Position numbers and translations under genes: made by a program
From: Gemmataceae bacterium
Lineage (GTDB): Bacteria > Planctomycetota > Planctomycetia > Gemmatales > Gemmataceae
Direction: 5' to 3'
Assembly (NCBI GenBank): GCA_009692065.1
Contig: SHZY01000015.1
Coordinates: 1 to 56,287, forward strand
DNA length: 56,287 nt
Notes under the pieces: generated by a model
The model's database searches: none
The model's input: the letters and a program-made list of their open reading frames with translations, nothing else
Told to the model about the DNA's origin: nothing
Part shown: positions 1-56,287 of the stretch, one piece after another
Position numbering within the stretch: position 1 is the first letter of the stretch
Layout of the letters: every line of letters starts with the position of its first letter

Positions 1-2
1 AG

Positions 3-737
3 GTGGGCGGGCGAGCGGACGAAATCGTCTTGTGGCCCTTGGGAGGCATCGCTTTCGTGCAGCCGCCCGCGCGACCGGGCGCCGTGCTCTGGAGCATTGC
101 TGCCGGACCGCTCGTGAATGCCGTGCTGCTGCCGGTGACCATTGGCGCCTATATCGTTGCCCACGCGCAGGGTTTGCAGGAAACCAATCCGGACGCCGAC
201 CACTTTCTCCATGCGATAGCGGCCATCAACCTGATCCTGTTGCTGTTCAACATGTTGCCGATCTATCCCCTGGATGGTGGCCAAATCCTGCAAGCGCTCT
301 TGTGGTTTGTGATCGGCCAGGCCACCAGCCTGATGGTAGTCAGCATTATCGGCATGGTCGGCGTGGTGGCGTTCATCGGGCTGGCGATCTATCAGGAGGA
401 ATGGTGGCTCGGCGTGATCGCCGCCTTCACGGCCTTTCGTTGCTGGGCGGGCTTTCAGCAGGCGCGCGTGCTCGCGCGTCTGGAGCAGCCTCCAAGGCAT
501 CGTGACGCAGCCTGTCCTTCCTGTGAGGCCCATCCGCTGAAAGGCCCGTTCTGGCAGTGCGAACAATGCGGCGCACGCTTTGATACGTTCACGCATCAAG
601 CGGAATGTCCCGGCTGCGGCAAGCAATTTCCCACGACCGCGTGCCCGGAATGTCAGCGGGCCCACCCGATCTGGGCGTGGTACGATACGGACGAAAAATC
701 AGCGCGGGCGGAATGGGAGGAGCCGGAGCAGCGTTAG
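3..737 (+). CDS. M50 site-2-type membrane protease, 3' part, with C-terminal zinc ribbons
   Basis: The gene is cut by the left edge, and the GTG at position 3 is only the first possible start inside the window. What remains is hydrophobic, with several membrane segments, and contains NMLPIYPLDGGQ near residue 85. This is the third M50 motif, whose Asp helps bind the catalytic zinc; the HExxH motif must lie upstream of the window. After the membrane part (from about residue 170) come clustered CxxC pairs (CPSC, CEQC, CPGC, CPEC), which look like zinc ribbons facing the cytoplasm. Site-2 proteases cut substrates within the membrane. The zinc-ribbon tail is an addition that may bind a partner or substrate, by inference only. 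The family call is firm and the substrate unknown. Confidence 0.8.
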   Translation: MGGRADEIVLWPLGGIAFVQPPARPGAVLWSIAAGPLVNAVLLPVTIGAYIVAHAQGLQETNPDADHFLHAIAAINLILLLFNMLPIYPLDGGQILQALLWFVIGQATSLMVVSIIGMVGVVAFIGLAIYQEEWWLGVIAAFTAFRCWAGFQQARVLARLEQPPRHRDAACPSCEAHPLKGPFWQCEQCGARFDTFTHQAECPGCGKQFPTTACPECQRAHPIWAWYDTDEKSARAEWEEPEQR

Positions 738-872
738 TAGCTCAGGCGTTTCTTCGGGTTGCGAAGACAGCGTGAAAATTTCGCCGATTTTTCCAAGAGT
801 TCTTGACGTAAATGGTCCGAATAGGGCATTATAGAAGAAAGGATTTCGCCCCTGCCTCATGAGAACGCATCG

Positions 873-1292
873 ATGCCAACTCCCGGGGAGACGATTCGAC
901 AAGCCGCTGCCTTGCCGCTGCGCCGAGGGCGGGTTTGTCTCATCACATCGCGCAACGGCAAACGCTGGGTGATTCCGAAGGGATGGATCGACCCAGGCCA
1001 TACCGCAGGCGAGGCAGCCCTTTTAGAAGCGTGGGAGGAGGCCGGCTTATCCGGCGCTCTCGAACGCGAACCGATCGGCAGCTATCTCTACGAAAAAGAA
1101 GGCCAGCGCTATCACGTCACGGTGTTCGTCATGAAGGTGATCGCGGTCGCCCAGGATTGGCCCGAGCGCAGCTTTCGCCAGCGCTCCTGGGTCAGCCCGA
1201 CCGGGTTCTTCGAACGCATCGAGGAAGCAGACCTGGCCGAGATCGTGCGCTTGACGGTGCTGCAACACGCGGAAGAACATGCGACTGTTTAG
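873..1292 (+). CDS. Nudix hydrolase, DIPP-type
   Basis: A 139-residue protein with a single Nudix fold. The Nudix box runs from G37 to L59. The catalytic and metal-binding core EAWEEAGL (E52, E55, E56) is kept, but the usual Glu after Gx5 is His43 and the Arg before the core Glu is Leu51. The stretch PKGWIDPG before it resembles diphosphoinositol-polyphosphate or diadenosine-polyphosphate hydrolases rather than MutT. Enzymes of this type hydrolyse nucleoside-diphosphate-linked or inositol pyrophosphate compounds with Mg2+; the substrate here cannot be read from sequence. It stands alone, followed convergently by the htrA-like gene on the other strand. The ATG start is preferred because the fold begins immediately after it. 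Confidence 0.85.
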   Translation: MPTPGETIRQAAALPLRRGRVCLITSRNGKRWVIPKGWIDPGHTAGEAALLEAWEEAGLSGALEREPIGSYLYEKEGQRYHVTVFVMKVIAVAQDWPERSFRQRSWVSPTGFFERIEEADLAEIVRLTVLQHAEEHATV

Positions 1293-1349
1293 CCGCTTGT
1301 GGCGTAGCAAGGCGCCAGGCGAGTGCTACGTCACAAACGGCCCCACACA

Positions 1350-2489
1350 CTATTCATCCGTGCGAAAGCGCGTCTGCGCTTTCGCCCAATCGCCTACTAC
1401 CGCCTCGAGCGTCGCCGTTGAGCGATCGCGCCAAACCTGCATGCGCACGTTCTGCCCTGGGTTCAGGCTGCTTATCAAGTTGATCAGGTGATTCTCATTC
1501 CGAATCGAGATATTCTCCACTTGCAAGATCACATCATTGGCCCTGAGGCCGCAATCGGCGGCAGGCGTGCCCGGATAAACCTTCTCCACCATGGCGCCGC
1601 GGACACGATCCATGCCGAGCTTGAGCGCGTCGTTAGGATCGAACGTGACCACCAGTTGCATGCCGAGGTAGCCGCGTTGGACCGTGCCTTGCTGCAAAAG
1701 CTGATTCATGACGCGCTTGACAAGGTTGGACGGGATGCTGAAGGCGACGCCGCTGTTGGACCCGTTGTGCGAAGCGATGGCGGTGTTGATGCCGATGACC
1801 TCGCCGTTCAAGTCGATGAGGGGTCCGCCGCTGGAGCCGGGGTTGATGGCGGCGTCGGTCTGCAAGAATTCCTTGATGCGGATGGTGTTGCCGAGCGTCA
1901 CCTGGCCGCGATCGCGGGCGCTGATGATGCCGTGGCTGACCGACTGGTTGAGCCCGAAGGGGCTGCCGACCGCGAGGACCCAGCGGCCGACTTTGGCGTT
2001 GTCGCTGTTGCCCAGCGTTGCCGTCGGCAAGGCGTGCGGGCTGTTGATCGCCATGATCGCGAGGTCGCTTTCCGGGTCGGCGTAAACGGCGGTGGGTCGG
2101 AAGATTCGCCCGTCGGTGAGTTGGACGGTGATCTGTTCGTTCTTCGATTGGCCCACGACGTGATTGTTGGTGATGACGTAGTAGCCGGCCTTCACGTCGC
2201 ATTTGACGATGACGCCGGATCCCGATTCCTCGACGGGCTTGGCCTTGCCGCTGGTGTTGACCTTGGGAGGCTTGACCGCGTCGACGGAGACGACGGCGGG
2301 CAGCACCTTGCTGACAACGCTCTCGAAGCGGTCGCTGAGTTGCAGGAGCGAATCGCCGCCGCTCACAGGCGTCTGGAGGCGTGACTGGGCCTCCAGGGGG
2401 GCGCCGATCTGCAAGGGGAGGTGAAAGACGGCGCCGGTCGCCAAGAAGATTCCGACGGCCACCAAGCAAGGCAAGATCATTCGTTTCAT
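1350..2489 (-). CDS. HtrA/Deg-family periplasmic serine protease
   Basis: A 379-residue protein starting at the ATG that opens a clear signal peptide (MKRMILPCLVAVGIFL). An upstream in-frame ATG would add 43 non-conserved residues before this signal and is rejected. The trypsin-like domain carries His110 in TNNHVV, Asp142 in DPESDLAI and Ser220 in NPGSSGGP, so the catalytic triad is intact. One PDZ domain follows, from about GYLGMQ to residue 360 (sequence includes RVRGAMVEKVYPGTPA). Proteins of this family degrade or refold damaged exported proteins, and the PDZ domain senses C-termini. With one PDZ domain it is closer to DegS/HhoA than to DegP in layout. It converges on the Nudix gene. Confidence 0.93.
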   Translation of the reverse strand: MKRMILPCLVAVGIFLATGAVFHLPLQIGAPLEAQSRLQTPVSGGDSLLQLSDRFESVVSKVLPAVVSVDAVKPPKVNTSGKAKPVEESGSGVIVKCDVKAGYYVITNNHVVGQSKNEQITVQLTDGRIFRPTAVYADPESDLAIMAINSPHALPTATLGNSDNAKVGRWVLAVGSPFGLNQSVSHGIISARDRGQVTLGNTIRIKEFLQTDAAINPGSSGGPLIDLNGEVIGINTAIASHNGSNSGVAFSIPSNLVKRVMNQLLQQGTVQRGYLGMQLVVTFDPNDALKLGMDRVRGAMVEKVYPGTPAADCGLRANDVILQVENISIRNENHLINLISSLNPGQNVRMQVWRDRSTATLEAVVGDWAKAQTRFRTDE

Positions 2490-2730
2490 GGATGGAGTCC
2501 ACCCCTGGTTGACGAACACTTGACAGCCTTGTCGCGCGTCGTTCGTTTGGTTGAAGTATGGCCGGCGAGTTTGCTCGCCGCGGACATTCGCAGCCGACTG
2601 GACATGATTTGTCGGCACGCAAGTCTACAGGACGAGCGCGCTGGAGGTTGAAAAAAACTGAATGGGTTTGTGGAAATCGTGCGGAGACGTTGTCGTATAA
2701 ACGCGACAGGTTCGCCATCTTCACGCAATT

Positions 2731-2790
2731 GTCCGAGCCTGAAGCGAAAGCGAAGGTGTGCATCCCTGCGCTTACGCTTCAGGCTCGGAC
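2731..2790. repeat. Palindromic intergenic repeat, GCCTGAAGCG family
   Basis: A perfect 16-bp inverted repeat: 2731-2746 pairs with 2775-2790, with arms reading GTCCGAGCCTGAAGCG and its complement. A related copy lies at about 43448-43496, downstream of an unrelated gene, so this is a dispersed family rather than a gene-specific structure. It sits between the htrA-like start and the dksA-like stop in a gap of about 370 bp without other recognisable content, and could serve as a terminator for the dksA-like gene. Confidence 0.7.
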
Positions 2791-2859
2791 GATGAAAACG
2801 AGAAAGGCCCGCCATTTTCACAGCGAGCCTTCCGCTTTAGGAGTGTGTACTTGTGTGCG

Positions 2860-3324
2860 TTACTTCGTGTAATCCAGTTCCAGCTGCGCGAGATCGACCT
2901 CGCTCGGCTGTTTCATGCGTGCTTCGGAATCGGAGACTCGCTCCCAATCGCCAGAGCCCGCGCCGCCGGTCCACTCGCCCGTGATCTCCATTTCGCGCTG
3001 GCACAGGATGCAGGTCGTGCTGAACGGCAACGCATCGAGACGCGAAACGGGAATCCTCTTCTGGCAGCCTTCACAGACGCCGTAGCTCCCGTGCCGCAGC
3101 CGGTCCAGCGACCGATCGATCTGCTTGAGTTCACGCGATTCGAGTTCGGCCAGTTGCGAGGTCACCTCTTCGCCGCAGGACTCGAATGCCTGATCGGCAC
3201 TATCGCCCGAGTCACCGGAGCGATGCAATAAATCTTTGAGGCCGCCTCCAATGCGCCGGAGCAACTCGTCCCGGCGATCGATCAACGATTTATGGAGGCG
3301 AATCAAGGCGTCACGTCGTGCCAT
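2860..3324 (-). CDS. DksA/TraR-family zinc-finger protein
   Basis: A 154-residue protein with an N-terminal helical, coiled-coil-like part (residues 5-75) and a four-cysteine zinc finger: CEGC at 84-87 and CILC at 105-108. This is the layout of DksA/TraR proteins, which enter the RNA polymerase secondary channel and modify initiation together with ppGpp. The motif typical of DksA, YGxCxxC, is seen as YGVCEGC. The start follows GGTGAG a few bases upstream. The last 40 residues are polar and unlike E. coli DksA. Several planctomycete paralogues of this type exist, so I do not assign the gene name dksA. Confidence 0.88.
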   Translation of the reverse strand: MARRDALIRLHKSLIDRRDELLRRIGGGLKDLLHRSGDSGDSADQAFESCGEEVTSQLAELESRELKQIDRSLDRLRHGSYGVCEGCQKRIPVSRLDALPFSTTCILCQREMEITGEWTGGAGSGDWERVSDSEARMKQPSEVDLAQLELDYTK

Positions 3325-4190
3325 AACTCACCACCTTTCTCTAATTGAGGAGCTGCCGAATCAGGCCGCGTCCTCTTCGTGAACTTACAAAACCTGAACT
3401 CGCTAGTGCAATTTACGTGCCGTCTTGAATGTCGAAATCGCACTGCTTGATGACTATATCGCAATATCCAACATTGCAAGGGCTTACGACTTTGCGGCCA
3501 AGAAGCCGTCGCCAATCGCCTACGCAAGTAAGACGATGAAACTGCCCGATTAGGCACATTCCTTGGCAAAATTGAGCAGTTTTTTCCAGGTCGCTTTAAC
3601 TATACCCGACAAATCGAGCCCTTGTCGGCCGCAAGACCAAAAAACTTGAAGGAGTTACGCCGATTTCGGCACAGATTTCCGCTCTTGGCTGCCTACCTGC
3701 TATGGGGTGACGCCAAATGGCGGAGAACTTGCGCCTTGGCAAGCCGGATCCAATGGGTCATCAACTTCATTGCCGAAAAGGCGGGATTCGCAGAGCGTCA
3801 GGCAGGCAACAAGAGCAAGGCGGGTAGGAGGCATCCTGCCGGTGCAATACTTCGCAAACCCATTATCCTATTACCCCGCAGAATACCATGTTGCCCCATC
3901 CTGTCAAGTTATCTTTACACGTTTTCCAAAAGTGCCTTATCGCCAGATGTTAACATTCCGCTAACAGGCCTGGTTCAAAGGTGGCCGTGGCTGTCGTGGC
4001 ACAAAGTCCATGTGGAATCGTTGAGCCCGATTTTTTGTGAATCTTCGCACGGTTCCAAACGGCCAATCGGGAGTCCACCTCTGCAGAATAGAGTTTGAGG
4101 CTGGCGGGGTTCAGAGGCCTCCCCCCGGAAGATAATCCACTTGACCTTTTTTTTCGAAATTCCCTAAGAAACCGCGGTTTGCCAAGCTTC
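3325..4190. other. Long intergenic stretch without a supportable gene
   Basis: About 0.9 kb, visibly less GC-rich than its surroundings. Open frames exist on the plus strand near 3622-4098, but the composition is low in acidic residues, no start has a Shine-Dalgarno sequence, and no motif is recognisable. No tRNA cloverleaf or strong hairpin was found by eye, apart from the one recorded separately at 4191-4218. It may hold a small RNA, but nothing seen supports that. Confidence 0.5.
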
Positions 4191-4218
4191 GAGCGGATCA
4201 CCGACACGTGATCCGCTC
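4191..4218 (-). terminator. Hairpin after nucleoside hydrolase gene
   Basis: A perfect 10-bp stem, GAGCGGATCA paired with TGATCCGCTC, and an 8-nt loop. It lies 20 bp beyond the stop codon of the minus-strand nucleoside hydrolase gene. There is no immediate U tract in that direction, so intrinsic termination is plausible but not certain; it may instead protect the mRNA end. Confidence 0.55.
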
Positions 4219-4238
4219 GATTCCTAGCGGTAGGAGCG

Positions 4239-6221
4239 TCATTTCTTCACCGGCTCATACAGCACCAAATCGTCGATCCAAAGTTGCGCCGCGGCCGGGA
4301 CCACCCAGCTCAGTTCACGCACGGTGTCGCTCTTGCGTAGCCGTTTCGGCGCGGCCCTGTCGATGTCCACGGTCACCGACGCCCATTCGCCTTGCTTCAA
4401 GTCCTTGAGCAGTGTGGCGGCGGGCTCCACCAGATTTGGCGACTCGACCAGCACCTTCATGCTGTCGGCCCCTTCCAGCTTGTAGCGGAAGAAGAGATGC
4501 GTCGCGTCGCCCACCGGTCGATCGCCGCGCAGACCGACTTTGATCCAGGCGCTATCCTTCAAGGTGGGATGCGGCACCGACTTGGCGGCGTGCCAGAAGT
4601 AACCTTTCTTCTGGTCGATCTCGAAACTGCCGGGCCATTCCTTGCCCTGCTTACCCGAATCGAACCCGCCCGTGAAGAGAAACCGCTTGGGAAAGGGTTG
4701 CATCGAGAGGGGGCCGGCGTCATACAGCACTATGTCGTCGATCAGCAATTCGGCCCGCGGGTCCGCGTAGAACTGGATGTCGTCGATGCGCTCGTCCTCG
4801 GCAAGCGGGCCGCCGGTGCCGTCGGGCTTGCGCATCTGCGTCATGTCGACGTTGCCTTCCATCCATTTGCCCTGGGGCAATCCCGTTAGCGTCAAGCAGC
4901 GGTGGTAGCCATTGGTGAGGCTGTAGAGTTGCACGCGCAGTACATCGGTCCCCTTGAGCCAGTAGCGAAAGCTGAGGTGCGTCTTCTTGCCCATCGGCGG
5001 GCCGGGGACCGGATTGAAGACGACGGCGGTGTAGAGCGTCTTGATTTCGCCTTGCCGATCGTCGAAGTCCTGCGTCAAGACGCCGCGCAGCGAGCGTTTG
5101 CCTCCCGGCGCGACGTTGGCAGTTTCGATCCGCCCGGACAGCCACCAGCGTTTTTCAATGTCAGTTTCAAAATCTTCGAAGACATGCACGCGATGCGGGA
5201 ATGTTCCACGTGGAACATTCTTCGACTCGTTGACGACGCGGCCCGACGGCAACGCCATGGGATACGCCTTCGTCAACCGCTCGACGAGCCAGTCGAGGAA
5301 CTCGTCCGTCTTGATTGCCGTGGCGACGGATGCATTCGGTTTGGCGTCCGCGACGACCTTCGTGAATCCTTTGTCATCGACGGCGATGGCGAGATTTTCC
5401 ATCGTGCAGAATTTTTCCACGAACACCAGCGTGACGGCGACCGGATCATAAAGGACCGGATCACTCTTCTCCTGCCAGAGTTGCGTGAGGGCTTGCACCG
5501 AAAGCGTCAGGATCGAGCCGGCGTCGAACAGTTTTTTTTGCCGGGCCGTGTCGAGCTTGACCATCGCCGTCGCATCAAGCGGCGCGACGACCAGCGGCAC
5601 GCCTGCTCTGAAGACGGCCTGGGCGGCCTTCACATCGGCGACGATGTTGTACTCGGCCTGCGGTTTCGAGCCGTCGTTGTAGCCGCGCCGCACCGAGCCG
5701 CCCATGATGACGAGCCGCTTGATCATCCCCTTCGAGTCGGGATATTTTTCAAGCAGGGCCGCAATGTTGGTCAACGGGCCGACGGCGATAATCGTCAGCT
5801 CGCCCGGGTTGGCCTTCAGGTGCTTGTAGAGAAACTCCGGCGCCCGCTCCTTGGCCGGCTTCGGGTCGCGATAGTAGACCGACGCGTGATTGCCGTACTG
5901 CACCTGCCAGTAAGGGAGCGGCTTGGTCGCCTTCTCGGGCAAGCCGGCGGCGACCGGGACCTCCTTGCGGCCGCACGCGGTGAGGAATCGGCACGCCATC
6001 TGGGCGCGCTTGTACGCGTCCTCGCCGATGGTGGTAACGCCGCGCAGATCGAGCTCAGGGCTGGCCAAGATGGTGGCGAGAGCAAAGGTGTCGTCGATGT
6101 CCTCGCCGATGTCGAAATCGAAAAGGACGGGGATCTTGGCCGGCTGGGCCGGCGTGGAAGCTCCAACCGCGAGCAACAAAAGGACCGCCACGAAAAAGGA
6201 CGGCAACAAGCGACGGATCAT
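4239..6221 (-). CDS. Exported nucleoside hydrolase (IUNH family) with two C-terminal jelly-roll-like modules
   Basis: A 660-residue exported protein with signal peptide MIRRLLPSFFVAVLLLLAVG. Residues 30-330 match inosine-uridine-preferring nucleoside hydrolases. The calcium-binding aspartate cluster appears as DFDIGEDIDD (residues 35-44), the longer spacing also found in DTDIGDDIDD-type members. IMGG and the later DPVAV region are further family marks. The enzyme should cleave the N-glycosidic bond of nucleosides outside the cytoplasm for scavenging. Residues from about 350 to 660 are not part of the usual 310-residue enzyme. They hold two similar modules, each with a THLSFRYWLKG or THLFFRYKLEG strand and ending in LLIDDIVLYD or LWIDDLVLYE, as in carbohydrate-binding-like beta sandwiches. 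The gene is monocistronic. Confidence 0.85.
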   Translation of the reverse strand: MIRRLLPSFFVAVLLLLAVGASTPAQPAKIPVLFDFDIGEDIDDTFALATILASPELDLRGVTTIGEDAYKRAQMACRFLTACGRKEVPVAAGLPEKATKPLPYWQVQYGNHASVYYRDPKPAKERAPEFLYKHLKANPGELTIIAVGPLTNIAALLEKYPDSKGMIKRLVIMGGSVRRGYNDGSKPQAEYNIVADVKAAQAVFRAGVPLVVAPLDATAMVKLDTARQKKLFDAGSILTLSVQALTQLWQEKSDPVLYDPVAVTLVFVEKFCTMENLAIAVDDKGFTKVVADAKPNASVATAIKTDEFLDWLVERLTKAYPMALPSGRVVNESKNVPRGTFPHRVHVFEDFETDIEKRWWLSGRIETANVAPGGKRSLRGVLTQDFDDRQGEIKTLYTAVVFNPVPGPPMGKKTHLSFRYWLKGTDVLRVQLYSLTNGYHRCLTLTGLPQGKWMEGNVDMTQMRKPDGTGGPLAEDERIDDIQFYADPRAELLIDDIVLYDAGPLSMQPFPKRFLFTGGFDSGKQGKEWPGSFEIDQKKGYFWHAAKSVPHPTLKDSAWIKVGLRGDRPVGDATHLFFRYKLEGADSMKVLVESPNLVEPAATLLKDLKQGEWASVTVDIDRAAPKRLRKSDTVRELSWVVPAAAQLWIDDLVLYEPVKK

Positions 6222-6318
6222 GGCATCACCCCCTCAACGAAAACAGCCAGGGCAACTGATACAATAGTGGACGTGATTTGAGCCGACAGTGCAACTAAAA
6301 TGTGCGCGGGTGTTTTTC

Positions 6319-9300
6319 ATGACGCAGGATGATCGCTTCACCGGCATCGATCAGGCGGTCACGCTGTCGGCCCTGCTCGGCTATCTCAACTTCTCCGAAG
6401 GCAAGCCCGATCCCCGCTTTCAGAATCAACTGCACGACGCTTTCACCTTCCTCGTCGAGCACGGCTCCGTCCAACCGTGGGCGGATCTGCCGCTTGTCTT
6501 GAGTGCCCATCTGCACGCCCTGCAAAAAGGCGGCAGCGCCGCGTTCACGGATATCTCGCAAGCGGAAGCCATTGTCCAGCTAACGTTCAGCAATCTACTA
6601 CCGGCCTATCGGTCACATCATGCGGATCTCTTGGCTCATCAGAGCGATGCCGACATGTGGCAGCCGTACTTTCTGGCCCGCGCGTTCGAAGCGATCCTCC
6701 ATCAGCGCGGGCCGTGGGCGGAATCTTCGCGGATCGTCGGCGGCGCGCTCACGCAGCTCAATGATTACGTCGGCCATCGCCCCGTCGCCGTTTTGGAAAA
6801 CAAGCGCCGCGGCGAAATCTATGCCCACGAGCGCATCGCGCCGATCCCGATTTTTCTGCGCGGCGCCGGCTCGGCGCACGGCAAGTATCACGATCTCGTC
6901 GAGCTTGCCCTGAAGATTCTCGAAGCAGCGCCCGAGGCGATCAAGATCGATGCCTGCTTTGATCTGAGCCTGATGGACGAGCTGGCGCTCGACCCGCGCG
7001 CCTACGACTTTGGCCATCCCACCGACAAGCGTCCCAACTATTGCTTCGGCGAGTGGGACCCGGACCATCTCGATTCACAGGCTCGTTATCGTCGCTTCAT
7101 CATTCGCCAGATCCTGATCGACGGCCTCTGGCAGCGCTGGCAGAACGCTCCCAGCCAACAGCGCGACGAATTTCTGTACGAGTCGGCCGCGGTTCTCGCA
7201 GGCACGATCCTCATGGCGTCCGGCGTGTGCGGCTCAGGGCCTCAGACGCACGACTCCACCGTGTCGCTCTCGACGCTGGTGCCGCGCATTGCCAAATTTC
7301 GCGAGGCTTTCTACGCCTACTTGCTGCCGACGATTGCGGGCAAGCACGGCGATCGACTGAAGAAAGAAGCAAAGCTTCTGAAGCAGCCCTTCGGCGGCGT
7401 GAGGCAGGGCCTCAATCAATATCTCGCGAGCCAGAGGGCGCTGCAGCTTCAACAAAGGCATCTGGCGATCTTGCTCGCGGAGATCGGCTACCCCGCGGCC
7501 GCGCGGCGCCAGGCGGCACGCATTCCGGTTGCCTCGGTGCGCCTGTTGGCCGAGATGCGAATCCTGCTCACCACCGGGCATCTCGCCATCGATCAGGACC
7601 GGCTCGATGACACCGCCAAGAACCTCGGCGCCATCGAAGACCTCTTGAAACGCGGCATCGCCTGCGGGGCGCTCGTCGATCCGTGGAACATCCTCGGCTT
7701 CGGCGGCCAGTACCCACGCTTCCAGGCCATGGAGGACGCCGTCCGCGATACGCGCATCGACGATTTGGTTTACATCATCGATCAACTCTTCAATCTGTAC
7801 GGACGCTTGGTGAGCGAAGGGGCCTCCTCGGGGCACTTCAAGCCCGACAAGGACCTCACGAAGGAGATGCGCCGCCTCGCCGACTGGTGGGACCGGTTTG
7901 CGACGACGACGGTCAGCGACATCGATCACGTGCATGGCAGCGAAGCGACCCAGTCGGCGGAGCATGTCGCCAAGTCGCTGACACGCTGGCGGGAGCGCGG
8001 GGCCGGCGCGGCCGACCTGGCGTTCTGGCGCGAACAGCTCGACGGCTTTCGCACCGCCAAGGCTTTTGCACTCGTTGTCGATGCGCTCCTTCGGCAAGAG
8101 GATTTCCGCGCTTCCGCCTCACTCCTCATGACCTGGCTCAGCCAGGCGAATGAAGTCCCGCTTGTTGAAGGCGATCACTCCTTCCATCAGCTTGCGCTGC
8201 GCTGGATGCTCGGCATCGCCCTGGCAGCAGAGGCAGACGCCGACACACCGTTGCGCGAGCTGGCTGTCAAGTGCTTCGACTACCTCGAAGCAAACGCCGA
8301 GGAGTACTGGCAGGTTCCCAAGCTCGACCTGCTGGGCACCGGGGAGGATGCCGAAGCAGACGAAGAGGACGACGACGACGAGGATGAGGAAGATTCGATC
8401 TATAGCGCCGCCTACGAGGAGATGACGTACCGCGACAGCACCGATGACGACATCGAAGGCAGCGTGATCGACGATGCGCCGAAGCAGGAGTTCGATCTCC
8501 TGCTCGAGGTCGATCGGCTGGAGACGCGCCTGCAATTTCTCTCAACGCTAGCCCGGCTGTGGAACATCGCCTCCCGGTGCCTGCGTGCAACCGAGCTGTC
8601 CGCGCAGCACGCCGCGGCGATTGCCGGCTGGTTGCGCCGGGCCGAGCACAACGAGCGCGAGCTGCGCGAGCTCGTCAACCGCATCCACGAGCATGACGTG
8701 CCCAAGCCCGGCGGCGCCTTCGAGGCTATGATCGAGTACGATCGCCGCCGCTCGGCCAAGGAACGACTGCTGAACCAGGTGATCGCGACGAGCCTCGATC
8801 ACGCGCTCGCCATCGGCGCCTTGCACGGCCTGGGCACAACCTCGGACTCTGGAGAACGCGAATCCTGGGAGCCGATTGCGATCCAGCTCGAACGCGCGTT
8901 GATACGCGAGGATCCGGATGAGGCGCGCAGCGTCCTGCCTACCTTTCGCGCACGCTTTCGCCAGGAGCCGCTGCTCTACACGCCGCTCTCGCACGGCGGC
9001 GATCCGCTGCTCATCTTGCAAGCGAGTCTGGCCCAGATGATGCTGCGCGGCCTCGTGCACAACCTGCCCAAGCAAGGCATGATCCGCGAGACGTATCAGC
9101 TCCTACGGCTCGCACGTTCGATGGAGGCGAACCAGACGCTGTCCGGCCCGCGCATCACCGAGTATGACCGCCTTTACCAGCTCGGCCTGCAAGCCGCAAT
9201 CGATGCCTTGGTCGATGCCGCCCAGCGCGACGGCGTCGAACCCGCCCATCTCGTCGATGGACTCGAAGCGGTGGTCGAGCCGTTCACCGTCACCTGGCGC

Positions 9301-10221
9301 GATCACAGCCAAACCTTGCGCGTCGCCACACTCGAACTTATCACGCAAGAACGCGACTGGAACAAGATGACCGCGTTCATCAAGAAGTATGGCCGCGACC
9401 TCTTCCAGGCGAAATTCCTGGCCATGGCGAACCTGCGCGGCATCCTGTTGCGCGGCGTCGGGGCGTATCTCAAAGACCTGGAGGCGGAGCCGGACCCCCT
9501 GCATCCGTTGAAGCTGCTCGACGATCTCGATCAAGGCGGCACGCGCGAAGAGGCGGAACGCGTCCTGCAGATCATCTTGCAGACGTTGATTGAAAACTAC
9601 GACCACCTGCGCGATTACAACGCGACGACGACGCAGTCCGATTACGGCGACAATCTCCATCGGCTGTTCGACTACCTGAGGCTCAAGGCCCGCTACGATC
9701 GCGCCGCCTGGCTGGCCAAGCCGCTCAACATGGTTCACGAAGTGCTGGCCCGCCGCGATGGCGCTGCGGCAGCGCTCTGGCGCCAGCGCGTCGAGTCGAT
9801 CACCCAAGAGTCCGCCGAGGCCTTCGTCAAAGACCTCGCGCACCTGGAAAAGACCCATGGCATACGTCTGGCAACCATTCGCGACCGCATCGAGGAGCGT
9901 TTCGTTCGGCCCATGGTGCTCGATCGACTGTGCGCCTTGATCGAGCCGGCCATCAAGAATGCGCAAGCATCGCTGGATCAGGACGGGATCGCTCCGCTGG
10001 AGCTGGAGCTGGAACCGTTCGCGACCACGCCGAGCGGCGTCGGTCTGGACGTGCCGGCGTGGATTGGCCGGCTGCAAAGCGAACTGGAACGCGTGCGGAC
10101 GTCGCAGTCCGACCTCAGCCATCTGGCCGAGACGATGTTCCAGGTGCCGAAGATCGGCGTCGCGTTTGCAATCTTGGTAGAGCAGATGGGCGACTGGGAG
10201 GAGCGGAGCCGGGAGGAGTAG
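6319..10221 (+). CDS. Very large protein of unknown function (1300 residues)
   Basis: I do not recognise this protein. The chosen ATG (MTQDDRFTGIDQAV) is 10 codons inside a longer frame that opens with GTG; the upstream codons look like leader sequence. No signal peptide or membrane segment is seen, so it is probably cytoplasmic. The chain is mostly helical and rich in Leu, Ala, Arg and Glu, suggesting an alpha-solenoid scaffold. A strongly acidic tract (runs of D and E) lies near residues 675-695, just before the sequence SIYSAAYEEMTYRDST. No catalytic motif was found. Codon use matches the neighbours, so recent transfer is unlikely. It stands between the divergent nucleoside hydrolase gene and a converging cvpA-like gene. 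Confidence 0.75.
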   Translation: MTQDDRFTGIDQAVTLSALLGYLNFSEGKPDPRFQNQLHDAFTFLVEHGSVQPWADLPLVLSAHLHALQKGGSAAFTDISQAEAIVQLTFSNLLPAYRSHHADLLAHQSDADMWQPYFLARAFEAILHQRGPWAESSRIVGGALTQLNDYVGHRPVAVLENKRRGEIYAHERIAPIPIFLRGAGSAHGKYHDLVELALKILEAAPEAIKIDACFDLSLMDELALDPRAYDFGHPTDKRPNYCFGEWDPDHLDSQARYRRFIIRQILIDGLWQRWQNAPSQQRDEFLYESAAVLAGTILMASGVCGSGPQTHDSTVSLSTLVPRIAKFREAFYAYLLPTIAGKHGDRLKKEAKLLKQPFGGVRQGLNQYLASQRALQLQQRHLAILLAEIGYPAAARRQAARIPVASVRLLAEMRILLTTGHLAIDQDRLDDTAKNLGAIEDLLKRGIACGALVDPWNILGFGGQYPRFQAMEDAVRDTRIDDLVYIIDQLFNLYGRLVSEGASSGHFKPDKDLTKEMRRLADWWDRFATTTVSDIDHVHGSEATQSAEHVAKSLTRWRERGAGAADLAFWREQLDGFRTAKAFALVVDALLRQEDFRASASLLMTWLSQANEVPLVEGDHSFHQLALRWMLGIALAAEADADTPLRELAVKCFDYLEANAEEYWQVPKLDLLGTGEDAEADEEDDDDEDEEDSIYSAAYEEMTYRDSTDDDIEGSVIDDAPKQEFDLLLEVDRLETRLQFLSTLARLWNIASRCLRATELSAQHAAAIAGWLRRAEHNERELRELVNRIHEHDVPKPGGAFEAMIEYDRRRSAKERLLNQVIATSLDHALAIGALHGLGTTSDSGERESWEPIAIQLERALIREDPDEARSVLPTFRARFRQEPLLYTPLSHGGDPLLILQASLAQMMLRGLVHNLPKQGMIRETYQLLRLARSMEANQTLSGPRITEYDRLYQLGLQAAIDALVDAAQRDGVEPAHLVDGLEAVVEPFTVTWRDHSQTLRVATLELITQERDWNKMTAFIKKYGRDLFQAKFLAMANLRGILLRGVGAYLKDLEAEPDPLHPLKLLDDLDQGGTREEAERVLQIILQTLIENYDHLRDYNATTTQSDYGDNLHRLFDYLRLKARYDRAAWLAKPLNMVHEVLARRDGAAAALWRQRVESITQESAEAFVKDLAHLEKTHGIRLATIRDRIEERFVRPMVLDRLCALIEPAIKNAQASLDQDGIAPLELELEPFATTPSGVGLDVPAWIGRLQSELERVRTSQSDLSHLAETMFQVPKIGVAFAILVEQMGDWEERSREE

Positions 10222-10234
10222 GGGTGAGCTGTTT

Positions 10235-10290
10235 GCCGCTTGCGGCTTAGCGTTCGCGTGGCGCCGTGAGAACGCTAAGCCGCAAGGGGC
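10235..10290. repeat. Palindrome, GCCGCTTGCGGCTTAGCG family, copy 1
   Basis: Inverted repeat between two converging stop codons: the left arm GCCGCTTGCGGCTTAGCGTT pairs with AACGCTAAGCCGCAAGGGGC, with a 16-nt loop. It recurs with variations at 13921, 20991, 40021, 43351, 51115 and 55149, plus half copies at 18474 and 32685. It probably acts as a bidirectional terminator or mRNA end, and is dispersed like REP elements. Confidence 0.8.
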
Positions 10291-10300
10291 GAACTGGACC

Positions 10301-10882
10301 CTATTTCTTGGTCGCGTCGCCCTTGAGCGTATCGATCGCAGCATCCGTGATGCGCTGCTGGAGCTGCTGGCGGATTTCGGTCACGCCTTCGTTGATGCGG
10401 TCGCGGTAGGATTGCGGGACCCAGCTGACGACGGCTTCCGTCCCCTTGGCGAAATGCGGCGCGATCGTCGCTTGTTCGAACCACTCCTTGAAGATTTGCA
10501 GATCGAGGGCTGCCATCATGGCGCAAACGCACGCCGTTACCGCCGCCATCTTCGCAGCGCCGAGCAGCGCCCCGAGCAAGCGGTCCACGGTTTCGAGTTG
10601 GCTCGCCTTGATCGCCTTGTGGATGAGCCGGGTGATGATGTAGAGAATCAGGTAGACCAGCAAAAAGACAGCCAGAAAGGCGACAACGCGGTTAAAGGCG
10701 GGGCTGGCGTCCTTCCACTGTTCGCCGAGCCAATCGGCAACGTTGGTGTTGGTGAGGATGGCGAGATAGAGCGACACCGCCAAGCCGACGACGCGCGCGA
10801 CCTGCCATAGGAGCCCGCTGCAAAAGCCCATGGCGGCGCCGACGCCTAGAATGACCAAGATGGTGATGTCCAGCCAGTGCAT
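10301..10882 (-). CDS. CvpA-family membrane protein
   Basis: A 193-residue protein with four hydrophobic segments in the first 130 residues (MHWLDITILVILGVGAAMGF, then three more) and a soluble C-terminal tail. The charged-aromatic start followed by a Gly-rich first helix, and the TVDRLLGALLGAAK segment, are typical of CvpA/colicin V production proteins. These are inner-membrane proteins linked to envelope homeostasis. The start is the ATG preceded by GGGGAGATTCGGGGCG. The frame runs about 210 codons further upstream, but that part is low-complexity, contains repeat-encoded sequence and is rejected. A pair of 34-bp direct repeats lies 190 bp upstream. Confidence 0.82.
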   Translation of the reverse strand: MHWLDITILVILGVGAAMGFCSGLLWQVARVVGLAVSLYLAILTNTNVADWLGEQWKDASPAFNRVVAFLAVFLLVYLILYIITRLIHKAIKASQLETVDRLLGALLGAAKMAAVTACVCAMMAALDLQIFKEWFEQATIAPHFAKGTEAVVSWVPQSYRDRINEGVTEIRQQLQQRITDAAIDTLKGDATKK

Positions 10883-11068
10883 GATTTCGCCCCGAATCTC
10901 CCCCCACGTTAGGCGAAATAGGCCCGGCGTGCAATGTGCAACTGAGAAATCGGTTGGGGTTGGCAGGCCCCGTGTAGCGTTTCTGCGGACGGTTCCGGTC
11001 GCGGGAGCCTTACGCCATCCACTGTAACTCGCTGGCAATCCGGCCCGATTTCTGCAATCCTTCAAGCC

Positions 11069-11146
11069 CACCGTCACCAAACGGTAACAAACGGTGATTT
11101 CTCGGGCGGACTCACCGTCACCAAATGGTAACAAACGGTGATTTCT
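11069..11146. repeat. Two 34-bp direct repeats, each an imperfect palindrome
   Basis: Units at 11069-11102 and 11113-11146 differ by one base (AAACGG versus AAATGG) and repeat with a period of 44 bp. Each unit begins CACCGT and contains the complementary ACGGTG, so each is itself an inverted repeat. They lie between the cvpA-like gene and a divergent small exported protein gene. They could be paired operators or a small duplicated structural element. Only two units are present, so this is not a CRISPR array. Confidence 0.65.
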
Positions 11147-11408
11147 TACGGGGAAGCCACAATCCCTTACCGGATGGGTTAGGTCTGGCGTAGGCCAGCC
11201 GTTGTTGCCTTGTCTTGTCCGCCCTGAACTCTGCGAAATCATCGGGCGCCCCAGCGGGAAGGCGATATTTCTCTCGCCAACCGGCCAGCCTTGCGGTAGG
11301 ATACAAACCACGGAATAAGTTCGTATCCAGCGCAAGTGGAAGGCTGACTTGCGTTGCAACCATGAACAGAGAACTGCGTCCAAACCCGCCCCGACCGGAA
11401 CCCAGGCC

Positions 11409-11792
11409 ATGCGGCTAGCTCTAACTGATCTGATAGCAATGACTTGGCTCGCAATCGCTGCGACAGGGGTCACACAGGCACAGCTCCCCGACACGGTCAC
11501 CGTCGGCTTCAAGAATCAATCTGAAATCAACGTCATCGTCAAAGGCTATACGGTTGTCAACGGTCAGCCACGCGCCGGGGCTAACCTACAGCTGCCGAAA
11601 AAGATCGGCATGGCCTTCGAGCGTAACGTCCCGGCCGGCGTTCGCTACTACACGGTTTTTGACGCCAACAGCTTTCGCGTACTGGTGAAAAACCACCCCG
11701 TGCAGATCCAGAATCGCGATGTGCCGCTCGTCATCGTGCCATCGCCGACCAACCCCGCACGCTTGATCATCGTGCCCGATCTTGGCAACTAG
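11409..11792 (+). CDS. Small exported protein of unknown function
   Basis: A 127-residue protein from the ATG that opens a probable signal peptide (MRLALTDLIAMTWLAIAATG, cleavage after TQA). The mature part, about 100 residues, is beta-rich with many Val and Asn. It includes VKGYTVVNGQPRAGANLQLP and PLVIVPSPTNPARLIIVPDL, suggesting an immunoglobulin-like or small beta-sandwich fold. I do not recognise a family. An earlier in-frame ATG at 11349 would put 20 polar residues ahead of the signal and is less likely. It is divergent from the cvpA-like gene and 190 bp upstream of the MFS transporter gene. Confidence 0.6.
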   Translation: MRLALTDLIAMTWLAIAATGVTQAQLPDTVTVGFKNQSEINVIVKGYTVVNGQPRAGANLQLPKKIGMAFERNVPAGVRYYTVFDANSFRVLVKNHPVQIQNRDVPLVIVPSPTNPARLIIVPDLGN

Positions 11793-11983
11793 AGGTTCAG
11801 CGAGCCGCCGGGCTTGTCCCGGCGAGATATACCCGCCGGCTCGCCTGTCAAATCTCGATGGTTGCACCACTACCGAGTGGCGTCCGAATACGGGCGCCTC
11901 TTTTTTTGCTAATTGCAGCTCACCTCCAAGAACGATAGATTGATCCGGTTGCATCCTCACCAAACTCTTCACGCCGAGCGATC

Positions 11984-13393
11984 ATGAGCATTCCCGCCGA
12001 AAAACCTACCAACGTGCGTTATGGCGTTTTAGGATTTGCTTGCGCTCTGTCGATGATCACGTATCTGGATCGGGTTTGCTTCGGGACGGTGGCGACAAAT
12101 ATCCAGACCGAATTCAGCTTGAACGAAACCCAAAGGGGTCTGCTGTTCTGGGCATTTGCTTTTTCGTATGCGGTTTTCGAGGTGCCCACCGGCTGGCTGG
12201 GCGATAAGTATGGTGCCCGCAATACGCTCATCCGCATTGTGCTGTGGTGGTCGGTATTCACTGCGCTCACCGGAACGATTTACCCTTCCGCTGACTCGTT
12301 GGTCCCGTTCATCCTGCTCCTGGGTGTACGTTTTCTGTTCGGGATGGGCGAAGCCGGAGCCTACCCCAACATTGCCCGCGCCTTCCATAACTGGTTCCCC
12401 TACACGGAACGCGGCTTCGCCAAAGGCGCGGTCTGGATGGCGGGGCGCTTCGCCGGCGGTATCACGGCATTCATCGTCTACGCTCTCATGTACCACACGG
12501 TGACGCCGGACGGCGTGCAGGTGGTGCATTGGCGGCATGTCTTTTACATCTTCGGCGGCCTGGGGGTCGTGTGGTGCGTGGTTTGGTGGTGGTGGTATCG
12601 CGACAACCCGGCCGAGAAAGCGGGCGTCAATGCCGCCGAGATTGCCCTGATCCGCGAAGGCCAAATACAACACACCGACAAACTGGTGGTGCCCTGGGGC
12701 AAGTTGCTCACGAGCGCCAACTTGTGGATCCTGTGCCTGATGTATTTCTGCGCCGCCTACGGCTGGTACATCAACATCACCTATTTTCCTGGCTACCTGA
12801 GAGACGAGCTTGAAATTGTTCCAGGCACGGACATGGCGACATGGCAGTATTGGAAATCCGGCCTGATGGCGGGTATGCCATTGCTGGTCGGCTCCGTCTC
12901 GTGCTTGATTGGCGGAATCATGACAGATACGTTCATCAAGCGGACGGGCAATCGCAAGTGGGGCCGACGTCTCTTTGGCGTGATCGGTCATGGCCTGTGC
13001 GCGACATGCTATTTTGTCGCCATCTTTTACATGAAGAGCCCGTGGACGTTCGTGCTGCTGATCGCCTTTGCCGCCTTCTGGAACGACCTGACGATGGGCG
13101 CCGCCTGGGCAAGTTGCCTGGACATCGGCAAGCGTTATTCCGGCATCGTTGCGGGTTGCATGAACACGGTCGGCAATTTGGGGGGAGCGCTGGCTGGAAT
13201 ACTGACCGGTCAGATTCTCGACTGGCACACCGGCGACCTCGCACGCGGCACCGAGGCCTATAAAGCCGCCAGAGACCAGGGCTGGATCGTCAACATCATA
13301 ATCTTCGGCTCGGCCTACTCGCTCGCCGTGCTGTGCTGGTTCTGGTTCGACGCCACCAAGCCGGTCGCGCCGGACGAAAACGAAACGCATTGA
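11984..13393 (+). CDS. MFS transporter, anion:cation symporter type
   Basis: A 469-residue membrane protein with about 12 hydrophobic segments. The N-terminal ITYLDRVCFG, with Asp and Arg in the first helix, and WLGDKYGARNTL in the first cytoplasmic loop, are characteristic of the ACS family (hexuronate, glucarate, phthalate and Na-phosphate type carriers). GEAGAYPN in helix 4 is another hallmark of that family. It likely imports an organic acid with protons or sodium; the substrate cannot be fixed by sequence. It is monocistronic, followed by a perfect 33-bp palindrome that can end transcription. Confidence 0.88.
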   Translation: MSIPAEKPTNVRYGVLGFACALSMITYLDRVCFGTVATNIQTEFSLNETQRGLLFWAFAFSYAVFEVPTGWLGDKYGARNTLIRIVLWWSVFTALTGTIYPSADSLVPFILLLGVRFLFGMGEAGAYPNIARAFHNWFPYTERGFAKGAVWMAGRFAGGITAFIVYALMYHTVTPDGVQVVHWRHVFYIFGGLGVVWCVVWWWWYRDNPAEKAGVNAAEIALIREGQIQHTDKLVVPWGKLLTSANLWILCLMYFCAAYGWYINITYFPGYLRDELEIVPGTDMATWQYWKSGLMAGMPLLVGSVSCLIGGIMTDTFIKRTGNRKWGRRLFGVIGHGLCATCYFVAIFYMKSPWTFVLLIAFAAFWNDLTMGAAWASCLDIGKRYSGIVAGCMNTVGNLGGALAGILTGQILDWHTGDLARGTEAYKAARDQGWIVNIIIFGSAYSLAVLCWFWFDATKPVAPDENETH

Positions 13394-13430
13394 GCCTGTT
13401 TTTTCAGCACGCGTCAAGTAAAATACAGGA

Positions 13431-13511
13431 AGCCCAGGGGTGAGGTACTCCGAACCCCTGGGATCGACACGCCCCCTATCCCAGGGGTTCGGAGTACCTC
13501 ACCCCTGGGCT
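13431..13511. repeat. Perfect 33-bp palindrome, CCCAGGGGTGAGGTAC family, copy 1
   Basis: The left arm 13431-13463 is exactly complementary to 13479-13511, with a 15-nt loop. It fills the space between the MFS gene and the ferredoxin gene and ends 18 bp before the ferredoxin start. Related elements are at 22422-22478, 33996-34076, 42555-42585 and 52992-53023. Such long perfect arms suggest recent spread or active correction between arms. Confidence 0.85.
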
Positions 13512-13529
13512 TGCAGAGGTACCCCATCC

Positions 13530-13913
13530 ATGGCCAAGGGCGCTGGAAAAGCACGCAAGAAACTGCCCAAGGCGCTTGCCGTCGTCAATGCAGACAATTG
13601 CACCGGCTGCGAGGCTTGCGTCGAGGTCTGCCCCGTTGATTGCATTTACAAGGTGCCCGGTAGCGATCTTGCCACGCTGCAGAGCTTCGTCGATATCGAC
13701 CTGGACCGCTGCATCGGCTGCGATCTGTGCGAGCGCTGGTGCCCGTGGGACGCGATCGAGATGATCAAGCCGACCTTGATCGCCGATGCCGTCGCGATCA
13801 AGGGCGGTCCGCCCGATTATGTGCTGGCCAACCAGGACAAGCTCAACGCGGCGGCCCGCGCAATCCAGGATCTCGCCCTCGAAGTCGCTGCGGCGGCCCC
13901 GGCGAAAAAGTAA
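13530..13913 (+). CDS. Ferredoxin with two [4Fe-4S] clusters
   Basis: A 127-residue soluble protein. The first cluster motif is CTGCEACVEVCP and the second CIGCDLCERWCP, both full CxxCxxCxxxCP sets, which bind two low-potential [4Fe-4S] clusters for electron transfer. A basic N-terminal tail (MAKGAGKARKK) and an Ala-rich C-terminal helix flank the ferredoxin core. The start at 13530 is preferred; the frame extends upstream only through the palindrome. No partner oxidoreductase is adjacent, so its electron donor and acceptor are unknown. Planctomycetes carry similar ferredoxins near folate or photosynthesis-like genes, but nothing here supports a specific role. Confidence 0.88.
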   Translation: MAKGAGKARKKLPKALAVVNADNCTGCEACVEVCPVDCIYKVPGSDLATLQSFVDIDLDRCIGCDLCERWCPWDAIEMIKPTLIADAVAIKGGPPDYVLANQDKLNAAARAIQDLALEVAAAAPAKK

Positions 13914-13920
13914 CTCTCTG

Positions 13921-13960
13921 CCCGTTGCGGCGTAGCAGCTCGTGCCAAGCCGCAAGCGGC
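13921..13960. repeat. Degenerate GCCGCTTGCGG-family palindrome, copy 2
   Basis: A short, imperfect copy (CCCGTTGCGGCGTAGCAGCTC then CCAAGCCGCAAGCGGC) between the ferredoxin stop and the start of the next gene. Confidence 0.55.
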
Positions 13961-13980
13961 AAAATGGAAACGATTCTTCC

Positions 13981-14463
13981 ATGTCGAAACGCGCGTCCGC
14001 AATGATCTGGCTGGTGCTCGCCCTCATCTTCGGGTTTATCACCCTGACGATCCTGTGCGGCGGCGGCTACTACTTTTGGCACACGCATTCCAAAGTGCAG
14101 GCGATCGAAAAACGCATCAGCGACGCCGAAGACGAGCGCAAGAAACTGGACAAGCTCGGCAAGACCAAACCACTGACCATCGAAGAGCAGACGAAGCGAA
14201 ACGAAGCGAACAAGGTCATCGAGAATATCGCCCCGGAAAGCAACCAGGCCCAAAAGGAGCGTGCCTACTCCCTCTTCGGCCTCACGTTCATCATTCCCGG
14301 CCTGATGACGGTGGCGTTCGGCATCATGTTCCTGGTCAAATTCCTCAAAGCCCGGGCCGCCGAAAAGAAGGCGGCCGAAGCTGATGAGGAGGAGGAAGAG
14401 GAAGAGGTGCCGGTGAAGAAAAAACCGAAGAAGAAAGCAACTACCGAAGGCGACGATGCCTGA
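13981..14463 (+). CDS. Two-helix membrane protein of unknown function
   Basis: A 160-residue protein. The first membrane helix is at residues 8-32 (MIWLVLALIFGFITLTILCG) and a second near 108-132 (LFGLTFIIPGLMTVAFGIMF). Between them is a soluble helical region rich in Lys and Glu (KRISDAEDERKKLDK) that may form a coiled coil. The C-terminus is highly charged: a run of eight acidic residues followed by PVKKKPKKK. I do not recognise a family. The start chosen follows the repeat and opens the first helix; the longer frame upstream is made of repeat sequence. It is on the same strand as the ferredoxin gene, separated by the palindrome, so co-transcription is possible. Confidence 0.65.
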   Translation: MSKRASAMIWLVLALIFGFITLTILCGGGYYFWHTHSKVQAIEKRISDAEDERKKLDKLGKTKPLTIEEQTKRNEANKVIENIAPESNQAQKERAYSLFGLTFIIPGLMTVAFGIMFLVKFLKARAAEKKAAEADEEEEEEEVPVKKKPKKKATTEGDDA

Positions 14464-14525
14464 AGAAGCGGTTCCTACGTGTCCTCTTTTTCCAGGGCCG
14501 TGCTCAGACTATAGGCCACGCAGAT

Positions 14526-15041
14526 TTACCAAAGGGCGACGCCGCCCAGGCAGGCAAGAATCGGCACCGCCGATACCCACCCCACCCACCAGCCGGCACC
14601 CAGAGCGATCCAAACCTCGCTACGCACCCGAGGATGCCCCCTTACCATCAAGGGCACCAACATGATCGCGGAACCAGCCAGTCCCGCGAACAACGTGAAT
14701 CCATTGAAATTGATGGTGAGATACACCGCGGCCGCATAGCCCAACGGCGCCAAACCGACGGCTGCCACTGTGTCCCACCAACCTATTTCACAGAAACGAC
14801 ACCAGGGCAGAAGAACGAGCAAACCAAATAGAATTCCCGGACCGAGCCAGACTACACATTCATGCTGCGACCACACTGCTACCGTAGAGAGGCAGGCCGA
14901 CACAATCGCCGCGCCTCGGACTATCTCCTTTCGGTAGAGCTTGGCAATATTCGGAACTGTCTCTGCGCCGGATGAAAGCGGCTCGTCATCGCGCGCGAGC
15001 CAAAGGTGAGGCGTTTCCGTGATCGAATGATGGTTGGCCAT
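14526..15041 (-). CDS. Small multi-pass membrane protein of unknown function
   Basis: A 171-residue protein with a polar N-terminus of about 40 residues and then four hydrophobic segments. Features include WSQHECVVWLGPG, LLVLLPWCRFCEIGWW and a Trp-rich C-terminal pair of helices (GAGWWVGWVSAVPIL). No known domain is recognised. It is codirectional with the rarA-like gene upstream (30 bp between that stop and this start), so the two may share a transcript. There is no clear Shine-Dalgarno sequence before the ATG, so the start is uncertain. Confidence 0.55.
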   Translation of the reverse strand: MANHHSITETPHLWLARDDEPLSSGAETVPNIAKLYRKEIVRGAAIVSACLSTVAVWSQHECVVWLGPGILFGLLVLLPWCRFCEIGWWDTVAAVGLAPLGYAAAVYLTINFNGFTLFAGLAGSAIMLVPLMVRGHPRVRSEVWIALGAGWWVGWVSAVPILACLGGVALW

Positions 15042-15070
15042 GGGATGCCAACCGCATCGGCATGAAGAGT

Positions 15071-16390
15071 TTAACTCGGTTTCTCCCCTTTTTTCGCCCG
15101 CAACTCTTCCATTCGCTTCTTGATCTCCGCTTCATAGCCGCGCTCGACCGGTTCGTAATAGCGGCGATCCTCAGGCAAATATTGCTGATCGACCCAGCCG
15201 CCTTCGTGGTTGTGGCTGTACTGATAGTCCTCGCCGTGCCCGAACTCCTTCACGCCTTGATAATGGGCGTCACGCAAATGGGCCGGCACCGCCAGGGTGC
15301 GGCCGTTCTTGACGTCGTCGCGCGCCTTACTGATGGCGATGGTGCTGGCGTTGGACTTGGGCGCCGTTGCGATATAGGTGACGGCTTGCGCAAGAGCGAG
15401 CTGGCATTCGGGCAGGCCGACGAATTCGATTGCTTGTAAAGCCGCCGCCGCCACCACAAGGGCCTGCGGATCGGCGTTGCCCACGTCCTCTGACGCGCAG
15501 ATAACGACTCGCCGGGCGATGAAGCGAGGATCCTCGCCCGATTCCAGCATGCGCGCCAGCCAGTAGATCGCCGCGTCCGGATCGCTGCCACGCATGCTCT
15601 TGATGAAGGCGCTGGCGACATCGTAATGGGCATCGCCGGTCGGGTCGAAGTCCATCACCTTGCGCTGAATCGAATCACGCGCGACTTCGAGCGTGAACTC
15701 GATCGGCTCCTTCTCGATGGACAGGACGCCGACCTCCAACGCGCCCAGCGCGCGCCGGGCATCACCATCGCAAATCTCAGCCAGAAAATCGAGCGCATCC
15801 TCGGCCGCATGAATTTGCATGGAGCCGAGGCCCCGCTCCTTGTCGTTCAGCGCCCGTTGCAGCAACTCCTTCACAAGCGGTGGACTGAGCGGCAAAAACG
15901 TAAAGATCTGGCTGCGAGACAAGAGCGGCGAGTTGATCGCGAAAAACGGATTCTGCGTCGTCGCCCCGATCAGGATGATGCGGCCCTCCTCAACGTCGGG
16001 CAACAGCACATCTTGCTGCGAGCGATTGAAGCGGTGCAGCTCATCGACGAAAAGGATCGTGCGGCGGCCGCTGTCGGCCAACTCGGCGCGGGCTTCTTCG
16101 AGCAACTCGCGCACCTCTTTAATACCGACCGCGACGGCGTTGACCTGGCGAAAAACGCACTTTGTGTGGTTGGCGATGACGTGGGCCAGCGCCGTCTTGC
16201 CGCTGCCGGGCGGGCCGTAGAAGATGACGGAGCCGAGGCGATCCGCTTGCAGCAACCGGCGCAGCAGCTTGCCTTCGCCGAGGAAGTGTTCCTGGCCCGC
16301 AAACTCATCGAGATTGCGCGGCCGCAAACGCGCGGCGAGCGGCTGGGCCTTCTTCAGGTTGGCGTCATGTGCCTGGCGGAAGAGGTCGAT
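15071..16390 (-). CDS. rarA: RarA/MgsA-type replication-associated AAA+ ATPase, probable ATC start
   Basis: The Walker A motif is GPPGSGKTAL, Walker B is LFVDELHRFN and sensor 1 is IGATTQNP. The C-terminal half (DGDARRALGALE, then the tetramerisation domain with SMRGSDPDAAIYWLARM) matches RarA/MgsA, a DNA-stimulated ATPase acting at stalled replication forks. The first ordinary start codon (TTG at 16327) would give 418 residues, but the frame continues upstream with DLF...NLKKAQPLAARLRPR. That is the conserved family N-terminus, which normally begins MDLF. At the Met position is ATC (16388-16390), preceded at 8 nt by GGAG. I therefore place the start at ATC, giving 439 residues. Alternatives are the TTG or an ATG lost by mutation. 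Confidence 0.88.
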   Translation of the reverse strand: MDLFRQAHDANLKKAQPLAARLRPRNLDEFAGQEHFLGEGKLLRRLLQADRLGSVIFYGPPGSGKTALAHVIANHTKCVFRQVNAVAVGIKEVRELLEEARAELADSGRRTILFVDELHRFNRSQQDVLLPDVEEGRIILIGATTQNPFFAINSPLLSRSQIFTFLPLSPPLVKELLQRALNDKERGLGSMQIHAAEDALDFLAEICDGDARRALGALEVGVLSIEKEPIEFTLEVARDSIQRKVMDFDPTGDAHYDVASAFIKSMRGSDPDAAIYWLARMLESGEDPRFIARRVVICASEDVGNADPQALVVAAAALQAIEFVGLPECQLALAQAVTYIATAPKSNASTIAISKARDDVKNGRTLAVPAHLRDAHYQGVKEFGHGEDYQYSHNHEGGWVDQQYLPEDRRYYEPVERGYEAEIKKRMEELRAKKGEKPS

Positions 16391-16404
16391 GGGGTGGACT
16401 CCGG

Positions 16405-16450
16405 TTCTTCGTTTAGCGCCCGCAGGTCGCTGCGGGCGCTAAACGAAGAA
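16405..16450. repeat. Perfect 21-bp palindrome, TTTAGCGCCCGCAG family, copy 1
   Basis: The arms 16405-16425 and 16430-16450 are perfectly complementary with a 4-nt loop (GTCG). It lies immediately upstream of the rarA start region. Other copies are at 18885-18942 (perfect), 38514-38550 and 35697-35786 (imperfect), with a half copy at about 19637. Confidence 0.8.
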
Positions 16451-16461
16451 AAGAAAACAAA

Positions 16462-16496
16462 AAAACCGCGGCGCGACTCGCATCGCCCGCGGTTTT
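16462..16496 (-). terminator. Intrinsic terminator of the exported proline-rich protein gene
   Basis: A perfect 10-bp stem AAAACCGCGG/CCGCGGTTTT, followed on the minus strand by a T-rich run (TTTTTTTGTTTTC). It lies just after the stop of the 16515-18059 gene and upstream of rarA, so it should insulate the two. Confidence 0.85.
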
Positions 16497-16514
16497 CATT
16501 TTAGCGAGAATCGC

Positions 16515-18059
16515 TCACTGTGCCGCGATATGCGTCACGCGCAGCACGTTGTTGTAGCCGGCCACCTTTCTCTCGGGCGCGCCATGGACCGCAATGGTTC
16601 GGCCAACGTACGATTCGAGCGATTTGCCCTCGCCTACCACGATGTAGGCGATGACTTCACCATTGCTTTTCTCCAGGCGCCATTCAGGCCCGACCTTGCT
16701 GGCGTTTCGGACGAGCGTGCCGTACGGACTCCATTGTGGACTCACGATCGGTTCAGTCCCGCCGGCTTGCCGGACGTTTTCATCGATGTGAACCCTTGGC
16801 CGGCTGGTTTGTAGGAATCTGCTTGATTGCAATTCGCTGATGCGCAGATCGAGCTTGTCGCCCTTCAGTTCGAACGCCGCGGGCTTGGTGTCGCTGACCG
16901 TCGTTGCAATCTTCTGAATGGTGACCGCGGCGCTGCCTTCGAGAATCAGGCGATCTTCGAGAAGAGAAATCGCCAGCGCATCGCAGCTGCCATTCAGCAT
17001 GTCGCCGGAGATTTGCACCTTGCCGGTCGCCTTCAGCGTGCCCTTGCCGGTTTGCAGGTCGAGGCTTTGGCAGACGATCTTGAACTCGTGCTTCTTGTTG
17101 ACCATCGCCGTCACGATGGTTTGGCCATCGATCATCTCGACATGCAGGCTCCACGGCGAATCCTTCTGGCGAACGGCCTGCTCCGCAATGCGCGGCGAAA
17201 TCAGCACCGCGGGTGGGTCAATGGCTTGCGGCACGGACGGCTTCACGGGCGGCGTAGGTTGGAGCGACGGAAAGGTCGGCTCAAGGGATCCGTGCATTGG
17301 CTTGAGGCCGGGGTCATTTGCATATAGTTCCCGATTTCGCCTCGTAATAATGATGCTCTTTGCCGCAACAGCTGCGACGTATTCCGGATCAAGTTTAAGA
17401 ACGCGATTGACGATTGCTTCTGCCTCAGTGAGTTTGTTCTGCTTCATAAGCTCGGCAGCCTGCTTCATCATCGTGTCGATGGATTCTTGCTGAACCACAG
17501 GCGCCGGCTGCGGCTTGACCACCGGCGGCACACTCTGGCCCGGCTTGTCGGTAGGTTTCGGCAACTCCGAGGGCGCCGGCTGATTGACAATCACCGGCGG
17601 CTTGGGCTCTGCCGGCTTCTCATTCGTGATAGAGGGAAACGGAGGAAAGGGGTCGTCCTTCTTGGTTTCCGTTGTCGGCGGCGCTGGCAAGGGCGCCGGC
17701 TTCGGCGCGTCGATCACCGGCGGCGGCGTTGTCTGCTTGTCGTCCTTCGCCGGCAGAGTCGTCGGCGGCGGAATCACCGTGCCTCCGGTTGTCGGCGCGA
17801 CGGGAGGCGGTAGCGTCAACGGCGACAAGTCGGGCGGCGGCAGTGGCGTCAACGGCGGCAGGTCCGCCGGCGCCGGGACCTTCTTCAGCTCCAGGTCCTT
17901 CTTGAAAATCTCGAACAGGTCGCTGAAGTCCTTCTTCTGTTCCGGCTCCGCTTTCTTGGGGGCGTCCTGGGCGCCGATCGGCTGCGTGAACGACAAGCCT
18001 CCCGCGACCAGACCGGCGAATGCCGCGAGGCTCAAACCAAGGTAGAGTTTCCTGCGCAT
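16515..18059 (-). CDS. Exported proline-rich protein with TPR-like segment
   Basis: A 514-residue exported protein. The signal peptide is MRRKLYLGLSLAAFAGLVAG, with AAGGAAG seven bases before the ATG. Residues 35-190 are low complexity and rich in Pro, Lys and Thr (many PPP and KPxPA units), probably an extended linker in the periplasm. Around residue 195-245 a TPR-like helix pair is seen (QAAELMKQNKLTEAEAIV, VLKLDPEYVAAVAAK). The C-terminal 200 residues are beta-rich, contain LEGSAAVTIQKIATTV and end in GRTIAVHGAPERKVAG...LRVTHIAAQ. No family is recognised for that part. An envelope-structural or assembly role is possible but only inferred. Its own terminator follows the stop. Confidence 0.7.
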   Translation of the reverse strand: MRRKLYLGLSLAAFAGLVAGGLSFTQPIGAQDAPKKAEPEQKKDFSDLFEIFKKDLELKKVPAPADLPPLTPLPPPDLSPLTLPPPVAPTTGGTVIPPPTTLPAKDDKQTTPPPVIDAPKPAPLPAPPTTETKKDDPFPPFPSITNEKPAEPKPPVIVNQPAPSELPKPTDKPGQSVPPVVKPQPAPVVQQESIDTMMKQAAELMKQNKLTEAEAIVNRVLKLDPEYVAAVAAKSIIITRRNRELYANDPGLKPMHGSLEPTFPSLQPTPPVKPSVPQAIDPPAVLISPRIAEQAVRQKDSPWSLHVEMIDGQTIVTAMVNKKHEFKIVCQSLDLQTGKGTLKATGKVQISGDMLNGSCDALAISLLEDRLILEGSAAVTIQKIATTVSDTKPAAFELKGDKLDLRISELQSSRFLQTSRPRVHIDENVRQAGGTEPIVSPQWSPYGTLVRNASKVGPEWRLEKSNGEVIAYIVVGEGKSLESYVGRTIAVHGAPERKVAGYNNVLRVTHIAAQ

Positions 18060-18520
18060 GATAGCTTCCTTGCTCGGGTGAGTTGGGATGGTTCGATTGG
18101 GGCAGATTCTACCAAGGAAGGCTTTTCCCTGTCATCACCAGTTCGCCGTGACGTATCCTCATATATTGAAATAACTTGAGACATAGAATTCGGAATGAGA
18201 AGCCGCTAATCGGGCACGTGTGTCGAATTCTACCGCCCCCGGCTGTTGCAAAAACATCCATTAAACCCCTCGTGTTACGTTGCTCCAAGAACATGTCCAC
18301 GAGCGTTTCGCACAAATGCTGGAATAGTGTAGGATTAGGATACCTCGCTACCACGCGAATCTGATTTGGCATCGCTTTTGCTGATCTTCTGACTCACGCG
18401 AAAAGCTTCTTGTGTTTGCGCGAACCTCGGAGGTAAGCGCGCTGTCCGAGAGAGGACCGAGAGTCAAAGTTCACCGCTTGCGGCATAGCAAGCGCCAATC
18501 AGTTTACGCCGGAGGCTCCC
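18060..18520. other. Intergenic stretch with a repeat half copy
   Basis: No supportable gene. It holds a half copy of the GCCGCTTGCGG repeat at about 18474-18492, and presumably the promoter of the minus-strand proline-rich protein gene near 18065-18120. No hairpin of terminator quality was seen. Confidence 0.4.
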
Positions 18521-18811
18521 ATGGCCGTAAAGAACATGCAATCCCTGGAAATGCTTAGCGCCGATCAGCAAGGCGTCAGCGTGACCGGTATGGAATGCAA
18601 GGGTTCGCAGCGGATCGATGGGACCTTTCCGGCGCCCATCTCTGTGTTCAGGCTACCCTTGCTCGGATCGTATCCGACCGAACAGGCCCCAGGCGCGGAT
18701 AATACCGCGACGGCATGGGCCGAGATTCGGACCGGTCGGTCCGCCAGCAAAGCCGGCCACTTAGCCAGAAGCGTGCGATCAACACGATCCGCGTTTTCGC
18801 CACGCAGCTAA
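18521..18811 (+). CDS. Possible small protein, low confidence
   Basis: A 96-residue frame whose ATG is preceded by a strong GGAGG at five bases. The first 25 residues (MAVKNMQSLEMLSADQQGVS) look like a real N-terminus. The rest, rich in Arg, Ser, Thr and Ala, looks like translated non-coding DNA. It may be a gene with a frameshift, a decayed gene, or a small leader. No family is recognised. It sits upstream of the ECF sigma factor gene. Confidence 0.3.
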   Translation: MAVKNMQSLEMLSADQQGVSVTGMECKGSQRIDGTFPAPISVFRLPLLGSYPTEQAPGADNTATAWAEIRTGRSASKAGHLARSVRSTRSAFSPRS

Positions 18812-18884
18812 GTGCCGTCGGTTTCCATCGCAGGCCCCGCGCCTGCACCCCGTTATCCCGTGTGATTAACGAAACTCCGCTCTT

Positions 18885-18942
18885 CGTTTAGCGCCCGCAG
18901 TGAAGCGCCGGACGCCCGGCGCTTCACTGCGGGCGCTAAACG
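18885..18942. repeat. Perfect 27-bp palindrome, TTTAGCGCCCGCAG family, copy 2
   Basis: The arms 18885-18911 and 18916-18942 are perfectly complementary around a 4-nt loop (ACGC). It lies 30 bp upstream of the ECF sigma factor start, between that gene and the preceding region, where it could end upstream transcription. Confidence 0.85.
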
Positions 18943-18972
18943 AGGAAGCGGCCGGGGAAGGAGGGTATCGCC

Positions 18973-19530
18973 ATGACCTGGGACGAAATCTTCGTTTTGA
19001 TCGAACGCGCTCAAGCCGGCGACCGCGCCGCTTTCGGCGAACTCGTGCAGCGATTCCAGCCGGCGGTCTACGCCGTTGCGATGGCGCGCTTGCGCGACCC
19101 GAACGAGGCGATCGAGCTGGCGCAGGAAGTCTTCATCCACGCGATGGGCAAGATCGGCCAGTTGCGCGAGCCGCACTGCTTCGTCGGCTGGCTGCGCCAG
19201 ATCACCGTGCGCATGGCGATCAACCGCGTCACCCGCAAGGCCCCGATCCAGGGCGTTGAGCCGGAGGTCTTGCAGAACGCGCCCGGCGCCGGCGACGGTC
19301 CGCTCGACGAGATCATCCGCAATGAGAACCAGCGGGAGGTCTGGACCGGATTGGATCGCCTGAAGCCGCTCGATCGCGATACGCTGGTTGCCTTCTACAT
19401 CAAGGGTCGCACCTTGAAGCAGATGAGCCGCGAGTTCGAGACGCCGGTCGGCACGATCAAGCGTCGCTTGCACGTGGCCCGCAACCGCCTGCGCAGCGCG
19501 CTCGAAAAGAGCACGGCAACGGCCCGTTAA
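18973..19530 (+). CDS. ECF-type RNA polymerase sigma factor
   Basis: A 185-residue protein with region 2 at residues 8-80 (FGELVQRFQPAVYAVAMARL then EAIELAQEVFIHAM) and region 4 at about 125-175 (LDRLKPLDRDTLVAFYIKG, then RTLKQMSREFETPVGTIKRR with the helix-turn-helix). That is the normal two-domain ECF layout and length. It should direct RNA polymerase to a small regulon. No anti-sigma gene is recognised next to it, although a doubtful small frame lies upstream. The start is set by AAGGAGG nine bases before the ATG. A strong intrinsic terminator follows. Confidence 0.92.
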   Translation: MTWDEIFVLIERAQAGDRAAFGELVQRFQPAVYAVAMARLRDPNEAIELAQEVFIHAMGKIGQLREPHCFVGWLRQITVRMAINRVTRKAPIQGVEPEVLQNAPGAGDGPLDEIIRNENQREVWTGLDRLKPLDRDTLVAFYIKGRTLKQMSREFETPVGTIKRRLHVARNRLRSALEKSTATAR

Positions 19531-19552
19531 CGCCCAAACCTCACTAACCCAG

Positions 19553-19591
19553 ACGCCCGCGGCAACTTGTTGCCGCGGGCGTTGTTTTTTT
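19553..19591 (+). terminator. Intrinsic terminator of the ECF sigma factor gene
   Basis: A 14-bp GC-rich stem (ACGCCCGCGGCAAC with its complement), a very small loop, and a run of seven T after one G. It begins 23 bp after the stop codon. Confidence 0.9.
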
Positions 19592-19600
19592 ATCCTCATG

Positions 19601-19630
19601 TTGTGGCACGGTCTCCTGACCGTGCCACAA
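19601..19630. repeat. 12-bp palindrome, TTGTGGCACGGT type
   Basis: TTGTGGCACGGT pairs exactly with ACCGTGCCACAA around a 6-nt loop. It is followed by a half copy of the GCGGGCGCTAAACG repeat. Both lie between the sigma factor terminator and metK. Confidence 0.65.
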
Positions 19631-19741
19631 CCGGCGCGGCGCGGGCGCTAAACGGGGAAATGCGAGCCTTCTATTTTCCCTGCCTTTTTCTATAATCATC
19701 AATCCAATGGGTCTTGATTCCTCAACGATAAGGATGCTCCA

Positions 19742-20989
<1,248 letters not shown>

Positions 20990-20990
20990 C

Positions 20991-21043
20991 CACTTGCGGC
21001 TTAGCGCTCGCGTGGCGCCGTGCGAGCGCTAAGCCGCAAGGGG
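20991..21043. repeat. GCCGCTTGCGG-family palindrome, copy 3
   Basis: The arms CACTTGCGGCTTAGCGCTCGC and GCGAGCGCTAAGCCGCAAGGGG, directly after the metK stop. It probably ends the metK transcript or separates it from the methyltransferase-like genes. Confidence 0.8.
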
Positions 21044-21139
21044 CAGATTGAGCGTGAAAATTTCTTGACACCACCGCCCCCTCGCCCTTAACGTATTTCT
21101 TGGACCCCACCGACCATTTTTGCATCGAGGAGTGACCCC

Positions 21140-21790
21140 ATGTTGAAGCGTATTCTCGGTCTGACTGCTTTCGCCGTCTGCATCGCCGTGCTCTTGAACA
21201 CCGGTACGATCACCGGCGGCGAGAAGAAGAAAGACAAGAAAGACGACCCCAAGTACAACAACCCGACCTTCGTTCCCACCGCGGATGAAGTCATCGAAAA
21301 AATGTTCGAGATGGCCAAGGTCAACAAGGACGACGTTATCTTTGACCTCGGCTGCGGCGACAACCGCATCTGCTTCATGGCCGCCAAGAAATACCGCGCC
21401 CGCGGCGTCGGCATCGAGACCAACCCGGTCCGCATCAAGGAAGCGATGGAGATGTTCGAGAAGTATAACAAGGACGACGCGATCAGCTACGGCGGCTCTA
21501 TCAAGCTGCCCCTGGTCGAGACCCGGCACGGCGACGCGCTGGCGATCAAGGATCTCAAGGACGCGACCGTCGTCGTCATGTACATGTTCCCCGAGTTCAT
21601 GGACCTTTGGTTCCCGATTGCCGAGAAGACGCTCAAGCCCGGCACCCGCATCGTTTCCCACGACTATAGCTGGACCAAGGGCTGGGAACCGACCGCCACC
21701 GCCACCGTGAAAAGCTCCACCCGCGACAACCACAAGGCAATCCTGTGGATCGTCCCGGAAAAGAAGAAGAAGAAGGCGGCCAACGAGTAA
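21140..21790 (+). CDS. Exported class I methyltransferase-fold protein A
   Basis: A 216-residue protein with signal peptide MLKRILGLTAFAVCIAVLLN and a Lys-rich linker (EKKKDKKDD). From residue 45 it has a class I SAM-methyltransferase fold. Motif I is VIFDLGCGDNRI, the acidic end of beta 2 is GVGIETNP, and a later strand is ATVVVMYMFPEFMD. A tandem paralogue begins 58 bp downstream. In most methyltransferases motif I ends GDGR/GTGR; here GDNR replaces GDGR. SAM is not expected outside the cytoplasm, so either the signal is a membrane anchor with the domain inside, or the fold has another ligand. GAGGAG precedes the ATG. The methyl acceptor is unknown. Confidence 0.78.
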   Translation: MLKRILGLTAFAVCIAVLLNTGTITGGEKKKDKKDDPKYNNPTFVPTADEVIEKMFEMAKVNKDDVIFDLGCGDNRICFMAAKKYRARGVGIETNPVRIKEAMEMFEKYNKDDAISYGGSIKLPLVETRHGDALAIKDLKDATVVVMYMFPEFMDLWFPIAEKTLKPGTRIVSHDYSWTKGWEPTATATVKSSTRDNHKAILWIVPEKKKKKAANE

Positions 21791-21848
21791 CTTGCCCGAT
21801 TTCCCAGCCGTTTGCGGCTGGGCATTTCCCTTTCGAGGAGTTGATCCG

Positions 21849-22415
21849 ATGCGCAACCTGCTGATCGTCGCCGCCCTTGCCGTGCCGCTCCTGGCCTTTG
21901 CACAGGATCAAGGCGAGAAAACCCCTTGCCGGATCATCTACGTTCCGACCGAGCAAGTCGTCGTCGAGAAGATGCTCGAAATGGCCAAGGTCAAAAAGAC
22001 CGATCTCGTATTCGACCTCGGCTGCGGCGATGGCCGCATCGTCGTGACGGCTGCGAAGAAGTACGGCTGTAAAGGCGTCGGCATCGATATCGACCCGGCC
22101 CGCATCAAGGACTCGCTGGCCAGCATGCGCAAAGCGGAAGTCAGCAAGGACCTGGTCGATATCCGCCAGGGGGACGCGTTGAAAGTAAAGGATCTCGAAA
22201 AAGCGACCGTCATCATGCTTTACATGCTGCCGGAATTCATGGAAAAGCTGGAGCCGCAGATGAAGGCGCGGCTAAAACCAGGCACGCGCATCGTGGCCCA
22301 CGACTACCCGTTCCCGAACATGGAGCCGGACCAGGTCGTCGAGTTCGAGGTCAAGGACAGCCCGCGGCCGAAGTTCCTGTATATGTGGACCATTCGCGAG
22401 CCGAAGAAGAAATAG
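21849..22415 (+). CDS. Exported class I methyltransferase-fold protein B
   Basis: A 188-residue paralogue of the preceding gene. The signal peptide is MRNLLIVAALAVPLLAFAQ with predicted cleavage after FAQ. Motif I is VFDLGCGDGRIVV, a canonical form, followed by GVGIDIDPARIKD and ATVIMLYMLPEFMEKL. Compared with copy A it lacks the Lys-rich linker and the roughly 10-residue insertion before the third strand. GAGGAG lies eight bases before the ATG; an earlier in-frame start at 21792 would put 19 residues ahead of the signal and is rejected. The 58-bp spacing suggests one operon. The shared mLPEFM/MFPEFM motif and GTRIVAHDY/GTRIVSHDY suggest a common substrate. Confidence 0.82.
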   Translation: MRNLLIVAALAVPLLAFAQDQGEKTPCRIIYVPTEQVVVEKMLEMAKVKKTDLVFDLGCGDGRIVVTAAKKYGCKGVGIDIDPARIKDSLASMRKAEVSKDLVDIRQGDALKVKDLEKATVIMLYMLPEFMEKLEPQMKARLKPGTRIVAHDYPFPNMEPDQVVEFEVKDSPRPKFLYMWTIREPKKK

Positions 22416-22421
22416 CGGCAT

Positions 22422-22478
22422 GCCCTGGGATGAGGTACTTTGAATCCCAGGGCTTCGGGCGTACCCGCACCCCTGGGC
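22422..22478. repeat. CCCAGGGGTGAGGTAC-family palindrome, copy 2 (degenerate)
   Basis: GCCCTGGGATGAGGTAC...GAATCCCAGGGC forms an internal hairpin and is followed by a related half (GTACCCGCACCCCTGGGC). It lies just after methyltransferase-like gene B. Confidence 0.7.
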
Positions 22479-22583
22479 GTCCGAACTAAAATACATTTGT
22501 AAGAACCAATCCGTTTCGCGTATCATTTCGTCACATTAACGGACGTCGTTGCAACCCGTCGGTTGATAATACGGAGGTCCACC

Positions 22584-25500
22584 ATGTCGGCACAGAAATC
22601 CACGCTGCGTTGGCGCCTTGTCGGAGTAGTTCTTTTGCTTTGCGGCATCGGCGCCGCGACCGCCATCTGGAACACGGTCTCCGAAGCCGGCGGCCAGGGC
22701 TTTGAGCCCCGCGTGCTTGCCGTGTTCAAGGACAAACAGCTTCAGGTTGCGATCGAGATTCCTGGGTCCGCGGAAAAGGGGCTGACTGGCAAGGTCAGCG
22801 TCGATTTGCTCGGCAAAGACGGCAAGGCGCTGGCCAGCCGGGCTTCGAAGCTGAGCAAGCTCGACCCAAACACTCAACTCGCCTTCCAGTTCGATGACGT
22901 GAACAAGGCCGACGCCGAGAACCTCAGCCTGCGCGTTCAGTTCAAGGGCAAACAGGTCGTGTTCCAGCTCGCCAAGGTGCTACTCGGCAAGGGGCATGAG
23001 ACGACCATTAGCGCCGGCACCGAGTTCCATGCCGGCAGCCAGGCGTCGCTCCATTGTACCGTACAGGGCATCCGCTCCATCGCCGAGTCGGTCCCGCACG
23101 TCGGCAGCAACGTCGTCATTTCCCTGATCGACGCCAAGAAGAACAAGCACCACGTCTACTCCGGCCTGACCGACCAAAAGGGCAAGGTGCTCGCCAACTT
23201 CGACATCCCGACGCTCGAAGCCGGGACCTACACGATGGAAATCGCGACCCGCTCGGCCCTCGGCGAAGAAAAGCTCGAACGCCAGGTCCGCATCAAGGCT
23301 GACGGCAAGATCCTGCTGGTTACCGATCGCCCGATCTATCAGTCCGGCCATCTGATTCACCTGCGTGCGCTCGCCCTGCGTTCCTTCGACATGAAGCCGC
23401 TCGAAAACAAGGACGTCCTCTTCGAGATCGAAGATCCCAAGGGGAACAAGGTCTACAAGAAGACCTTCAAGACCTCCGACTTCGGCATCGCCTCGGTTGA
23501 TTTCCAGCTTGCCGACGAAGTCAACATGGGCGACTACAACCTCCGCGCCATCATCGGCGACATCCGCGCCGAGAAGACCGTGCAGGTCAAACGCTACGTG
23601 TTGCCGAAGTTCAAGGTCGAGGTGAAGGCCGACAAGACGTTCTACCTGCCGAAGGAAAAAATCACCGTCGATCTGCAGAGCGACTACTTCTTCGGCAAAC
23701 CGGTGGCGAACTCCAAGATCGAGGTGTCTGCCAGTACGTTCGATGTCGCGTTCAAGGAGTTCTCGAAGTGGAAGGGCATGACCGACGCCAATGGCCATGC
23801 CAAGTTTGAGATTCAGCTTCCTGATTACTTCGTCGGCCAGCCATTGCAAGCTGGCAATGCGATCGTCAAGCTCGATATCAAGGTGCTCGACAATGCCGAC
23901 CACACCGAGAAGGTCGTCAAGTCCTACGCGGTCAGTGACCAGGCGATCCGCCTGAGCGTGATCTCCGAAGGCGGCAAGATGGTGCCAGGCCTCGAAAATC
24001 GCGTGTTCCTCGCCGCCATCTATCCCGATGGCAGCCCGGCCCCGAACGTCGAAGTCAAGCTGTGGCACAAGCGCGAAGCCGACGCGCAGCATCCCTGGAT
24101 GGGCGGTCGCGGCGGTCGCTTCGGCGGCGGCATCGCACCGCAACCAGTGCCGCAACCCGGCAAGGAACAACCGAAGGAAGAAAAGGTCGGCGACCCGATC
24201 GCCGTCGTCAAGACCAATTCGGCCGGACTCGCCGAAGTCAAGATCACGCCCACCAAGGAACAATTCCGCGCCGGCGGCTGGGGCAACCGCGATATCGAAA
24301 TGGTCGGCGGCAACCAGCAGCACTTTGGCGCTCAGCCCGTTTTCGACCTCCGCCTCGAAGCCAAGGACCCACGCGGCAATCTCGCCCGCACGCATGTCGC
24401 CCTCAATAGCCAGCCGCTCGGCGAAAACGTCCTCCTCCGCCTCGACAAGGCGATCTACCAGACCGGCGACCGCATGAATATCGACATTCGCACCTCGGCG
24501 GGGTTGCCGACGGTCTATGTCGATATCATCCGCGGCGGCCAGGTGATGCTCAGCAAGTGGCTCGAAGTCAAGGACGGCGCCGCCCTGCAGACGCTCGACC
24601 TGCCCCAGAGCGTCTTTGGCAGCCTCGAAATCCACGCCTATCAAATGCTCAGCCACGGCGAGATCATCCGCGATAGCCGCGTGGTCTACGTCCAGGCGAA
24701 GAACGACCTCAAGATCAGCGTCCTTCCCGGCAAGGAAGTACACGAGCCGGGCGAGGATGGCCGCATCCGCTTCCAGGTGACCGATCAAGCCGGCAAACCC
24801 GTTGCCGCAGCGATCGGCGTCATCGTCGTCGATGAAGCCGTGTACGCTCTGCAAGATTTGCAGCCCGGCCTTGAGAAGGTTTACTTCACGCTGCAAGAAG
24901 AACTGCTCAAGCCGCAGACGCAGATCAAGTTCGGCCCGGGCGACACGATCGACAACATCGTCCGCCAGCCAGTCATCCCCGCCGGCCGCCAGCAGATCGC
25001 CGAGGTGCTCTTGACCTCCGTAAAGCTGCCGCGGCCGCAGCGCTGGGAAGTCAACCCAGGCATCGAGCGCAAGCGCAATTTCGAGGCCCGTATCAGCCAC
25101 GTCGCCAACATGATGTACCACGTCGCCTTTGAGCATGGCACCGCGATCGAATGGGACAAGAACGCTAACCGCTGGGTCTTCCGCAAGGACCTGCTCGAAG
25201 ATATGGTCAAGAAGAACCTGCTGCACCCGACGCACCTTGACAACGGCTTCGGCGGTAAACTCACGCTCGAAGACCTGACCAAGGTCGAAAAATCAATGAC
25301 GCCGGAAAACCTGGCACGCTCCGTGACGGCTCAGCGCCTGCAAGGCTGGCAGCACCATCTTCAGGTGTACGCGAGCCAGAATCACAAGACGCTCCTGAAG
25401 GACGGCCGCTGGACCCTGCCGGCGAACGGCCTCGAAGTGGCCATGAAAGCCACCGGCCTCGACAAACGCTGGATGAACGACGGCTTCGGTGAAGCGTTCC

Positions 25501-26564
25501 GGCTCGTCAAGAAGGCTCGCAAGGACAAGAAAGACCCGACCATCTTCGACGATTACGATGTCGTCTCCGCGGGCCCGGATTGCCGACTGGGCGGCCGTGA
25601 TAACGTTAATCTCGCCACAGCCGTGGATCAGATGAACCGCTTCGGCTGGGCCAACTCGCAGCTCTGGTTCCTGAACCGTGACCTCGCGGACGCCACCAAG
25701 AACATGAAAGCCGATCGCTTCGAGATGCAATTGGAACGCGGCGCCGTCAATAGGCGCGCCGGCGACATGCACATGCCGCCGATGATGCCGATGGCGGCCG
25801 GTGGTATCGGCGGCGGTCCCGGCGGCGGTGGCATGATGGGCATGGGCGGCGGAGGGGGCGGTGGCGGCATGGGCGGCGGAGCAGCAGCTCCCGTCACGCG
25901 CGTCCGCGAGTACTTCCCTGAAACCATGCTCTGGCAGCCCAGCCTCATCACCAACGACAAGGGCATCGCCGACATGGCCGTCAGCTTCGCCGACTCCATC
26001 ACCACCTGGCGATTGAGCGCGTCGGCCAACTCCCGTGCCGGCGCCATCGGCGGCGCGACGGTCCCCTTGAAAGTCTTCCAGGACTTCTTCGTCGATATCG
26101 ATCTCCCGGTCAGCCTGACGCAGACCGACGAGATCGCCTTCCCCGTCGCCGTCTACAACTACTTGAAGACTCCGCAGACCGTGAAGATCGAATTGCAAAA
26201 GGAATCTTGGTTCGAGTTGATCGACAACGGCGGCTTCACCCGCAGTCTCGATTTGCAACCGAACGAAGTCACCAACGTCAAGTTCCGCATCCGCGCCGGC
26301 AAGATCGGCTGGCAGCCACTCACCGTCAAGGCGTTCGGCAGCAAGAAATCCGATGCCGTCAAACGCGTCGTCGAGGTCGTGCCCAATGGCCAAAAGTTCG
26401 AACGCGTCATCAGCGATCGCCTGAACGGCAAGATCGTCCAGGAGATCCCGATGCCGGCGAACTCCATCCCCGATGCCTCAAAGCTCATCGTCAGGATCTA
26501 TCCCGGCGTGATGGCCCAGGTCCTGGAGGGAGTTGAGGGTTTGATACGACTACCCGGTGGCTGA
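22584..26564 (+). CDS. Alpha-2-macroglobulin family protein, N-terminal part up to an in-frame TGA at the thioester Cys
   Basis: 1326 residues before the TGA. GGAGG precedes the ATG of MSAQKSTLRW, and a membrane or signal segment (residues 14-34, VGVVLLLCGIGAATAIW) exports it. Macroglobulin-like beta domains follow, with typical macroglobulin segments (LLVTDRPIYQSGHLIHLRAL; VQVKRYVLPKFKVEVKADKT). Around residues 1062-1102 is a Gly/Met-rich tract, then VREYFPETMLWQP, which in vertebrate alpha-2-macroglobulin directly follows the bait region. The chain reaches LEGVEGLIRLPGG and stops at TGA (26562-26564). Homologues have GCxEQ here, so TGA sits exactly at the thioester cysteine. The downstream frame continues without shift. 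Family role: trapping proteases in the periplasm or outside the cell. The full-length product would be 1810 residues. Confidence 0.93.
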   Translation: MSAQKSTLRWRLVGVVLLLCGIGAATAIWNTVSEAGGQGFEPRVLAVFKDKQLQVAIEIPGSAEKGLTGKVSVDLLGKDGKALASRASKLSKLDPNTQLAFQFDDVNKADAENLSLRVQFKGKQVVFQLAKVLLGKGHETTISAGTEFHAGSQASLHCTVQGIRSIAESVPHVGSNVVISLIDAKKNKHHVYSGLTDQKGKVLANFDIPTLEAGTYTMEIATRSALGEEKLERQVRIKADGKILLVTDRPIYQSGHLIHLRALALRSFDMKPLENKDVLFEIEDPKGNKVYKKTFKTSDFGIASVDFQLADEVNMGDYNLRAIIGDIRAEKTVQVKRYVLPKFKVEVKADKTFYLPKEKITVDLQSDYFFGKPVANSKIEVSASTFDVAFKEFSKWKGMTDANGHAKFEIQLPDYFVGQPLQAGNAIVKLDIKVLDNADHTEKVVKSYAVSDQAIRLSVISEGGKMVPGLENRVFLAAIYPDGSPAPNVEVKLWHKREADAQHPWMGGRGGRFGGGIAPQPVPQPGKEQPKEEKVGDPIAVVKTNSAGLAEVKITPTKEQFRAGGWGNRDIEMVGGNQQHFGAQPVFDLRLEAKDPRGNLARTHVALNSQPLGENVLLRLDKAIYQTGDRMNIDIRTSAGLPTVYVDIIRGGQVMLSKWLEVKDGAALQTLDLPQSVFGSLEIHAYQMLSHGEIIRDSRVVYVQAKNDLKISVLPGKEVHEPGEDGRIRFQVTDQAGKPVAAAIGVIVVDEAVYALQDLQPGLEKVYFTLQEELLKPQTQIKFGPGDTIDNIVRQPVIPAGRQQIAEVLLTSVKLPRPQRWEVNPGIERKRNFEARISHVANMMYHVAFEHGTAIEWDKNANRWVFRKDLLEDMVKKNLLHPTHLDNGFGGKLTLEDLTKVEKSMTPENLARSVTAQRLQGWQHHLQVYASQNHKTLLKDGRWTLPANGLEVAMKATGLDKRWMNDGFGEAFRLVKKARKDKKDPTIFDDYDVVSAGPDCRLGGRDNVNLATAVDQMNRFGWANSQLWFLNRDLADATKNMKADRFEMQLERGAVNRRAGDMHMPPMMPMAAGGIGGGPGGGGMMGMGGGGGGGGMGGGAAAPVTRVREYFPETMLWQPSLITNDKGIADMAVSFADSITTWRLSASANSRAGAIGGATVPLKVFQDFFVDIDLPVSLTQTDEIAFPVAVYNYLKTPQTVKIELQKESWFELIDNGGFTRSLDLQPNEVTNVKFRIRAGKIGWQPLTVKAFGSKKSDAVKRVVEVVPNGQKFERVISDRLNGKIVQEIPMPANSIPDASKLIVRIYPGVMAQVLEGVEGLIRLPGG

Positions 26565-26612
26565 ATGGAGCAAACGTCATCCGCGGCCTACCCAAACATC
26601 TTGGTCGTGGAT
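26562..26612 (+). promoter_or_regulatory. In-frame UGA at thioester Cys with downstream hairpin, possible selenocysteine signal
   Basis: The reading across the junction is LPGG-UGA-MEQTSS, where the family has GCxEQ. A stem starts 14 nt after UGA: 26579-26588 (AUCCGCGGCC) pairs with 26603-26612 (GGUCGUGGAU) in ten consecutive pairs, two of them G-U, around a 14-nt loop. Spacing from UGA to the loop is 24 nt, within the range known for bacterial SECIS elements. Against this, the loop begins UA, so the usual G in the first two loop positions is missing. An alternative CCAA/UUGG stem within the loop is possible. The hairpin is also coding sequence. Selenocysteine is a hypothesis; nonsense mutation or base-call error is the alternative. 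Confidence 0.45.
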
Positions 26613-28016
26613 TACATTAAAAAGGCCCGTGTGGCCTCTCCTCAGCTCCTGATGAAAAGCGAACAGTTCCTCAACGTCGGTTACCAAAAGCTGCTCACCT
26701 TCGAACGCCCCGGCGGCGGTTTCGATTGGTGGGGCAACGGCGAGCCGCTCGTTTGGCTCAGCGCCTATGGCCTGCAAGAGTTCAGCGATATGTCCAAGGT
26801 CTATCCGATCGACCGCGGCATCATCGACCGCACTCAGGGCTACCTCATGAAAAAGATGGACAAGGACGGCTGCTGGGCCGACATCGGCGCCACCCACGGC
26901 GAAACCATCGCCAGCATGGGCAATACCAAGCTCCTCTTGACCAGCTACGTCGTCTGGTCGCTCCTCGATAGCGGCTACGACAAGAACCAGCTCAAGAAGT
27001 CCATCGCTTACATCCGTGACAACGTCAACACCGCCGGCGACAACAGCTACATCCTGGCATTGGCCGCCAACGCTCTGGCCGCTTACGATGCCAAGGACGA
27101 TAGCACGCTGTCGGTCCTGCAGAAGCTCGAAAAACTGCGCAAGGACCTTCCCGATTGGCGGGCGTCGAGCTATCCGAGCAAATCGACCTCGATGACCTAT
27201 GCGACGGGCGATTCCGTCACCGTCGAGGCGACGGCCCTCACCGCGCTCGCCATGATCCGGACCGGCCAGTTCACCAACAGCGTGAACCAGTCGCTCACCT
27301 ACCTGATCAAGACCAAGGCGGGCAACGGCACCTGGGGCAGCACCTCGGCCACCATCCTCGCCCTCAAGGCCCTCGTCGCCGGCATGGGCAATGTCGAACT
27401 CAAGGACGACGTGCTCTTCACCATCAAGGTCAACGGCAAGGAAGCGCACCGCGGCAAGGTCGAGAAGGCCGCCTCCGACGTCATGCAGACCTTTGAACTC
27501 AAGGAGTTCAAGGCCGACGGCGCCAACCAGGTCGCGATCGAAGTCAACGGCGAAACGCCGCTGATGTACCAGATCGTCGGCCGCCACTTCGAGCCGTGGA
27601 AGAAAGAAGTGGTTCAGAAGGAATCCACCCTCGAAGTCGCCGTCGAATACGATCGCACCAAGCTGTCCACGAAGGACATGCTGAAGGCGAAAGCGACCCT
27701 GAAGTACACCGGCAAGATCCCGACCTACATGGTCATGATCGATCTCGGCATCGCCCCAGGCTTCACCGTCGATCCCGGCGACTTCGCCGAGATGGTCGGC
27801 AAGAAGCAGATCATGAAGTTCAGCGTCACCGAGCGCACCGTGACGATGTACCTCGGCGACGTCAAGCCCGGCGACGTGCTCACCTTCGAGTACGTCCTGC
27901 GTCCCAAGTACCCGCTGCGCGCCCGCACCCCGGCCTCGGTGGCGTACGAGTATTACACGCCATCCAACCGCGTCGAAGCCCGACCGGTGGAGTTGATCGT
28001 GGAGGACAAGAAGTAA
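26565..28016 (+). CDS. Alpha-2-macroglobulin family protein, thioester-domain and C-terminal part
   Basis: 483 residues in the same frame as the preceding part, starting directly after TGA with MEQTSSAAYPN. Here the Gln of the thioester motif (GCxEQ) is kept, while the Cys codon is the TGA. The alpha/alpha-toroid thioester domain covers residues 1-260 (ILVVDYIKKARVAS, GGGFDWWGNGEP, GCWADIGATHGETIASMGN). A macroglobulin/receptor-binding-like domain follows, ending FEYVLRPKYPLRA...VAYEYYTPSNRVEARPVEL, which resembles the C-terminus of animal alpha-2-macroglobulin. As a separate gene it lacks a strong ribosome-binding site, and an ATG placed directly after TGA would need stop-start reinitiation. 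The simplest reading is one protein with recoded TGA, or one broken gene. A strong terminator follows. Confidence 0.9.
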   Translation: MEQTSSAAYPNILVVDYIKKARVASPQLLMKSEQFLNVGYQKLLTFERPGGGFDWWGNGEPLVWLSAYGLQEFSDMSKVYPIDRGIIDRTQGYLMKKMDKDGCWADIGATHGETIASMGNTKLLLTSYVVWSLLDSGYDKNQLKKSIAYIRDNVNTAGDNSYILALAANALAAYDAKDDSTLSVLQKLEKLRKDLPDWRASSYPSKSTSMTYATGDSVTVEATALTALAMIRTGQFTNSVNQSLTYLIKTKAGNGTWGSTSATILALKALVAGMGNVELKDDVLFTIKVNGKEAHRGKVEKAASDVMQTFELKEFKADGANQVAIEVNGETPLMYQIVGRHFEPWKKEVVQKESTLEVAVEYDRTKLSTKDMLKAKATLKYTGKIPTYMVMIDLGIAPGFTVDPGDFAEMVGKKQIMKFSVTERTVTMYLGDVKPGDVLTFEYVLRPKYPLRARTPASVAYEYYTPSNRVEARPVELIVEDKK

Positions 28017-28072
28017 ATCTTCCTCCCCTCTCCCCTCCGGGGGCGAGGGGCCGGAGTTGGCAACAACCTGCG

Positions 28073-28107
28073 AAGGCCCCGAATCGTGCGCGATTCGGGG
28101 CCTTTGT
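28073..28107 (+). terminator. Terminator after the alpha-2-macroglobulin gene
   Basis: A perfect 14-bp stem (AAGGCCCCGAATCG with its complement) and 4-nt loop TGCG, followed by TTTGTTGT. It is preceded by a half copy of a CTCCCCTC...GAGGGG repeat at 28024-28056. Confidence 0.85.
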
Positions 28108-28220
28108 TGTACTTGGACGACCTAGTCTGCTGGGTGCGGACCTATTTCCGCTTGCCCATGCAACCCGATGTCTCGTAACATGAGACGTACAAGCCTTGAT
28201 GATCCGGATGGAGAGACGCC

Positions 28221-28355
28221 ATGGCGAAAGATAAGAAGAACGCCAAAAAACCAGAGCGAGTGAAGCTCTCCGCGAAGGAGACCCTCAAACGCATGAATGA
28301 GTTTCCGAAACGAAAGGAGCGATTCGTTGCCGCTATACGAAAAGGCGTAGCCTAA
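28221..28355 (+). CDS. 44-residue highly basic protein
   Basis: A small gene with GGAGAG seven bases before the ATG. The product starts MAKDKKNAKKPERV and ends FPKRKERFVAAIRKGVA; about a third of residues are Lys or Arg. The second half has the form RMNEFPKRKERF, a predicted amphipathic helix. No known domain. Basic proteins of this size may bind RNA, DNA or ribosomes, but nothing more can be said from the sequence. It lies alone between the alpha-2-macroglobulin terminator and the opposing unknown genes. A coding reading is supported by the Shine-Dalgarno sequence and by the codon pattern, which matches neighbouring genes. Confidence 0.6.
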   Translation: MAKDKKNAKKPERVKLSAKETLKRMNEFPKRKERFVAAIRKGVA

Positions 28356-28368
28356 CGGGACGGACAAA

Positions 28369-28983
28369 TTACTTCATCAATGGGCTATCGTCCTTGTCCT
28401 TCGCTTTCTCAAAACCTGCTTGGTTCATGATTTCCAAATCCTCGCGAGCTTCCATGGCTTGTTCTGCGAGGTAATTGTACAAGAGCGCGCCCGTGAACCG
28501 CTCTTCTTGCTGGCGAACGTTTACTGCCTCCTCAAATATGATTTTTGGGAGTCCCAAGACTCTGTCCATATAGACCTGTGCCTGTTTCAAAACTTGCGCA
28601 TTTGAGTCGCCTACGAGTATGCTTTGGTTTCGGAATACGACGACCTTATTCGCGTTCACGGTCACAGCGATATCGAAGGAGGACACGTTGTCCGTTCTTC
28701 CGGTTTGGCGCAAGACAGGAAGAGTCGTCCAAACGATTTCTTGATTCGCCGCGAACGACCGCCACTTCATTTTTTCATTCGTCTCGTTGCTTTGGTAATC
28801 GGTTCTTTTCCTGTCTTCACTGCTTACCAGCCGCCAATCACATTTCGTGTCTAGTTTGAGGCTGTACCTTGCGACACCTCCGCCCGTGCCCGCTGCGGGG
28901 TCAACCGCATCGAACAATTCAAATACAGGCCTTGGAACGAAGACAGGGGTCCCGGCCGAGCAGATGAGTGCGTACGACTTCAT
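28369..28983 (-). CDS. Unknown protein overlapping the gene upstream
   Basis: A 204-residue protein starting MKSYALICSAGTPVFVPRP. It contains charged central segments (SSEDRKRTDYQSNETNEKMK) and a helical C-terminus (YNYLAEQAMEAREDLEIMNQ). No family is recognised. Its ATG lies 65 bp inside the 3' end of the preceding minus-strand gene, in another frame, and lacks a Shine-Dalgarno sequence. The upstream frame continues open as FFESSPLPLPMKSY. A frameshift joining the two genes into one protein of about 740 residues is therefore as likely as a true overlap. The region is less GC-rich than its neighbours. Confidence 0.5.
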   Translation of the reverse strand: MKSYALICSAGTPVFVPRPVFELFDAVDPAAGTGGGVARYSLKLDTKCDWRLVSSEDRKRTDYQSNETNEKMKWRSFAANQEIVWTTLPVLRQTGRTDNVSSFDIAVTVNANKVVVFRNQSILVGDSNAQVLKQAQVYMDRVLGLPKIIFEEAVNVRQQEERFTGALLYNYLAEQAMEAREDLEIMNQAGFEKAKDKDDSPLMK

Positions 28984-30586
28984 GGGCAGCGGCAGTGGGC
29001 TCGACTCGAAGAATGAAAGCCGTTCGGTCGCCGATGATAGTAACGGCGTCCTTGATGGATGCGTACTCGTGCGTCGCGGCTTTCAGCGATTCCAACAGGG
29101 CGCGTGCATCTGGCTGCTTGTCCATGCCGGAAATGGTCAGGATTCGGTCCACGGAGTTGGCGCGGAGCAACGAGCCGTATTGCATTTTGTCAGCCGGCGA
29201 GGCGATCCTATACAACCCGCCATTCGCGATGATGGATTTCAATCCCAAGTCTTTGGCATCCACCGAATACCCGTTGAAACGGACGGAGTAATCACTGTTG
29301 AGTTGGCCCAGCAGCTTCTGCACCTTGTCCGCCCCCTTGAGTGACTTAACTGCTAAATCCAGGTGATCGCTCAACAGTCGGTTTTGCTCGGCTTCGCCTT
29401 GTTTCGGGACGAGAACCTTGTCGGCATAAAGCTGCTTCAAGGAGGCTAGAACCTTTTCGCTACTCGTCCCTCGTGTAGGTAAAACGACGCAGTACGACGA
29501 GAATTGTAGAGAGGAATCGTCGGATGCCGGCGTGGGCTGTTTCTTCTCCGGGGACAACCTCGGGTTGATGGCAAACCACATAGCGCCAAGTAAGAGAACA
29601 AGTACGGCCAAAAACAGATTGGCAAGAAAGGAGCAGACGAACCAGCCAAGCCATGTTCGCGTTTTTGGTTGCCGAATCGCCGGCCTTACGGCTTCCGCAA
29701 CGATATTTGGTGTCGCAATGGGTGCGACAGGTGCGCCGTTTTCGTCCTCGACGGGAATACTCCAGTCTTCCGCCATCATTTCAGCATTATCCTGGAGTTC
29801 TTGGAGCGATCTTGCGGCTTCCAGTTCATCCAACTTGGCCCCAAGTTGGGCCAGTATCCCACTTCCAGCTGCGCCCTCTTGTTTGTGCAGGTATCCAAGT
29901 ACCTCGCGAAAGAAAAGGAGCAGGGCCCTTGAGTGCAACGACGATGCCTCGGTGTCTTGCGCGTATCTTTCCCGGCCAGCGATGCCAAACCACTTCACGA
30001 AAGCAGTCTCATTTGGCTCAGATAGGACCGGGATTTTCATCTCCGCATCAAGCATGACCACTTGTCCGGTTTTGGCGTCGACGGCAAGACCGTTCGGGCA
30101 TTGCAAAGGCACCGATTGCTGGCTTCCGATCGACTTGCCGTAGGTGTTGAGCGCTTTGCATGCGGAGTAAAAAAGAAACCAGACTTTGCGAGGGACCTTA
30201 TCTTTCACTACCTTGAGAATTGCCTCCCGCAAAGTAATAAGTCCGGTGATGTCCTGCTGAAGGAATTGGCGCTCCTGCCGCTTTAGCTTGCCTTCGGCTG
30301 AAGGAATTGCGTAATCATAGGTCTTGCCCGCGAATGGCCGCAGCCCCAAGCCTGCCCCATCAGGCACCTTATCCACTTCAAGCGGGGAACTTGACTTGTC
30401 GTTGGGACTCTTGCCCTGAGACCAGTTAAGCGGCCTCAGTAAAAGTTTCTTCGGCGGTTGCCCACTCGTCGTGACCAGGTCGCACAAGAGACGATCTCCC
30501 AGGAAGCCGAATTCGCTACCTGGATGACATGGAAACCACTTTCCATCCAACGAAATGTGTGGGAGTTTTTTAGAGACAAGTGCCAT
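28919..30586 (-). CDS. Unknown membrane-anchored protein
   Basis: A 555-residue protein. The N-terminal 300 residues look cytoplasmic: MALVSKKLPHISLDGKWFPC, then NGLAVDAKTGQVVMLDAE near residue 165, which faintly resembles the catalytic loop of protein kinases but lacks the full HRDxxxxN and DFG pattern. A membrane helix lies around residues 315-340 (WLGWFVCSFLANLFLAVLVL). The C-terminal 210 residues would lie outside and are polar. It resembles signalling proteins that join an internal domain to an external one, but no family is recognised and a pseudokinase role is speculative. The last 22 residues overlap the next gene in another frame and may be wrong if a frameshift is present. GC content is visibly lower than in neighbours. 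Confidence 0.55.
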   Translation of the reverse strand: MALVSKKLPHISLDGKWFPCHPGSEFGFLGDRLLCDLVTTSGQPPKKLLLRPLNWSQGKSPNDKSSSPLEVDKVPDGAGLGLRPFAGKTYDYAIPSAEGKLKRQERQFLQQDITGLITLREAILKVVKDKVPRKVWFLFYSACKALNTYGKSIGSQQSVPLQCPNGLAVDAKTGQVVMLDAEMKIPVLSEPNETAFVKWFGIAGRERYAQDTEASSLHSRALLLFFREVLGYLHKQEGAAGSGILAQLGAKLDELEAARSLQELQDNAEMMAEDWSIPVEDENGAPVAPIATPNIVAEAVRPAIRQPKTRTWLGWFVCSFLANLFLAVLVLLLGAMWFAINPRLSPEKKQPTPASDDSSLQFSSYCVVLPTRGTSSEKVLASLKQLYADKVLVPKQGEAEQNRLLSDHLDLAVKSLKGADKVQKLLGQLNSDYSVRFNGYSVDAKDLGLKSIIANGGLYRIASPADKMQYGSLLRANSVDRILTISGMDKQPDARALLESLKAATHEYASIKDAVTIIGDRTAFILRVEPTAAAHEVVRTHLLGRDPCLRSKACI

Positions 30587-30738
30587 TGAGCGAACTCCTG
30601 ACGACCCGCGGGCATGCCCTTAGCAGAATGGCTCGATGGTAACTCTCGCGGAGGAGAATGGCAACGTTTTTTTCCAAATTCATGGTCAATCCCGAAGCAG
30701 GTAGCCGTTTCGGTCGCAAAAAAAAAAATCGCCCCACC

Positions 30739-30986
30739 TCACATCCCCAACACCGGCTTCAGCTTGGCGCGTACCTCGTCCAGTACCTCCGCGGGCACGC
30801 TCGCAATCGGGTCGCTGCCGCGTTCGCGCCAATCGGCGCTCTTGACGTGATCGGCCAGCACCACGCCCTCGACCGGTAGGCCGGCGGGCAGGGCGACCTC
30901 GAAGGCGTATCCCTTGGCGTGATGCACCGCCGGCACCGACCTGTCAAGGTCCGTTGTGCCCCGTGCACCCATTCAACTTTTGCCAC
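30739..30986 (-). pseudogene. Remnant of a MazF/PemK-type toxin gene
   Basis: The C-terminal part reads KGYAFEVALPAGLPVEGVVL then ADHVKSADWRER, a good match to the end of MazF/PemK endoribonuclease toxins. In another frame the sequence starts MAKVEWV, the usual N-terminus of this group, from GTG at 30986. Between them only about 15 residues remain where about 45 are expected. The gene has thus lost an internal segment and its frame. The product would lack the conserved RPALV core. No antitoxin gene is seen upstream. The remnant points to a former mobile toxin-antitoxin module in this less GC-rich region. Confidence 0.6.
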
Positions 30987-31417
30987 GGCGTGCTTGTCGC
31001 TTGGGCGAGTCGTACCGCTTGAAGCGGCAGCCTAATCGGTTGCGTTGCGTCCCGTCCCGTTGCATTCATTTCATTCGTTTCATTTGGGTAGGGGTGTCGT
31101 GAACGTATGAAACGAATAACTCGGGCGACCTACTCCCCTTGTCTCCCCCGACCGTGAGTATCTGGGGTCAAGCAGGCTAAAAAAGGCTGTGCTTTTGACG
31201 ATTTCCAAGGATTCGACCTGCTTTTCGGCTGGTGAGTAAGTGCCCAGGAGCCGATCCGCGAAGGCCATGATCGTCGAAAGGGAAAGTCGCCGAGACCTCC
31301 GCTCCGCCGTGCCGATGGACCGAGCAAGATTTCCGGATTTTGGTGTTGATCTATGCTTCCCGCCCCTGGCACAATGGCCACATTCAACCAACCCGTCGTT
31401 ACGAGAAATCACCCTTC
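30987..31417. other. Intergenic stretch with a short palindrome
   Basis: No supportable gene. An 11-bp inverted repeat (ATTCGTTTCAT at 31073-31083 with its complement at 31107-31117) is present. The rest has no recognisable signal; the promoter of the MetE-like gene should lie near 31330-31400. Confidence 0.4.
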
Positions 31418-32530
31418 GTGAAAACCGCACGCACAGCCCAGTTGCCATTGTTCTACACGCACGGCATCGGTTCGTTGCCGCGGCCGCAGGTCGTGCGCGA
31501 TCTGCTGGCGCGCCGGGATGAGCTGCCGGCCGAACGCTATCAGCGCACGCTTGACGATCTGGTCCTGTTCGCGATTCGCTTACAGGAACAAGCCGGGCTG
31601 GACGTTGTCTCGGATGGCGAGTGGCGGCGCAGCCAGTACATCCGCGAGTTCCTCCAGCGTGTCGGCGGCTTCGAGCGCTGCCGAAAGTTCACGCATCAGG
31701 CCGAAATCAAGCTCACCGAGGTCGTGGTCCGGCGCATGTCCGCGACGGAGCCGGTTTTTGCCAGGGACGCCAGCTTCCTCGTGCAGCATACGGATCGTGT
31801 GACGAAATTCGCGCTGCCGAGTCCGTTTCTTATTGCCGTGCGCTACTGGCACGCGGACTATAGCCGGGACGCATATCCGACGTTGCAGCACTTCCTCGAT
31901 CATCTGGCCGAAGTCCTTGCCCGCGAAGCCTGCGCCCTGGTCGAGTGCGGAATCGACATCGTGCAGATCGACGATCCGGCCCTCACCTACTTCTGCGATC
32001 CGCGGCTAACTTCAGGCGCCGAGATCCACGACGAACGCCTGCGGCGAAGCTGGGACATCGACAAGCAGTTCCCGGCAGCGCTGGCGGCGATCAATCGCGT
32101 TGCGGAGGGTCTGCGCGCGGAAGTCCATCTGCACTGCTGCCATAGCGTCTATAAACGCCGCAGCGACGTGACGGGCGACTACAAGCCGATCCTGCCGCGG
32201 CTGGCCGACGCCAAGGTCGATCGCGTCAATCTCGAGTTCGCGTATCCAGGGACGGGTGATGTGAGCGACCTGAAATTGCTGCCGGCCCACCTGGCGCTCG
32301 GCATGGGCGTGGTGGATGTGCGCGGAGTGTGCCTGCAAACGGTGGAATCGATCGAAGCACTGGCGGCTGCGGGGGCTGCCATTGTCGGTCCGAATCGCAT
32401 GGCTCTCAACCCCGACTGCGGTTTCGCGCCCGACGCCGGCGAACCGCCAACCATCGATGAAGCGTACGAAAAGCTGCGCCGGCTTGTCGTCGCGGCTGAG
32501 AACTGCCGACGGCGGCGGCTCGGGCTCTGA
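31418..32530 (+). CDS. MetE-like cobalamin-independent methionine synthase family protein
   Basis: About 370 residues, equal to the catalytic C-terminal barrel of MetE, without the N-terminal half. The start is uncertain: GTG at 31418 (VKTARTAQLPLFYTH) is chosen because HGIGSLPRP, the conserved opening of the domain, follows; an earlier GTG at 31340 exists. The probable zinc ligands are kept: His and Cys in VHLHCCHS, Glu in NLEFAYPG and Cys in LNPDCGF. Proteins of this length act as core MetE or related zinc-dependent methyl transferases, moving a methyl group to a thiol. The natural methyl donor is unclear. It lies upstream of a DUF1501 gene on the same strand (46 bp). Confidence 0.82.
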   Translation: MKTARTAQLPLFYTHGIGSLPRPQVVRDLLARRDELPAERYQRTLDDLVLFAIRLQEQAGLDVVSDGEWRRSQYIREFLQRVGGFERCRKFTHQAEIKLTEVVVRRMSATEPVFARDASFLVQHTDRVTKFALPSPFLIAVRYWHADYSRDAYPTLQHFLDHLAEVLAREACALVECGIDIVQIDDPALTYFCDPRLTSGAEIHDERLRRSWDIDKQFPAALAAINRVAEGLRAEVHLHCCHSVYKRRSDVTGDYKPILPRLADAKVDRVNLEFAYPGTGDVSDLKLLPAHLALGMGVVDVRGVCLQTVESIEALAAAGAAIVGPNRMALNPDCGFAPDAGEPPTIDEAYEKLRRLVVAAENCRRRRLGL

Positions 32531-32576
32531 CTTTTTTTCTTCTGTTCGCATGTTCCTTCGTGATACAATCCTCTTC

Positions 32577-33986
32577 ATGCTGCGTTTTCTCTGCGATGAA
32601 CGACAACCCCATGGCCGGCTGACACGCCGCGAATGGCTGCGCGTCGGCGGGTTGGCGGCGGCGCTCGGCGCTTCGGCGCGTGCTGCGAGCGCTAAGCCGC
32701 AAGCGGCGACCCAGCGAGCTCGCTCGGTGCTGCTTGTTTTCACCGGCGGCGGCGTCAGTCAGCTCGACACTTTCGACATGAAGCCCGAAGCTCCCGAGGA
32801 AATCCGCGGCGAATTTCGCTCCCTGCCGACGTCCGTTCCCGGTACGCGACTCTGCGAGCATTTGCCGCGGCTCGCTCGACTGACCGACCGCTATGCCATC
32901 GTCCGCAGCGTTTCGCATGACGATGTCGATCACGGTTCCGCGAGCTATCTCGCGTTGACTGGACAGTTTCATTTGCGCCGGTCGTCGAACCCGCCGATAC
33001 GGCCGACCGACTTCCCGACCTACGGTGCCATCCTGCGCCGGATTCGGCCCAGCAGCGATTTTCCGTACACGGCGGTGCATCTCAATGGCCCGTTGCTAAC
33101 GCCTCGCGAGGCGGGACCTGGCCAATACGGCGGTTTCCTGGGGCGAGGCAACGAGCCGTTGGTGCTCGGCGATGTCGCCACCGGCGCTGAAACGATGCCA
33201 GGCCTGGAACCGCAGGCCGACCTGCCGACGGTGCGCCTGGAAGCTCGGCAATCGCTGCTGCAATCACTGAATCGCCAAGCTGCCGCCTGGCAGAACGATC
33301 GCGCGTTGCTGGAACGCGACCAGCTCCATCGCCGGGCGTTCGAGTTTCTCGATTCGCCGCGCTATCGGCAAGCATTCGATCTGTCACGCGAGCCGGTGAG
33401 CGTGCGCGAGCGTTACGGCCCGAACCGATCGGGACAGGCGATGCTGCTCGGCCGGCGGCTCGTCGAGGTCGGCGTGCCGTGGGTGACGGTGTTCTGGAAC
33501 CACATGATCCGCGGCCAGGACATGACGCCGACGCCGGAAGACGAGTACGGCTGGGACACGCACAACGACATTTTCCCGACGATGAAGGATCACCTGCTGC
33601 CGAGACTGGATCGCAGCCTGTCTGCCTTGCTCGAAGATCTCGACCAGCGCGGCTTGCTCGAAACGACGCTGGTCGTCTGCATGGGCGAGTTCGGCCGCGC
33701 GCCTCGCGTGGCGATGGAACCGGGCTTCGCGGGAAACATCCCAGGCCGCAAGCACTGGGCCGGCGCGTACTCAGTGCTCTTCGCCGGCGCCGGCGTGCGC
33801 GGCGGGCACATCGTCGGCTCGTCTGACCGCATCGCGGCGTATCCAAGCACCAATCCATATAGCCCGTGCGATCTGGCCGCGACGATGTTTTCCGCGCTCG
33901 GCATCGATGCGGCGGCGCACTACCACGACCTGGCCGATCGGCCGTACGCGGTCAGTCCGGGGCGGGCGATTGGGGAGTTGTGGTGA
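32577..33986 (+). CDS. DUF1501 protein with twin-arginine signal
   Basis: 469 residues. The N-terminal TRREWLRVGGLAAALGA is a twin-arginine signal, so it is likely exported folded. The DUF1501 (sulfatase-like) domain includes LLVFTGGGVSQLDTFD, RYAIVRSVSHDDVDHGSA and VVCMGEFGRAPRV...PGRKHW. This family is related to alkaline-phosphatase-like enzymes and is highly expanded in Planctomycetes; the reaction is not established. The start is the ATG opening the signal region; the open frame upstream overlaps the MetE-like gene and is rejected. Just after the signal, codons for RAASAKPQAA are made of a half copy of the intergenic GCGCTAAGCCGCAAGCGGC repeat (32685-32707). Codirectional with the MetE-like gene. 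Confidence 0.85.
   Translation: MLRFLCDERQPHGRLTRREWLRVGGLAAALGASARAASAKPQAATQRARSVLLVFTGGGVSQLDTFDMKPEAPEEIRGEFRSLPTSVPGTRLCEHLPRLARLTDRYAIVRSVSHDDVDHGSASYLALTGQFHLRRSSNPPIRPTDFPTYGAILRRIRPSSDFPYTAVHLNGPLLTPREAGPGQYGGFLGRGNEPLVLGDVATGAETMPGLEPQADLPTVRLEARQSLLQSLNRQAAAWQNDRALLERDQLHRRAFEFLDSPRYRQAFDLSREPVSVRERYGPNRSGQAMLLGRRLVEVGVPWVTVFWNHMIRGQDMTPTPEDEYGWDTHNDIFPTMKDHLLPRLDRSLSALLEDLDQRGLLETTLVVCMGEFGRAPRVAMEPGFAGNIPGRKHWAGAYSVLFAGAGVRGGHIVGSSDRIAAYPSTNPYSPCDLAATMFSALGIDAAAHYHDLADRPYAVSPGRAIGELW
32685..32707 (+). repeat. Half copy of GCCGCTTGCGG palindrome inside a coding region
   Basis: GCGAGCGCTAAGCCGCAAGCGG matches the right arm of the intergenic family (for example 55182-55204). It encodes part of the signal-mature junction of the DUF1501 protein. 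Confidence 0.75.
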
Positions 33987-33995
33987 TTCTGAAGG

Positions 33996-34076
33996 AAGCC
34001 CCGGGGTGAGGTACGCCGAACCCCGGGGATGGCGACCTATCATCCCAGGGGTTCGGCGTACCTCACCCCGGGGCTT
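33996..34076. repeat. 36-bp palindrome, CCCAGGGGTGAGGTAC family, copy 3
   Basis: The arms 33996-34031 and 34041-34076 differ by one base. It lies between the converging DUF1501 and RidA-like genes and probably serves as a bidirectional transcript end. Confidence 0.85.
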
Positions 34077-34092
34077 GTAGATTCAACCAACA

Positions 34093-34484
34093 CTACACCA
34101 CGGCCACCACCTCGATCTCAATCAACCAGTCCGGTCCCACCAGTTTCTCGACGCCGACCAGCGTGCTCGTCGGCGGGTTCTTCGCGTTAAAATATCGGCC
34201 ACGCACCTCGCGGATGATCGGGACATGCTCCGGCTTCAGCCCGACGACGAACAGGCTCGACTTCACGACATCTTTGAACGTCGCCCCGGCAGCAATCAGC
34301 CCATGCTTCAGATTCTCGAACACTTGCACGGTTTGCGTCTTCAGGTCGCCCTTGCCGACGACTTCGCCTTTTCGTTGACGCTGACCTGTCCGGAGATGTA
34401 GATCGTCTTGCCAGCGGTCGCGGTGACGACGTGGGTCCAGCCGATGGTATTGAGCGTGGGCGGATTGAGAAACTCGATCATCAT
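34093..34484 (-). pseudogene. RidA/YjgF-family gene broken by a one-base deletion
   Basis: The first part reads MMIEFLNPPTLNTIG through GQVSVNEK, the N-terminal half of a RidA protein. It then shifts into AKSSARAT and stops. In the next frame the expected continuation appears (GEVVGKGDLKTQTVQVFENL), running to the end (WLIEIEVVAV). One base inserted into the CC run near 34367 restores a normal protein of about 130 residues. RidA hydrolyses reactive enamine/imine intermediates from PLP enzymes; the conserved Arg (EVRGRYF) and Glu (IEIEVVA) of the family are present. GGAG precedes the start. Whether the break is real or an assembly error is unknown. Confidence 0.8.
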
Positions 34485-34568
34485 GGTAATCTCCATTCGC
34501 AAAAAGTGTTTCACATTCACCAACCTTTGCATTATGATAGGTGCCTCACCCTAAAAAGGAGCATCCCC

Positions 34569-35684
34569 ATGGGCGCCACACGCACCTTCCTCACCACCCC
34601 CGCACAGTTCCGCGATGTCAGCCGCGGCACGCCGAGGCCGCACACGCTCAAAGGCGATGACCTCGTCCGCGCTCGGCTCACGCCCGAAACGTGGCGGCTG
34701 GAGATCATGGCTGAAGGCGGCTGCACCATCGACACGCCGCTGACGCTGGAGAAGCGCAACGCCATCGACCTGCCGGCGCTGGAACGCCTGGGGCAACGGC
34801 ACAACCGCAAGTTCCTCAAGGCGATGCAGTGCCTCAATATCCCGCAGCCGCTGGGCCAGGGATTGTGGGAAGGCGTGCCGCTGCGCGAGGTGCTCAAGCT
34901 GGTCGGCAAAGTCAACAACATTCGCCGCATCTACTATTGGGGCTTTCACAACAACGACCCGAAACAGATCTTCCAGTCGTCCTTGACCTACACGCAGGTG
35001 ATGGACGCCGCCCCCGGCGATCTCGGCCCGCTCGTCGTCTATCGGCTCAACGGGCAGCCGCTCCCGCTCGAACGCGGCGGCCCGGTGCGGATGGTCATCC
35101 CCTGGTCCTACGGCTTCAAGTCGATCAAATGGCTGCAGCGCATCATGCTGACGAACGAGTACCGGGCGATGGACACCTACGCCACGCAAAACAACGACTC
35201 CGAATCCTATCTGAAGACGGCCGCCTACACCGACTCGGGCAACGAGAATTTCCGCACCGGCCAGCCGATCACGCTCACCGGCACGGTGATGGTCGGCCTG
35301 CCGGGTCTCAAACGCGTCGAATACTGGCTGCGGCCCGACGCCGGCACGCATGGCCGCATCACCGACGACGATCCCGCCTGGCGCACCGCGACCTGGCGGC
35401 CCTGCACCATCCAGCCGCCGCCGCGCGACTGGGGCGGCACCCTCCCGCAAGGCGTGATGCCGCGCGACGTGTGGGGCTTCGATCCTAAAACGGGCCAGCC
35501 GCGCGAATGGCCCATGCGCTACAGTTGGGCCCTCTGGACCGTGACCATCCCGGCTATGACCGCCGGCAGCTACGAGTTCCGCGTCCGCACCGTCGATCAA
35601 AACGATTTCGCCCAGCCGGAGCCGCGGTCCTACGCGAAGTCGGGTCGCAACGACATCCAGTACAAGGGGCTCACGGCGGTGTGA
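34569..35684 (+). CDS. Sulfite-oxidase-family molybdopterin protein
   Basis: 372 residues. AAGGAG stands ten bases before the ATG. The oxidoreductase molybdopterin-binding domain contains Cys88 in FLKAMQCLN, the likely Mo ligand of the sulfite oxidase fold, then GLWEGVPLREVLKLVG and VRMVIPWSYGFKSIKW. The C-terminal 140 residues have the Ig-like dimerisation-domain form (TDSGNENFRTGQPITLTGTV, TVTIPAMTAGSYEFRVRTVD). There is no signal peptide. Family members oxidise sulfite or reduce S- and N-oxides using Mo-cofactor; the reaction here is open, and no cytochrome or ferric-reductase partner is next to it except the cytochrome protein downstream. Confidence 0.82.
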   Translation: MGATRTFLTTPAQFRDVSRGTPRPHTLKGDDLVRARLTPETWRLEIMAEGGCTIDTPLTLEKRNAIDLPALERLGQRHNRKFLKAMQCLNIPQPLGQGLWEGVPLREVLKLVGKVNNIRRIYYWGFHNNDPKQIFQSSLTYTQVMDAAPGDLGPLVVYRLNGQPLPLERGGPVRMVIPWSYGFKSIKWLQRIMLTNEYRAMDTYATQNNDSESYLKTAAYTDSGNENFRTGQPITLTGTVMVGLPGLKRVEYWLRPDAGTHGRITDDDPAWRTATWRPCTIQPPPRDWGGTLPQGVMPRDVWGFDPKTGQPREWPMRYSWALWTVTIPAMTAGSYEFRVRTVDQNDFAQPEPRSYAKSGRNDIQYKGLTAV

Positions 35685-35696
35685 TGGTTCCTCATT

Positions 35697-35786
35697 TCGC
35701 GCCCGCAGCGTGCGGTCGGAACGCCGACACTTCGGCGAATAACACCGCCCAATCTGTCGCCTCGGCGGGGGCCGCTAAACGAGGAC
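35697..35786. repeat. Degenerate TTTAGCGCCCGCAG palindrome
   Basis: Imperfect arms (GCGCCCGCAGCGTGCGGTC and CGGGGGCCGCTAAACGAGG) around a longer central region. It lies between the molybdopterin protein gene and the large cytochrome gene. Confidence 0.5.
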
Positions 35787-35885
35787 TGGATTTTCAGAAA
35801 ACATCGCCAAATCTGAGTTCCCATCGGCTACAATAGCATCCTGCCGGCGATTTCTTCTTTACTCTTTCACGCGATGGATTGACCC

Positions 35886-38471
35886 ATGATTTCAACGCAT
35901 CGATTTGGCTTTGCGTTCCTTGGTTTGTCGCTGCTGGCCCCCGGTATGCGAGCCGACGACATCCAATACAATCGCGACGTGCGTCCCATCCTGACCGAGA
36001 ACTGCTTCAAGTGCCATGGGCCCGCGGCGAAGAAAGGCGGCTTTCGGCTCGATGTGCGCGAGGATGCGATCAAGCCCGCCAAGAGCGGCGCGAAGCCGAT
36101 CGTCGAGGGCAAGCCGATGGAGAGTGCGATCATCAAACGCATCTTCAGCACCGATGCCGAGGAGGTGATGCCGCCGCCGAGCGCTCACAAGACGCTGAAG
36201 CCGGCTGAGAAGGAGACGCTCAAGAAGTGGATCGCGGAGGGGGCGAAGTTCCAGAAGCACTGGTCGTTTGAAGCGGCGGCGAAAGTTGCTGTCCCTCCGG
36301 CCCCTAACGGGAGCCGGCTCGCCAATCCGATTGATGCGTTTATTGTCGCGCGACTCCAGCGCGAAGGGTTGAAGCTGTCGGTGGAAGTGGATCGGCCGAC
36401 ATTGATTCGCCGGGTGTCGTTCGCGTTGACGGGGCTGCCGCCGACCGTTGCCGACCTGGATCTGTTCCTGAACGACAAGGCAGCCGATGCCTACGAAAAA
36501 ATGGTCGATCACTATCTCGGCTCGAAACACTACGGTGAGGAGATGGCCCGGCCGTGGCTCGATCTCGCTCGCTATGCCGACACGCATGGGTTGCATCTCG
36601 ACAACGAGCGGCAGATGTGGCTCTATCGCGACTGGGTCGTCCGCGCGTTCAACGACAACATGCCGTTCGACCGCTTCACCATCGAGCAGCTCGCCGGCGA
36701 TCTGTTGCCGAAGGCGACCAGCGAGCAGATCGTGGCGACAGGGTTCAGCCGCTGCAATGTGTCGACGAGCGAAGGGGGCTCGGTCGATTCAGAGTGGATC
36801 TTCCGCAACGCGGTCGATCGGGCATCGACGACAATGGAAGTCTTCCTGGGTTTGACGGGCGGCTGTGCGGTCTGTCACGACCACAAATTCGACCCGATCA
36901 CGGCGAAAGACTTTTACTCGATGTACGCGTTCTTCTATTCCATCGACGGCCCCGCGATGGACGGCAACGCCCTCTTGACGGCGCCGACGATGAAGACGAC
37001 GACGCCAGAGCAAGCGAAAAAAATAGCCGACCTTGTGGGGAAAATCGCGAAGGCACAGAGCGACCTTGGGCAGCAGTTGCAGTCGATCAAGTACATCGAT
37101 CCGGCTGATGCCAAGGAACCGAGCAAGTCGGCAGGCGATCCGACGCAATCCTTCAAGGCGTGGCGCACCCAGAAGTCGAAGGACCCAAAAGGATTGCCGA
37201 AGGAACTGCTGGCTCTCGTCAAGCAAGCGAAGCTCGATCCGGCGGGCGAAAATAAGCTGCGGGAGCATTACTTGCAGAATGTGTGTGCTGAGACGCGGCC
37301 CATTCTCGAACCGCTGGCCAAGCAGATCACGGCCCTGACCAAAGATCGCGACGGATTCAATAACGCAATCGCCGGCACGTTCATCTTCAAGGACCTGGCG
37401 AATCCGCGTGAGAGCTTTGTGATGATGCGCGGCCAATACACCAAGCCGGGTGAAAAAGTGCAGCCTGACACGCCGAGCTTTTTGCCGCCCCTGGCGAAGG
37501 CCAATCCAAAGGCACGGGCGAACCGGCTCGATCTGGCGAAATGGCTGGTATCGGCGGAGAATCCGATGACGGCGCGTGTCGCCGTCAATCGCTACTGGCA
37601 GCAGTTCTTCGGTACCGGCCTGGTGAAATCGAGCGGCGACTTCGGTGCGCAAGGCGAAGCGCCGAGTCATCCCGAACTGCTCGATCATCTGGCGTTGATT
37701 TTCCGCGAGAAAAACTGGGATATCAAAGCGGTCGTGCGCTTGATGCTGACATCGCAAACTTTCCGCCAATCGTCGAAGGTGACGCCGGACGTCTTCAAAC
37801 GAGATCCCGAGAATCGCCTCTACGCGCGTGGCCCGCGTTTCCGGCTCGACGCCGAGCAGATTCGCGACAACGCCCTGTTCGTCAGCGGCCTGGCCGTGCT
37901 CGACATGGGCGGCCGCGGCGTGCGTCCGTATCAGCCGCCGCGCATCTGGGAGCCGGTTGCCTTTAGCGGCTCCAGCACCGGTGTCTACACGCAGGACAAG
38001 GGGGCCGGGTTGTACCGCCGCAGCCTTTACACATTCCTCAAGCGCACGGCCCCGCATCCCTTCATGGCGAACTTCGACGCGCCGAATCGCGAATCCTCGT
38101 GCAGCCGCCGCGAGCGCAGCAACACGCCCTTGCAAGCGCTGCAACTGATGAACGACGTGCAGCACTTTGAAGCCGCCCGCAAACTCGCCGAACGGATGCT
38201 GGTCGAAGGCGGCAAGACGCCGGCGGAACGCATCCGCTTCGGCTACCGCGTGGTGCTGTCGCGCGAGCCGGAGGCGCTGGAGGCCGACGTTGTCGGCAAG
38301 GCGCTGACGCAATTCGTTGATCGCTATCAGAAAGATCCGGCATCGGCGACGAAGGCGTTGCGCGTTGGTGAGTCGCCCATACGGCCGGGGCTGGCGGAGC
38401 CGGAGTTGGCGGCGTACACGCTGATAGCGAACTTGCTGTTAAACCTGGATGAGACGGTGATGCGAAATTGA
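35886..38471 (+). CDS. Planctomycete cytochrome C / DUF1549 / DUF1553 protein
   Basis: 861 residues, signal peptide MISTHRFGFAFLGLSLLAPG. The N-terminal Planctomycete cytochrome C domain has NCFKCH (Cys40, Cys43, His44), a CxxCH heme site. DUF1549 follows (RVSFALTGLPPTVADLDLF, RPWLDLARYADTHG) with a second CxxCH, GGCAVCHDHKFDPI, near residue 328. DUF1553 covers the last third (AVNRYWQQFFGTGLV, FREKNWDIKAVVRLMLTS, SSCSRRERSNTPLQALQLMN). This layout is specific to Planctomycetes and relatives and is thought to act outside the cytoplasm, often in polysaccharide breakdown, but the chemistry is unknown. A DUF1501 gene follows 97 bp later, the usual pairing. Confidence 0.93.
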   Translation: MISTHRFGFAFLGLSLLAPGMRADDIQYNRDVRPILTENCFKCHGPAAKKGGFRLDVREDAIKPAKSGAKPIVEGKPMESAIIKRIFSTDAEEVMPPPSAHKTLKPAEKETLKKWIAEGAKFQKHWSFEAAAKVAVPPAPNGSRLANPIDAFIVARLQREGLKLSVEVDRPTLIRRVSFALTGLPPTVADLDLFLNDKAADAYEKMVDHYLGSKHYGEEMARPWLDLARYADTHGLHLDNERQMWLYRDWVVRAFNDNMPFDRFTIEQLAGDLLPKATSEQIVATGFSRCNVSTSEGGSVDSEWIFRNAVDRASTTMEVFLGLTGGCAVCHDHKFDPITAKDFYSMYAFFYSIDGPAMDGNALLTAPTMKTTTPEQAKKIADLVGKIAKAQSDLGQQLQSIKYIDPADAKEPSKSAGDPTQSFKAWRTQKSKDPKGLPKELLALVKQAKLDPAGENKLREHYLQNVCAETRPILEPLAKQITALTKDRDGFNNAIAGTFIFKDLANPRESFVMMRGQYTKPGEKVQPDTPSFLPPLAKANPKARANRLDLAKWLVSAENPMTARVAVNRYWQQFFGTGLVKSSGDFGAQGEAPSHPELLDHLALIFREKNWDIKAVVRLMLTSQTFRQSSKVTPDVFKRDPENRLYARGPRFRLDAEQIRDNALFVSGLAVLDMGGRGVRPYQPPRIWEPVAFSGSSTGVYTQDKGAGLYRRSLYTFLKRTAPHPFMANFDAPNRESSCSRRERSNTPLQALQLMNDVQHFEAARKLAERMLVEGGKTPAERIRFGYRVVLSREPEALEADVVGKALTQFVDRYQKDPASATKALRVGESPIRPGLAEPELAAYTLIANLLLNLDETVMRN

Positions 38472-38513
38472 ACGGACGGAAGCAGATAGGCCAATCAAGA
38501 ACCCGCGATTTGC

Positions 38514-38550
38514 GATTAGCGCCCGCTTGATGCCGTGCGGGGGCTAAACG
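38514..38550. repeat. Imperfect TTTAGCGCCCGCAG palindrome
   Basis: GATTAGCGCCCGCTTGATG and CGTGCGGGGGCTAAACG form an imperfect hairpin in the 97-bp gap between the cytochrome gene and the DUF1501 gene. Confidence 0.6.
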
Positions 38551-38568
38551 CAAGCCAGAGGAAATACC

Positions 38569-40026
38569 ATGAACCCCTTGTTCGAATACCACCTGCAACA
38601 TACGCGGCGCCAGTTTTTCGCGAGCGCCGGCCTTAGCCTCGGCGGGCTAGCGCTGGGCATGTGCCAGAACCGCGCGCAGCAGCCGGTGACATCGCCGGTG
38701 CATCCCGCTTTGCCGGGGTTTCCGCAGTTCCCAGGCAAAGCGAAGGCGCTCATCTATCTGCACGCCAATGGGGCGCCGTCGCAGATCGATTTGTGGGACC
38801 ACAAGCCGGGGATGCAGCGCTACTTCGATCAGAACCTGCCCGAAAGCGTGCGCATGGGGCAGCGCCTTTCCACGATGACCAGCGGGCAGGCCCGGCATCC
38901 GGTAGCGCCGACCAAGTTCAAGTTTACGCAGCACGGCCGGTGCGGCACATGGGTGAGCGAACTGCTGCCTCACACGGCGAAGCACGTCGATGACATGTGC
39001 CTTATCAAAAGCGTTTTCACGAACGCCATCAACCACGATCCAGCGTGTACCTTCGTCATGACCGGCAGCGAGGTGCCCGGCAAGGCGTCGATCGGCTCCT
39101 GGCTGGCTTATGGCCTCGGCGCCGAGACGCAGAACCTGCCCGCGTTCGTCGTCTTCACGCCACGCTTCCCCGCGTCGGGCAACGGGCAGGCGCTGTTCAC
39201 GCGCATGTGGTCGTCTGGTTTTTTGCCGACGCGTTTCAACGGCGTCGCCCTACGCGGGGCCGGCGATCCGGTGCTTTACGTGCAGAACCCGCCCGGAGTA
39301 AGCGGCGATGATCGCCGCGTCATGCTCGACGCCCTCGCCAGGCTCAATCAGCGCAACTTCGAACGCCTCGGCGACCCCGACACGCAGACGCGCATTGCCC
39401 AGTACGAGATGGCCTTCCGCATGCAAACCAGCGTGCCGGACCTCGTCGATCTGCGCAACGAAACGCAAGCCACGCTCGACATGTACGGCCCCGGCGTCCG
39501 CGAACCCGGCACCTACGCCAACAGCGCCATTCTGGCCCGCCGGTTGATCGAACGCGGCGTCCGCGTGGTGCAAATTCTCCATCGCGGCTGGGACCAGCAC
39601 GACAATCTTCCGGTCGCCCTCAAGAACCAATGCGACGACACCGATCGCGCTAACGGCGCCTTGCTGCAAGACTTGAAACAGCGCGGCTTGCTCGATGAGA
39701 CGCTCGTCATCTGGGGCGGCGAGTTTGGCCGGACGGTGTACTCGCAAGGCACGCTGACGCGCAACAACTATGGCCGAGATCATCACCCGCGCAACTTCTG
39801 CATGTGGCTCGCCGGCGGCGGCATCAAGGGGGGCATGACGTACGGCGAGACCGACGACTTCAGCTACAACATCGTCGACAAGCCGTGCCATCTCTTGGAC
39901 CTGTACGCGACGGTGCTCAAGTGCATGGGCATCGATCACGAGCGTTTGAGCTTCCGCTTCCAGGGGCTCGATCAGAAATTGACGGGCGTCGAAGGGGCGC
40001 AAGTGATTCCGGAATTGATGGCGTAA
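38569..40026 (+). CDS. DUF1501 protein paired with the cytochrome/DUF1549 protein
   Basis: 485 residues. The twin-arginine signal TRRQFFASAGLSLGGLALG is at residues 12-30. The DUF1501 domain includes ALIYLHANGAPSQIDLWD, the conserved HPxxAPTKF-type segment (RHPVAPTKFKFTQHGRCG), RRLIERGVRVVQILHRGWDQH, and VIWGGEFGRTVYSQG...GRDHHPRNFCMWLAG. The conserved His/Asp/Glu residues of this alkaline-phosphatase-like group are present. It forms the standard pair with the preceding gene and is likely co-exported. The gene ends within a 29-bp perfect palindrome that includes its stop codon. The function of the pair is not established. Confidence 0.92.
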   Translation: MNPLFEYHLQHTRRQFFASAGLSLGGLALGMCQNRAQQPVTSPVHPALPGFPQFPGKAKALIYLHANGAPSQIDLWDHKPGMQRYFDQNLPESVRMGQRLSTMTSGQARHPVAPTKFKFTQHGRCGTWVSELLPHTAKHVDDMCLIKSVFTNAINHDPACTFVMTGSEVPGKASIGSWLAYGLGAETQNLPAFVVFTPRFPASGNGQALFTRMWSSGFLPTRFNGVALRGAGDPVLYVQNPPGVSGDDRRVMLDALARLNQRNFERLGDPDTQTRIAQYEMAFRMQTSVPDLVDLRNETQATLDMYGPGVREPGTYANSAILARRLIERGVRVVQILHRGWDQHDNLPVALKNQCDDTDRANGALLQDLKQRGLLDETLVIWGGEFGRTVYSQGTLTRNNYGRDHHPRNFCMWLAGGGIKGGMTYGETDDFSYNIVDKPCHLLDLYATVLKCMGIDHERLSFRFQGLDQKLTGVEGAQVIPELMA

Positions 40027-40088
40027 TCTGCTTGCCGTTTAGCGTTCGCACGGCACCGCGCGAACGCTAAACGGCAAGCAGATTACGC
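40021..40088. repeat. 29-bp perfect palindrome spanning both converging stop codons
   Basis: The arms 40021-40049 and 40060-40088 are exactly complementary, with a 10-nt loop. Its core is the GCCGTTTAGCGTTCGC variant of the common repeat family. Each arm starts with GCGTAA, and this supplies the TAA stop codon of the DUF1501 gene on the plus strand and of the following gene on the minus strand. Confidence 0.85.
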
Positions 40089-40451
40089 GCCTGGCGCTGG
40101 GCCGACTTCGTAACCCAGCTTGTGCAAAACTTTCGCGAACTTGTTGCCGGCGTCAATCGCTTCGGCGCCATCCACCTTCGCGTGCAGGATCGCCGTATAC
40201 CAGTAGCGCTCGCGATCGCGCGGCGGCATCTCGTCGGGATCGAGTCCGAGTTCCTTGACGGCATCGGGATCCCAGCGAACTTTCTTCAATAGCTCCGCGA
40301 GTTCGCGCCAGGCAAGTCCCTTCGAGACAAGAGTCTTATCACTGGTGCGCGTAATTTTTCGGCCCACGAAAACGTGCAGGAAGCCACGCAGGTGGCCATT
40401 CGCCTGTCCACCCTTTTTGAGCGTGTCCAGAAGTGCGGACAGTGCATCCAT
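40083..40451 (-). CDS. Unknown conserved-looking protein of 122 residues
   Basis: A soluble, helical, charged protein: MDALSALLDTLKKGGQANGH, then VGRKITRTSDKTLVSKGLAW, LLKKVRWDPDAVKELGLDPD, and ending VLHKLGYEVGPAPGA. No membrane segment or known motif is recognised. Codon use is like the neighbouring genes and the product composition is normal, so it is very likely real. It converges on the DUF1501 gene, sharing the palindrome. No functional link is visible. Confidence 0.65.
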   Translation of the reverse strand: MDALSALLDTLKKGGQANGHLRGFLHVFVGRKITRTSDKTLVSKGLAWRELAELLKKVRWDPDAVKELGLDPDEMPPRDRERYWYTAILHAKVDGAEAIDAGNKFAKVLHKLGYEVGPAPGA

Positions 40452-40752
40452 TCGTGGCCTCCGGCCGTGTCCTGTTTTGACCGATACGGGGTATATTTCG
40501 CTGCGGGAACCAATTGACGGCAGTCAAATTGTCTCTTTTGCCCATCTTATCAAAGTCATTTTTCTTGCCTACCGCAATTCTCTTGGTTAGGGCATATTCC
40601 CCATGTTTCCCTGATTTCCATCAACTTTTTTCGGCGGAGCAGTTTGTTGGCAGCGTTGAAATTGGCAGCTGGAATACGCGGAAAAGGCTGCTAGAACACA
40701 AAGAGAGCGTACTGCTTGAACAACTGTCGCCGTTCGGTCGTTTAATTCTTCC
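40452..40752. other. Intergenic stretch, promoters only
   Basis: Three hundred bases between two divergent genes, AT-richer than average. Nothing beyond presumed promoters can be recognised; no repeat of the common families is present here. Confidence 0.4.
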
Positions 40753-41721
40753 ATGCCACACGCCGCTTTCGATCGATCGCGTCTGCAAATCAAGCCACTG
40801 GCCGAGCGGCAGCACGATCTCGATCTGTCCGCACTCTTGCCGCTCGACGCGCCTTTGCCGGCGTTCGCGCATGCGGCGCTGCCGATTCTCGGTCAGCGTT
40901 TGGTCGAGGCGAAAAATCGCGGCGCCGCCCGCATCGCGCTGATGGGCGCGCATGTGTTGCGCGCTGGCGTGTCGCGCTATCTCATCGACATGATGGAGCG
41001 AGGCGATTTGACGCACCTCGCCATGAACGGCGCCGGACCGATCCACGATTGGGAGTTCGCCCTCATCGGCGCCACCACCGAGAGCGTCGCCCGCTACATC
41101 CAGACCGGCGAGTTCGGCCTGTGGCAAGAAACGGGACGAATGAATGACGCGATTGTTCAAGGCGAGAAGGCGGGGCTAGGGTTGGGCGAGGCGATTGGCC
41201 GGACAATCCTCGACGGGCCGTTCCCGCACAAGAATGTCAGCATCCTCGCGGCAGCGGCACGGCTCGGGGTGCCGGTCACGGTGCATGTCGGCGTCGGCTA
41301 CGACATCATTCACGAACATCCCAACTGCGACGGGGCCGCGCTCGGACAGACCAGCTACCAGGACTTTCTGATCTTCACGCAATCGGTGACGAACCTCGAA
41401 GGCGGCGTGCTCTTGAGCCTTGGCTCCGCGGTCATGGGCCCGGAAGTTTACCTGAAGGCGTTGGCAATGGCTCGCAATGTAGCTCACCAGGAAGGCAAGC
41501 AGATTCGCAAGTTCACGACCGGCGTCTTTGATCTCATCGCGATCGAGGACGATCATCGCCAGCAGGCGCCCAAGAACGACCCACGCTATTATTACCGGCC
41601 CTGGAAGACGATCCTGGTCCGCACGGTGGCCGACGGCGGCGAGAGCTTTTACGTGCAGGGCGATCATCGCGTGACGGTGCCGCATTTGCATGCAGCAGTC
41701 CGAAAGGCAGAGACAACGTGA
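40753..41721 (+). CDS. Deoxyhypusine-synthase-like conserved protein
   Basis: 322 residues. The core reads RIALMGAHVLRAGVSRYLID, then LAMNGAGPIHDWEFALIGAT, GPFPHKNVSILAAA and VTVHVGVGYDIIHEHPN, then LSLGSAVMGPEVYLKALAMA. This is a widespread bacterial family with a Rossmann-like NAD fold that I associate with deoxyhypusine synthase relatives, though the lysine that forms the enzyme intermediate cannot be confirmed here. Eukaryotic-type eIF5A is not expected, so a different amine-transfer or unrelated reaction is likely. There is no Shine-Dalgarno sequence at the ATG. It is monocistronic, followed by a long palindromic region. Confidence 0.6.
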   Translation: MPHAAFDRSRLQIKPLAERQHDLDLSALLPLDAPLPAFAHAALPILGQRLVEAKNRGAARIALMGAHVLRAGVSRYLIDMMERGDLTHLAMNGAGPIHDWEFALIGATTESVARYIQTGEFGLWQETGRMNDAIVQGEKAGLGLGEAIGRTILDGPFPHKNVSILAAAARLGVPVTVHVGVGYDIIHEHPNCDGAALGQTSYQDFLIFTQSVTNLEGGVLLSLGSAVMGPEVYLKALAMARNVAHQEGKQIRKFTTGVFDLIAIEDDHRQQAPKNDPRYYYRPWKTILVRTVADGGESFYVQGDHRVTVPHLHAAVRKAETT

Positions 41722-41870
41722 TTTCTCCCCTCTCTTGGAGGGAGAGGGGCCGGGGGTGAGGGTGCGGGGCGTGTGATTCAGTCAGCAGAATGGAGAGCCC
41801 GATGTAGTTGGGAGTTTTTTCTCCCAGCGCCCTCACCCCCAACCCCTCTCCCGGAGGGAGAGGGGAGAAA
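41722..41870. repeat. Large inverted repeat, CTCCCCTCTC family
   Basis: The left arm at 41722-41765 (TTTCTCCCCTCTC..GAGGGGCCGGGGGTGAG) and the right arm at 41829-41870 (CTCACCCCCAACCCCTCTCC.. ending GAGAAA) are complementary except for some mismatches, around a 63-bp centre. Each arm also folds on itself. Related half copies are at 28024-28056 and about 42512-42550. Confidence 0.75.
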
Positions 41871-41872
41871 AG

Positions 41873-42490
41873 TCAGCCCGCTCGCTTCTCGCCATCGCGG
41901 TCCGAGAGCAGCAAATCATCGAGCAGGCTTTGGCGGAAGTCGTCGCTGAGTGATGGGCCCTTGTGCTGATAGGTTGCGTTTTCGAAACTGAAGTAGGCAC
42001 GCCGTGAGAAGTCACTGAGCTGCCGGCGTGCTTCATCGCTGAGCTGGAACTGCACCCAGTGTGCGGTGCCGATGGCGCGGTCCTCGGGCCGGCAAGTCAC
42101 CAGATGGGAAGCGGCCGCGAGCGCGCCGACATGGAGCTTCAGTTGGGCGCCCGTAATGTCGCGCCAGGGCGCCAGCTCTTTGCCGAGCTGGCTTGGGTCG
42201 CCGATCTCGATCAGCAGGGCGGCTTGCAGAAGGTTCCTACTTGGCAGCAGGCGATTGTAGAGATTCAGCTCCAGTTGCACTTCGCACGCATCGGCGAGGC
42301 GGGCGATGCGGATCACTTCTTGCACACGAAACCAGAGTGTTTGGCGATTTTCAAAGACAAGCGTGAGCCGGGGGCCTATGCGCATGCGGCGATAGCGGTC
42401 CATGTAGCGGCGATGCGCGTCGAAGAACTCCTTGCGCCTCGTCGCGTAATCTTCCAGCGGCAACAGATCATCCACCGTCAAAGGCAGCAT
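41873..42490 (-). CDS. DUF3501 family protein
   Basis: 205 residues from the ATG giving MLPLTVDDLLPLEDYATRRK; the frame upstream contains only repeat-encoded sequence. The match is LPLEDYATRRKEFFDAHRRY, GPRLTLVFENRQTLWFRVQE and ELNLYNRLLPSRNLLQAALL, which together define this family. Members are soluble, found in many proteobacteria and planctomycetes, often near rubrerythrin or Fe-S proteins, with no established function. Here it lies after an aquaporin gene on the same strand, separated by a repeat, so a shared transcript is uncertain. Confidence 0.8.
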   Translation of the reverse strand: MLPLTVDDLLPLEDYATRRKEFFDAHRRYMDRYRRMRIGPRLTLVFENRQTLWFRVQEVIRIARLADACEVQLELNLYNRLLPSRNLLQAALLIEIGDPSQLGKELAPWRDITGAQLKLHVGALAAASHLVTCRPEDRAIGTAHWVQFQLSDEARRQLSDFSRRAYFSFENATYQHKGPSLSDDFRQSLLDDLLLSDRDGEKRAG

Positions 42491-42554
42491 GGACCGTCCA
42501 TGGTCATTGTCTCCCCTCGCCCACCGGGTGAGGGGTTGGGGGCGAGGGCATTGA

Positions 42555-42585
42555 TCCCAGGGGCTCGCTGCGCTCATCCCTGGGC
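42555..42585. repeat. CCCAGGGG-family short palindrome, copy 4
   Basis: ATCCCAGGGGCTCGCTGCGCTCATCCC, a short variant; 52992-53023 has the same GCTGCGCTCAT centre. It overlaps the 3' end of the aquaporin gene (stop at 42574), so it encodes its last residues. Confidence 0.6.
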
Positions 42586-43332
42586 GTGCGGGTATACCTT
42601 GAAGACAAAGTAACCGCCGGCCAGGGCGCCGAGGATCGGGCCGACGATATACACCAGCGCGTCGGCCCATGGGCTGTACGTGGAGTGCGTCGAGGTGAAG
42701 GCTCCCAAGAGCGTTGGCCCAAGCCAGCGGGCCGGGTTGAGCGCGGCGCCGGTCAGCGGGAAGGCGAACAGGGCACACGCCGTCGCGATCATGCCGGCGA
42801 CTAGCCCGAGTTTCAGCGCATCACTACCGGCCAGCCCGAAGATGGCGAACACGAGAAAAAAGGTCAAGGTCAACTCGAGGGAGGCACAGGTGAAGAGCGT
42901 GCCTTGAGTTGCCTCGGGGTAAGCCAGCCGATTGACATACGGCGCGCCAAAGTGGGCGGTACCGAGAACCCTGGCATCGAAGGTGAAATAGAGCCATGCC
43001 GCCGCGACCAGGCCACCCAGAAACTGTACCGCCATCAATCCGCTGGCCCTCTTCGTCTCGACTCGGCCAAACACCCACAGCATCAGCGTGATCGCCGGAT
43101 TGAGGTAGCCGCCCGTCACCGGCGCGGTCAATGCCAGGAGCGCCGCCAGGATCAGCCCCTGCCCCAGTGCGATGCCGAAGGTGCCGAGTTGATGTTGCCC
43201 GAGCGGGCTCGTGCTGGTCGCCTGGGCCGGGGTCGTCAACTGGTTGACGCACACCAGCCCCGCGCTGAACAGCACGAGGCCGAAGGTTCCAGCAAACTCG
43301 ATGAGCAAGGCCCGCGAAAGGTTCTTTTCCAT
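42574..43332 (-). CDS. MIP-family aquaporin or glycerol channel
   Basis: 252 residues with six membrane segments and the two half-helices bearing NPA motifs (78-80 in GGYLNPAITL and 199-201 in GAALNPARWLGP). The start follows GGGAGGAG. The family transports water, and in some members glycerol or other small neutral solutes. The second half carries the usual Arg after NPA (NPAR), a selectivity-filter residue. An inserted loop of about 25 residues after the first helix (NQLTTPAQATSTSPLGQ) lengthens the external side. The last few residues (YPHAQG) come from a repeat. Substrate preference is undetermined. Confidence 0.92.
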   Translation of the reverse strand: MEKNLSRALLIEFAGTFGLVLFSAGLVCVNQLTTPAQATSTSPLGQHQLGTFGIALGQGLILAALLALTAPVTGGYLNPAITLMLWVFGRVETKRASGLMAVQFLGGLVAAAWLYFTFDARVLGTAHFGAPYVNRLAYPEATQGTLFTCASLELTLTFFLVFAIFGLAGSDALKLGLVAGMIATACALFAFPLTGAALNPARWLGPTLLGAFTSTHSTYSPWADALVYIVGPILGALAGGYFVFKVYPHAQG

Positions 43333-43350
43333 GTGGATACTCCTCCCGGT

Positions 43351-43425
43351 CGCTTGCCGTTTAGCGTTCGCCGAACAGCATCAGCTACATCGGATATCAC
43401 GAAGCGAGCGCGAAGCCGCAAGCGG
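43351..43425. repeat. GCCGCTTGCGG-family imperfect palindrome, copy 7
   Basis: The arms CGCTTGCCGTTTAGCGTTCG and CGAGCGCGAAGCCGCAAGCG sit around a larger centre, upstream of the aquaporin start. A GCCTGAAGCG-family copy follows at 43448-43496. Confidence 0.65.
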
Positions 43426-43533
43426 CCGGGAAGGTGAGTATATCATTAAGCATAAGCGAAGGTGTCCATTTCTTCGCTTACGCTTCAGGCTCGGATGTGC
43501 AGCCGATCCAAAATGCGCCAAAGAAACACTGAG

Positions 43534-45021
43534 TTACTGCTTCGGCTGCGTGATGCCGCGGAAGTCGTCCGTACGGAACGGCGACGCGGGCAGGCCTTCC
43601 CGGTTGAACAACCCGCAAATCGGATGGTTCGCCCAGCCGTAGCGGACCGCGATCGGCTCGGCTACCTTCTCACTGGAGACGGCGACCGTGCTGCCGTTGA
43701 TCTCGGCCAACGCCGGGTGGAAGACCTTGTCCTTGCCGCACACGGTGAAGCCGACGACGTTTGAGGACACCGGAGCATCGGTCTTGACGCGCCAGGCCGC
43801 CGAGACCGAGCCGTCCTTGTTCTTGCGTTCGAGCGTTCGCAGCAGTTCTCTGCCTTCCAGACCGCCGCCGACGTGGTCGAAGCTGAGGGTCGCCTTGTTG
43901 CCGGCGAACGTTACCGATTTGTAGGCGGGCCCGGAGTAGACGATCTTTTCCCCGTAGGTCTGCGTCCGCGCTGCCAGAGCGAGCCGATCGCCGACCGGGC
44001 GTTTCGGCGTCGGGTGAATGTCGTACTCGCTGCCGAAGTCGGTGATGACGACCTGGCCGACGTTCTTGAGCTTGGCCATCGTCATCGTCTGGGCTTCACG
44101 CAGTTCGGCCCAGGTGCTTTCGCCCGGGGTTTTCGGGATTGCGGTGAACGGGGCCAACTGCACGAAGTAAAACGCGAGCTCCGGATTCTTGAAGTCGGCC
44201 CGCCAGTTCTCGATCATGGCCGGGTGCAGCGAGCGGTACTTGTACGCCTGCCCCGCATTGCTTTCGCCTTGATACCAGACCGCTCCCTTGACCTGGTAGT
44301 TTAGGAACGGATGGAGCATGCCGTTGTAGAGCTGCGACGCGCCGTTCGGGTTGCCGGACTTTGCGTTCGCGGGCGCCTTCTCGTAAGGCGCCAGTGCCGA
44401 TTCGCTCATCCAAGTCTCGATGCGCGTGCCGCCCCAGCTCGAGTTGATCAGCCCAACGGGCACCTTCATGTTCTCTTGCAGGTTGCGGCCAAAAAAGTAA
44501 CCAGCCGCCGAGAACCCGCCGACGGTCTGCGGCTTGGCATCGGTCCAGACGCCGCCGGTTTCGGACTGCGGCGAGGTCTGGGGGTTCTTCTTCACGGTGA
44601 TCATGCGCAGCATTGGGTTGTGCACTGCGGAGGTGGCGTATTCCTTGTCGGTCTTGTCACAAGAGTTGACCGTCCACTCCATGTTGGATTGGCCGGAGCA
44701 GATCCAGACTTCGCCGACGAGAACGTTCTTGTAGCTGATGGTATTGTTGCCTACGATGCTCAACTCGAAGGGGCCGCCGGCAGCGCCCGTGGCGACCTCG
44801 GCCACCCAGCGGCCTTGATCGTCGGCGACGGCGGAGCCTTTACTGTCGCGGAACGTGACCGTGACTTTCTCGCCCTTGTCGGCGGCGCCCCAGATTTTTG
44901 CTTTCGACTTTTGTTGCAGAACCATGCCTTCGCTGCACAGGGCGTTTGGCTTGACGTCAGCCCGAACCGCCGCGGGCATGAAGCCGAGGCAGAGCAGGAA
45001 TAGGAAGATACGCGCTTTCAT
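43534..45021 (-). CDS. Sialate O-acetylesterase-type SGNH esterase
   Basis: 495 residues. Signal peptide MKARIFLFLLCLGFMPAAVR. The SGNH nucleophile is in EVWICSGQSNMEW (Ser112), and the block-V Asp/His pair in DFGSEYDIHPTPKRPVGDRL. The N-terminal 105 residues form a beta sandwich typical of this group, with VLVGEVW linking to the hydrolase. Family members remove acetyl groups from sialic acids or other sugars, here outside the cytoplasm. The presence of several other exported hydrolases in the window fits a polysaccharide-degrading lifestyle. It is divergent from the region that follows the amidohydrolase gene. Confidence 0.92.
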   Translation of the reverse strand: MKARIFLFLLCLGFMPAAVRADVKPNALCSEGMVLQQKSKAKIWGAADKGEKVTVTFRDSKGSAVADDQGRWVAEVATGAAGGPFELSIVGNNTISYKNVLVGEVWICSGQSNMEWTVNSCDKTDKEYATSAVHNPMLRMITVKKNPQTSPQSETGGVWTDAKPQTVGGFSAAGYFFGRNLQENMKVPVGLINSSWGGTRIETWMSESALAPYEKAPANAKSGNPNGASQLYNGMLHPFLNYQVKGAVWYQGESNAGQAYKYRSLHPAMIENWRADFKNPELAFYFVQLAPFTAIPKTPGESTWAELREAQTMTMAKLKNVGQVVITDFGSEYDIHPTPKRPVGDRLALAARTQTYGEKIVYSGPAYKSVTFAGNKATLSFDHVGGGLEGRELLRTLERKNKDGSVSAAWRVKTDAPVSSNVVGFTVCGKDKVFHPALAEINGSTVAVSSEKVAEPIAVRYGWANHPICGLFNREGLPASPFRTDDFRGITQPKQ

Positions 45022-45196
45022 AAATGTCTCCTTGATGCGATGTTGCGATGGTTTGCCATTTGGCCCATGATGCGAGATGGACGGGCAAAGATCAATGAGC
45101 GCGCGGAAAAAAAAGCTGATTCAACCAGCCCCGTGCGCAAGCACGGAGGCAGCGTCAATCGCTCGCTTGCGCGACGGGCTGGTAGGCACAATGAAA

Positions 45197-46483
45197 TCAA
45201 TTGACGCTCGGCTGCGCCTGCGACATCAGCTTGCCCGCCTTGATGACGCCGCCTTGCAGCACCGCCAAGAAGCGCGTGCGATCTTCGAGAATCGTGATGT
45301 CGCCCAGCACATCTCCATCGACCACCAGCACATCGCCGAGCTTGCCCTTTTCGAGCGTGCCGAACTCGTCGCCGCGGCCCAGGATCTCCGCCCCCGTTTT
45401 GGTGGCACAGGTAATCGTTTGCAGCGGCGAGAAGCCGACGTAGTTGACGAAGAAGCTCAACTCCTTGGCATACTCGCCGTGCGAATTCCAGGCGAAGCCG
45501 AAATCGCCCCCCATGCCGAGCCGGCCGCCCGCCTTCAAAACGCGCCGGCATGATTCGGCGCCGCCTTCGAGGCATTCGACGTGGCCATCGATGATGCGCT
45601 GCGGCATGCCGATGGCGGGGCCGCGCTCGATGCTGGCCAGCTCGAAGCGCAGAGCCGGGATGACCGGCGTGTTGCGAACCATCAAAAGGTCGATCGCCTC
45701 GTCATCCATGAAGGTGCCGTGCTCGATCGTGTCATAGCCGGCGCGCAAAGCGTTCTTGATACCGGCGTTGGCGCGACAATGGCCGGTCACTTTGAGGTTG
45801 TGATTGTGGGCCATCGCAACGACGGCGTGCATTTCCTCGAAAGTCATGCAGAGCGTGTGATGGTCGTTGGCGTCCGGGGCGGCGGCGTCGCCGGTCGGAT
45901 AGGTCTTGACCCACTCGACGCCGTCCTTGACGAGCCTGCGCACGGCCGCGCGTGCTTCGTCGGCGCCGTTGATGAGGAATACCAGGCCCTCCATGCCGAT
46001 CTTGCGATAGTCGGGGTTCCAGTCCATCAGGCCGGCGACGCCACAAATTTCGCGACCGCTGGTCGCCAGGCGCGGGCCTGGGCAGATGTCATTCTCGATG
46101 GCTTTCTTCAGCCACACGTCAACGTTGAACAGGCAGCCCCCCGAGCGCGCCGCCGTATAGCCGCACTCCAGCAAGAGTTTGCAGTTGCTTGCCGCCAGCA
46201 AGGTGACGTATTCGACGGGATACTTGATGTCGAGATCTTCGAGGGCGGCGACGTTGAAATAGGTCGCATGAAAATGCGCCTCGACAAGCCCCGGCATGAT
46301 CGTGCCGCCCTGCGCATCGATACGGCGCGTATTCGGCGCCACCGCCGGCGCGGCCGCGGCTGGACCGGCATACGTAATTCTTCCGTCCGTAATATGAACT
46401 GCGCCCCGTGCGACGGGCGCTGCGCCGGTGCCGTCGATCAGCCTGCCGTTATGGATGACCAGCGTGCCTTGTGCGGTTTTCAT
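45197..46483 (-). CDS. Amidohydrolase, imidazolonepropionase-like
   Basis: 428 residues from the ATG of MKTAQGTLVIHNGRLIDGTG. The upstream frame (43 codons) is encoded by a palindrome and rejected. Metal-binding features are HFH in PGLVEAHFHATYF, His in VTGHCRAN, His in YDTIEHGTFMDDEA, and Asp in GMGGDFGF. WVKTYPTGD carries the Lys where many members have a carboxylated Lys. It ends KGKLGDVLVVDGDVL, the normal beta-sandwich end. Cytosolic; the substrate is an amide or cyclic amide, unknown. The divergent neighbour is a class III aminotransferase and the two share a control region with a perfect 25-bp palindrome. Confidence 0.88.
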   Translation of the reverse strand: MKTAQGTLVIHNGRLIDGTGAAPVARGAVHITDGRITYAGPAAAAPAVAPNTRRIDAQGGTIMPGLVEAHFHATYFNVAALEDLDIKYPVEYVTLLAASNCKLLLECGYTAARSGGCLFNVDVWLKKAIENDICPGPRLATSGREICGVAGLMDWNPDYRKIGMEGLVFLINGADEARAAVRRLVKDGVEWVKTYPTGDAAAPDANDHHTLCMTFEEMHAVVAMAHNHNLKVTGHCRANAGIKNALRAGYDTIEHGTFMDDEAIDLLMVRNTPVIPALRFELASIERGPAIGMPQRIIDGHVECLEGGAESCRRVLKAGGRLGMGGDFGFAWNSHGEYAKELSFFVNYVGFSPLQTITCATKTGAEILGRGDEFGTLEKGKLGDVLVVDGDVLGDITILEDRTRFLAVLQGGVIKAGKLMSQAQPSVN

Positions 46484-46500
46484 GGAGCGCCTCGGAAAAT

Positions 46501-46566
46501 CGTGGGACAGGATTCCAATCCTGTCCTTGTCCAGCAGAAATGACAGGATTGGAATCCTGTCCCACG
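46501..46566. repeat. 25-bp perfect palindrome in the divergent control region
   Basis: The arms 46501-46525 and 46542-46566 are exactly complementary. Each arm is itself a short palindrome (ACAGGATT/AATCCTGT). It lies between the starts of the amidohydrolase and the aminotransferase genes. Such a site could be a regulator target for both, or another dispersed repeat. Confidence 0.8.
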
Positions 46567-46635
46567 ACTGGCAATTATCTCCCTTCTGATTTACACTGTT
46601 TTCATGTCCCATGCCACTAAAAACGGGAGACTGCC

Positions 46636-47976
46636 GTGAGCCGAGTTGCCGAGCAATACCGCCGAGCGTGTCAGTCGTTGGCCGGCGGCGTCAGTTCCTC
46701 CACGCGTTTGAATCGAGCCGTCGGGCACGCGATGTACTTCGATCGCGCCGCCGGCTGCCGGCTGTGGGACCTCGATGACCGGGAGTACATCGATCTCTGC
46801 ACGAGCCACGGCGCAACCTTGCTTGGCCACGGCGATGTCCGTGTGCGTCAGGCGGTCGAACGTGCCCTGGCGCGCGGCGCGGCTTGCTCCTATGAGAACG
46901 AGCAACACGCCGAGCTAGCGGAGCTTTTGTGCGACGTCATCCCGTGCTTCGAGCGTGTGCGCTTCACCGGCTCCGGCACCGAGGCCACCATGCACTGCAT
47001 CCGCCTCGCCCGCGCTTTCACCGGACGAACGAAGCTGCTCAAATTCGAAGGCAACTTCCACGGCTATCACGATCAGGTCATGTTTGCCATCGGTACGCCC
47101 GCCGACCAGCTCGGACCGGACGAGCGGCCGAACCCGTTTCCCGGCTCCACGGGCATGGTGCAGGCGCTGGCGGATCAGGTCGTCCTTGTGCCGTACAATC
47201 GTGTCGATCTGCTCGAACAGGCGTTTGCCGAGCACGGACATGAGCTGGCCGCGGTCATCGGCGAACCGGTCTATTACAACGCGGGCTGCATCATCCCGAG
47301 CGAGGAGTTCGTGTCAGCGTTGCGCGAGCTGACCGTGCAGAATGGCGTGCTGCTGATTTTCGATGAGGTCTTGAGCGCTTTTCGCATGGGCCTGGGTGGG
47401 GCGCAAGAGTATCTCGCCGTCATGCCCGACCTCTGCACGCTCGGCAAGGCGGTCGGCGGCGGCTATCCGCTCAGCGTTTTCGGCGGACGCAAGGACATCA
47501 TGGATCGCTTGATGCCGATCGGCGACTGCCAGCACTCCGGCACCTACAACGGCCATCCGGTGGTGGTCGCCGCGGCCCTGGCTGCCATCAACGCTTATCG
47601 CCAGCCAGGTTTTTACGATCACATCCATGCCGTCGCCGGCCTCTTGCACGATGGCCTGACCGCTCTCTTTGCGAAGCACGGAGTCGCCGCCCACGTGCAG
47701 GGTCTCGGCGCTCGCTTCGGCATCTACTTCGGCCTCAAAGGACCGGCGCGCAACTACCGCGACGCTGTGCAGCATCAGCGCGAGCAGATGCTGCGATTCA
47801 TCAAGGCCGCGATCGGGCACGGCGTCTACTTCCACGACTACGGCGGGGCGGCGTGCCACCACGGCTTCTGCGCGGCGATGACGGTGGATGATGTGCATGA
47901 AGTGCTGCGGCGGCTTGATTTAGCAATTCAGTCGCTGCGGGGGGCGAAGTCAAGATTAACCACAGAGACACAGTGA
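46636..47976 (+). CDS. Class III aminotransferase, glutamate-1-semialdehyde aminomutase-like
   Basis: 446 residues; GTG start. PLP-enzyme features: TGSGTEATMHCIRLARAFTG (phosphate cup), FEGNFHGYHD, LLIFDEVLSAFRM with the Asp that binds the PLP nitrogen, and Lys271 in LGKAVGGGYPL. It resembles HemL but the later part (YYNAGCIIPSEEF, GDCQHSGTYNGH) differs, so it is probably a catabolic aminotransferase or aminomutase. The last five codons (TTETQ) and the stop lie in the left terminal repeat of the GxxExxY unit, showing insertion at the end of this gene. Its partners are likely the divergent amidohydrolase and the M81 gene downstream. Confidence 0.9.
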   Translation: MSRVAEQYRRACQSLAGGVSSSTRLNRAVGHAMYFDRAAGCRLWDLDDREYIDLCTSHGATLLGHGDVRVRQAVERALARGAACSYENEQHAELAELLCDVIPCFERVRFTGSGTEATMHCIRLARAFTGRTKLLKFEGNFHGYHDQVMFAIGTPADQLGPDERPNPFPGSTGMVQALADQVVLVPYNRVDLLEQAFAEHGHELAAVIGEPVYYNAGCIIPSEEFVSALRELTVQNGVLLIFDEVLSAFRMGLGGAQEYLAVMPDLCTLGKAVGGGYPLSVFGGRKDIMDRLMPIGDCQHSGTYNGHPVVVAAALAAINAYRQPGFYDHIHAVAGLLHDGLTALFAKHGVAAHVQGLGARFGIYFGLKGPARNYRDAVQHQREQMLRFIKAAIGHGVYFHDYGGAACHHGFCAAMTVDDVHEVLRRLDLAIQSLRGAKSRLTTETQ

Positions 47977-48504
47977 CACAGAGAGGAACACGGAGAAGGC
48001 AGTATGAGGCGAAGAAATGGCTTGGATGATGTATTGCCTGTGTCCAGGGGTTTCGATCCATTCCTTGCGGCTTGAAGGAGTTGAACTGTGGAAGAGAAAG
48101 ATCCTTTGACACATGCCGTTATCGGAGCGGCGATTGAAGTACATCGCGAGATGGGACCGGGATTGCTGGAGTCGGTGTATCAAGCATGCCTTGAGGAAGA
48201 ACTCAAGTTGTGTGGATTAGCGTTCGAATCGCAGGCTCGGTTGCCGTTGATTTACAAAGGTAAAATGCTGAACGATCCGCTCATCATGGATTTCTTTCTC
48301 CCCGGCCAGCTCGTGATCGAGATCAAGGCAGTTGAGAAATTGCTGCCAGTTCACGAAGCACAACTGCTCTCCTACCTTCGCCTGAGCAAGACCCGCGTCG
48401 GCTTGTTGCTCAATTTCAACGTTCCCGTTCTCAAGGACGGGCTTAAGCGGATGGTCCTTTGACTCTCGTCCTTTCTTCTCTGTGTCACTGTGTCTCTGTG
48501 GTTA
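47957..48504. mobile_element. 548-bp unit with 28-bp terminal inverted repeats carrying a GxxExxY gene
   Basis: The left end 47957-47984 is exactly complementary to the right end 48477-48504; both start TAACCACAGAGACACAGTGA when read inward. The only gene between them is the GxxExxY protein. The left end supplies the last codons and stop codon of the aminotransferase, and the right end stops 16 bp before the start of the next gene. No target-site duplication is obvious (GAT precedes the left end and GGAT follows the right). There is no transposase, so any mobility would depend on an outside enzyme. Similar ACAGAGACACAG repeats are common in other genomes to my knowledge, but this has to be searched. 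Confidence 0.6.
48088..48462 (+). CDS. GxxExxY protein
   Basis: 124 residues, GTG start preceded by GAAGGAG at seven bases. The signature is GPGLLESVYQACL (Gly25, Glu28, Tyr31), after an N-terminal helix THAVIGAAIEVHREMG. The centre MDFFLPGQLVIEIKAVEKL supplies an Asp and an ExK, the pattern of PD-(D/E)XK nucleases, followed by HEAQLLSYLRLSK and VGLLLNFN. The family is found in several bacterial phyla with no proved function; nuclease-like folding is the current view. It is flanked on both sides by 28-bp inverted repeats, which suggests either its mobility or its target. Composition is less GC-rich than its neighbours. Confidence 0.9.
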   Translation: MEEKDPLTHAVIGAAIEVHREMGPGLLESVYQACLEEELKLCGLAFESQARLPLIYKGKMLNDPLIMDFFLPGQLVIEIKAVEKLLPVHEAQLLSYLRLSKTRVGLLLNFNVPVLKDGLKRMVL

Positions 48505-48519
48505 GGATTTGGGTGCCTC

Positions 48520-50004
48520 ATGCGTATCGCCATCGGCCAACTGTGGCAAGAATCCAACACGCTCAACACGCTGCCGACGACGTTGGCGGACTATGAGGCG
48601 TTTGGCCTTTATGAAGGCGCCGAAATTCTCGAGCGATTTGCGGAGACCAACGAGCTGGGCGGATTCATTCAGTCGCTACGGGCCTGGCCCGAGCCGCCGG
48701 AGATTGTCGGCCTGATGCGTTTCGCGGCCTGGCCGAGCGGGCCGGTCGATGCTGGCACATTTAACATCATCATGAATCGCATGATGGAGAAACTTCAGCT
48801 TGCGGGGCCCATCGATGCGGTGCTCCTGGCGCTGCACGGCTCCATGGTCGCCGAGTGCGAGACGGACGTCGAAGGACATCTCTTGCATCGCGTTAGGAAG
48901 CATATCGGCCCGAAGATCCCGCTGGTCGCCACGCTCGATCTGCATGCCAACATCACCCAGCGCATGGTCGACGCAGCCGACGTCCTAACGCTGTATCACA
49001 CGGCTCCGCACGTCGATGTGATGGGGACCGGCAAGCGCGGCGCGGAGGCGCTGCGCAGGATCCTGTTCGACGGCGCAAAACCCGTCAGCGCGTTTCGCAA
49101 GCTGCCGATGGTGGTGCCAGCCGAGCGCGCCAACACGCAGAATCCCGAGAATTTCAGCTACGGCGTGCGCAAGACGCTGCAAGCCTGGGAACGCAACCAT
49201 CACGTGCTGAGCGCGGGCCTGGCGACGGTGCAGCCGTGGCTCGATATTCCGGATCTTGGCAGCGCCGTTCTCGTTTACTGCGACGGCGCGGCGTGGAAGT
49301 CCTGGGCCGACGAGAGCTGTGCGAATCTCGCCAACGAGGTCTGGAATCATCGCCGCGATTATCTGCCGGAGCTGGTCGATAGCGCGGACGCCGTTCGCGC
49401 CGCACACGAACAGGTGGATGGCCTGACCGTCATCAGCGACAGCGCCGACGCGACGACCTCCGGCTCCACCGGCGACAGCACGGCGCTCCTGAGCGAGTTG
49501 ATTAAATACGATTGGCCCCACCCGGCCCTGGTGACGTTGGTCGGTCCGGAAACGGTCGCGGAGGCGGAGCGTCGCGGCATCGGCGCTGAGTGGTCGGCAT
49601 CGCTTGGCGCCACGCGCAATCCGCGCGACTTCAAGCCCATCACGCTGCCGGTGCGCGTCGTGAACGCTTTCGATGCCAAGTTTATCTTGTCGGGTCATCT
49701 CGCCGAGAAGCTGCCGATCGACATGGGCAGATCGGTCGTACTGACGCACAAGAACGTCCACATCGTGGTGACGTCGCGCACTGGCCCGCATTTCGCGCCG
49801 CAGCTTTTTCAGACGGCGGGGCTGGACCCGTTCGCGGCCTCGGTATTGATCGCCAAGAGCCCGTGCGGCTTCCGTGCCGCGTATGCCGATCGGGCCAAGC
49901 AAATCTTCGTCGTCCGTGCGCCGGGCTGCGCGCCGTCGGACTTCTGGAAGCTGCCATTCACACGCATCCCGCGGCCGCTGTGGCCGTGGGATGATGTGGT
50001 GTAG
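48520..50004 (+). CDS. M81/MlrC-family metallopeptidase-like protein
   Basis: 494 residues from MRIAIGQLWQESNTL; ten in-frame codons upstream come from the repeat and are rejected. Metal-site motifs of MlrC are visible: QESN near the start, VLLALHGSMVAE, LVATLDLHANIT and YHTAPHVDVMGTG. The C-terminal domain has SDSADATTSGSTGDST and VLTHKNVHIVVTSR. MlrC is known for breaking down microcystin fragments, but most members are in other pathways. Context with an aminotransferase upstream suggests amino-compound catabolism. The ribosome-binding region now comes from the terminal repeat, so expression may have changed when that unit arrived. Confidence 0.9.
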   Translation: MRIAIGQLWQESNTLNTLPTTLADYEAFGLYEGAEILERFAETNELGGFIQSLRAWPEPPEIVGLMRFAAWPSGPVDAGTFNIIMNRMMEKLQLAGPIDAVLLALHGSMVAECETDVEGHLLHRVRKHIGPKIPLVATLDLHANITQRMVDAADVLTLYHTAPHVDVMGTGKRGAEALRRILFDGAKPVSAFRKLPMVVPAERANTQNPENFSYGVRKTLQAWERNHHVLSAGLATVQPWLDIPDLGSAVLVYCDGAAWKSWADESCANLANEVWNHRRDYLPELVDSADAVRAAHEQVDGLTVISDSADATTSGSTGDSTALLSELIKYDWPHPALVTLVGPETVAEAERRGIGAEWSASLGATRNPRDFKPITLPVRVVNAFDAKFILSGHLAEKLPIDMGRSVVLTHKNVHIVVTSRTGPHFAPQLFQTAGLDPFAASVLIAKSPCGFRAAYADRAKQIFVVRAPGCAPSDFWKLPFTRIPRPLWPWDDVV

Positions 50005-50127
50005 GTTCACCACGGCCCCTGATCCAGCAGCCTTTCAGCTGCTGGCGTGGGGTGACTCATGTTATTGCTTCTCGCGTCGCATACAATAAGGTGTCCATCA
50101 CCACACCTCGCTTCGCCGAGAAAAGCC

Positions 50128-51114
50128 ATGGACCTGAACGACTTCGGAACGCAGCCTGCGGATGCGCGCAACAACGGCGATCAGCGCAACTACTATCGCC
50201 CGCCGGCGTACTTCGCGGCGGAGGTCGGCAACCGGCCGGTGCAGTGGAAGGTCGTGCAGGCCGGCGTCTTCGAAATCTGCGGCGCTACGGCCTTGCAGCT
50301 TCCCGCCGGCACCTATGGCTGCAGTTTGAATCAGTATGGCGACGTGCAACTGATGGCCCGCGATCTTCAGGTCGATGACCTCATCGATTTTGCCAACAGC
50401 CTGCCCGCCAAGATCCTGCTGGAGATCGAGAACTTCTGGGACCTGGGGGATCTCTTCCTCAAGCACGGCTACCTGCATCGCCGCGGCTATCTGCTCTATG
50501 GTCCGCAAGGTTCGGGCAAAAGCTCCGTCGTCCATCAGGTAGTACATCGAATCATCAGGGCCGGGCACGTCGCCGTCTTCTGCGAGCATCCCGGTTTTCT
50601 GACGCGGGCGATGGAGGTCTTCCGCCGCATCGAACCTGACCGCCCGGTCATTTGCCTGTTCGAGGATATTGACGCCATCATCGAAATCCACGGCGACAGC
50701 GAACTGCTGCAATGGCTCGACGGTTCGCACCAGATCAACAAGGTCATCAACATCGCGACGACGAACTATCCGGAACGTCTGGATCGCCGCATCGTGTCGA
50801 GGCCACGCCGCTTCGACCGTATCATCAAGATTGAAGCACCGACCGCGTCGATCCGCGAAACTTACTTCCGCAAGAAGCTTCCCGACCTGACGGCGAACGG
50901 CCAACTCGCACACTGGGTAGACCTGACCGATGGCCTCTCCTTCGCGGCCCTGGCGGAACTCGTCATCAGTGTGGCGTGCCTGGGCAACGATCTGCAAGAA
51001 ACGGTGAACCTGCTGCGCGGCCTCGACGACCATCAGCCCAACAGCAAGGAATTCGACCGCCCAGGGGCCATGGGATTCGGCACGGGTCGGACGAACAATC
51101 GCGACGACGTTTAG
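50128..51114 (+). CDS. BCS1-like AAA ATPase
   Basis: 328 residues from MDLNDFGTQPADARNNGDQR; the preceding in-frame start lacks support. Walker A is GPQGSGKSS (125-133) in the context HRRGYLLYGPQGSGKS, typical of BCS1-type ATPases, and Walker B is VICLFEDIDAII. Further AAA marks are INIATTNYPERLDRRIVSRP, with sensor 1 and arginine finger region. Unlike mitochondrial BCS1 there is no membrane helix. Such proteins unfold or move folded proteins; the target here is unknown. The stop codon abuts a palindrome, then the HPPK fusion gene. Confidence 0.88.
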   Translation: MDLNDFGTQPADARNNGDQRNYYRPPAYFAAEVGNRPVQWKVVQAGVFEICGATALQLPAGTYGCSLNQYGDVQLMARDLQVDDLIDFANSLPAKILLEIENFWDLGDLFLKHGYLHRRGYLLYGPQGSGKSSVVHQVVHRIIRAGHVAVFCEHPGFLTRAMEVFRRIEPDRPVICLFEDIDAIIEIHGDSELLQWLDGSHQINKVINIATTNYPERLDRRIVSRPRRFDRIIKIEAPTASIRETYFRKKLPDLTANGQLAHWVDLTDGLSFAALAELVISVACLGNDLQETVNLLRGLDDHQPNSKEFDRPGAMGFGTGRTNNRDDV

Positions 51115-51169
51115 CCGCTTGCGGCTTAGCGCTCGCAAGGCGGCACGCAATCGCTAAACCGCAAGCGGC
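51115..51169. repeat. GCCGCTTGCGG-family palindrome, copy 8
   Basis: The arms GCCGCTTGCGGCTTAGCGCTCGC and its near complement sit around a 10-nt loop. It directly follows the stop codon of the AAA ATPase gene and ends 17 bp before the HPPK start. Confidence 0.8.
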
Positions 51170-51185
51170 GAACAGAAAGACCGCC

Positions 51186-52430
51186 ATGGCTGGAGCCGTT
51201 ACCGCCTACATCTCGCTAGGCAGCAACCTCGGCGACCGCCGGGCCAACCTGAACGGCGCCATTGCACGGCTGCGCGCTCAGCCCGGTATCGCGGTTGTAA
51301 GTGTTTCATCGTATCATGAAACCGAACCGGTCGGCGGGCCGGCGGACCAACCTCCCTATCTGAACGCGGCCGCTCAACTCCGCACTACCTTCGATGCGCT
51401 CCAGCTTCTTATCGTCCTGCAAACAATCGAAGCAAAGCTGGGCCGTGTTCGGGTTGAACGATTTGGGCCCCGCACCATCGATCTCGATCTCCTTCTCTTC
51501 GACGTGGAGATCGTGGAAATCGAGTCGCCGGAAGGCAATTTGACGGTGCCGCACCAGCGCATGCATGATCGGCTATTCGTACTGGAGCCACTGGTTGAGA
51601 TTGCGCCGCTGGCGGTGCATCCGATCCTGAAATGCACGGTGCACGACCTGCTGCGCCGCCAGCGCGGACTGACGGACAAACCGCAGCACCAGCACGCAGT
51701 CGTACTCGGCTCCACGAGCGGCATCGGGCAGGCGATCGCCTTGGCATTGGCTGACGCGGGGGTCAACGTGCTGATCCATGGGTGCCGTTCCGCGGCTTCT
51801 GCAAAGCAGGTCGTGGCCGACTGCCGCGTCAAGGGGGTCTGGGGGCAGTCGATACTTGCGGACTTGAGCGATGAGAAAGAGTGCGCGGACCTGGTCCGTT
51901 TTGCCTGGGAACTTTGGCCTGCCATCGATATCTGGATCCAGTGCGCCGGCGCCGACACGCTGACGGGCGAAGCAGCGCAGTGGCCCTTCGAACGCAAGCT
52001 CGAGGAATTGTGGGCCGTCGATGTCCGCGCGACGATGTTGATGACGCGTGCCGTCGGCGCGCGGATGAAAAAGCAGGGCAGCGGCGTCATCCTCACGATG
52101 GGCTGGGACCAGGCCGAGACCGGCATGGCAGGGGACAGCGGCCAGCTCTTTGGCGCCTGCAAGGGCGCCGTGATGGCGTTCACGAAGAGCCTGGCGCTTG
52201 AACTGGCCCCGGAAGTGCGCGTCAACTGCCTGGCCCCCGGCTGGATTCGCACCGCCTGGGGCGAAGCGGCGTCGGACGCCTGGCAGCAGCGCGTGCTCGC
52301 CGAGACGCCGCTGGCGCGCTGGGGCACGCCTGAAGACGTCGCGGCGACGGCGCGCTGGCTCGTGTCTCCCGCGGCGCAATTCATAACCGGCCAGATCATC
52401 CGCATCAATGGCGGTGCGGTGCGCGCTTAA
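51186..52430 (+). CDS. HPPK (FolK) fused to a degenerate short-chain dehydrogenase
   Basis: 414 residues. Residues 5-160 are a complete 6-hydroxymethyl-7,8-dihydropterin pyrophosphokinase: YISLGSNLGDR, HETEPVGG, PPYLNAA, FGPRTIDLDLLLF and VPHQRMHDRLFVLEPL. It makes the pyrophosphate needed for folate synthesis. Residues 168-414 form a short-chain dehydrogenase domain with AVVLGSTSGIGQAIALALAD (cofactor loop) and VRVNCLAPGWIRT. Its catalytic set is mostly lost: the Ser position is in LTMGWDQ (no Ser), Tyr is Phe322 in LFGACKG, Lys326 remains, and the usual Asn is Asp279. It may bind NAD(P) and pterin without reduction. The start is the ATG after a palindrome, since the HPPK fold begins immediately. 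Confidence 0.9.
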   Translation: MAGAVTAYISLGSNLGDRRANLNGAIARLRAQPGIAVVSVSSYHETEPVGGPADQPPYLNAAAQLRTTFDALQLLIVLQTIEAKLGRVRVERFGPRTIDLDLLLFDVEIVEIESPEGNLTVPHQRMHDRLFVLEPLVEIAPLAVHPILKCTVHDLLRRQRGLTDKPQHQHAVVLGSTSGIGQAIALALADAGVNVLIHGCRSAASAKQVVADCRVKGVWGQSILADLSDEKECADLVRFAWELWPAIDIWIQCAGADTLTGEAAQWPFERKLEELWAVDVRATMLMTRAVGARMKKQGSGVILTMGWDQAETGMAGDSGQLFGACKGAVMAFTKSLALELAPEVRVNCLAPGWIRTAWGEAASDAWQQRVLAETPLARWGTPEDVAATARWLVSPAAQFITGQIIRINGGAVRA

Positions 52431-52493
52431 CGAGCCGCGACCATCAGGGAGCGGGGTAGGGGCGCGCAACCGCTCCCTAACGGTCGCGGCTCG
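52431..52493. repeat. GAGCCGCGACC palindrome
   Basis: GAGCCGCGACCATCAGGGAGCGG and CCGCTCCCTAACGGTCGCGGCTC form a nearly perfect 23-bp stem around a loop. It begins right at the stop codon of the HPPK fusion gene, and converging transcription from the next gene also ends here. Confidence 0.75.
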
Positions 52494-52510
52494 TCTACAA
52501 GCGTGATGGG

Positions 52511-52924
52511 TCAGGAATAAAACTGAAATGCCATCCGTCTGCCGTTGATATCGATGGCGGTGAGAATATCGATGACGTCGTCGATCGGGATATGCCAGTC
52601 GAGCGCCCAATTGATGATGTGCAGGTTTTCCTGGCCGACCTTCCAGCGATCGACGATGCGGTCCAGGAGCAGGGCTCTGTCTTGAAACTCGCGCTGCAAG
52701 AGGCCGTAATCGCATTCGCGCAATTCGCTCCAGCGGCGCCTGCCCAGAACGTGTTCGACACAGCGCGCACGCAGATAGCCTAGCCAGTGCTCGCGGATCC
52801 ATTCGTTGACAGCGTCGTTGCCCACGTCGCGGCCGGCGTGGTAGCTGACGATCCACTTGTGCCGGTCGATTTCCTTCCGGCAGTCTTCGCGCAGATCCAA
52901 GGGGGGCATGGGGAGAGACTCCAT
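52511..52924 (-). CDS. Unknown soluble protein
   Basis: About 137 residues from the ATG of MESLPMPPLDLREDCRKEID; starts at 52942 or at a later Met are also possible. The sequence is helical and rich in Trp, Arg and Asp: RDVGNDAVNEWIREHWLGYL, LGRRRWSELRECDYG, NWALDWHIPIDDVIDILTAI and the C-terminal NGRRMAFQFYS. No family is recognised. Composition and codon use are normal for this genome, and it lies between two repeat-flanked genes. It is probably a conserved planctomycete hypothetical protein, which is an inference. Confidence 0.6.
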   Translation of the reverse strand: MESLPMPPLDLREDCRKEIDRHKWIVSYHAGRDVGNDAVNEWIREHWLGYLRARCVEHVLGRRRWSELRECDYGLLQREFQDRALLLDRIVDRWKVGQENLHIINWALDWHIPIDDVIDILTAIDINGRRMAFQFYS

Positions 52925-52991
52925 GATCCGCAACAAGAGCATCGCTCATAATAACCGGCAAAGTGTTTGGATCAAGCGGGTTGCGCGACGG

Positions 52992-53023
52992 ATCCCCGGG
53001 AATCGCTGCGCTCATCCCGGGGC
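52992..53023. repeat. CCCAGGGG-family short palindrome, copy 5
   Basis: ATCCCCGGGAATCGCTGCGCTCATCCCGG forms a compact hairpin with the same GCTGCGCTCAT centre as 42555-42585. It lies just after the stop codon of the following minus-strand gene. Confidence 0.6.
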
Positions 53024-53040
53024 TTGTCGATGGATTCTCT

Positions 53041-55131
53041 TCAACGCAGCAACCAATTCGCCACGTCCACCGCGTCCGCCTTGTCCTCCTGGCGCTCCAA
53101 CCGTTTCGGCTGGCCGGACGCCCGATACGCCGCCTGCAGCAGGCCGCCCGGACCGGTTCCGGTCATCTTGGCGTTGTGCAGAAAGAGTTCATGAGGCGCG
53201 ATGACCGCGGCGAGACCGGGCATGCCGCCGTACTTCAGGGCGCCGGGCAGCATCATCTCGTCGTCGAAGTCCTTGACCTGCTCGAAGCGGAAGCCGTTGA
53301 GGTCCGCCGCGGTGCGCTCAATCGCGTCACCGCACAGGCCACGCGCCAGGAGGACCCACGGACCGGCTTTCTCGAAGCCGACAAGGTGCAGCGATTTCAC
53401 CTTGTCATTGGACTTTGCGAAGGCGATCGCTGTCAGAATGTCGTGGACGCGCTCGGCGACCAACGCGCGGTTGTAGCCGTAGTAGTAACCGGCGTAGGCG
53501 AGGCTGCCGACTTTCATGTTGGTCGTGGGCCATTCGCCTTTCGCATCGAAGCCTGAGCGGAACGGCTCCACCACCAGAATGCCGGTGCCCTTGTCAACCA
53601 GTGTCTGGGCGGCCGGCACGAGTTTGCCGCGATTCCAGAGGCTGCGGATGCCGTTGGGATGAACCCAGATGATGCCGCGACCATCGAAATTCTTGCCATG
53701 CACAATCTGCGTTTTGACGCGCTCGCCCTGCCCCTTGCGGCTCAAGATCATCTCCATGGCGACGAGGCCATCCTTCTCGGTCTTCTCGCCCTTCACAACT
53801 TCGACATCGCTGCCGGCCGGCAACTGATCCGTCATCATCGCCCGCAGAGCCGCGTGCTGGATCTTCTGGAACTTCGCCAGTCCCGCCGCATCCTTCGGCA
53901 GGAGTGCTTGCAACTGCTTTTCCTGCCCCATGGTTAGCGTCTTCTTCAGGAGAGCCGCATTGGCCGCATCCTTCGGCAATGGGTGGTCGGCGTCATACAC
54001 GGAAAGCTGTTTCGGATCGACCGGTGTGAACGGCTTCTCGGTGATCGTAGCTGTTTGGCCAAAGCCGAGGTGCTTGTTGAAGAAGTTGTACATCACCTCC
54101 CGGCTCGGCTGGTTGTAGTTGTGCGGGAAGCTGAGATACTTTGCCATCACCTTGTCTTCGGCGACGTACATCTTGTAGATCTGCTTGAGTTCGGGCAGCC
54201 CTTTCGTCTCGATTTCCTTGGTCCAGTCGTTGGCGCCGGTCATGCCGACGGGGCGCGGCGCAATGAGTGCAGTCAATTCGATGTTGGTCGTGCCGGTGCG
54301 CAGGTAGGCGGTATTCTCGCAGATGCAGCCGCCTTGCATGGAGGCCGACACCATGACGGCCGGGAATGAGGCTGCGACGCGCTCATCGACCGCGGCCAGG
54401 AGGAACGACTGCGTGCCGCCTCCCGACGCGCCGGTGATGCCGATGCGATTGGGATCGACCTGTTCGAGGCTAAGCAGGAAATCGACGGTGCGGACGCAGT
54501 TCCAGGTTTGCAAGTTCATGAATGTTTGCAGGCGAAGCTGGGCATCGACATCCTTGAAGCCTTCACGATGGGTGATCTGCTTGCTGTCGGAATTGCCGAC
54601 CATGTCGAGATGAAACACGACGCAGCCGAGCCGGGCGAGCATGGCACAGCCGGCCTGGTGGAAGTACTTCGAGCTCTCTTCGGTCGCTTCCGCGCCGGTC
54701 TTCTTGTCGTTGTCCCAGCTCTTCGCGGTCGAGAGCCGGGCATCGGTCCAGTGGCCATGGGCGTAGAGAACGGCCGGCAGCTTTCCGGTCTTGCCCGTCG
54801 GGCGATAGAGATTGCCGGTGACGTAGTGGCCGGGATGGCTGACGAAGAACACCTTTTCGACGGTGTAGCCATCGCGTTCGATCTTGCCGTGGACGACGGC
54901 GTTCAGCGCCACCTTCTCCGGCATGGGCCACATGCCTTGCGCGACGAGGAGCTGCTCCTTCAAGATCGGTTTGCGGGCCTCCCACGCCTCTTTCGTCGTG
55001 GGCGGCGTCCAGGGATGGTACGGCAAGTTGTAGTGCTTGGGCTTCTCGGTCAAGCGGCGGTCTTTTTCCTGGGCGACGATCGGCAACGTGCCGAGCGCGG
55101 CGATGACCAACGTAACGATGATACGATTCAT
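53041..55131 (-). CDS. Exported protein with two alpha/beta-hydrolase domains (acetylxylan esterase-like)
   Basis: 696 residues from MNRIIVTLVIAALGTLPIVA (signal peptide). The first hydrolase domain (residues 30-400) has LPAVLYAHGHWTDARLS, VVFHLDMVGNSDS and the nucleophile elbow GITGASGGGTQSF, with the Ser in GASGG, and SFPHNYNQPSREVMYNFF with a likely catalytic His. The second domain (about 450-695) contains GIIWVHPNGIRS, ILVVEPFRSGF and a GFEKAGPWVLLARGL segment where the elbow would be; it lacks a clear GxSxG Ser and is probably inactive or structural. It probably deacetylates polysaccharide outside the cell. A DUF1080 gene is upstream on the same strand, separated by a palindrome, so these two may form one operon. 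Confidence 0.85.
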   Translation of the reverse strand: MNRIIVTLVIAALGTLPIVAQEKDRRLTEKPKHYNLPYHPWTPPTTKEAWEARKPILKEQLLVAQGMWPMPEKVALNAVVHGKIERDGYTVEKVFFVSHPGHYVTGNLYRPTGKTGKLPAVLYAHGHWTDARLSTAKSWDNDKKTGAEATEESSKYFHQAGCAMLARLGCVVFHLDMVGNSDSKQITHREGFKDVDAQLRLQTFMNLQTWNCVRTVDFLLSLEQVDPNRIGITGASGGGTQSFLLAAVDERVAASFPAVMVSASMQGGCICENTAYLRTGTTNIELTALIAPRPVGMTGANDWTKEIETKGLPELKQIYKMYVAEDKVMAKYLSFPHNYNQPSREVMYNFFNKHLGFGQTATITEKPFTPVDPKQLSVYDADHPLPKDAANAALLKKTLTMGQEKQLQALLPKDAAGLAKFQKIQHAALRAMMTDQLPAGSDVEVVKGEKTEKDGLVAMEMILSRKGQGERVKTQIVHGKNFDGRGIIWVHPNGIRSLWNRGKLVPAAQTLVDKGTGILVVEPFRSGFDAKGEWPTTNMKVGSLAYAGYYYGYNRALVAERVHDILTAIAFAKSNDKVKSLHLVGFEKAGPWVLLARGLCGDAIERTAADLNGFRFEQVKDFDDEMMLPGALKYGGMPGLAAVIAPHELFLHNAKMTGTGPGGLLQAAYRASGQPKRLERQEDKADAVDVANWLLR

Positions 55132-55148
55132 GAAAATGTCCCCCAATT

Positions 55149-55204
55149 GCCGCTTGCGGCTTAGCGCTCGCCGTGTGCCTCGCTAGCGCTAAGCCGCAAG
55201 CGGC
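55149..55204. repeat. GCCGCTTGCGG-family palindrome, copy 9
   Basis: The arms GCCGCTTGCGGCTTAGCGCT and AGCGCTAAGCCGCAAGCGGC are complementary around a 16-nt centre. It lies between the hydrolase gene and the DUF1080 gene. Confidence 0.8.
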
Positions 55205-55212
55205 GGACTAAA

Positions 55213-55848
55213 TTATAGCGCCTTCAAAAAGATATTGCGAAACTCGACGCGTTTGTTGTAGCTCTGGAAGCCAATGTGGCCGTCCTTGCGAAGGATACCG
55301 GGATGCTTCTTTGCATGCTCCTTGACGTAGTCGTCAAGGTTGGCATCGACGAGCGTGGCACCATTATTAATGACGGTGATCTGCCTCCCCTTGGCGACGA
55401 CCTTCATGACGTTCCACTCGCCGATCGGCATGTTCTTGATGGTCTTGGGAGGCACGACGTTGTAGATGGCGCCGGTGTTCTGCCATTTCTGAAGTCCGCC
55501 TGGCCAGCCTTCGTCGTCGATGAGCTGAAGTTCCATGCCTTGATACGCGGGATCGCCTTTGAGGGGGGAGCGAATGCCGACGCCTGAGTTGCCCCCCTTT
55601 GGCATTTTGTATTCGAGGCGAAGCTCGTAATCGCCGTACTCTTTCTCGGTCATCAGCCAGCCGCCACCGCCGCCTTCGCAGTAGATGACGCCCTTGTCGG
55701 CGCCCCAGACCTTCAGGTTGCCGGTCGATTTCCAGCTGGCGAGGTCTTTGCCGTTGAAGAGCGATTCGAAGCCCTTGGGCGGATCGCCGGCGGCAACGAA
55801 CGAGGTCGCAACCAAGATAGTGAGCGTGGATACGAGGATGCGTGTCAT
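55213..55848 (-). CDS. DUF1080 (3-keto-disaccharide hydrolase family) exported protein
   Basis: 211 residues, signal peptide MTRILVSTLTILVATSFVAA; AAAGGA precedes the ATG. The DUF1080 fold is seen in FESLFNGKDLASWKSTGNLK, YGDYELRLEYKMPKGGNSGV, QGMELQLIDDEG and GHIGFQSYNKRVEFRNIFLK, a concanavalin-like beta sandwich of typical length. Members bind or cleave 3-keto-glycosides and are greatly expanded in Planctomycetes. The WLMTEKEYGDYELR opening and the NSGVGIRSP loop match the usual ligand face. It is followed on the same strand by the tandem hydrolase gene, supporting a carbohydrate role for both. Confidence 0.92.
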   Translation of the reverse strand: MTRILVSTLTILVATSFVAAGDPPKGFESLFNGKDLASWKSTGNLKVWGADKGVIYCEGGGGGWLMTEKEYGDYELRLEYKMPKGGNSGVGIRSPLKGDPAYQGMELQLIDDEGWPGGLQKWQNTGAIYNVVPPKTIKNMPIGEWNVMKVVAKGRQITVINNGATLVDANLDDYVKEHAKKHPGILRKDGHIGFQSYNKRVEFRNIFLKAL

Positions 55849-55877
55849 GGTGTTCCTTTCACAACTTTCGTTTGACG

Positions 55878-55921
55878 ACGCTTCGCAGAAGCGTCCGGGT
55901 GGCAACGCTTCTGCGAAGCGT
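55878..55921. repeat. 17-bp palindrome upstream of the DUF1080 gene
   Basis: ACGCTTCGCAGAAGCGT at 55878-55894 is exactly complementary to 55905-55921. Each arm is close to a self-palindrome. It may be a transcription end for the region on the right. Confidence 0.75.
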
Positions 55922-55923
55922 TG

Positions 55924-56140
55924 CTAATCGCTAGATGTTGATTTAACTCGCAAACCGTCCCGTGTGCCACAAAAATCTTGCTGCTTGCCAAAGTCTCGCG
56001 ATAGAACAAGGGCATTTACATTAGCCCGACTGCTTACCTGATCGTTCACTCGCTGCGCCACCAAACGTTCGCTTTGGTCCAAGGCACGAACATGATCGGC
56101 AGGGAGGCACATACCGACGTCGCCATTGCGCTGCCGCATC
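55924..56140 (-). pseudogene. Possible gene remnant next to the insertion sequence
   Basis: A frame that reads MRQRNGDVGMCLPADHVRAL, then RLVAQRVNDQVSSRANVNAL, and stops at 55924. Composition is protein-like, but no start with a ribosome-binding site is found, and the frame enters the presumed transposon end at about 56141. It may be the 3' end of a gene broken by the insertion. No family is recognised. Confidence 0.25.
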
Positions 56141-56287
56141 TGTAGTGTTTCACCCCAAATGGCACACAGCCTAAAGTAGCCGACCGTCTCCTCCGGGTGT
56201 AGTGAAATCAAGAACCCCCTGGAGGAAAAGACATGAGCAAGCGACGAAAGTGGTCTGCCGAGGAAAAGCTGCGGATCGTGTTGGCGG
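56141..56287 (+). mobile_element. Left end of an IS3-type insertion sequence, cut by the window edge
   Basis: The probable left boundary is TGTAGTGTTTCACC at 56141, repeated partly as TGTAGTGAAATCA at 56198. Both motifs lie upstream of the transposase start. The right end is outside the window, so terminal repeats cannot be checked. Confidence 0.5.
56233..56287 (+). CDS. IS3-family transposase OrfA, 5' end only
   Basis: GGAGG precedes the ATG by eight bases. The 18 visible residues, MSKRRKWSAEEKLRIVLA, match the start of IS3/IS911-type OrfA proteins, whose first domain is a helix-turn-helix that binds the ends of the element. The gene runs off the window. Confidence 0.75.
   Translation, partial: MSKRRKWSAEEKLRIVLA

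Follow-up and report, generated by a model that had tools for sequence, protein, structure and literature searches.

A predicted alpha-2-macroglobulin (A2M) gene of a Gemmataceae bacterium carries an in-frame UGA at the codon of its thioester cysteine. It is very probable that this UGA (codon 1327) encodes selenocysteine (Sec); the residue would form a selenoester with Gln1330 for the trapping of proteases, and its insertion is predicted to rely on the genome's own SelA, SelB, SelD and tRNA-Sec together with a downstream RNA signal composed of two hairpins, H1 and H2. The gene lies on the forward strand of the window, by which we denote the whole analysed stretch of 56,287 nucleotides. The reading of the UGA as selenocysteine, proposed in a preliminary description of this DNA, is strongly supported by the presence of sel genes, by UGA at the same codon in 24 genes, and by the RNA downstream. 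Since UGA occupies the position of the reactive Cys of relatives in 24 bacterial A2M genes, selenium likely replaces sulfur there.

The A2M gene (22584-28016) comprises 1,810 codons with one UGA read through. Its start is likely the ATG at 22584, which is preceded by a Shine-Dalgarno-like GGAGG (22575-22579). Translation of positions 22563-28016 yields 1,818 codons with one stop ahead of the terminal one, the TGA at 26562-26564, which is codon 1327 counted from the ATG at 22584. The domains MG2, MG3, A2M_BRD, A2M, TED and A2M_recep pass the Pfam cut-offs, and the TED match (26508-27377, residues 1309-1598) runs across the TGA; the frame LPGG-TGA-MEQTSS continues unshifted and with its family character kept, as the preliminary description had it. 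A search of the gene against NCBIfam gave no match. The thioester motif of the A2M family is CxEQ (PMC3328433), and the window gene has UxEQ: the Gln is retained (Gln1330, CAA codon at 26571-26573, the predicted ester-bond partner of Sec1327) and the sole internal stop of an intact gene falls exactly on the position of the Cys codon. The gene shares its MG, bait-region, TED and receptor-binding domains with A2Ms of the CxEQ type (human A2ML1, CD109 and A2M; ECAM/YfhM), whereas these have a thioester Cys codon in place of the UGA. The sequence is far closer to the animal proteins A2ML1, CD109 and A2M (A2ML1, E = 1e-62) than to E. coli YfhM (5e-9). Directly before the A2M domain is a Gly/Met-rich stretch, MAAGGIGGGPGGGGMMGMGGGGGGGGMGGGAAAP (25791-25892), where the bait region could sit. 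Upstream of the A2M gene (19742-22415) are genes for an S-adenosylmethionine synthetase and two methyltransferase-like proteins.

The preliminary description left it to the relatives whether this codon is Cys or TGA, and divergent relatives carry either TGA or TGC/TGT. UGA is found at the thioester-Cys codon in 24 different A2M genes from 20 genomes of Planctomycetota and Chloroflexota, a count that omits the duplicates L055, L056, L057, L087, L134, L150, L156-L159 and L163. The TGA is followed by TTC in 15 genes, TTT in 5 and ATG in 4, and then by the residues EQ in all 24. Among 114 unique aligned rows (13 duplicates and one too-short row removed) the thioester codon is TGA in 19, TGC in 52 and TGT in 43. 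The own genome and 98 relatives, with at most four candidates scored per genome, have TGA on this codon in five loci, namely that of the window and four orthologues, and TGC or TGT in 25 of the 30 loci kept. A scan of 392 Planctomycetota genomes (own included) matched 14 at E ≤ 1e-75, in 16 places, 13 of them with one TGA; within 23 genomes of one class, nine were matched at E ≤ 1e-80, with one TGA in 12 of 12 places. Two of 400 Chloroflexota genomes were matched at E ≤ 1e-75, one with a UGA and one without a stop; the UGA genes of this phylum are L119 and L121. All UGA matches contain one TGA each and no further stop within the matched stretch. A wider contig search used the alignment as query, a single-protein query having confirmed no relative; the best 80 of its 577 relatives have TGC (39), TGT (35) or TGA (6, three of them already counted), and UGA genes are under-sampled in this set because one of the two search patterns requires a Cys codon.

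Several genomes harbor more than one UGA A2M gene: G176 has three different ones (L142, L149, L165), G237 (L140, L164) and G215 (L135, L148) two each. A related A2M with Cys (L081) is filed under a metagenome-assembled Undinarchaeales archaeon. The own genome also encodes a distant A2M paralogue (L152, C232:42500-48500) with Pro (CCC) at the thioester position; its motif, GGPFEQ, suggests that it is without any reactive residue.

An AlphaFold2 model of 349 residues (pLDDT 81, pTM 0.72) has 193 residues at 90 or above, nearly all in the TED, and places the Sec position (model residue 120) directly before a helix (121-141). Foldseek matches of the TED model in the PDB are led by A2ML1, C3b and CD109 (TM-scores by query 0.5-0.6), and TEP1 ranks within the top ten; the TED fold is common to this protein and the thioester domains of complement C3 and C4. 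C3 has a catalytic His. A search for its counterpart found the His of a conserved THxE one residue off the CD109 His, and no A2M His aligned.

The sequence and the model also bear on the role of the residue. A redox function is assumed for the majority of prokaryotic selenoproteins (PMC9312934), and Sec might accordingly be inserted as a redox or metal-binding residue, with covalent trapping given up. We regard this as unlikely: the Gln of xEQ is retained in 24 of 24 UGA genes, the TED fold is confidently predicted, and Sec exchanges with Cys only throughout the 114 aligned rows. In the selenoester reading, Sec would serve acyl transfer and not redox chemistry. The A2M resembles the 87 bacterial selenoprotein families of that survey in having an in-frame UGA with Cys homologues, sel machinery and a downstream hairpin.

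The RNA behind the UGA folds into two predicted hairpins (positions are given with the T of TGA as +1). The first, H1 (26576-26615, +15 to +54), has 12 pairs and a loop of 14 nt and is the predicted folded spacer; the second, H2 (26623-26637, +62 to +76), has 5 pairs and the loop CGUGU (26628-26632, from +67) and is the predicted SelB-binding SECIS hairpin. A stretch of 81 nt beginning at the TGA has a folding energy of -27.7 kcal/mol (z = -3.03), and 1 of 200 shuffles is equally low. The ten-pair stem that had been noticed 14 nt past the UGA is real and lies inside H1 (26579-26588 with 26603-26612). The preliminary description had noted that its loop lacks the usual early G, and the 14-nt loop of H1 indeed contains no G whatever; H1 lacks the SECIS loop signature and, in correction of that description, is probably not the SelB site itself. 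The bSECIS model asks for a stem of at least 4 pairs and a short loop with G in one of its first two positions, then G or U (PMC13188914). H2, a hairpin overlooked at first, has such a stem and loop, with G at the second loop position followed by U, whereas H1 does not. The same model places the apical loop 16-37 nt from the UGA; the loop of H2, in contrast, begins 63 nt past it. With H1 (40-46 nt) counted out, the path from the UGA to the H2 loop would shorten to about 17-23 nt. Given that the signature is absent from H1 and present in H2, it is likely that H1, as a folded spacer, draws a SelB-type loop near the UGA.

The folds were compared between UGA genes and 22 Cys genes, the latter being the Cys loci of the 99-genome and 392-genome scans minus the six most distant (74 Cys loci of the wider contig search were unused). 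Against synonymous-codon shuffles, folding of the H1 region is significant (p ≤ 0.05) for 15 of the 19 UGA genes and for 1 of the 22 Cys genes. All 19 UGA genes and 3 of the 22 Cys genes have a short stem with a G[G/U] loop whose energy is -4 kcal/mol or lower, a threshold set after seeing the data; the shuffle test of this G[GU]-loop hairpin gives p ≤ 0.05 for 9 of the 19 UGA genes and 1 of the 22 Cys genes, and the window gene's own H2 has p = 0.055. Five UGA genes found later, three of them near relatives of one another with the same hairpin as L144, all have the hairpin (p ≤ 0.05 in four), and the H1 region is significant in all but L165. In 21 of the 24 UGA genes the loop begins between +62 and +81 (58-77 nt past the UGA), in most cases behind a folded spacer; in L119, L121 and L139 it begins between +20 and +26, and these three, as well as the own selD, keep the usual distance of the model in PMC13188914.

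Covariation was assessed in 12 UGA rows with H2 near +62, leaving out 7 of 19 rows whose hairpin lies elsewhere. Pairing is kept in 88.2% of cells, and 27 cells are changed on both sides, compared to a shuffled mean of 8.5, with 0 of 500 shuffles as high; slid versions reach at most 8. The combined p values are too small, because the 12 rows were picked after seeing the folds and are related. RNAalifold recovers both hairpins unprompted, and for 10 of 16 pairs there is a row in which both sides differ. An Rfam scan around the A2M gene gave no SECIS among its six matches, all far under the cut-offs. L149 and L165 have their hairpin further out, at +72 to +90 after the TGA with the loop at +81, and differ by a paired change (GACGCC-GGA-GGCGUC and GACACC-GGA-GGUGUC). 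The residues KKARVA (26619-26636) include the codons GCC CGT GTG GCC, identical in five UGA genes of the order and variable in Cys homologues; the RNA seems to constrain the protein.

The search of the genome for sel genes suggested in the preliminary description found the full set in the own assembly of the window (5.97 Mb, 255 contigs, 94% complete), which encodes selA (559.1 bits), selB (391.9 bits), selD (340 bits) and selC, the gene for tRNA-Sec (72.9 bits; ARAGORN also calls a tRNA-SeC). The own selD contains one TGA, at CAGUAGK, and therefore looks like a selenoprotein gene itself; a canonical hairpin of 10-11 pairs with the loop GGUUC at +36 is located downstream. Across genomes, tRNA-Sec scores above 60 bits in 14 of the 17 distinct UGA genomes searched (G208, G319 and G374 left out). 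G215 (59% complete) and G330 (80%) have none above the Rfam cut-off, and G223 (82%) has one match of 49.5 bits (cut-off 47), a range in which tRNA-Ser genes also score. SelA is found in 19 of 20 UGA genomes (missing in G215) and 10 of 13 Cys genomes, SelB above the cut-off in 17 of 20 and 9 of 13. In no UGA genome are tRNA-Sec, SelA and SelB all missing, and the genomes without one of these parts are incomplete assemblies. Of three Cys genomes, G141 has one tRNA-Sec above 60 bits, G126 one of 53, and G168 none above the cut-off; tRNA-Sec is present in 66 of the 99 genomes (own and relatives). We note that the machinery is common and occurs also in Cys-A2M genomes, and co-occurrence by itself therefore proves little.

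Cys is the residue of the other aligned relatives, and a reassigned code or a mischarged tRNA-Sec could cause the UGA to be read as Cys or as a different residue. This is very unlikely, as UGA is the terminal stop of 11 of 22 sizeable ORFs of the window (hand-picked, not all checked as genes), and hence a normal stop in this genome, while it occurs once inside the A2M gene, at a site accompanied by SECIS-like RNA and the full sel set.

A chance nonsense change or a base error, in a gene that is decaying or misread, has next to no probability as the source of the UGA. A single base separates TGA from TGC and TGT; TGA being the one-step nonsense codon, the absence of TAA and TAG at the site is uninformative and was given no weight. 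However, the same codon is TGA in 24 genes of 20 genomes whose matched stretches are otherwise free of stops, and the folded RNA is a property of the UGA genes, not of the tested Cys genes. Six pairs have dN/dS values of 0.04-0.53 before and 0.05-0.39 after the UGA, which points to purifying selection on both sides. The scattered frame damage in relatives that would have spoken for decay was not seen, with the exception of L141 (G390), one of the 24 UGA genes, whose open frame is half-length (807 aa). The earlier A2M part of L141 lies in a different frame and the TED half has a signal-peptide-like or lipoprotein-like start of its own; L141 may thus be a split two-gene A2M or a damaged gene. 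The 483-residue piece after the UGA has 608 matches in 5.8 billion proteins, and of the 120 listed, which include the window's own protein, 111 start at MEQ, residue 1, directly after the site. A stop at this place, at which gene callers would break the frame, would produce such a pattern, although which stop precedes these proteins is not visible from protein sequences. Hardly credible, finally, is a true stop behind which the ATG restarts translation for two chains to assemble: an ATG directly follows the TGA in the window gene but in just 4 of the 24 UGA genes, the other 20 having TTC or TTT, not usual start codons, and the thioester residue kept by aligned relatives would be lost.

In a quick tree of the 114 TED rows, 17 of the 19 UGA rows group within a single clade of Planctomycetota (27 rows, SH-aLRT 98), and the two Chloroflexota UGA rows lie elsewhere. 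All ten Cys rows of this clade fall within one 15-row subclade, which holds the relatives of the window. The UGA/Cys label requires 6 changes on the tree, compared to 17.9 in shuffles, and starred branches force 2. With the root unfixed, the tree suggests at least two gains of UGA and some returns to Cys.

For the selenocysteine reading, we propose the following course of events. The own-genome SelA, SelB, SelD and tRNA-Sec would insert Sec at UGA 1327, with H1 folding away 40-46 nt of spacer past the UGA and H2, behind it, presenting a G[G/U] loop to SelB. A selenoester between Sec1327 and Gln1330 would replace the thioester. The protein would presumably be exported and then trap its target: cleavage of the bait region by a protease would expose the acyl group to an amine or hydroxyl of that protease, with the selenolate as leaving group. 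The pKa of Sec is 5.24, that of Cys 8.22, and Se-based ligations are faster (PMC10096412); a Sec-Gln selenoester would therefore be the faster acyl donor. Selenoesters are also prone to hydrolysis (PMC10096412), which would be a cost for a stored warhead.

No selenocysteine-containing A2M was found in the open-access literature searched, preprints being outside its scope. Table 1 of PMC9312934, with 87 prokaryotic selenoprotein families, lists no A2M, macroglobulin or thioester protein, and the terms 'macroglobulin' and 'A2M' are absent from the main texts of deep-Sep (PMC12013277) and of a 2026 review (PMC13188914). Planctomycete selenoproteins are described in PMC4807772, whose text, supplementary tables aside, does not contain 'macroglobulin'. 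It is a reasonable expectation that the proteins described here form a natural protein selenoester, with selenium as the leaving group of a covalent protease trap, Planctomycetota-wide and with a separate origin in Chloroflexota, and that they are decoded by a two-domain SECIS whose folded spacer brings a SelB hairpin back to the UGA from 58-77 nt away. If true, they would constitute a new selenoprotein family, related to complement and alpha-2-macroglobulin, whose selenium would serve acyl transfer and not redox reactions. The natural use of selenoesters, the question why costly Sec pays in a single-use trap, and the working of bacterial SECIS hairpins at a distance via a folded spacer would thereby become testable. 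The findings also suggest that many database entries are truncated forms of one large selenoprotein.
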